From: Treponema sp.
GTDB taxonomy: Bacteria > Spirochaetota > Spirochaetia > Treponematales > Breznakiellaceae
Assembly (NCBI GenBank): GCA_031266095.1
Contig: JAISBR010000120.1
Location: 1 to 26,787, forward strand
DNA length: 26,787 bases
Direction of reading: 5' to 3'
This document shows, piece by piece, positions 1-26,787 of the stretch. The position numbers and the translations under genes are program-made. Position 1 is the first letter of the stretch, and each line of letters begins with the position of its first letter. The notes beneath the pieces were generated by a model. It searched no databases, was not told the DNA's origin, and saw only the letters and a list, made by a program, of their open reading frames with translations.

Positions 1-711
1 GACGGGGTGTTCCAGGAGTACGTTGCCCACCAGGGGGATCTCTGCTTCAAGCTTCCCGAAAAGGTCAGTACCATGGAAGGCGCTCTGATCGAGCCCCTGG
101 CGGTGGGTTTTCACGCGGCCATGACCGGGGGGGCGAGGATAGGCCAGACCGCCCTGGTTACCGGAGCGGGCTGCATTGGCCTTGTCTCCATGCTGGCCCT
201 CAAAGCCCAGGGGGTTTCCCGGGTCTACATCACCGACGTGGTAGGCAAGCGGCTGGAAAAAGCCGGAAGCCTGGGGGCCGAGGAAGCGATCAACGCCGCG
301 GAGCAAGATCCGCTTCAAGTTATCGCGGAAAGGGAAGAGGTGGATCTGGTGATCGAAACCACCGGAACCGATGCGGCGGCGGCCCAGGGGATAAAGGCCC
401 TTAAAAAAGGGGGAACCATGGTCTTTGTGGGTTACAGCAAGACCGGTTCCATGACATTGCCCATGGGCCTGGCTCTGGACAAGGAACTTACCCTGAAGAC
501 GATTTTCCGCTACCGCCATATCTATCCCCTGGCCATAGACGCGGTTGCCCGGGGGGCGGTGGACATCAAGAGTATCGTTACGAACATATTCGATTTTGAC
601 GATATCCGGAACGCCATGGAGCGGAGCGTCCACGACAAGGCGGAGATAGTCAAATCAGTGGTTAAAATCAACAACCCCGCCGCAAGCGGTCGGGGTATGT
701 TGTTCTCATAA
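1..711 (+). CDS. Zinc-type medium-chain alcohol/polyol dehydrogenase, 3' part
   Basis: The frame is open from the first base, so the N-terminal part (GroES-like, catalytic zinc domain) lies outside the window. The visible 236 residues contain the conserved GALIEPLAVG segment and a Rossmann nucleotide-binding motif GAGCIG about 55 residues in. An Asp (VYITD) at the end of the second beta strand favours NAD over NADP. This is the pattern of the sorbitol/xylitol/threonine dehydrogenase branch, which oxidises a secondary alcohol of a polyol to the ketone in the cytoplasm. The exact substrate cannot be read from this fragment. The gene ends at a TAA and is followed by a strong hairpin, converging on the HD-domain gene. 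Confidence 0.85.
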   Translation, partial: DGVFQEYVAHQGDLCFKLPEKVSTMEGALIEPLAVGFHAAMTGGARIGQTALVTGAGCIGLVSMLALKAQGVSRVYITDVVGKRLEKAGSLGAEEAINAAEQDPLQVIAEREEVDLVIETTGTDAAAAQGIKALKKGGTMVFVGYSKTGSMTLPMGLALDKELTLKTIFRYRHIYPLAIDAVARGAVDIKSIVTNIFDFDDIRNAMERSVHDKAEIVKSVVKINNPAASGRGMLFS

Positions 712-723
712 GGTATTTGACTC

Positions 724-771
724 AGGGTCCATACCCTTGGTTCCGCCCCAAGGGGCCGGGGTATGGACCCT
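724..771. terminator. GGTCCATACCC palindrome, probable bidirectional terminator
   Basis: AGGGTCCATACCC (724-736) and GGGTATGGACCCT (759-771) form a perfect 13-bp inverted repeat. A second arm pair, CCCTTGG and CCAAGGG (734-740, 748-754), is nested inside. It lies in the 86-bp gap between two convergent genes, which suits a terminator for both strands, although there is no clear T-tract. The same GGTCCATACC core recurs at 4416-4507, so it belongs to a dispersed repeat family. Confidence 0.55.
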
Positions 772-797
772 TCGCAACGAATCAGCGTATTCGCGTT

Positions 798-1397
798 TCA
801 TTTTAACCCGGCCACCGCGGCGTTAACACCGGCCTCGCAAGAACGCATGGCAAGGATAGTTTTTTCGATGAGCGTGTCCAGTTCCCAGCCGAGTATGGCG
901 GCGCCTTTTTCAATGACCGGGCGGGAACAACCCGCCGCGAACGCGGGAGTTTTATATTTCTTTTTGACCGACTTAACTTCCATATCCAGTACGCTTTTTG
1001 AAGGCCGGATGATGGCAGCCGCCCAGATAAGGCCGGTAAGCTCGTCGGCCGCGAAGAGGACTTTTTCCATTTGATGCTCCGGCTTGGCCTCTACCGCAGT
1101 CAGATCGTAGCCGTGGCTGCATACCGCATGGATAGTGGCCTCATCAGCGCCGCCCGCGGAAAGAAGCTCCGGCGCCTTGAGGCAATGCTGTTCCGGAAAC
1201 TGTTCAAAATCAATATCGTGAAGCAGGCCCGCATTGCCCCAGAATTCCTCCTCATCACCAAAGCCCTGATCTTTGGCAAACCACTTCATCACCCCCTCCA
1301 CGGTCAGGGCGTGCTGAAGGTGGAAAAGGTCTTTGTTATACTGTTTCAGCAGGTCCCAAGCCTGCTGCCGTGTGAGGGAAGATTGTAAAGCACTCAT
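798..1397 (-). CDS. HD-domain phosphohydrolase family protein
   Basis: A 199-residue cytoplasmic protein with the metal-binding signature of the HD superfamily: H29, the H60-D61 doublet in LLHDIDFEQFP, H95, and D118 in FAADELTG. Relatives are annotated as HDIG or HD hydrolases acting on phosphate esters such as nucleotides; the substrate here is unknown. The frame can extend 27 residues upstream, but that stretch lacks a Shine-Dalgarno and covers a good promoter. The ATG at 1395-1397 is preferred because a -10 box ends 6 nt before it, which predicts a leaderless transcript starting at the ATG itself. The upstream PLP-enzyme gene is on the same strand, about 90 bp away. Confidence 0.8.
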   Translation of the reverse strand: MSALQSSLTRQQAWDLLKQYNKDLFHLQHALTVEGVMKWFAKDQGFGDEEEFWGNAGLLHDIDFEQFPEQHCLKAPELLSAGGADEATIHAVCSHGYDLTAVEAKPEHQMEKVLFAADELTGLIWAAAIIRPSKSVLDMEVKSVKKKYKTPAFAAGCSRPVIEKGAAILGWELDTLIEKTILAMRSCEAGVNAAVAGLK

Positions 1398-1403
1398 GTT
1401 GGT

Positions 1404-1432
1404 ATTGTAGCGTGAATAGGGGAATAAGGCAA
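1404..1432 (-). promoter_or_regulatory. Sigma-70-type promoter of the HD-domain gene (leaderless)
   Basis: On the minus strand a -35 TTGCCT (1427-1432) is separated by exactly 17 bp from a -10 TACAAT (1404-1409). Six bases (ACCAAC) then separate the -10 from the ATG. A start site 7 nt beyond the -10 falls on the A of the ATG, and there is no purine-rich Shine-Dalgarno. Confidence 0.65.
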
Positions 1433-1485
1433 CCAAGGCTGATCGGCGGCGTACTTTCAGGAAGGCGCGGCCGATCACGGGTGAT

Positions 1486-2715
1486 TCAGGCTTCTTTTTC
1501 GCATTGCTTAAAGGCCGCGCTTAAATCGGCTATGAGATCATCACTATCCTCAATACCGGCGGAGAACCGCATCAGACGATCGTTAACCCCGGCGGACAGC
1601 CGCATCTGTTCCGGTATGGCCGAATGGGTCTGTACCAGAGGATAGGTGATAAGGGATTCTACACCCCCCAAACTTTCCGCAAAGAGTATCAGGGATACGC
1701 TCCGCAGTATCACCGCCGCGTCACGGGTATTTTTAAGATAAAAAGAGACCATCCCGCCATTCCCCCGCGCCTGGGAACAGGACAGCCGGTGCTGGGGATG
1801 ATCCTCAAAGCCGGTGTAAAATACCTTTTCTACCCGGTCCTGGCGGCGCAGCCATTCGGCGATCCTTCGTCCATTCCGTTCGTGCCGTTCCATCCGCAGG
1901 GCCAGGGTCTTGATCCCCCGCAGGGTAAGCCAACTGTCAAAAGGCCCCAGTGCCGCGCCTTCGCTTTTTTGTATGTTACGCAGCGGTTCTTCCAGTTCAT
2001 CCCGAGAGTGGACCAAAAAGCCCGAAAGAGTATCATTGTGTCCCGCCAGGTATTTGGTGCCGCTGTGAATCACTATATCCGCCCCCAGACTGAGGGGATT
2101 TTGAAAATAGGGGGAGAGGAAGGTATTGTCCACCGCCAGGATACCCCCCTGTTTGTGGATCAGCTCCGCGCAGAGGCTGATATCTGTCACCTTCATCATG
2201 GGGTTCGAGGGAGTCTCTATAAAGATGGCCTTTGTCTCCGGCCTGATGCCGGCCCTGAGTTTATCGGTATCACTGGTGTCGATCCAGGAAAAAGAAAAAC
2301 CATAGAGCCGGTAAAAATCATTAAAGAGCCGGTAGGTGCCGCCGTAAAGATCTTCGGAAACCAGGAGATGATCCCCCGGCTTAAACAGCTTGATAAAGGC
2401 GGAGATCGCCCCCATGCCGGTGGAAAAAGCCAGTCCGTACTTCCCCCCTTCTATCCGGGCCAGGGTCGTCTCCAATTTCCCCCTGGTAGGGTTGACCGCC
2501 CGCCCGTAATCAAAGCCCGTACTCTCCCCCAGGCCGGGATGCCTAAAGGTCGAGGTCTGGTAAATAGGGACGCTTATAGCTCCGGTAAGGGGATCATAGC
2601 CCGGACTGTGTACGAGGAGGGTATCCAGGGCCATATCCTCCGGCGAAAATCTGAAGGCGGATAATCCGGCGCATTTATCCTTATCGTCTGATTCCGGCCT
2701 GCTTGTAAGCTCCAT
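1486..2715 (-). CDS. Cys/Met metabolism PLP-dependent enzyme (cystathionine gamma-synthase/lyase family)
   Basis: A 409-residue fold-type I PLP enzyme of the transsulfuration family. Visible signatures are the Y-x-R phosphate-binding motif in FDYGRAVNPTR (Y70, R72), EDLYGGTYR with the stacking Tyr (Y124), AVDNTF with the ring-nitrogen Asp (D196), and HSGTKYLAGH with the Schiff-base lysine (K221). The family makes or breaks C-S bonds in cysteine, homocysteine and methionine metabolism. Whether this member is MetB, MetC or a gamma-lyase cannot be decided by motif. The ATG at 2713-2715 has GGAG six to seven bases upstream; a TTG 15 bp further out has poorly spaced signals. Residues 1-27 precede the usual start of the fold. 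Confidence 0.88.
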   Translation of the reverse strand: MELTSRPESDDKDKCAGLSAFRFSPEDMALDTLLVHSPGYDPLTGAISVPIYQTSTFRHPGLGESTGFDYGRAVNPTRGKLETTLARIEGGKYGLAFSTGMGAISAFIKLFKPGDHLLVSEDLYGGTYRLFNDFYRLYGFSFSWIDTSDTDKLRAGIRPETKAIFIETPSNPMMKVTDISLCAELIHKQGGILAVDNTFLSPYFQNPLSLGADIVIHSGTKYLAGHNDTLSGFLVHSRDELEEPLRNIQKSEGAALGPFDSWLTLRGIKTLALRMERHERNGRRIAEWLRRQDRVEKVFYTGFEDHPQHRLSCSQARGNGGMVSFYLKNTRDAAVILRSVSLILFAESLGGVESLITYPLVQTHSAIPEQMRLSAGVNDRLMRFSAGIEDSDDLIADLSAAFKQCEKEA

Positions 2716-2746
2716 AAAAAACTCCGACAAACTCCAGTTGAATTAT

Positions 2747-2775
2747 AAGATATAGGATAAGGTACTTTTTGGCAA
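2747..2775 (-). promoter_or_regulatory. Candidate promoter of the PLP-enzyme gene
   Basis: Minus-strand TTGCCA (2770-2775), a 17-bp spacer, then TATCTT (2747-2752). A perfect TATAAT overlaps it at 2742-2747 but has no matching -35. The start codon is 31 nt further on, leaving room for the GGAG ribosome-binding site. Confidence 0.45.
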
Positions 2776-2834
2776 GGGCGCTTAGAACGAAAAACCCATA
2801 GTATGGAGAGGCTTTGGATACTCTTATGCGATCT

Positions 2835-2870
2835 GAGCCTGTTTCAAAACTGAAGTTTTGGAACAGCTTC
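2835..2870. repeat. GTTCCAAAAC-type palindromic repeat, copy 1
   Basis: A 36-nt imperfect hairpin (CTGTTTCAAAAC ... GTTTTGGAACAG) in the 308-bp divergent gap between the PLP-enzyme gene and rimO. It is flanked by GATCT on both sides (2830-2834 and 2871-2875), possibly a target-site duplication. The rest of this gap holds the PLP-enzyme promoter, a TATACT box at 2898-2903 without a good -35, and no recognisable gene. Confidence 0.7.
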
Positions 2871-3023
2871 GATCTATAAAAAGAGGCCGGGAAGGGGTAT
2901 ACTGTATTCCAGGAACTTGCTGCGCTATGCGCTTAAAATCTCAAAAATTCACAAGCGTAACAGGCGTCTGGGAAACCGGGCGGTGAAACCATGAAACGCT
3001 GAACAGGTTTCCGGAGGGATTCA

Positions 3024-4364
3024 TTGCGCTATTTTCTTGATCCGTTTGGCTGCGCGAAAAATCAGGTAGATGCGGAACATATGATGGCCCATCTTGATAG
3101 TGCGGGCTGGGCCGCCGCGCCGGATGCGGAAGCCGCAGATCTCATTATTGTCAACTCATGCGGCTTTATCGAAAGCGCCAAACAGGAATCGATTAACGCG
3201 GTTCTCGGCTGGCACAGACAATATCCCGATAAAAAAATAATCCTTGCCGGCTGCCTTTCCCAGCGTTACGCGAACGAACTTAGCGGATCTCTGCCCGAGG
3301 CGGACGGGCTTTTTGGCAATACCGCTATAGCGGGGATTGTGGACGCGGCCTCCCGCGCCCTCGGCCTTAAAACTAAGCCCGGGAAAGCGTCGGCAGCCTT
3401 TTCGAGGCCGCTCCTGTCGCCGTCCGGCTCGGCGTATGTTAAAATCAGCGAGGGCTGCAATAATCACTGCTCATTCTGCGCTATCCCCCTGATCCGGGGC
3501 GGGCTGCGGTCCCGTTCTGTTCAGGATATTCTGGAGGAATGCCGGGGCCTGCTTGACCGGGGCGTACGGGAACTCTGCGTCATCGGCCAGGATACCGGTT
3601 CTTTCGGGACCGATAGGTCCGCCGTCTCCGCTCTGCCCGCGCTGCTGGAGGCGATTGCCTCGCTTGCGGGCCGTTTTTGGGTACGGCTGCTGTACATTCA
3701 CCCGGATCATTTTCCCCTGCCCATCCTTGATATTATAGAGCAGGACGCCCGGTTTCTCCCCTATTTTGACATTCCCTTTCAGCACGCCTCACCAAAAATA
3801 CTTTCGGCCATGAACCGGCGCGGCACGGCAGAATCCTATCTCGCGCTGCTTGAAACTATCCGCCGCCGCCTTCCCGGCGCGGTGATCCGTTCCACCTTTC
3901 TCCTGGGCTTTCCCGGTGAAACCGATGAGGATTTTGCCGCCCTGTTGGATTTTCAGGAAAAGGCGCGGGCGGACTGGCTCGGCTGTTTTAGCTATTCCCG
4001 CGAGGAGGGGACAGCGGCTTACGCCATGAAGGGGCGGGTACTTAAAAAAACCGCCCTTGAGCGGAAACGGATCATTGAGGAGCGGCAGATCCCCATCACG
4101 GAAAAGAATATGGAACGTTTTGTGGGCCGGACCATGGATCTACTGGTGGAGGAACAATTTGAAAACCCAACGGCGGATACCGGGATCGGCGACGAATCTC
4201 TCTTTTTGGGACGGCTCTACTGTCATGCGCCGGAGGTAGACGGCGCCGCTGTAATCGTAAGCGATAAGGAAAGCGCCGCGAAATTGAAACCGGGTGACAT
4301 GGTTTCCGGCAAAATCATCGCCCGCCGTGGTTTTGATCTGGAACTGCGGATCAAGGGCCAATAA
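3024..4364 (+). CDS. rimO: Ribosomal protein S12 methylthiotransferase RimO
   Basis: A radical-SAM methylthiotransferase that adds a beta-methylthio group to a conserved aspartate of ribosomal protein S12. The order is: UPF0004 domain with the auxiliary [4Fe-4S] cysteines C10 (PFGCAKNQVD), C46 (NSCGF) and C77 (AGCLSQ); radical-SAM motif C145-x3-C149-x2-C152 in EGCNNHCSFC; RimO-typical LLYIHPDHFP and YFDIPFQHA; and a C-terminal TRAM region. At 446 residues it is full length. The start is a TTG with GGAGG six bases before it, which places PFGCAKN at the usual distance. Related MiaB/MtaB enzymes modify tRNA; the GCAKN and HPDHFP signatures favour RimO. Confidence 0.93.
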   Translation: MRYFLDPFGCAKNQVDAEHMMAHLDSAGWAAAPDAEAADLIIVNSCGFIESAKQESINAVLGWHRQYPDKKIILAGCLSQRYANELSGSLPEADGLFGNTAIAGIVDAASRALGLKTKPGKASAAFSRPLLSPSGSAYVKISEGCNNHCSFCAIPLIRGGLRSRSVQDILEECRGLLDRGVRELCVIGQDTGSFGTDRSAVSALPALLEAIASLAGRFWVRLLYIHPDHFPLPILDIIEQDARFLPYFDIPFQHASPKILSAMNRRGTAESYLALLETIRRRLPGAVIRSTFLLGFPGETDEDFAALLDFQEKARADWLGCFSYSREEGTAAYAMKGRVLKKTALERKRIIEERQIPITEKNMERFVGRTMDLLVEEQFENPTADTGIGDESLFLGRLYCHAPEVDGAAVIVSDKESAAKLKPGDMVSGKIIARRGFDLELRIKGQ

Positions 4365-4415
4365 ATTTCATTCTCAACTCATAGTCCCAGATTTGTTTTT
4401 CCTATGTGATTGGAA

Positions 4416-4507
4416 GGCGAGGTCCATACCCCGGAGCTTGCTCCGGAAAATGTACCACTCCTGAAAATGGCATAACTCGATTTTCGGATCGGGGTATGGA
4501 CCTCGCC
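4416..4507. repeat. GGTCCATACCC-type palindrome, copy 2 (probable terminator)
   Basis: Perfect 17-bp arms GGCGAGGTCCATACCCC (4416-4432) and GGGGTATGGACCTCGCC (4491-4507) enclose a smaller hairpin CCGGAGC-TT-GCTCCGG (4431-4446). Arms and position after a convergent gene resemble 724-771, so it may end rimO transcription, although a T-run is absent. Confidence 0.65.
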
Positions 4508-4512
4508 AGTAG

Positions 4513-4846
4513 TATAAATTTCCTCTCCAACGAAGATACCCAGGAGCTTGCTCCTGGGTTCTTCATTAAATTTGTTAAATTCTTAAGGCTTGAACCTGAA
4601 GTAACTTCTTAAGAATTTAGAGGAGCAAAAATAAATGTAAACAGAGGCTGTTCCAAAACTTCAGTTTTTGGAACAAGCTCAACAATGAGCCTCCGCGCGG
4701 CAAGCCACGCGGTATCTTGAACTTCGCCGTTGTTCGAACGGAGGCTCGTTCGAGAGGAAATTTATAATACCGTCTGGTTTAATACCAAATTTTTGTAAAT
4801 GGTACGTTATTCGAGCCGGGGCGAGCCCCGGGGTATTAAACCAGAC
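4513..4846. repeat. Nested inverted-repeat cluster in a convergent gap
   Basis: Several perfect palindromes are stacked here: the 14-bp TATAAATTTCCTCT at 4513-4526 with its complement at 4753-4766; an AGGAGC-TT-GCTCCT hairpin at 4538-4559; 11-bp AAATTCTTAAG at 4577-4587 with 4608-4618; GAGCCTCCG at 4687-4695 with 4739-4747; and 15-bp GTCTGGTTTAATACC at 4772-4786 with 4832-4846, enclosing CCGGGGC-GA-GCCCCGG. No plausible gene is present; short frames here are built from repeat sequence. From 4847 to 4939 I see nothing further. Confidence 0.75.
4644..4680. repeat. GTTCCAAAAC-type palindromic repeat, copy 2
   Basis: A 37-nt hairpin with arms GAGGCTGTTCCAAAAC and its near complement ending in GGAACAAGCTC, and loop TTCA. 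It lies inside the nested repeat cluster and is nearly the same sequence as the copies at 2835, 11233 and 19884. Confidence 0.75.
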
Positions 4847-4939
4847 TTTCGAATAAAAACAAATGATTTTTTTGTACATTTTGTTACCCCTTATATTTGT
4901 TGGCAAGTATTCCTGGAGATATTCTCACAAGTATTGCGC

Positions 4940-6292
4940 CTACCGGTACATAAACGCCTCGGCCGGCCCTTGTACTTGCACACCTTTAAATTCAAGAGCT
5001 TTGACATTGAGGAGGCGGAAACTCTTTTCGCGTATCGGGGGAATTCCCAGAAACATATCCGATTCACCGGGGCTAGCCGCGCTGTTTTCATCGGTTGAAA
5101 ATATTGAATCGCTGATTGAGATGTTTTCGATCGGCGCTTCAGGGAGGCCCGCGATAAACCCCGCGGCAGCCCGGCAGCCTGAAGCCCTAATGCCGGAAAT
5201 ACGGATGTCTTTTATCAGGGGGGTAGTCTCATTGACCGGCAGGGGATCAAGGCTGAAAAAACCGTCCGCCATCTCCGCTCCGCAGCGGTAATACATATTG
5301 ATAACCAGCGGACAGAGGTTATTTTCCATGGTTATATTCCTGAACTCCAGATCCTGAATCAAGCCGCCCCGGCCGCGGCGGCTTTTGATGCGGATACCCC
5401 GGTCGGTTCCCCTGAAAAGGCAGTTTTCCGCCAGCACCTGCAAGACCCCTCCCGCGGTTTCGCTCCCAATGACAATTCCCCCGTGACCATCCTCCACGGT
5501 ACAGCCCCGGACCAGTACATTGCGGCACGGCTTATGGACCCGAAGCCCGTCTTTCCCGGCCCCGGATTTCAGGGCAATGCCGTCATCCCCCACGCTGATG
5601 CGGCAGTTTTCGATACGCACATCTTCACAGGAATCAATATCTATGCCGTCGGTATTCGGCGCGTCGGGTGGATTGAAAATGGAAACGCTGTTTATAGTGA
5701 TCCCCCGGCAAAAAACCGGGTGCAGGGTCCAGAACGGCGAATTGATCAGGCTGATTCCCTCAAGGCGCACATCACGGCAGTTCAGAAATTGAACCAGGGG
5801 GGGGCGGAGAAATTGGATATTCCTTCCCCCGCCGCCGCCGGGCTGACTTTCAAAACCGGAATTAAGCCGGGCAAGCTCCTGTTCCTCCAGGCTTTCAGGC
5901 CTGTCCTGAGCCCGGCGACGCTTTTCCCGCAGTAGATCCCACCAGGCCCCGCCGTTCCCGTCGAGGCTTCCCTTCCCGGTAATGGCCACCTGTTCCCGGC
6001 CGGCGGCAAACACCAGGGGATGCATGGCATAACATTCCACCCCCTCCCAGCGGGAAAACACCGGATGGTATTGTTCCGGTTCCGGTATAAACGAAATAAG
6101 CGCCCCTTCCTCCAGATGGAGGGTAGTATGGGAAAATAATTCCAGAGGGCCGGTACGCCAGACACCTTTCCCCACCAACAGGGTCCCGCCCCTCTCTTTG
6201 TTGAGGGAGGCCAGCGCCCGGGCAAAGACGGCGGAATTATCCGTTAACCCGTCCGCCCTTCCGCCAAAAGAATCAAGTGTAAATTCCCTCAT
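4940..6292 (-). CDS. GH28 family glycosidase (polygalacturonase-like), cytoplasmic
   Basis: A 450-residue right-handed beta-helix glycoside hydrolase. All four GH28 signature blocks are present: NTDGIDID (N213, D215), GDDGIALKSG (catalytic D236, D237), GHGG (H270) and RIKS (R301, K303). The family hydrolyses alpha-1,4 bonds next to galacturonate or related sugars by inversion. There is no signal peptide: the N-terminus runs directly into FGGRADGLTDNS, the usual first strand. It should therefore work inside the cell on imported oligosaccharides. The ATG at 6290-6292 has GGAG six bases upstream; a TTG four codons earlier is less likely. It is transcribed divergently from the sugar isomerase across a 50-bp spacer. 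Confidence 0.9.
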   Translation of the reverse strand: MREFTLDSFGGRADGLTDNSAVFARALASLNKERGGTLLVGKGVWRTGPLELFSHTTLHLEEGALISFIPEPEQYHPVFSRWEGVECYAMHPLVFAAGREQVAITGKGSLDGNGGAWWDLLREKRRRAQDRPESLEEQELARLNSGFESQPGGGGGRNIQFLRPPLVQFLNCRDVRLEGISLINSPFWTLHPVFCRGITINSVSIFNPPDAPNTDGIDIDSCEDVRIENCRISVGDDGIALKSGAGKDGLRVHKPCRNVLVRGCTVEDGHGGIVIGSETAGGVLQVLAENCLFRGTDRGIRIKSRRGRGGLIQDLEFRNITMENNLCPLVINMYYRCGAEMADGFFSLDPLPVNETTPLIKDIRISGIRASGCRAAAGFIAGLPEAPIENISISDSIFSTDENSAASPGESDMFLGIPPIREKSFRLLNVKALEFKGVQVQGPAEAFMYR

Positions 6293-6312
6293 CCAGCACT
6301 CCAATATGTACC

Positions 6313-6338
6313 TTACCGGTAAATAGTTATACTATAAT
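6313..6338. promoter_or_regulatory. Divergent control region with two palindromes and a -10 box
   Basis: The 50-bp spacer between the GH28 gene and the isomerase gene holds a perfect palindrome TTACCGGTAA (6313-6322), an adjacent inverted repeat ATAGT-TAT-ACTAT (6323-6335) and a plus-strand TATAAT (6333-6338) that overlaps it. The TATAAT ends only 4 nt before the isomerase ATG. The arrangement suits a shared operator for a sugar-responsive repressor, but no regulator gene is visible nearby. Confidence 0.4.
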
Positions 6339-6342
6339 CCCT

Positions 6343-7182
6343 ATGATACAGATAGGCCTCAGAGCCCATGATTACGGCAGGCTGCCGCCGGAACAGCTGG
6401 CGGATGTATTGGCCCGGTACAAACCGGATTCAATCCAACTGGCCTTGTCCAAGGCCTTTCCCCATGCCCCCGGCCCCGGTTCCTTAAATTCTGGCTACGC
6501 CCGCCGGATCAGAAAAATTTTTGAAGCCAGGGGAATCTCCATCGCCGTGCTGGGCTGTTATATCAACCCCGTACACCCGGATCCGTCGGAACTGGAACGG
6601 ATGCTCCGCAGCTTTGAGGAACATCTGCGTTTCGCCCGTGACTTCGGCTGCGCCATGGTAGGTACCGAAACTGGTTCCTGTAATCCCGACTGTTCCTGGC
6701 ACCCGGACACGGCCAGGGAGGAAACCTTCGATTTGCTCTGCGCCTCGGTGGAACAGCTTCTCACGACAGCCGAAAAATGCGGTTCCACGGTCGCCCTTGA
6801 GGCTGTGGCGGATCAGCATACTATTTCTTCTATTGAACTCATGGAAAAACTGCTCAGCCGCCTCTCGTCTCCGGCGCTTCAGATTATTTACGATCCTGTA
6901 AACCTTATCCCCCAGGCGGGGCTTACCGAACCCCAGGACCGCTTTTTCTCCCGCGCCTTCGATGCCTTAGGCGGGTACATTGGGGTGATCCATCTCAAAG
7001 ATTTCCGCATGGAACAGGGAAAAAAACGGGGAGATCTGCCCCTGGGAACCGGCAGCCTGGATTGTGCCGCTCTGATGGAGTTGATCCGGCGCCGAAAACC
7101 AGGCATAGATATCCTGCTGGAAAACTCCATCCCCGCGACGGTTCATGAGTCCTTCGAACTGCTTCATCGGATCACCCGGTAA
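6343..7182 (+). CDS. Sugar phosphate isomerase/epimerase family (xylose isomerase-like TIM barrel)
   Basis: A 279-residue AP_endonuc_2/xylose-isomerase-like TIM barrel. The four metal-ligand positions of this fold are recognisable: E153 (ALEAV), D184 (IYDPVN), H217 (VIHLKDF) and E260 (LLENS). VGTETG at 107-111 is also typical. Members isomerise or epimerise ketoses, inosose or tagatose-type sugars; the substrate cannot be told here. The ATG begins the first beta strand (IQIGLRAHD), so little can lie upstream. It has no Shine-Dalgarno and follows a TATAAT by 4 nt, suggesting a leaderless or nearly leaderless transcript. Its neighbours are a GH28 glycosidase (divergent) and a 2-hydroxyacid dehydrogenase (downstream), so a role in sugar-acid catabolism is inferred. 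Confidence 0.8.
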   Translation: MIQIGLRAHDYGRLPPEQLADVLARYKPDSIQLALSKAFPHAPGPGSLNSGYARRIRKIFEARGISIAVLGCYINPVHPDPSELERMLRSFEEHLRFARDFGCAMVGTETGSCNPDCSWHPDTAREETFDLLCASVEQLLTTAEKCGSTVALEAVADQHTISSIELMEKLLSRLSSPALQIIYDPVNLIPQAGLTEPQDRFFSRAFDALGGYIGVIHLKDFRMEQGKKRGDLPLGTGSLDCAALMELIRRRKPGIDILLENSIPATVHESFELLHRITR

Positions 7183-7205
7183 ATTTCATTCGAAAGTCCG
7201 CTTTA

Positions 7206-7232
7206 GTACCCCGCGGCTTGCCGCGCGGAGGC
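7206..7232. repeat. GC-TT-GC hairpin between isomerase and dehydrogenase genes
   Basis: CGCGGC-TT-GCCGCG with flanking CC/GG forms a short, very stable stem. The layout (inverted GC-rich arms around TT) matches hairpins at 4431-4446 and 4538-4559. It sits early in the 102-bp gap and could attenuate or stabilise the mRNA. Confidence 0.4.
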
Positions 7233-7284
7233 TCAGTATCTCCGCCTGCTTGATACGGCGGGTTTTCCGGTATAAGGTGATCAC

Positions 7285-8271
7285 ATGGAAAATCAAAAAA
7301 CAGTTATACTGCTGTCCCTGCCGCAAAACAGGCTGCTTCCTGAATTCAGGGAAGAATTGCTGGCCGCCGGAGTGGGCCGGGAAGTGCTTATAACAATGGA
7401 TCAGGCGGAGATTGAACTTTACCTTGACCGGATTGAAATCGGCATGGGGGATCTGCCCTTTACCTTGCTGCCGAAGATGTCGAATCTCAAATGGCTGCAA
7501 CTCTGGTCCGCGGGCGCCGATTTTTTGCAGCGCTTTCCCGAGGCAAAGACCTTGCCCTTTCAGCTTACTATTACTACAGGAATACACCAACAGCAGCTCA
7601 CGGAACATCTGTTTGCCATGCTGCTCGGCTGGAACCGCTGCCTGCCTGAAGCCTTTGCCGCCCAGCGGCGGCATGAGTGGCTTTTTATAACGGACCGGCG
7701 GCTTACGGCGCTCAAGGGGAAGACCATGCTGATCCTGGGTTACGGTACTATCGGCGAGACCATAGCCCGCATAGCCCAAAGTTTTGGCATGACGGTGCTC
7801 GGTGTGTGTCGGAACCCTGCGGGAAAGCCCGGCCTTAACGCCGGTGCGGGCCCGAGGGTAGAACCTGCCGCAAAGCTGCGTGAACTGCTGCCCGAAGCGG
7901 ATCACGTAGTAAACATCCTTCCTTCGACCGCCGCTACCCGCTCTTTTTTCGGCGCCGCCGAATTCGGCCTGATGAAACAGAGCGCCCTCTACATCAACAT
8001 CGGCCGGGGCGCCACCACCGACGAGGCCGCCATGATCGAGGCCCTGCGCTCAAAGCGCATAGCCGGCGCCCTCCTTGACGTAGTTGAAACCGAGCCGCTG
8101 CCGCCTGATTCCCCTCTCTGGGATATGGACAACGTGATACTTACCGGTCATTTCGCGGGCTGTCATCCCGATTATTCCCGTATGGCTATGGATGTAGCCC
8201 TGGATAATCTTGGCCGCTATAACCGGGGGGAATCGCTGAAAAACCAGGTGGACAAAGAGCTGGGGTATTAA
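7285..8271 (+). CDS. D-isomer-specific 2-hydroxyacid dehydrogenase
   Basis: A 328-residue NAD(P)-dependent dehydrogenase interconverting a 2-oxoacid and its D-2-hydroxyacid. The Rossmann motif GYGTIG (152-157) is clear. The catalytic triad is R241 (INIGRGA), E270 (VETEPLP) and H289 (LTGHFAG). The N-terminal substrate domain is divergent, with LQLWSAGAD where the family has its substrate loop. The ATG follows AAGGTGA at good spacing. Located behind the sugar isomerase on the same strand, it may reduce or oxidise a sugar-derived acid such as a glyoxylate, hydroxypyruvate or tartronate-like compound; that is inference. Confidence 0.88.
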   Translation: MENQKTVILLSLPQNRLLPEFREELLAAGVGREVLITMDQAEIELYLDRIEIGMGDLPFTLLPKMSNLKWLQLWSAGADFLQRFPEAKTLPFQLTITTGIHQQQLTEHLFAMLLGWNRCLPEAFAAQRRHEWLFITDRRLTALKGKTMLILGYGTIGETIARIAQSFGMTVLGVCRNPAGKPGLNAGAGPRVEPAAKLRELLPEADHVVNILPSTAATRSFFGAAEFGLMKQSALYINIGRGATTDEAAMIEALRSKRIAGALLDVVETEPLPPDSPLWDMDNVILTGHFAGCHPDYSRMAMDVALDNLGRYNRGESLKNQVDKELGY

Positions 8272-8326
8272 AGACATTCCGGCTGCCTGGCCGTTTAGGA
8301 GCAGGTAGGCAAAAAAGGTCACCCTC

Positions 8327-8437
8327 TCAGCCCACGGTGATGATACGGGCTTTCATTTCGTCGGTCACTTTGGGGGGTATCGCCCGGGGTTTTCCTCCCA
8401 CTGGAATAATATCCTGTCCTCCCCGCCAAGTAGACAT
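8327..8437 (-). CDS. Possible 36-residue small protein or gene remnant
   Basis: An ATG-started frame begins 7 nt after the TrmJ-like gene's stop on the same strand. It encodes a basic peptide of 36 residues with the segment GGKPRAIPPKVTDEMKARII, which looks protein-like rather than random and recalls the linker and HTH start of some transposases or regulators. There is no Shine-Dalgarno. It could be a remnant of a larger gene. Nothing else is seen in the 173-bp gap from 8272 to 8444. Confidence 0.3.
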   Translation of the reverse strand: MSTWRGGQDIIPVGGKPRAIPPKVTDEMKARIITVG

Positions 8438-8444
8438 TTAGAAG

Positions 8445-9206
8445 TTACCGTATTCTGGCCGCCTTGGCGAATATATTTTTTAGATAAGCCCCTTCCCGTT
8501 CGGTTAAGCCCGCCCGTGAAATCAGGTCCCGGAGGAAGCGGGTCTGTTCCTCTCTGCCGGGGTACTTGTAAAATCCCAGAGTGGCCAGGGTATTGGTGAT
8601 AGAAGCAGTCAGGCCCTCAACCTGTTCCCGTTTTAGAGGCATCCATTCCCCCTTGACCGGGTCCGGACCGGCGGCGGACTGTCCGCCAAAGGCCAGGAAC
8701 AGCTCATAGGCGTAGATCTGTACAGCATGGGAAAGGTTGAGAGAGGGAAAGGCATCGGAAACCGGGATATGGGAGGCGATATTACACAGGTCCAGTTCGG
8801 CGGCTTCAAGGCCGGTACGCTCGTTCCCAAAGACCAGAGCGATCAGGCCGGCCATTGGCCCCGAAGGTAAAGCGCGATCCCTAAGCCATGCCGCCAGGGA
8901 ACGGGGATCCATGCTGATATTCTTCCGCCGGCGGCCCCGTCTGCGGGTGGTTCCTACCAGCAGGGAACAATCCGCCGACGCTTCGGCAAGGCTGCTGAAA
9001 ACCTGGACCTGTTCCCAGATATCGGCGGCATGGACCGCCCTGGCCCGGATAGGGGCCTTGTCTAAGGCACGCCTGGAGGGACAAGACCCCGGCGTAATCA
9101 GCCGCAGCCGGGAAAGGCCCATGTTTTTCATAGCCCGGCATACGGCCCCTATATTGCCTGGTTCGGAAGCCCCTGATAAGATAATTACAAAGTCAGATAA
9201 AAACAT
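8445..9206 (-). CDS. TrmH/SpoU-family RNA 2'-O-methyltransferase (TrmJ-like)
   Basis: A 253-residue SPOUT methyltransferase. The three family motifs are present: motif 1 EPGNIGAVCRAMKNMGL near the N-terminus, motif 2 ALVFGNERTGL in the middle, and motif 3 SLNLSHAVQIYAYEL forming the trefoil-knot SAM site. With the knot at the N-terminus and a C-terminal helical extension it matches TrmJ, which methylates the 2'-O of nucleotide 32 in tRNA. Related enzymes act on rRNA, so the target is not certain. No Shine-Dalgarno precedes the ATG; a TATAAT lies 5 nt upstream, suggesting a leaderless mRNA. Convergent with the 2-hydroxyacid dehydrogenase gene. Confidence 0.85.
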   Translation of the reverse strand: MFLSDFVIILSGASEPGNIGAVCRAMKNMGLSRLRLITPGSCPSRRALDKAPIRARAVHAADIWEQVQVFSSLAEASADCSLLVGTTRRRGRRRKNISMDPRSLAAWLRDRALPSGPMAGLIALVFGNERTGLEAAELDLCNIASHIPVSDAFPSLNLSHAVQIYAYELFLAFGGQSAAGPDPVKGEWMPLKREQVEGLTASITNTLATLGFYKYPGREEQTRFLRDLISRAGLTEREGAYLKNIFAKAARIR

Positions 9207-9211
9207 GGTAA

Positions 9212-9217
9212 ATTATA
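9212..9217 (-). promoter_or_regulatory. -10 box directly before the TrmJ-like gene
   Basis: A perfect TATAAT on the minus strand ends 5 nt before the ATG. The surrounding sequence is very AT-rich, and no good -35 is seen 16-18 bp upstream, so this call rests on the -10 alone. Confidence 0.4.
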
Positions 9218-9326
9218 TAAAAAACCCTGATTTTTTTATATTGTTTCGTTATAATAATAAATGGGGAAGCTTTAAAAACCTGGATCTGTAGAGCTCTTTT
9301 GTTTAACAGCATCCCGAGTGAGAGGT

Positions 9327-9355
9327 TTGACAAAAAACATAAAAACAGGTAATAT
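9327..9355 (+). promoter_or_regulatory. Near-consensus sigma-70 promoter of the STAS-YbjN-pspA cluster
   Basis: TTGACA (9327-9332), a 17-bp spacer, and TAATAT (9350-9355). Transcription should begin near 9362, giving a leader of about 80 nt before the STAS start at 9442. It is the only strong plus-strand promoter seen ahead of the three genes. Confidence 0.7.
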
Positions 9356-9441
9356 ACAAGGCTATATGGAGTGTACATTGCCGGAAGAAGCAATGGTGAA
9401 TAAGACAGAAGCCTTGCTCAGAGGTTTTGGAAGGAAATGTC

Positions 9442-9993
9442 ATGACTAATAACGATATTATTCCCGGATTTGATGACGAAAAAGATGAAAGCCTCAAGAT
9501 CAGGATACAGAAGGTGGATGGGGTGGAAGGGTGTCTCGTTTTGTACCTGGAGGGGTATATTGACACCTATAATTCCAACTATTTTCAGAAACGTATTCAA
9601 AAAGCTATCGAAAAGGGATTCATCCGGCTGATCTTTCAATGCGGGGGACTGAATTATGTCTCGTCTACCGGCATAGGTTCCTTTACCGCTTTCCTCAAGG
9701 GCGTAAAACCCAAGGGCGGGGATCTGGTGCTGCTTGAAATACAGCCCAAGGTATACGAAGTGTTCCAACTCCTTGGTTTCTCCCAGTTCTTCAATATTAA
9801 GGATAACCTTGACGATTCCATCAATTTTTTCCGCAGTGGCTCCGCGACAGAAGCTGTGCCTATGTTCCCCAAAGTTTTTAGTTGCCCAATCTGTTCCAAG
9901 AAGCTCAAAGCTCTCAAGCCGGGCCGTTTCCGTTGTTCCGAATGTAAAACTATTCTTGCTATTGACAATGCCGGGCAGGTTTTCTTAGGATAA
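9442..9993 (+). CDS. STAS-domain protein with C-terminal zinc ribbon
   Basis: A 183-residue protein in two parts. Residues 18-130 form a STAS domain of the anti-sigma-factor antagonist type, with the phosphorylatable-serine loop at NYVSSTGIGS (S74/S75) and the strand LVLYLEGYID. Residues 148-168 carry CPIC...CSEC, a four-cysteine zinc ribbon. STAS proteins normally take part in partner switching with a serine kinase and phosphatase; no kinase or phosphatase gene lies here. The added zinc ribbon suggests a nucleic-acid or protein contact of its own. The ATG follows GGAAGGA; a TTG five codons upstream is less likely. It is first in a cluster with a YbjN-like gene (22 bp downstream) and pspA. 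Confidence 0.82.
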   Translation: MTNNDIIPGFDDEKDESLKIRIQKVDGVEGCLVLYLEGYIDTYNSNYFQKRIQKAIEKGFIRLIFQCGGLNYVSSTGIGSFTAFLKGVKPKGGDLVLLEIQPKVYEVFQLLGFSQFFNIKDNLDDSINFFRSGSATEAVPMFPKVFSCPICSKKLKALKPGRFRCSECKTILAIDNAGQVFLG

Positions 9994-10015
9994 GATATTC
10001 GTGGGGAATTTGAAG

Positions 10016-10411
10016 ATGACCGGCAGCAAAATCGAACAGTACCTTATTGATATGATGGTCTCCTACCAGCAGGTGGGTCCAAATCTATGGCTGCTGGAAG
10101 ACGAGAAGCGCCGCCTGCAGGAAGTGGCGGTGATGCTGGCTGAGCCTCTGGTAGTTATCCGGACCGTGGTTATGGATATTCCCGCGCACAATCTTCTGGA
10201 ACTCTACACCAAACTGCTGGAACTCAATGCTGTTGATGTGCTGCATGGCGCTTATGCGCTGGAAGACGGAAAAGTTGTGCTTATTGATACGCTGGAATAC
10301 GCCACTATGGATTATGAGGAATTTCGAGCCACCCTGGACGCCTTCAGCCTGGCCTTGACCGAACATTATCCAATTCTCTCGAAATACCGGTCGTCAAATA
10401 ATCATACGTGA
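10016..10411 (+). CDS. YbjN/CesT-like small protein, function unknown
   Basis: A 131-residue acidic, soluble protein without signal peptide or membrane segment. The alternating strands and helices (WLLEDEKRRLQEVAVMLAEPLVVIRTVVMDIP, shown here only as its outline, followed by LLELYTKLLELN and DGKVVLIDTLEY) resemble the YbjN or type III chaperone-like fold, in which small proteins bind a partner. Confidence 0.6.
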   Translation: MTGSKIEQYLIDMMVSYQQVGPNLWLLEDEKRRLQEVAVMLAEPLVVIRTVVMDIPAHNLLELYTKLLELNAVDVLHGAYALEDGKVVLIDTLEYATMDYEEFRATLDAFSLALTEHYPILSKYRSSNNHT

Positions 10412-10470
10412 AACGTACAGATGACTAAGGTAACGCGGCGCAGCTCTAATATCGCTTAAGGGAGGTCGAA

Positions 10471-11169
10471 ATGGGTGTTTTTTCAAGACTGAAAACTCTT
10501 ATATCCTCAAACATAAATGACATGATCAGCAAGGCGGAAAAGCCTGAAAAAATGCTGAATCAGCTTCTCCTTGAGATGAACGAGCAGCTTATCGAGTCCA
10601 AAAAGGCGGTAGCCATGGCCATCGCGGACGAGAAAAAGCTGGAGCGGGAAAAGGACAATAATCTTGCCCAGGCCCAGGAATGGGAGCGTAAGGCTATGCT
10701 GGCGGTAAACGCCGGCAAAGAAGATCTGGCAAAAGACGCCCTGCTCCGTAAGCAGGAGTATGACCGGATCGCTTTGGAGTATCAAAAACAGTGGGAAGCC
10801 CAAAAAGCCTCGGTGGATAAGCTCAAGGTAAGCCTGCGAGAACTACAGAACAAAATTGAGGAAGCCCAACGCAAGAAGAATCTCCTCATTGCCAGGGCTA
10901 AACGGGCCGAAGCCCAGCAAAAAATCCAAAACACGATCTCCAGTATTTCCGGTAACCGTAGCGCCTTTGACGCTTTTGACCGAATGTCCACCAAAGTAGA
11001 CCAGATGGAAGCCCAGGCCGATGCCGCCAAAGAACTTGAAGACCTCGGCGCCGACGCCAACCTGGAAAAACGCTTTGCCGAGTTGGAAAAATCCGATGCC
11101 TCGGCGGATATTTTGCTTCTGGAACTCAAAAAAAAGATGCAGGCTTTGCCGGAAAAGGAAAAAGAGTGA
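10471..11169 (+). CDS. pspA: PspA/IM30 family envelope-stress protein
   Basis: A 232-residue, highly charged, almost wholly alpha-helical protein. It begins with the amphipathic helix MGVFSRLKTLISSNIN, followed by NDMISKAEKPEKMLNQLL, the standard PspA/Vipp1 opening. A long coiled coil runs through about residues 25-165, and a helical tail ends in lysine and glutamate. The family polymerises on stressed inner membranes and helps keep the proton gradient. The ATG has GGGAGG at good spacing. It lies 59 bp after the YbjN-like gene on the same strand. No pspF-type enhancer-binding activator is visible, so control more likely comes from the upstream promoter and the STAS protein; the latter is inference. 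Confidence 0.9.
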   Translation: MGVFSRLKTLISSNINDMISKAEKPEKMLNQLLLEMNEQLIESKKAVAMAIADEKKLEREKDNNLAQAQEWERKAMLAVNAGKEDLAKDALLRKQEYDRIALEYQKQWEAQKASVDKLKVSLRELQNKIEEAQRKKNLLIARAKRAEAQQKIQNTISSISGNRSAFDAFDRMSTKVDQMEAQADAAKELEDLGADANLEKRFAELEKSDASADILLLELKKKMQALPEKEKE

Positions 11170-11232
11170 AATTTTCTTATAACGGGATTTCATTTTCTTT
11201 TTGATCTGAATCCTGTTAGTATTAAATCCAGG

Positions 11233-11269
11233 GAAGCTGTTCCAAAATCTGATGTTTTGGAACAGCCTC
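11233..11269. repeat. GTTCCAAAAC-type palindromic repeat, copy 3
   Basis: A 37-nt hairpin whose arms GAAGCTGTTCCAAAA and TTTTGGAACAGCCTC differ at one position; loop TCTGATG. It lies between pspA and deoD, and could separate their transcripts. TATAAT follows at 11271-11276 without a convincing -35. Confidence 0.75.
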
Positions 11270-11342
11270 ATATAATATAATTTCAAAATGTCCGGTTTTG
11301 AAATTGTAAGCCTAAAAAACACGGTTTTGATAAGGAGTGTAT

Positions 11343-12047
11343 ATGTCTATCCATATCGCGGCAAAGCCGGGAGAGATCGCCGAGGTGGTTCTGCTGCCCG
11401 GAGACCCTTTACGGGCCAAATTTATCGCGGAAAACTTTCTGAAAAATCCGGTATGCTACACGGATGTACGGAATATGCTGGGTTTTACCGGAACCTTCAA
11501 CGGTAAGCGGGTGTCGGTTCAGGGGGCCGGGATGGGTATCCCCTCGATTTCGATTTACGTAAATGAGCTGTTTCGGGATTACGGGGTGAAGCGGGCGATC
11601 CGCATCGGAACAGCCGGTTCCATCCGGCCGGACGTACAGATTCGGGATCTCGTGATCGCCATATCCGCCAGCACCGATTCCGGAGCCAATCATGTCCGTT
11701 TTGGCGGCAGAAATTATGCCCCCACCGCCTCTTTCAGTCTGCTTAAAACCGCTTGGGACATAGCCGTATCAAAAGGCTGGCAGCCCAAGGTAGGCCCGAT
11801 TGTCTCCTCGGATATGTTCTACACCGAGGATCCTGATGAATGGAAACTGTGGGCAAAATTCGGCTGTCTTGCCCTGGAAATGGAATGCGCCGAACTCTAC
11901 ACCCTCGCCGCCAAATACAGCCGCGAAGCCCTGGGCCTCCTCACCATTTCCGATAGTCTCATCACGCACGAGCAAACCACCGCCGAGGAACGGCAGACTA
12001 CCTTCACCCGGATGATGGAGGTGGCCCTGGAAACGGCCGTATCTTGA
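11343..12047 (+). CDS. deoD: Purine-nucleoside phosphorylase DeoD
   Basis: A 234-residue hexameric-type phosphorylase that cleaves purine (deoxy)ribonucleosides with phosphate, giving free base and (deoxy)ribose 1-phosphate for salvage. Signatures: H5 in [24 protein letters not shown] phosphate-binding segment, [16 protein letters not shown] with the ribose-binding Glu (E181), and the base-protonating D204 in TISDSLIT. Length and residue numbers match the E. coli enzyme. The ATG follows AAGGAG by five bases. It stands alone between pspA and tRNA-Leu. Confidence 0.95.
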
Positions 12048-12110
12048 ATAGGGCGCCGCAGCCTGTCTTAAAGTCACTGCCTGAGGCCGGCGGTATCTAT
12101 AGCCGATAGC

Positions 12111-12140
12111 TTGACTCCGGCTGCGTAAATGTAGTATAAA
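12111..12140 (+). promoter_or_regulatory. Promoter of tRNA-Leu
   Basis: TTGACT (12111-12116), an 18-bp spacer and TATAAA (12135-12140), ending 9 nt before the mature tRNA. Transcription would begin almost at the tRNA 5' end. Confidence 0.55.
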
Positions 12141-12149
12141 AGGACTACA

Positions 12150-12233
12150 GCCCGGATGGTGGAATTGGTAGACACGCTGGTTTCAGGTACCAGTGCCTTC
12201 ACCGGCATGGAAGTTCGAGTCTTCTTCCGGGCA
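12150..12233 (+). tRNA. tRNA-Leu (anticodon CAG)
   Basis: An 84-nt class II tRNA. Acceptor arms GCCCGGA and TCCGGGC pair perfectly, with discriminator A at 12233. The anticodon stem CTGGT/ACCAG encloses the loop TTCAGGT (anticodon CAG). A long variable arm (TGCC...GGCA) and T-loop TTCGAGT are present. CCA is not encoded. Confidence 0.95.
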
Positions 12234-12241
12234 ATAAGCTC

Positions 12242-12262
12242 ATTCCTTATGCTATAAGGAAT
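12242..12262 (+). terminator. Possible terminator hairpin after tRNA-Leu
   Basis: ATTCCTTAT-GCT-ATAAGGAAT, a perfect 9-bp AT-rich stem with a 3-nt loop, 8 nt after the tRNA. There is no T-tract, so termination is uncertain; it could instead be a processing site. Confidence 0.4.
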
Positions 12263-12299
12263 AGCGGTTTAGTACCTACCCGAAAACGAGCAGCATACC

Positions 12300-12328
12300 T
12301 TGACAGACACAGCTTGAATCAGTATTAT
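12300..12328 (+). promoter_or_regulatory. Near-consensus promoter of rho, overlapped by a palindrome
   Basis: TTGACA (12300-12305), 17 bp, TATTAT (12323-12328). Transcription should begin near 12335, leaving about 130 nt of leader before the rho ATG. The palindrome ATGAAAG-TATC-CTTTCAT (about 12327-12344) covers the end of the -10 and the expected start site, a place where an operator or a 5' RNA hairpin would act. The remaining leader has no other strong structure visible. Confidence 0.65.
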
Positions 12329-12465
12329 GAAAGTATCCTTTCATAAGTGTTAAGAAATAATCGGTCAGAAAAATATAGTGTAAAAAGGCGTGAGAGATTA
12401 AGTAATTCAGTCTGCTCTCGGCTGGGCTGGCCGGGAAAATAGCAATCCAATAGGTGGTTTGAGTA

Positions 12466-14316
12466 ATGGGAATTTTACGGAGGGGTCGAAAACCCAGGGT
12501 CAGTGAAAGTGAAGAAGCCGTATACCGTGGCGAAGAAGCGGATTCTCCGGCAAACGATGCTGGTGGGAATGAAAAAACATGGGAAGATGACCCCGTGGCG
12601 GAAGAAACTGAGTCCGGTAATGGGGAAAAGTCAGGACGGGTGATTGTTCGGGCCAGGACTAAACGGGCCATGACTGCTGAAAGCGGCAGCGATTTTTCTC
12701 AGGGAGAAGAGTCCACAGGCGTTGAGGATTATACGATTAATGAAGGAAATAGAAGCGGGGAAACCTCCTACCACCGCAGCCCGGTCCGACCCAGGGGCCG
12801 CTATGGTAAGACCGTTGGCCCGGTCTCAGCCGAGGCGGGATCTGTTCATGGAAATGGTAACGGGTATAACGGCGGCGCTTCCGCCGGCCTTTCCGGCAAC
12901 GGGGCTTCCTCTTATGCCGGAGTGGATGCCGCAGTGCCGGCTTCATCCATGCCCCTGCCGGCGCTGCCCAAAAACCTTCCTTCTATGCCGGATATCTACG
13001 GCCAGCCCGAACCCCGTCTTGATCAGGACAATGGCAAGCCCCGGCTCACTATCAACGAGTTGATCCGGCTTAACATGATTGATCTCCGGAAACTGGCGGA
13101 CTGCTATAATATTTCACATGACGATATGGTCTCTCTCAAAAAACAGGAGATTGTCTTCGCCATCCTCAAAGCCCATACGGAGCGGGGCGGCATCATCTAC
13201 GCCTATGGTTCCCTGGAGATTTTGCCGGATAACTACGGTTTTTTGCGCAGCCCCCAAAACTCCTATCTCTTCGGCCCTGACGATATCTATATCAGTCCCA
13301 GTCAGATCCGGCTGTTTGCCCTAAAAACCGGGGACACGGTTTATGGCCAGATTCGCAGTCCCAAAGAGCAGGAGCGGTTTTTTGCTATGCTCCGGGTGGA
13401 GACGGTAAATTATGACGATCCCACAGTGGCCCAGAACCGTATTCCCTTTGACAACCTTACCCCGCTGTACCCGGATCGGAAGCTCAACCTTGAAACCAGT
13501 ACCGAAGGGATCAGCGAGCGCATTATCAATTTGTTCTGTCCCATCGGCAAAGGCCAGCGGGCCCTCATCGTAGCCCCTCCCCGGACCGGCAAGACCATCA
13601 TGATGCAGAAGATTGCCAACGCTATTACCAAGAACCACCCCGAGGTGTACCTTATCGTGCTTCTCATCGACGAGCGCCCTGAGGAGGTCACCGATATGGA
13701 ACGGACCGTCCGGGCGGAGGTTATCTCTTCAACCTTTGATGAGCAGGCCACCCGGCATGTCCAGGTAACCGAGATGGTGCTGGAAAAGGCCAAGCGCCTG
13801 GTGGAGCATAAAAAGGACGTAGTCATCCTCCTCGATTCCATCACTCGACTGGCCCGGGCTTATAACCAAACCGTGCCAACCTCAGGGAAGATCCTTTCCG
13901 GTGGTGTGGATTCCAATGCCCTGCACAAGCCGAAACGCTTCTTCGGAGCGGCCCGGAACATCGAGGAAGGGGGGAGCCTTACCATAATCTCAACCGCCCT
14001 CATAGAGACCGGCAGCCGGATGGACGAGGTTATTTTCGAGGAATTCAAGGGTACCGGCAACCTGGAAATTGATCTAGACCGCCGTATTTCCGATCGCCGT
14101 CTGTTCCCCGCGATCAACATCAAAAAATCCGGTACCAGGAAGGAAGAACTGCTCCTCACCGAAGAAGAACTCCAGAAGATATGGATTCTTCGTAAGGTTA
14201 TCAACCCCATGGATGATATTGAGATCATAGAACTACTGGTTGACAGAATGAAGAAAAGCAAGAATAATGAGGCATTCCTTAAATCCATGAACACCGGAAG
14301 TGCCGCCGTGGATTAA
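12466..14316 (+). CDS. rho: Transcription termination factor Rho with long disordered N-terminus
   Basis: A 616-residue RNA-dependent ATPase that releases RNA polymerase. After residue 193 it is a standard Rho: RhoN helices ([18 protein letters not shown]), the OB-fold RNA-binding part ([16 protein letters not shown], about 247-262), Walker A APPRTGKT (370-377, K376), Walker B VVILLDS (D457), and the conserved [15 protein letters not shown] hexamer segment. Residues 1-190 are an added low-complexity region rich in Gly, Ser, Asn and Glu. The E. coli protein has 419 residues. The ATG follows AGGTGG; the gene starts after the leader described above and is followed by rpmE 64 bp on. Confidence 0.95.
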
Positions 14317-14380
14317 GTCCTTAAACCGGGTTTTCCGCTTTCGCGGCTAAGGGTTTGGGCAAATTATGGAGGATTTATAT

Positions 14381-14584
14381 ATGAAAGCAAAGATTCATCC
14401 CAAATACGAACTCACCAAGATAACCTGTGCTTGCGGGAATGTGATTGAGACCCATTCTACCGTCAAGGACATCAAGGTAGAAATTTGTTCATCCTGTCAT
14501 CCTTTCTTTACCGGTAAACAGAAACTGGTGGATACCGCCGGACGGATTGAAAGATTCAGGAAGAAATACAACATCAAAGACTAA
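14381..14584 (+). CDS. rpmE: 50S ribosomal protein L31, zinc-binding form
   Basis: A 67-residue ribosomal protein. The C16-x-C18 and C36-x2-C39 pairs make this the zinc-containing (C+) type of L31. HPFFTGKQK and the closing RFRKKY motif are typical. The start is the ATG at 14381, with GGAGG eight bases before it; an ATG five codons upstream is part of the ribosome-binding site. rho-rpmE adjacency is common in bacteria. Confidence 0.95.
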
Positions 14585-14600
14585 GCCGCAGGACGCTTCC

Positions 14601-15269
14601 CTATAAAAACAGTCCCTCAATCTTAGGTTCCCGCAGCCGCCATATCAGCATGATGAGGCAGGGAGTAGTTGTACCGTTTTTGTCAATAAGCCGCGCTTTT
14701 ATTTCCAAGAGCGGGCCGTTTTCTTTCCAGGACAAGTATTGAATATGTCTGATGGCGGCAGGCGTGAGCCGGAGGGGCTGTCCGCCTACACGGGGGGAGT
14801 CGGCGGCGTAAACACCGATACGGTAGAGCAGGGCAAGGTAGATTTCCTTATCATAACGGGGCCGTATTTCAGCCTCAAACTGAGATTCGCCCTGGGCGAG
14901 CAGAAAGGACTCATCCTGGAAAAGGAAGGCGCGGGACAAGCGTTCCAGATAGTCCTTCGCCTCGCCGGGGATGTTTTTGAAGGCCGGACCGTTCAGCATA
15001 TTTTCAGGCGGCGTGGCCGTAGCAGCCGGAGGTTCGGCAGGGCTGATGGAAGCGGCTGGAACCGCGCTTTCCACCGCCCGTGGACTCTGGGCGCAGGACA
15101 GCATCAACGCCGCCATCAATAACGCAGCCGCAGTGATAAAAAATATCGCGGCAAGCATCGGGGGATTTTCAATTCCTTGCCCGGCGGCGCCCGTGTCCAA
15201 GAATATCCAGGGTTTGTCATACCGGGTATAAACCAGGCGATACTCCTTTATTCGGTTTGTCCGGCGCAT
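14601..15269 (-). CDS. Membrane-anchored or lipoprotein-like protein of unknown function
   Basis: A 222-residue protein I do not recognise. A basic N-terminal stretch (residues 1-37) is followed by one hydrophobic segment (about 38-58) ending in LMLSC (C59). This could be a relaxed spirochaetal lipobox or just the edge of a membrane anchor. Residues 60-90 are rich in Ala, Pro and Thr, a likely linker. The rest (about 95-222) is a globular domain with FLFQDESFLLAQGESQFEAE and LLEIKARLIDKNG. If the internal Met38 were the start, the protein would be a conventional lipoprotein precursor lacking basic residues. It converges on rpmE, 16 bp away. Confidence 0.6.
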   Translation of the reverse strand: MRRTNRIKEYRLVYTRYDKPWIFLDTGAAGQGIENPPMLAAIFFITAAALLMAALMLSCAQSPRAVESAVPAASISPAEPPAATATPPENMLNGPAFKNIPGEAKDYLERLSRAFLFQDESFLLAQGESQFEAEIRPRYDKEIYLALLYRIGVYAADSPRVGGQPLRLTPAAIRHIQYLSWKENGPLLEIKARLIDKNGTTTPCLIMLIWRLREPKIEGLFL

Positions 15270-15297
15270 TTTTTACGCTCTATCCTTTAGCGCGATT

Positions 15298-15948
15298 TTA
15301 CCGGCCGGTGAACAGGTTGTAGACCTCTTCGGTAGTTTGGGCCTGAAGCAGGGAATTGCGGAGTTCCCGGTTTTTGAGCCGGGCGCTGAAAAAGGACAGT
15401 GTCCGTAAATAATAGGCATGCTGGTTATAGGCAGCGGCGATCATGAAAACCAAGCGTACCGGCTCGTCATCCAGAGGCTGGAAATCCACAATGTCGTTAC
15501 GGCTGACGCCAATTGAAACCACCAAGTCTGTTACCGAGGAAAGCCGTATGTGAGGAATGGCGATGCCCCTACCGATAGCGGTACTCATCAGTTCCTCCCG
15601 TTTGAGAATTTCCATAGCCAGTTCCTGCTTGTTTTTTACCTGGGGAGCGGTGGCGAGATTTTCCACCAGGGCCAGCAGGGCGTCCCGTTTGGTTGAGCAA
15701 TCGAGAAAGAGAACCCGGTCCGGGGAAAGGATGGACTGAACCTGTACCGTATTAAACTGGGAGTCCAGCCTATTTCCCGAAATCCGCTCGTTAACCCAAT
15801 GCTCGATTTCCGATTTTTTGAAACGCCAGACAGTCCCGATTTTTCCCGACGGGATCTCACCCCGCTGGGCCCAATCATATACCGTCCGCTCAGACACGCG
15901 CAGATATTTGGCAACTTCTTCAATAGTCAAAATGTTATCTTCTATCAT
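15298..15948 (-). CDS. MerR/excisionase-type HTH fused to a PTS EIIA (PtsN-like) domain
   Basis: A 216-residue protein in two domains. Residues 6-52 are a helix-turn-helix of the excisionase family (LTIEEVAKYLRVSERTVYDW, then IPSGKIGTVWRFKKSEIEHW). Residues 70-214 are a fructose-type PTS EIIA domain, with phospho-accepting H133 in GIAIPHIRL. No EIIB or EIIC is nearby, so it is probably a regulator sensing PEP-dependent phosphorylation, like PtsN, rather than a sugar importer; that is inference. The ATG at 15946-15948 has no Shine-Dalgarno and follows a TGC-TACAAT extended -10 by 7 nt, suggesting a leaderless start. It lies 41 bp after cdd on the same strand. Confidence 0.85.
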   Translation of the reverse strand: MIEDNILTIEEVAKYLRVSERTVYDWAQRGEIPSGKIGTVWRFKKSEIEHWVNERISGNRLDSQFNTVQVQSILSPDRVLFLDCSTKRDALLALVENLATAPQVKNKQELAMEILKREELMSTAIGRGIAIPHIRLSSVTDLVVSIGVSRNDIVDFQPLDDEPVRLVFMIAAAYNQHAYYLRTLSFFSARLKNRELRNSLLQAQTTEEVYNLFTGR

Positions 15949-15955
15949 TAAGGAT

Positions 15956-15964
15956 ATTGTAGCA
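15956..15964 (-). promoter_or_regulatory. Extended -10 promoter of the HTH-PTS IIA gene
   Basis: Minus-strand TGC directly before TACAAT (extended -10 form); the ATG follows 7 nt after it. A consensus -35 is missing, as is common for extended -10 promoters. The predicted RNA start is at or next to the ATG. Confidence 0.5.
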
Positions 15965-15989
15965 TAATACCGTAACAAATGTCGAGATG

Positions 15990-16403
15990 TTACAAGGTTT
16001 TCAGATCATGGAGCGAGTCCATAGGGAGGAGCGCACCCATGGTGGTGTCTACCTGATCGGGACCTTCTCCTCCAAAACGGATCGGTGCGTCGGGCTTCAT
16101 GAACTCACTAAGCACCTGGCGGCAAGCACCGCAGGGACCTACCGGCGAGACAGAATCAGGGGTCGAAATTGCCAGGGCGGTAAAAAGACGCCGGCCCTGG
16201 GCAACCGCGTGGAATACGGCGTTCCGCTCGGCGCAGATGGTGAGGCCGTAGGAACGGTTCTCCACGTTACAGCCTGAAAAAACGCTTCCATCTTCACAGA
16301 GCAGCGCCGCGCCGACTCTGAATTTTGAATAGGGCGCATAGGCGGCTTTCGCAGCCTTCCGAGCTTCCGCAAACAAGGCGTCCATTTGTTCCTTACTAGC
16401 CAT
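15990..16403 (-). CDS. cdd: Cytidine deaminase
   Basis: A 137-residue tetrameric-type cytidine deaminase converting (deoxy)cytidine to (deoxy)uridine for pyrimidine salvage. Substrate motif GCNVEN (44-49), catalytic TICAERNA with zinc ligand C57 and proton-shuttling E59, and GPCGACRQVLSEF with zinc ligands C91 and C94. The ATG has GGGGG about six bases before it. TATAAT at 16421-16426 (minus) gives a leader of about 11 nt. It is divergent from the beta-propeller gene, 45 bp away. Confidence 0.95.
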   Translation of the reverse strand: MASKEQMDALFAEARKAAKAAYAPYSKFRVGAALLCEDGSVFSGCNVENRSYGLTICAERNAVFHAVAQGRRLFTALAISTPDSVSPVGPCGACRQVLSEFMKPDAPIRFGGEGPDQVDTTMGALLPMDSLHDLKTL

Positions 16404-16448
16404 ACAAGCCCCCTGTCTTTATTATAGTGTAATAACGTGGAGGAATGC

Positions 16449-17618
16449 ATGGCGAAAGGGAAGAAAAAGATCTGGTTGATTGTCATCATTTTCTGTTTCA
16501 TAATCTACTTTTTCACCGCAGCCCGGCCTATTCCTCTCGAAACAACTCTCACGCCCCGGTGGGTGAGTTCTCTGGAGTCCGATTATCCGCTGCTTATCGG
16601 CGACGGAGCCCCAAAATCGGAGGGGACAACCCAGGTCCTGGAAACCGTGGGAGTACCAGTCGATGGAATGGAAAACCAGGGGACGGGCGTGGGCTTAAGC
16701 TCGCTGCTCCCCTTTACTTTGGGTGAGCGTTTCGGTTATGTGGATACAGACGGGCGTTTTTCAATTAACCAGATCAAAAAAGAGGAAATATATCTTTCCG
16801 AAAATCTCTGGTCCGAATATGAGGCGGAACCTGAGCAAATTGAAATCCGGAACAATCTCAATAAAACGGTGTTTGCCATTAATACCCCCGATGGTTATCC
16901 TTGTTTTCTGGACGGTCGAATCTTCATCGTGGGAAGTGAACAGAATGCCCTTTCCGAGCTTGACAGTTCGGGTAATGTCCTCTGGACATATGAATTTCCC
17001 GCCCCCCTTACCTGCATTGACGCGGCTTCGGGGCTAGTCCTGACAGGTTCCATTGACGGTGTGGTAGAGGTGCTGGACAACGCCGGAAAGAGAGTGTTCT
17101 TTTTTGAGCCGGGCGGCTCCCGTTACGCGGTGATTCCGGGCTGCGCCATTTCCCGGGACGGTTCGCGTTTGGCGGTCATTTCCGGACTTGACGATCAGCG
17201 TTTCCTCTTACTGGAACGTTTCGGCGGTGAGAATGTGGAGTACAAGGTGATCTACCACGATTTCCTGGAGGATGGCTTCAGGCGGCCGGTACATATCACT
17301 TTTATTGATCAGGACCGGTGGATTGTCTTTGAGCGAGAGGAGGGTATCGGAGTGTATGAGATAAGTTCCCGACAGGGAACGAAGGTACCCTTGGAAGGTG
17401 AAATAACCGCCATCGATCAAACAGGGGGGGACGGACTTTTCTTTCTTATCACTTCCCTGCCGGCGGGGCGTAAGGAACTGGTGGGACTGAGGCTCCCCGG
17501 CAGGATCGTTATGCGGGCGCCTTTCAAAAGCGGCGGTGCCTTTCTGGACAGAATCGGTTCCCGGCTTTTTATCGGCGGAGGTTCCACCCTGGCTGCCTTT
17601 GAATTGGAGAAAAAATAA
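16449..17618 (+). CDS. Membrane-anchored beta-propeller (WD40/PQQ-like) protein
   Basis: A 389-residue protein with a basic start (MAKGKKK) and one uncleaved-looking membrane segment (about residues 8-26), so the bulk lies in the periplasm. From about residue 110 on there are repeated strands of the type GNVLWTYEFPAPLTCID, GLVLTGSIDGVVEVLD and AISRDGSRLAVISG, the pattern of WD40/PQQ-type propeller blades. Such domains bind partners rather than catalyse. The ATG follows GGAGG; an in-frame GTG lies four codons upstream. Only 3 bp separate it from the M23-like gene, so the two are surely co-transcribed. Confidence 0.75.
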   Translation: MAKGKKKIWLIVIIFCFIIYFFTAARPIPLETTLTPRWVSSLESDYPLLIGDGAPKSEGTTQVLETVGVPVDGMENQGTGVGLSSLLPFTLGERFGYVDTDGRFSINQIKKEEIYLSENLWSEYEAEPEQIEIRNNLNKTVFAINTPDGYPCFLDGRIFIVGSEQNALSELDSSGNVLWTYEFPAPLTCIDAASGLVLTGSIDGVVEVLDNAGKRVFFFEPGGSRYAVIPGCAISRDGSRLAVISGLDDQRFLLLERFGGENVEYKVIYHDFLEDGFRRPVHITFIDQDRWIVFEREEGIGVYEISSRQGTKVPLEGEITAIDQTGGDGLFFLITSLPAGRKELVGLRLPGRIVMRAPFKSGGAFLDRIGSRLFIGGGSTLAAFELEKK

Positions 17619-17621
17619 GGT

Positions 17622-18527
17622 ATGTTACGCGAAAAAGATCATGGCGGTGCGCAGAGGGCACGGCGCGGGTTATACGCGCTTTTAGGCGCGGCGATGTCTC
17701 TCGTTTCAGTACCATTATGCGCTATGGATTGGCCGGCAGCGGACGCGGTAATGGTTCGCAATTTCGGTTCCAATGACCGGGGCAGGCCGGTATTGGGAAC
17801 CGTCTTTGAAGGGGAAGGCCCGGTCCTGGCCGCAGAAGGGGGAGAGCTGATCTTCTCCCGTTCCGGGGGTGAAACCGCTTCCCGGCTTCCTTCTCCGCTG
17901 GGCGCATGGACCGCCTTGGATCACGGCGACGGCTTAATCAGCATTTACAGTCGTTGTGAGGATGTCGGTGGAACCACGGCCGGCCGCCGGACGGAACGAG
18001 GCAGCCCTGTCGCCGTCACCGGTATTTCCGGCTGGTCAGGACGTCAAGGGGTTTACTTTATACTCTATGACCGGCGGGAACGGCGCTGGGTTAATCCTTC
18101 AATGATCATCACTCCTTTCCCGGATACCCGGCAGCCGCAGATTCTGGCGGTGGACCTTCATAATGCCCAGGGTGCGCTTGTTCCCAGGGGCCAAAACCGG
18201 ATAAGTCAGGGCCGCTATACCGTTTTGGTCTCCGCCGTCGATACTATGCTCAGTTCCCAGGAGAATCCTCTCGCACCTCACCGGATCGTCTGTTCAGTGA
18301 ACGGCGTCGAGATCGGTTCCCTGCATTTTGAGACCATATCAGCCAGAGACGGGGTACTCATGGTGTACCGTAACGGTTTGTCGCCGGTAACACAGGTCTA
18401 CGCTCCTTTTCCCGCTTTTGAGGCCGGTGAAGTGTTTCTAAGCCGGGGACAGGCAAGCCTGGAGATTATTGTGCAGGATATCGCCGGCAATTCGCGTGTC
18501 ACCCTTTCCCGTTTGACTGTCGAATAA
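17622..18527 (+). CDS. Secreted M23-like (LytM) protein with degenerate active site
   Basis: A 301-residue exported protein. After a basic N-terminus a signal peptide (residues 16-34, ending PLCA) is visible. Residues 48-165 follow the M23/LytM outline: NFGSNDRGRP, GPVLAAEGGELIFS, then LDHGDGLISIYSRCED, and GSPVAVTGISG. The zinc ligands are lacking: the first His of HxxxD is missing and the final HxH is replaced by GVYFILYD. The protein is thus unlikely to cut peptidoglycan and may act as an EnvC/NlpD-like activator. The C-terminal 100 residues resemble an Ig-like or beta-sandwich part. Its stop codon overlaps the next ATG by one base. Confidence 0.7.
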   Translation: MLREKDHGGAQRARRGLYALLGAAMSLVSVPLCAMDWPAADAVMVRNFGSNDRGRPVLGTVFEGEGPVLAAEGGELIFSRSGGETASRLPSPLGAWTALDHGDGLISIYSRCEDVGGTTAGRRTERGSPVAVTGISGWSGRQGVYFILYDRRERRWVNPSMIITPFPDTRQPQILAVDLHNAQGALVPRGQNRISQGRYTVLVSAVDTMLSSQENPLAPHRIVCSVNGVEIGSLHFETISARDGVLMVYRNGLSPVTQVYAPFPAFEAGEVFLSRGQASLEIIVQDIAGNSRVTLSRLTVE

Positions 18528-19399
18528 TGGGGCGAAAAAAACCGATAAAAACCTGGTCAACCCCTGTATCGAAAAAAGGCTATAGTTTCATTCCCTGTGC
18601 CCTCTGCGGCGGTAGTCAGTTTAATCGGGCTCTGTTATGCGAAGGTTTTTCCTATGTGCGCTGTGCCCGTTGCGGCTTGGTACAGATAAACCCCCAGCCC
18701 TCCGATGCGGCCCGCCGTTATCGGGATACCTACGGAAAAGATTATCTCCTCTATGAACTGGCTAATGAGGCGGCGTTTCTTGATCTGCAATTGCTTGCCC
18801 TTAAAGACGCGGGGTTTGATGATCTGGAAGAGGAACTGATACGGCGGACTGCGGCGCCTCGGGCGCTGGATATCGGCTGCGCCACCGGCGCTTTACTCCT
18901 CCGCCTGAGAGAGCGGGGATGGTGCGTAACAGGGGTGGAAATCTCGCCTTCCGCCGGATATGCCCGTGAAACACGGGGACTTGACGTGCGAAGCCTCCCG
19001 CTCGAGGAAAACCGTTTTTCTTCGGATAGTTTTGACCTGATTCTTGCCTCTCATCTGATAGAGCACCTGAATGCTCCCGGCTTGTTTGTCCGGGAGGTGT
19101 ATCGGCTCCTTCGGCCAGGAGGACACTTTCTGGTTAGCACGCCGAATATCACGGGTTTCCAGGCCCGGCTCTTCGGATCGGGCTGGCGCTCGGCGATTTT
19201 TGATCATCTCTATCTTTTTTCGGTTTGGACTCTGAAGGCCCTGCTTTCCGGCGCAGGTTTTATTATTGAGGGAGTATATACCTGGGGAGGTCTAGCGGCA
19301 GGCGTGGCCCCCGTCTGGCTGAAAAAGATCGCCGACCGGGTGGTAAAGCCCTTGGGGCAGGGGGACGTGATGCTTATCAGGGCGCGAAAGGGTTTTTAA
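18527..19399 (+). CDS. SAM-dependent methyltransferase with N-terminal zinc ribbon
   Basis: A 290-residue class I methyltransferase. Residues 24-49 are a four-cysteine ribbon (CALC ... CARC), followed by the phrase LVQINPQPSD. SAM-binding motif I is ALDIGCATGALL (113-124), with ESP-like VEISPSAG for the ribose contact and FDLILASHLIEHL as motif II/III. This layout, a zinc ribbon then Methyltransf_11/23, occurs in sugar or cell-surface C-/O-methyltransferases; the substrate is unknown. ATG overlaps the previous TAA (TAATG), so translation is coupled to the M23-like gene. Its 3' end overlaps the convergent Smr gene by 23 bp. Confidence 0.85.
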   Translation: MGRKKPIKTWSTPVSKKGYSFIPCALCGGSQFNRALLCEGFSYVRCARCGLVQINPQPSDAARRYRDTYGKDYLLYELANEAAFLDLQLLALKDAGFDDLEEELIRRTAAPRALDIGCATGALLLRLRERGWCVTGVEISPSAGYARETRGLDVRSLPLEENRFSSDSFDLILASHLIEHLNAPGLFVREVYRLLRPGGHFLVSTPNITGFQARLFGSGWRSAIFDHLYLFSVWTLKALLSGAGFIIEGVYTWGGLAAGVAPVWLKKIADRVVKPLGQGDVMLIRARKGF

Positions 19400-19874
19400 G
19401 CAGTACCCAGGTCGCACCGGCACCGCCTGACTCAGTCTTTGCCTGTCCGCTTTCACCGGCAAAGGGACAGCTCTCAATAAATTCCCTGGCGCTCCGCTTT
19501 AATACCGCCTCATGGGGTGAATGATTCCCCTTGCCGTGGATTATAAGGAGCTTTTCAAGTCCCCTGTCGCGGGCCGCATTGAAAAAACGTTCCAGCGCTT
19601 CCCTGGCCTCGACACGGGTGAGGCCATGGATGTCTATCTCCGCGTCAGGTCTTTTGTGCCGAAGCCTGTGCCGCCGAACAGCACCGTTCCGGACGGAGTC
19701 CTCCTCTGCCGCATCCTTATCCCAGACACCGTTGCGGCGCAGCCAGACATCCAGAGGATTCGCTTTCTGTGGCAGGTCAGGTTCAGAAAGGGCTTTACCC
19801 GCTCCGGCTTTCTTTCCGCCGCTCAAGCCTGAGTTTTGCCGCTCCCATTGATCCAGAATATCCCCGAAATTCAT
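19377..19874 (-). CDS. Smr-domain protein
   Basis: A 165-residue cytoplasmic protein with a C-terminal Smr domain: DIHGLTRVEAREAL (D81, H83), IIHGKGNHS (H113, G114) and GGAGATWVLLK (150-160). This is the MutS2 C-terminal nuclease-type fold, which nicks DNA or acts on RNA/ribosomes. Residues 1-75 form a basic, low-complexity lead. The ATG is followed by FGDILDQWE, similar to stand-alone Smr proteins of spirochaetes. It overlaps the methyltransferase gene 3' end on the opposite strand. Confidence 0.85.
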   Translation of the reverse strand: MNFGDILDQWERQNSGLSGGKKAGAGKALSEPDLPQKANPLDVWLRRNGVWDKDAAEEDSVRNGAVRRHRLRHKRPDAEIDIHGLTRVEAREALERFFNAARDRGLEKLLIIHGKGNHSPHEAVLKRSAREFIESCPFAGESGQAKTESGGAGATWVLLKNPFAP

Positions 19875-19883
19875 GCATACCCT

Positions 19884-19939
19884 GAGGCTGTTTCATCGCA
19901 AACAAAGTTTGCGCACTAAGCGGGTTTTGGAACAGCCTC
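19884..19939. repeat. GTTCCAAAAC-type palindromic repeat, copy 4 (with insert)
   Basis: A 56-nt inverted repeat: GAGGCTGTTTC on the left and TTTTGGAACAGCCTC on the right. The centre is expanded and contains its own hairpin GCAAAC-AAA-GTTTGC (19899-19913). It lies in the divergent gap between the Smr gene and cdaA. Confidence 0.7.
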
Positions 19940-20056
19940 CCCTTACAATTATTTTTTCCCGGTTCGGGGATGAAGGCCGAAACCACGGCAATTCCACCCG
20001 TTCATACACGCAGTATGCGGTTTTTTCCCGCATTCCACAAGCCGTTCACTAGAGAG

Positions 20057-20086
20057 TTGTTAAGAAATACCAAAATGATATATGAT
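20057..20086 (+). promoter_or_regulatory. Promoter of the cdaA operon
   Basis: TTGTTA (20057-20062), 18 bp, TATGAT (20081-20086). The cdaA ATG is at 20098, so the leader would be only about 5 nt and lacks a Shine-Dalgarno, again close to leaderless. Confidence 0.5.
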
Positions 20087-20097
20087 TAAAGACAGTA

Positions 20098-20943
20098 ATG
20101 GCATGGTTTCAGCGTCTTATTGCGATATACGATCTCATTCGCCCAATTCTGGACGTGGCGCTCCTCGCGTTTCTGCTCTACAAGGGCTATGAACTTCTGG
20201 TAAAAACCCAGGCCCTGCAACTGGTGAAAGGGGCGGGTTTTCTCGCACTGGTGTACGGCATCGCTTTTCTTTTTAAGCTCACCACCCTGCAATGGGTACT
20301 GACGATTATGGGGCCGGGACTGTTTATCGCCATAGCCATTGTGTTTCAGCCGGAACTCCGCAAGATCATCATCCGCCTGGGGCAGACTGAATTTTTCAGG
20401 CCCGATATCAAGCCCCGGATCGGCCAGCTTGAGGCGGTGGTAACCGCTGCGGAACTGCTCTCCAAGCAAAGACGGGGGATGCTGGTGGTCTTTCCCCGAA
20501 AGCTCAATATCAAGAATATTATTGAGACCGGTACCAGGATAAATGCGGAGATTTCCTCAAGTCTTATCGTGGCGATTTTTGAATTTGACGGGCCGCTTCA
20601 TGACGGGGCTATGGTTATCCAGCACGGCAAAATTGTTGCGGCGGGCTGCTTTTTACCCTTGTCGGAACAGCAGGATATACGGAAGAGTTTTGGTACCCGC
20701 CACCGGGCAAGCCTGGGAATGTCGGAACAGTCGGATGCGGTGGTACTGGTGGTTTCAGAGGAAACCGGGGCCATTTCCCTGGCTTATGACATGAAACTCT
20801 ATTATGATCTTTCCCCTATAGAAGTTATGCGCAAACTCAAGGAGCTGCTTGACCGGGGCAGCCGGCGTGAGGCTGAACGGAATGATCCCGCCCCAGGCGT
20901 TTCAGAACTGGAAGAGAATAAAGATGTCCTCGTTGAACAGTAA
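20098..20943 (+). CDS. cdaA: Diadenylate cyclase CdaA
   Basis: A 281-residue membrane enzyme that joins two ATP into cyclic di-AMP, a second messenger for osmolyte and wall control. Three membrane segments (about 15-30, 44-60, 66-85) precede the DAC domain. Catalytic motifs are DGA in GPLHDGAMVIQ (D169-A171) and RHR in GTRHRASLG (R201-R203). The C-terminal 35 residues are a charged tail that overlaps the cdaR start by 20 bp. The cdaR gene encodes its usual partner. glmM, which often follows in firmicutes, is replaced here by acpS. Confidence 0.95.
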   Translation: MAWFQRLIAIYDLIRPILDVALLAFLLYKGYELLVKTQALQLVKGAGFLALVYGIAFLFKLTTLQWVLTIMGPGLFIAIAIVFQPELRKIIIRLGQTEFFRPDIKPRIGQLEAVVTAAELLSKQRRGMLVVFPRKLNIKNIIETGTRINAEISSSLIVAIFEFDGPLHDGAMVIQHGKIVAAGCFLPLSEQQDIRKSFGTRHRASLGMSEQSDAVVLVVSEETGAISLAYDMKLYYDLSPIEVMRKLKELLDRGSRREAERNDPAPGVSELEENKDVLVEQ

Positions 20944-21898
20944 AAAACTGCTTGCCAGGATAGTGGAGAAATGGCCTGTCAAGGTACTTTCAGTGGCGGC
21001 GGCGTTCATCCTCTTTGTCTTTCACCGGGTGAGTATCCTGGAATCCCGCTTTTTTTCGGCGCCCTTACAACTGGAGCTCAGCGCCGAGCTTGTGCCCGTC
21101 AGTCCGTATCCCCGGCTTGTCAGGATAAGTGTCCGGGGGGACGCCGACAGTATCTTCCCGATTGTGGAAGACGACATTGAGGCATACATAGATCTTACCA
21201 AACAGAGCGCCGAAGGCTGGTACCGCTCTCCGGTACAGATCCGCAAGAAGGGGACCGCCCTGGGAGTAGAACCCCTGGAAATATCCGTAGACCCGCTGGA
21301 GATTTCCATTCAGTTGGATAAGAAAATACGCAAGACCATTCCCCTGAACGTGAATACCCAGGGAAATGTGGAATCAGGTTTTGAACTGCTCTCATATTCT
21401 CTCACTCCGCATCAGGTAACGATAGAGGGTCCCTTGAGCATAGTGGATTCCGTTTCGGAGTTAAGCACCGATATAGTTGATCTTGAGGGAAGGAATGAGA
21501 GTTTTAGCGTAACCGTGCATATACTTAACCCTGACTCGCTTGTTGTTATCCGGGGTAACGGAACGACGGAATTTCAGGCGCTTATCCTCCCCGCAGTCCC
21601 GACGATAAACATTAACGGCATACCTATTGAGATGAAGGAGCTGGCCTCCCACTTTGAGACGGAGCCTGTAGTCGGCAGTGTCCGCCTTGAGGGGGCCCGG
21701 GAACTGCTGGATAGCTTTGTGCCTCTTCCCGATTTTCTCAGCGTGGATTGTTCCGCTCTGAACGAGCCGGGGACCTATACCCTGCCGGTGCTGATCAATG
21801 TGCCGGAGGGACTCAGCGTGGCCTACCGGGAACCTGAGGAACTGAGCCTTACGGTGACCTTAAGGGAAACAACACCCGGTGAGTCTCTGCCGGAATGA
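20924..21898 (+). CDS. cdaR: YbbR-domain protein CdaR, CdaA regulator
   Basis: A 324-residue protein with one membrane segment (about residues 17-36, WPVKVLSVAAAFILFVFHRV) and then an extracytoplasmic part with repeated YbbR-type modules, e.g. RISVRGDADSI, IPLNVNTQGNVESGFE and VTIEGPLSIV. CdaR binds and modulates CdaA. The frame opens earlier, but the ATG at 20924 preceded by GGAAGAG starts a conventional membrane protein. Overlap with cdaA and an ATGA junction at its end make the three genes cdaA-cdaR-acpS one operon. Confidence 0.9.
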   Translation: MSSLNSKKLLARIVEKWPVKVLSVAAAFILFVFHRVSILESRFFSAPLQLELSAELVPVSPYPRLVRISVRGDADSIFPIVEDDIEAYIDLTKQSAEGWYRSPVQIRKKGTALGVEPLEISVDPLEISIQLDKKIRKTIPLNVNTQGNVESGFELLSYSLTPHQVTIEGPLSIVDSVSELSTDIVDLEGRNESFSVTVHILNPDSLVVIRGNGTTEFQALILPAVPTININGIPIEMKELASHFETEPVVGSVRLEGARELLDSFVPLPDFLSVDCSALNEPGTYTLPVLINVPEGLSVAYREPEELSLTVTLRETTPGESLPE

Positions 21899-21912
21899 AT
21901 GGAGGTTCGGCT

Positions 21913-22287
21913 ATGATAACCGGCATCGGGGTTGATGTGATACATGTACAGCGCATAGAGCGTTGGCACAATATACCGGGTCTCTTGGAACGTTACTTTC
22001 ATCCCCAGGAGCTTGCTGCGGCCCTTTCCCGGAAGAGCGGCGCGGCTCTGTCCCTGGCGGCCCGGTTTGCCGCTAAGGAGGCTTTTGGCAAAGCCCTGGG
22101 AACGGGGCTGGCGGGAATTGTGTTGAAGGACATTATGGTGATTAATCAGTATAATAACCGGCCCGAGATACAGGTACTGGGGACCGCCCGGGCCGCGCTG
22201 GAAAAAAGCGGGGCGAACCGGGTACACCTGTCCCTTTCCCATGAGCGGGATAACGCCATCGCTATAGTGGTTCTGGAATTGTTGTAG
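21913..22287 (+). CDS. acpS: Holo-[acyl-carrier-protein] synthase AcpS
   Basis: A 124-residue phosphopantetheinyl transferase that moves 4'-phosphopantetheine from CoA to apo-ACP. The magnesium-binding D8 (GIGVDVIHVQRIE) and E56 (RFAAKEAFGKALGTG) are in place, with the closing LSLSHERDNAIAIVV. The ATG at 21913 has GGAGG seven bases upstream; another in-frame ATG (21895) overlaps the cdaR stop but lacks a ribosome-binding site. Confidence 0.95.
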   Translation: MITGIGVDVIHVQRIERWHNIPGLLERYFHPQELAAALSRKSGAALSLAARFAAKEAFGKALGTGLAGIVLKDIMVINQYNNRPEIQVLGTARAALEKSGANRVHLSLSHERDNAIAIVVLELL

Positions 22288-22307
22288 CAGGCGAACACGG
22301 AGGATAT

Positions 22308-23168
22308 ATGAGAGGGGAAGAACGAGAGCTAAAAGTATCCTTCCTTTCAAAAAAAGAATATGTCTGCCCTGTCTGTGGAACCATGTTCCGCAAGGAAGAA
22401 CTGCTGTCAGGCGGCGGCAGACAGATTGCCGGCGCCCTTACCAAAGAACTCCACCGGCTCTATGAACCTTCGGCTAAATACGGGGAAGTATTTCCTCTGG
22501 TGTACCAGGCGATGGTTTGTCCTGCATGTTGGTTTGCCTCAATGGACGTGGATTTTCCCCAACTCCCGCCGGTGAATAAGGGCCGGGTTCGGGATGACCA
22601 GGACCGCCGCATGGCGGAGACTCAGCTTGTCTTTCCTAAAGTCGATTTTTACGAGCCCCGCGGCCTCATGGAAGGCGCCGCTTCCCAGTACCTGGTACTC
22701 CGCTGTTATGATTTTTTCAATAAAGATGCGTCTCCCACTATAAAACAGGGACTTGCCTCTCTCAGAACCGCGTGGCTTTTGGATGAGCTTGGCAAAAAAC
22801 ACCTCAATCAGCACTATGACTGGTTGGCAATCCTGTTTCGTAAAAAGGCCCAGTTTTTTTACAACGAAGCCCTTGCTCAGGAACAGTCCGGTAAGGAAAC
22901 CCTGTCGGGTTTAAAGATATTCGGGCCCGATACGGACAAAAATTATTCTTACGAGGGGATGCTCTATCTCTGCGCTTATTTGCGCTACAAGTTTGGCCCT
23001 TCCCATGATGCCGATCAGCGGAAAACTTCCCTGGAAGACGCCCGGCGGACTATCGCCAAGCTCTTCGGCATGGGAAAATCCTCCAAAGATAAGCCGAGTG
23101 CCTTCCTGGAACTCGCCCGGACGGTCTACGACGCGATCAACAAGGAACTGGAAGAAACCGATGCGTAG
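22308..23168 (+). CDS. DUF2225 family protein
   Basis: A 286-residue cytoplasmic protein with two cysteine pairs near the N-terminus: YVCPVCGTMF (C20, C23) and MVCPACWFAS (C71, C74), fit to bind one metal. The rest is helical, with TPR-like features (YLVLRCYDFFNK, AWLLDELGKKHLNQHYDWLAI). The DUF2225 family is seen in firmicutes and spirochaetes and has no established role. GGAGG precedes the ATG. The gene lies 20 bp behind acpS and before truA, thus probably in the same operon. Confidence 0.8.
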   Translation: MRGEERELKVSFLSKKEYVCPVCGTMFRKEELLSGGGRQIAGALTKELHRLYEPSAKYGEVFPLVYQAMVCPACWFASMDVDFPQLPPVNKGRVRDDQDRRMAETQLVFPKVDFYEPRGLMEGAASQYLVLRCYDFFNKDASPTIKQGLASLRTAWLLDELGKKHLNQHYDWLAILFRKKAQFFYNEALAQEQSGKETLSGLKIFGPDTDKNYSYEGMLYLCAYLRYKFGPSHDADQRKTSLEDARRTIAKLFGMGKSSKDKPSAFLELARTVYDAINKELEETDA

Positions 23169-23182
23169 CGCGGCGCGGCGGC

Positions 23183-23343
23183 TAGGAGCCTGTTGCGCTT
23201 GTGGGTTTTTTGGGCACTTTGTGCCGCAAAAACCCCGATTAACGGGCTCCTGCGAACCTTCGGTTCGACGGAGTTTGCGGGGTAAAAAACCGCCTAAATG
23301 GCGATTTTTTGAGGTTTTATGCACGAAGTGCAACAAACTCCTA
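23183..23343. repeat. 161-bp inverted-repeat element abutting truA
   Basis: The left arm (23183-23203, TAGGAGCCTGTTGCGCTTGTG) and right arm (complement of 23322-23343) match at about 18 of 21 positions. Within lie a GGCAC-TTT-GTGCC hairpin, CGAACC-TTC-GGTTCG (23253-23267) and an AGGAGCC/GGGCTCCT pair. The right arm's last base is the A of the truA ATG. Confidence 0.6.
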
Positions 23344-24113
23344 TGACCAAAAACATAAAACTGCTTATCGCCTATGACGGCTCCGGTTTTGCGGGATGGC
23401 AGAGGCAGGGCGCTTCCGGGGACGGCGCGGATCAGGAACGGACCATTCAGGGAGTTATTGAGCAGGCCCTGGAGAAGATGCACAAAGAACCGGTGAGCCT
23501 TACCGGATCGGGCCGTACCGACGCGGGGGTACACGCCGCGGGGCAGATCGCCAATTTTTACACCAATATACACCGCATTAATCCCGCGCGTTTTGCGCCT
23601 GCCTTGAACGGCCTGCTTCCCCAGGATGTGCGGATCCTTGCAGCCGCTGAAACCCGTTCCGATTTTCACGCCCGCTTTGACGCGAGTATGCGGACCTACC
23701 GTTATCATTTTATCACCGGCCGTTACGCGCTTCCCCACGAGAGCCGTTACAGCCTGTACCTCCGGCGGCATCTTCATATAGCACTCCTCAACGCCTATGG
23801 CCGCCTGCTTTTGGGGGAACGGGACTGTTCGATCTTTGCCGGAGCCGGGGACTCAAGCAAATCCCGGAGCAGGTATATTTCCCGCGCCTGTTTTTTTATC
23901 GAGGGGAACCGGCTGATCTTCGAGATCAGCGCCAACGCCTTTTTATGGAAGATGGTACGTTCAGTGACCGGTACCTTCCTTCACTATGAACAGCGGAATA
24001 CGCCTCCGGAGAAACTGCGGGATATCATCGCCTCAGGTGACCGGAGCCTTGCCGGGCCCACCCTGCCGCCCCAGGGGCTTTTCCTCTGGAAGATCGATTA
24101 TTACAAGGAGTAA
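23343..24113 (+). CDS. truA: tRNA pseudouridine synthase A
   Basis: A 256-residue TruA that isomerises uridines 38-40 of tRNA anticodon stems. Catalytic Asp is D60 in GSGRTDAGVHAAGQ; the opening IKLLIAYDGSGFAGWQRQ, the middle RTYRYHFITG and NAFLWKMVRSVTGTF are all standard. The ATG at 23343 gives the usual N-terminus but has no Shine-Dalgarno. An in-frame ATG at 23319, inside the repeat element and preceded by GAGG, would add eight residues (MHEVQQTP). Both starts are possible; I keep the inner one for homology. Confidence 0.93.
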   Translation: MTKNIKLLIAYDGSGFAGWQRQGASGDGADQERTIQGVIEQALEKMHKEPVSLTGSGRTDAGVHAAGQIANFYTNIHRINPARFAPALNGLLPQDVRILAAAETRSDFHARFDASMRTYRYHFITGRYALPHESRYSLYLRRHLHIALLNAYGRLLLGERDCSIFAGAGDSSKSRSRYISRACFFIEGNRLIFEISANAFLWKMVRSVTGTFLHYEQRNTPPEKLRDIIASGDRSLAGPTLPPQGLFLWKIDYYKE

Positions 24114-24122
24114 ATTGCCGGC

Positions 24123-25127
24123 ATGATCGATCCGGACCTGATTCGCCGTCTCATTGACGCCTCCCGGCGGGAACATGCCTGTACCCTGGAGATCAGCTAT
24201 AATGAGCCTATGGCGGCCCATACTACCTTCAAGGCAGGCGGACACGCGGATTGCTACGTGAAGCCGCTGGGAGACGGATTCCCCGGTTTTGCGGCGGGCC
24301 TGTTCCGGGCTGCCGGGGATGCCGGGGTGCCGGTTTTTATACTCGGAGGCGGCGCTAATATCGTCGTTTCGGACAGAGGAATCCGGGGAATCGTGCTGGA
24401 TACCTCAGGATGGACCGGGGAAACAGGGGAAGCGGAGGCCGCCGCTGTGGGGGCCGGGGACGGTATTGTTATGAGTTTCCGGGCCGGCCTCAGTATTGAT
24501 ACGGCGGCGGAACTGGCCGCCCGGGCCGGGCTTTCAGGACTTGAGTTCCTCGCGGGCATGCCCGGCAGTGTAGGCGGCGCCGTATGGATGAACGCCCGCT
24601 GTTATGAGCGGGAAATCGCCGACGTACTGATAGAAACCGGGATAGTAGATTTCTCTGAAGCCGGGGGGGAAGGCGGCGTTTCGCGGATACTCCGCGTTCC
24701 GGCGGACCGGGCCGCTTTCGGCTACAAGCGCAGCCCGTTCCAGAACCGGTCCTGTCTTATCCTCTCGGCCGCTTTTACCCTGCAACCCGGATCTGAACGG
24801 GAAATCAGGGACGAAATGGAAACGCGCCGCCGGGACCGTGAAGCCAAAGGCCATTACCGCTATCCTTCGGCGGGTTCGGTTTTCAAGAACAACCGGGCCT
24901 TCGGTAAGCCTACCGGTAAAATCATTGACGAACTGGGCTTACGGGGCTTGAAAATAGGCGGCGCCCAAGTCGCTCCCTTTCACGCCAACATCATCATCAA
25001 CACCGGCGGGGCCACCGCAGCGGATATCCGCGCCCTTACCGACGAAGTCGCCGGCCGTGTTATGGCCGCTCTGGGGCTTGTCCTGGAGCCGGAAATCCTC
25101 TTCGTTGGGGACTGGGAAGTGAGCTAA
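24123..25127 (+). CDS. murB: UDP-N-acetylenolpyruvoylglucosamine reductase
   Basis: A 334-residue FAD enzyme reducing UDP-GlcNAc enolpyruvate to UDP-MurNAc for peptidoglycan. FAD-binding: GGGANIVVSD (75-84) and GMPGSVGGAVWMNA (145-158). Catalytic S252 is in YPSAGSVFKN, and Glu in LEPEI near the end protonates the substrate. It begins 9 bp after the truA stop. After LEPEILFVGD the protein ends WEVS, whose codons and stop form the first half of a 23-bp tandem unit, so the tail may be repeat-derived. Confidence 0.95.
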   Translation: MIDPDLIRRLIDASRREHACTLEISYNEPMAAHTTFKAGGHADCYVKPLGDGFPGFAAGLFRAAGDAGVPVFILGGGANIVVSDRGIRGIVLDTSGWTGETGEAEAAAVGAGDGIVMSFRAGLSIDTAAELAARAGLSGLEFLAGMPGSVGGAVWMNARCYEREIADVLIETGIVDFSEAGGEGGVSRILRVPADRAAFGYKRSPFQNRSCLILSAAFTLQPGSEREIRDEMETRRRDREAKGHYRYPSAGSVFKNNRAFGKPTGKIIDELGLRGLKIGGAQVAPFHANIIINTGGATAADIRALTDEVAGRVMAALGLVLEPEILFVGDWEVS

Positions 25128-25872
25128 GCTAGCAGAGGGAAGTGAGCCGGCCCGGCTGAGGGAAGTGAGCTAAGCTAGCAGAGGGAGATGAGCCAACCTA
25201 GCAGAGGGAAGTGAGCTAAGCTAGCAGAGGGAGATGAGCTAAGCTAGCAGAGGGAGGTGAGCTAAGCTAGCAGAGGGAAGTGAGCTAAGCTAGCAGAGGG
25301 AGATGAGCCAGCCTGGCAGAGGGAGGTGAGCTAAGCCGGCAGAGGGAGATGAGCTAGCCTGGCAGAGGGAGGCGAGCAAGGCTAGCTGAGGGGGGCTCAG
25401 CTAGCCTTGCTGAATGGGGCTTCGCTAGCCTAGCTAAGGGAGGCTTCGCTAGCCTGGAATAGGGGTCGATTGCCGCCTGGAATAGGGATCGGTTGCCGCC
25501 TGGAATAGGGATCGGTTGCCTGCTGGAATAGGGGTCGGTTGCTTACCGGCATAGGGGTCGGTTGCCGCCTGGAATAGGGATCGGTTGCTTACTGGAATAG
25601 GGGTCGATTGCCGCCTGGAATAGGGATCGGTTGCCTGCTGGAATAGGGATCGGTTGCCTGCTGGAATAGGGGTCGGTTGCTTGCTGGAATAGGGGTCGGT
25701 TGCTTGCTGGAATAGGGGTCGGTTGCCTGCTGGAATAGGGGTCGGTTGCTTACCGGAATAGTGATCGGTTGCCGGCTGGAATAGGGATCGGTTGCTTGCT
25801 GGAATAGGGGTCGGTTGCTTGCTGGAATGGGGGTCGGTTGCCAGCCGGAATAGGGGTCGGTTGCCGGCAGAG
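25115..25872. repeat. Two-type 23-bp tandem array, about 33 units
   Basis: The period is exactly 23 bp over almost the whole 758 bp, with no spacers. Units 1-12 (25115-25390) are type A with core GAGCTAAGCTAGCAGAGG. Units 16-32 (25463-25853) are type B with core GGTTGCTTGCTGGAATAG. Units 13-15 (25391-25462) are intermediate and 23-25 bp long. The last unit (25854-25872) begins as type B and ends GGCAGAG like type A. Units 1, 3, 5 and 8 are identical, as are 18, 23 and 24, and 16 and 22. Type A carries stops in the forward frames. It lies between convergent murB and citF and fills the gap, apart from 36 GC-rich bases after it. Confidence 0.95.
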
Positions 25873-25908
25873 GGGCCGCCCGCGCGGAGCGTCCGCCGCT
25901 GCCGGGGC

Positions 25909-26787
25909 TCAGGTGACCTGATAGATCAGATCGATGACGCTGCCGTCCCGGGAGGTTACGATCCCCACCACCCGGCCGGTATGCTCGATAGGCTCAGGCC
26001 GTCCAACCATGGTTTCGACAATCTTCCGCAGTTCCCCGATGGGGCGCACCGGAATACCGGCCGCGGCAAATTGTTCCCGCAGGTCCTCACGGGCGGGATT
26101 CACCGCCACCCCCTGTTCGGTTACCAGCACGTCCACGGTCTTGCCGGGGGTCACGAGGCAGCCCACCCGGTCCACGATACAGGGGATCCGTCCCCGGGTA
26201 AGGGGGCAGACCACAATCGACACCGACGCGCCGTAGGCCGTATCCTGGTGGCCGCCCACGGCCCCCCGGATGATCCCGTCGGAACCGGTAAGCACGTTGA
26301 CGTTAAAATCCACATCCGCCTCCAGTGCGGAAAGGACCACCACGTCGAGCTGGTTTACCGCGGCGCCGTGCCCGTAGGGGCTGGCGTAGTATTCCGCGGA
26401 GATCTGGTGGTGAAAGCGGTTGTTCTTGAGGGAATCCGCCGCCTTAAGATCAAAGCCCTGGACATCCAGCAGTTTTTTGATGAGCCCTTCCTCGTGCAGT
26501 TCCACAATGGAGCCCGTGATGCCCCCCAGGGCAAAACTCGCGGTAATGCCCCGGGCGATCATCTTGTCCCGCAAAAACCGGGTTACCGCCAGGGACGCCC
26601 CGCCGGTTCCGGTCTGGAAGGAGAAGCCGTCCACGAGCCGCCCCGAAGCCTCAATCACCTCCGCCGCGGATTCCGCCATCACGAGCTCTTTGGGGTTGGT
26701 GGTAAACCGGGTCGCCCCGGACATGATCCCCGCGGGGTCTCCGATAGCGTCAACCTTAACGATATAATCCACGTCGCTTTCCGGTAT
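25909..26787 (-). CDS. citF: Citrate lyase alpha subunit (citrate:ACP transferase), C-terminal part
   Basis: The frame is open to the window's edge, leaving 292 residues of about 510. Family features are IPESDVDYIVKVDAIGDP at the edge, SFQTGTGGASLAVTRF, SFALGGITGSIVELHEEG, NVLTGSDGIIRGAVGGHQD and VTEQGVAVNPAREDL. This CoA-transferase-type subunit swaps acetyl for citryl on the CitD acyl carrier, the first step of splitting citrate to acetate and oxaloacetate. The other citrate-lyase genes would lie upstream (beyond the window). Its stop is 36 bp from the tandem array, converging on murB. Confidence 0.92.
   Translation of the reverse strand: MPESDVDYIVKVDAIGDPAGIMSGATRFTTNPKELVMAESAAEVIEASGRLVDGFSFQTGTGGASLAVTRFLRDKMIARGITASFALGGITGSIVELHEEGLIKKLLDVQGFDLKAADSLKNNRFHHQISAEYYASPYGHGAAVNQLDVVVLSALEADVDFNVNVLTGSDGIIRGAVGGHQDTAYGASVSIVVCPLTRGRIPCIVDRVGCLVTPGKTVDVLVTEQGVAVNPAREDLREQFAAAGIPVRPIGELRKIVETMVGRPEPIEHTGRVVGIVTSRDGSVIDLIYQVT

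Follow-up and report, generated by a model that had tools for sequence, protein, structure and literature searches.

Bacterial minisatellites, also called VNTRs, are tandem arrays of head-to-tail units of about 10 to 100 bp with near-identical neighbours; the usual view of tandem arrays is that their period is set by chance slippage. Palindromic intergenic repeats of bacteria form another class, the REP/BIME elements, which are linked with the RAYT transposase. Template switching is reported (PMC8794818) to give rise to RNA hairpins, to maintain them and to invert their loops, loop inversions with compensation being very rare there. The rut site of Rho-dependent termination is described (PMC6407284) as C-rich, G-poor, unstructured RNA with spaced C residues. 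Among the papers listed in searches of the openly licensed part of PubMed Central, none deals, as judged by titles and abstract beginnings, with treponeme arrays of the kind analysed here or with a preference for periods of 23 and 21.

The array studied here lies in a contig of Treponema sp., and the window is the whole stretch analysed (26,787 nucleotides). Like a minisatellite, the array consists of head-to-tail units in the usual size range with near-identical neighbours, near units being the more alike in one of its two blocks (B). It differs in that two unlike unit types stand at one period, in that the core of the first type is palindromic and carries compensated changes, and in that other arrays of relatives have its period too. 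We take it to be, most likely, a minisatellite specific to one lineage; it is of wider interest because arrays of other sequence in some relatives have the same period, with a preference for 23 and 21. The features are as follows.

24123..25127, plus strand: murB (UDP-N-acetylmuramate dehydrogenase); TIGR00179, 196.8 bits against a cut-off of 144.5
25114..25389, plus strand: A block, 12 units of 23 bp, consensus GGGAGGTGAGCTAAGCTAGCAGA; TRF and unit layout
within 25114..25389: palindromic A core GCTA-AGC-TAGC; core pairs in 45 of 48 cells, some of them from identical unit copies
25375..25411, no strand assigned: perfect inverted repeat at the A changeover, 16-bp arms and 5-base loop
25390..25458, plus strand: three intermediate units of 24, 23 and 22 bp, A-like; unit layout
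25459..25872, plus strand: B block, 18 units of 23 bp, consensus ATAGGGGTCGGTTGCCTGCTGGA, the last unit ending A-like
25114..25872, minus strand: rut-like RNA on the citF strand (C-rich, G-poor, a C every 11-13 nt), of which only the B part is weakly structured
25873..25908, no strand assigned: 36-bp spacer from array to citF, without repeats; sequence
25909..26772, minus strand: downstream end of citF (citrate lyase subunit alpha); TIGR01584, 423 bits, profile positions 204-490 of 492

The genes murB and citF face each other head-on with the array between them; the window edge truncates citF, whose score for that reason does not reach the whole-protein cut-off. Two 23-bp arrays are reported by TRF, one of 12.1 copies at 25114-25392 and one of 17.9 copies at 25454-25865, and at 25418-25464 the local period is 24; the unit boundaries were set by laying the sequence out by eye, unit after unit, to 25872. 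The layout gives 33 units in all (25114-25872), which bears out the preliminary description of about 33 head-to-tail 23-bp units with a dozen of type A first and some 17 of type B last. That description also had the array filling the murB-citF gap; it does lie there, but it starts inside murB and stops short of citF at the spacer. The last 14 bases of murB are the start of the first A unit, which supplies the stop codon of the gene, GAAGTGAGCTAA being its last codons (Glu-Val-Ser-stop). CRISPR was rejected, as it had been before, since the units abut and no unique spacers separate them. A coding repeat on the plus strand was rejected as well: the frames are cut by stops, and the longest open run covers 20% of A and 24% of B. 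A minus-strand frame through the B block is open; 23 is not a multiple of 3, so we read this frame as composition and the array as non-coding.

The two unit types are not detectably alike. Their consensus sequences agree at 10 of 23 positions at the best rotation, compared with a mean of 10.6 for shuffled units (p 0.86), and again at 10 of 23 on the opposite strand (shuffles 9.1, p 0.31). The agreement at about half of the positions that was described earlier is chance level, and B as a rotated or reverse form of A was rejected on both strands. Because the likeness is at shuffle level, descent of B from A is unproven, as is the view that B arose and expanded inside an A array; only the intermediates and a weak match at the end point that way. 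The three intermediates are A-like (p 0.0007, 0.004 and 0.013) and not significantly B-like (p 0.96, 0.46 and 0.12), so that the gradation between the types lies on the A side. At the far end, the 12 bases GCCGGCAGAGGG at 25863-25874, the end of the last B unit, match 25335-25346 in the A block exactly. This is the best local match between A and B, at p ~0.05 in 60 column permutations, and its GGGG stands 19, not 23, bases past the preceding GGGG; the B-A hybrid of the preliminary description comes down to this match. Within B, adjacent units resemble each other more than remote ones do (permutation p 0.008), and the A units show this less clearly (p 0.09), which is what local duplication would give. 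An assembly artefact, in which two collapsed arrays were joined or the copy number is wrong, is a rival explanation. By their titles the relatives are metagenome bins, and arrays stand in or at the ends of several of their contigs, but the units here differ from one another and the changeover is graded through A-like intermediates, and we consider an artefact very unlikely.

The changeover holds the longest perfect inverted repeat of the window (25375-25411; loops up to 12 were allowed, and the next best has 12 bp). In it the cores of the last A unit and of the unit after that are paired, and the sequence beyond resumes its forward sense, an arrangement that one template switch during replication would leave as a scar. 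The RNA fold of 25367-25458 beats 200 of 200 shuffles (z -3.40). In the A core the pairs are kept across the 12 units far better than when the partners are slid by 1-3 columns (0-22 of 48 cells, slides of -2 to +3), although the 48 cells are not independent because some units are identical copies; compensated variants are GCCG/CGGC and GCCA/TGGC. The A unit folds with z -1.4 and -2.2 on the two strands, and the whole A block, folded as DNA, does no better than its shuffles (z +0.23). No hairpin was found in the B unit (fold z +1.4 and +1.5 on the two strands), and shuffles of the B block form more structure than the block itself when folded as DNA (z +4.87); template switching therefore cannot explain B itself. 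A known structured RNA family was rejected: at the Rfam gathering score the array has no match, and the sole match in the window is a tRNA (12150-12233). Compensated palindromic stems outside any matched RNA family would offer a test bed for template switching as a source of covariation, and covariation of that origin would mimic selection on RNA structure.

The array was compared with the same locus in relatives. The window resembles Treponema bins from termite guts, the habitat being our reading of the kind of the bins, which are named Treponema sp. With the MurB of the three nearest named relatives (L001, L003 and L009) its own shares 76-77% identity; in these relatives murB ends Asp-Trp-Gly-stop with no array behind it. 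The nearest MurB (P0001, 96%) ends GDWGCD where that of the window ends GDWEVS, and the next four end GDWG (among the best 120 of 2979), so the border varies even between close relatives. Orthologues of citF occur in G003 (86%) and G006 (85%), apparently, from their lengths, on contigs other than those carrying murB, and no array was seen by eye in the 421 bases from either citF end. Absence at both genes makes the array specific to the lineage of the window among the genomes compared, and within the same comparison the murB-citF neighbourhood is probably specific to it too. A sequence search with the array against 39 genomes of the genus gave nothing at E<=0.01; two of the 39 match at E<=0.1 (best 0.074), and five of seven relatives searched match at E<=1. 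The array has no match in plasmids, phages or E. coli genomes, and the exact unit patterns have none in viral contigs. The preliminary description had held that the same array at many unrelated loci would remove the local interest; the 39 genomes without a match at E<=0.01 show no such spread.

What does recur is the period. TRF arrays with at least 3 copies and a period of at least 9 were counted in a sample of 60 contigs (579,098 bp) from G006, the genome of L009. There are 24, nine of period 23 and seven of period 21 (16 of 24 together), and the other eight have periods of 9, 15, 16, 18, 24, 42 (two) and 81. G026 (400,000 bp) has 22 arrays, 16 of period 23 and two each of 21, 24 and 69, which puts 18 of 22 at 23 or 21, and G033 (258,447 bp) has six, three of period 21 and none of 23. 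These three genomes are not random picks, since G006 was sampled because L009 carried such arrays and the other two because a linker pattern matched there. For the nearest relatives, G001 and G003, and for the murB loci the threshold was raised to 4 copies and 80 bp. G001 has no array in 232,975 bp at this cut and two short ones (periods 9 and 21) at a looser cut; G003 has two (periods 18 and 21) in 218,319 bp and none of period 23. The 66 other murB loci hold six arrays in 876,136 bp, with periods of 9, 21 (three times), 66 and 78, L057 being counted in both sets. We read the 16 period-23 arrays of G026 as belonging to about three sequence families and the nine of G006 to two or three, so that the period counts within a genome are not independent, and the period-21 arrays may be partly coding.

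One locus of G006 (L173) carries two 21-bp arrays, 16183-16467 and 16487-16684, 19 bases apart, whose consensus sequences agree at 10 of 21 positions, which is chance level (p 0.76). To judge from these sequences it is a second case like the A/B pair of the window. The suggestion that period rather than sequence is conserved was therefore upheld in part: periods 23 and 21 dominate the G006 and G026 samples and the L173 pair agrees, but period 23 is absent from those of G001, G003 and G033. Step length seems, from the arrays compared, to be shared more than sequence in some relatives. Bacteria with many unlike arrays at two step lengths would lend themselves to testing what fixes the length of a unit.

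Dedicated machinery of the genus, or a physical fixed-ruler constraint, might make arrays in steps of 23 (or 21) bp from almost any starting sequence, leaving the sequence free and the step not; one period would then be common to unrelated arrays at many loci, and even to unlike neighbours such as the A/B pair and L173. We regard this as unlikely. A protein-binding array, one of the functions proposed earlier, would need sites 23 bp apart, as in a nucleoid, partition or regulator array. The period does stay constant through the change of unit and recurs in relatives, where the linker YARGSCT is common to some arrays, but A and B share no detectable sequence, the linker is exact in the window at the changeover only, and no candidate protein is known. 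This makes a protein array quite improbable.

With moderate confidence we favour a non-coding minisatellite, grown behind murB from its 3' end in a single termite-gut Treponema lineage, as an instance of a habit of some members of the genus to form arrays whose unit length (23 or 21) is steadier than their sequence, through slippage and template switching, and with a possible role as a Rho barrier. The neutral minisatellite of the preliminary description comes into this as the main reading. Units would multiply by replication slippage or by unequal exchange in register, and multiplication in register would keep the period. Palindromic cores would let the polymerase switch template and rewrite part of a unit at one stroke, leaving the scar at the changeover, and the rewritten unit would then expand as type B. 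RNA reading through from citF would meet about 760 bases that are C-rich and G-poor, on which Rho may load; the array would then be a one-sided barrier keeping citF transcription off murB, whether selected for that or not. Against the minisatellite stand the recurrence of 23 and 21, which slippage alone does not explain, the lack of detectable likeness between A and B together with the ordinary DNA fold of the whole A block, and the samples of G001, G003 and G033, which are without period 23.

The evidence for a Rho barrier is confined to one strand. A rut-like stretch was scored as 78 nt with C/G above 1 and C every 11-13 nt. On the minus strand, which is that of the citF RNA, all 681 windows of 78 nt in the array have C/G above 1 with spaced C and 71% have C/G above 2, compared with 23% and 3.4% of all minus-strand windows, whereas none of the 681 qualifies on the plus strand. 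The halves of the array rank as the two longest C-rich runs on either strand of the whole window. Of five 120-nt stretches in B, four lie among the least structured 1.3% of 445 minus-strand stretches (range from 0.2) and the fifth lies at 5.4%; two A stretches are ordinarily structured (26 and 36 percentile of the 445). Rho itself is encoded within the window. What the array shares with a rut site is the C-rich, G-poor composition of one strand, with spaced C for more than 78 nt; unlike a rut site it is built of tandem repeats. Such RNA, weakly structured in B, may act as a Rho-dependent barrier. An intrinsic terminator, a GC-rich hairpin with a T run, was rejected, because the five terminator-like sites in 24000-26787 all lie outside 25114-25908. 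The earlier idea of a terminator trap between convergent genes is accordingly narrowed: it is plausible for one strand, as a candidate Rho site, and has no hairpin terminator.

A stronger form would make the array a selected Rho-dependent terminator for citF. Selection would keep only C-rich, open RNA on one strand, and the unit sequence might then change freely, in keeping with a skew that A and B share when they share no sequence. The uniform minus-strand signal, the openness of most of B and a gap free of terminator-like hairpins all fit. Against this, 7% of random 23-mers from the window have an equal skew on either of their strands, and any skew is drawn out by repetition; A, moreover, has ordinary structure, and the palindromic arrays of relatives show little skew. 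The flanking genes in relatives are co-directional, not convergent, at all seven loci with an ORF on both sides (L009, taken past the frame through its second array, L028, L031, L110, L121, L124 and L173), as judged from simple ORF calls that missed citF in the window itself. We find a selected terminator unlikely. The locus itself lends itself to testing whether a repeat between head-on genes can form a Rho barrier for one strand.

Many units of the relatives consist of the 7-base linker YARGSCT and a 6-4-6 hairpin. Tandem hairpin arrays of this kind stand in G006 at L009 (14116-14255 and 14392-14535) and in L228, L229 and L230; their stems differ between and within arrays, with compensation, and in L228 (contig C137) three successive units have three different stems. 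Among 208 distinct 30-base stretches with two linkers 23 apart, taken from all loci available for comparison, G-T being counted as a pair, all six pairs form in 41, compared with 0-14 when the partners are slid by 1-3 and with 0 of 101 stretches for a reversed-linker control; in 123 of the 208 no more than three pairs form, and many of the stretches are therefore chance linker pairs. The perfect stems are of seven kinds, two of which carry the loop in both orientations. A threefold linker pattern occurs in four of the 39 genomes (19 in G006, two each in G026 and G033, one in G003; reversed control 0). The window array agrees with the arrays of G006 and G026 in its period; palindromic units with compensated stems it may share in A, where the core keeps its pairs but the block as a whole folds no better than shuffles. 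It differs in the stem length of A (a 4-3-4 core), in the lack of a hairpin in B and in having no dispersed copies found. An exact linker stands in it at the changeover alone (CAAGGCT at 25377, with the reverse complement about 25401-25403), not in each unit, and membership of the linker family was rejected. We found no name for the hairpin arrays of G006 and G026.

The array could also be what remains of the interior of a dispersed mobile element, of the sort present in G026 and G006, after decay of its ends. In G026, 23-bp hairpin units stand beside a common flank motif at six of seven places, and the G006 arrays sit in an interspersed repeat, but for the window array no related DNA appeared at E<=0.01 in the 39 genomes, its flanks are murB itself and the 36-bp spacer, and neither terminal repeats nor a target duplication were seen by eye. 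A decayed element is, on this evidence, quite unlikely. Spread by RAYT found no support in G006, where a Y1 transposase has no match, though five of seven relatives have matches. The relatives do carry intergenic palindromic repeats, as in REP/BIME, but the repeats here are direct, in tandem and of fixed step, and G006 is without the transposase match. G001 gave eleven weak Y1 transposase-like matches of at most 27 bits.

Several repeats of the relatives were noted in passing. In G006, about 36 units of 23 bp stand at L110 8116-8937, with short blocks (CTC, AGG, GGG) swapping at fixed places, and a palindromic interspersed repeat surrounds the 23-bp arrays at L009 13950-14750, with 61 matches in G006, 13 in G003 and three each in G001 and G004. 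In G026, a dispersed repeat of about 235 bp (L246 2370-2604) contains 23-bp hairpin units TCACTATAG-N-CTATAGTGA and ends CTGCCTT / AAGGCAG; it has at least 37 matches in that genome, and similar repeats occur in L245, L249, L251, L252 and L255. The last 32-53 bases of a query from L246, at 2586-2640 beyond the G026 element, match 12 of the 13 other genomes with matches, up to 19 times in G021, and by these matches the segment is a further short dispersed repeat.
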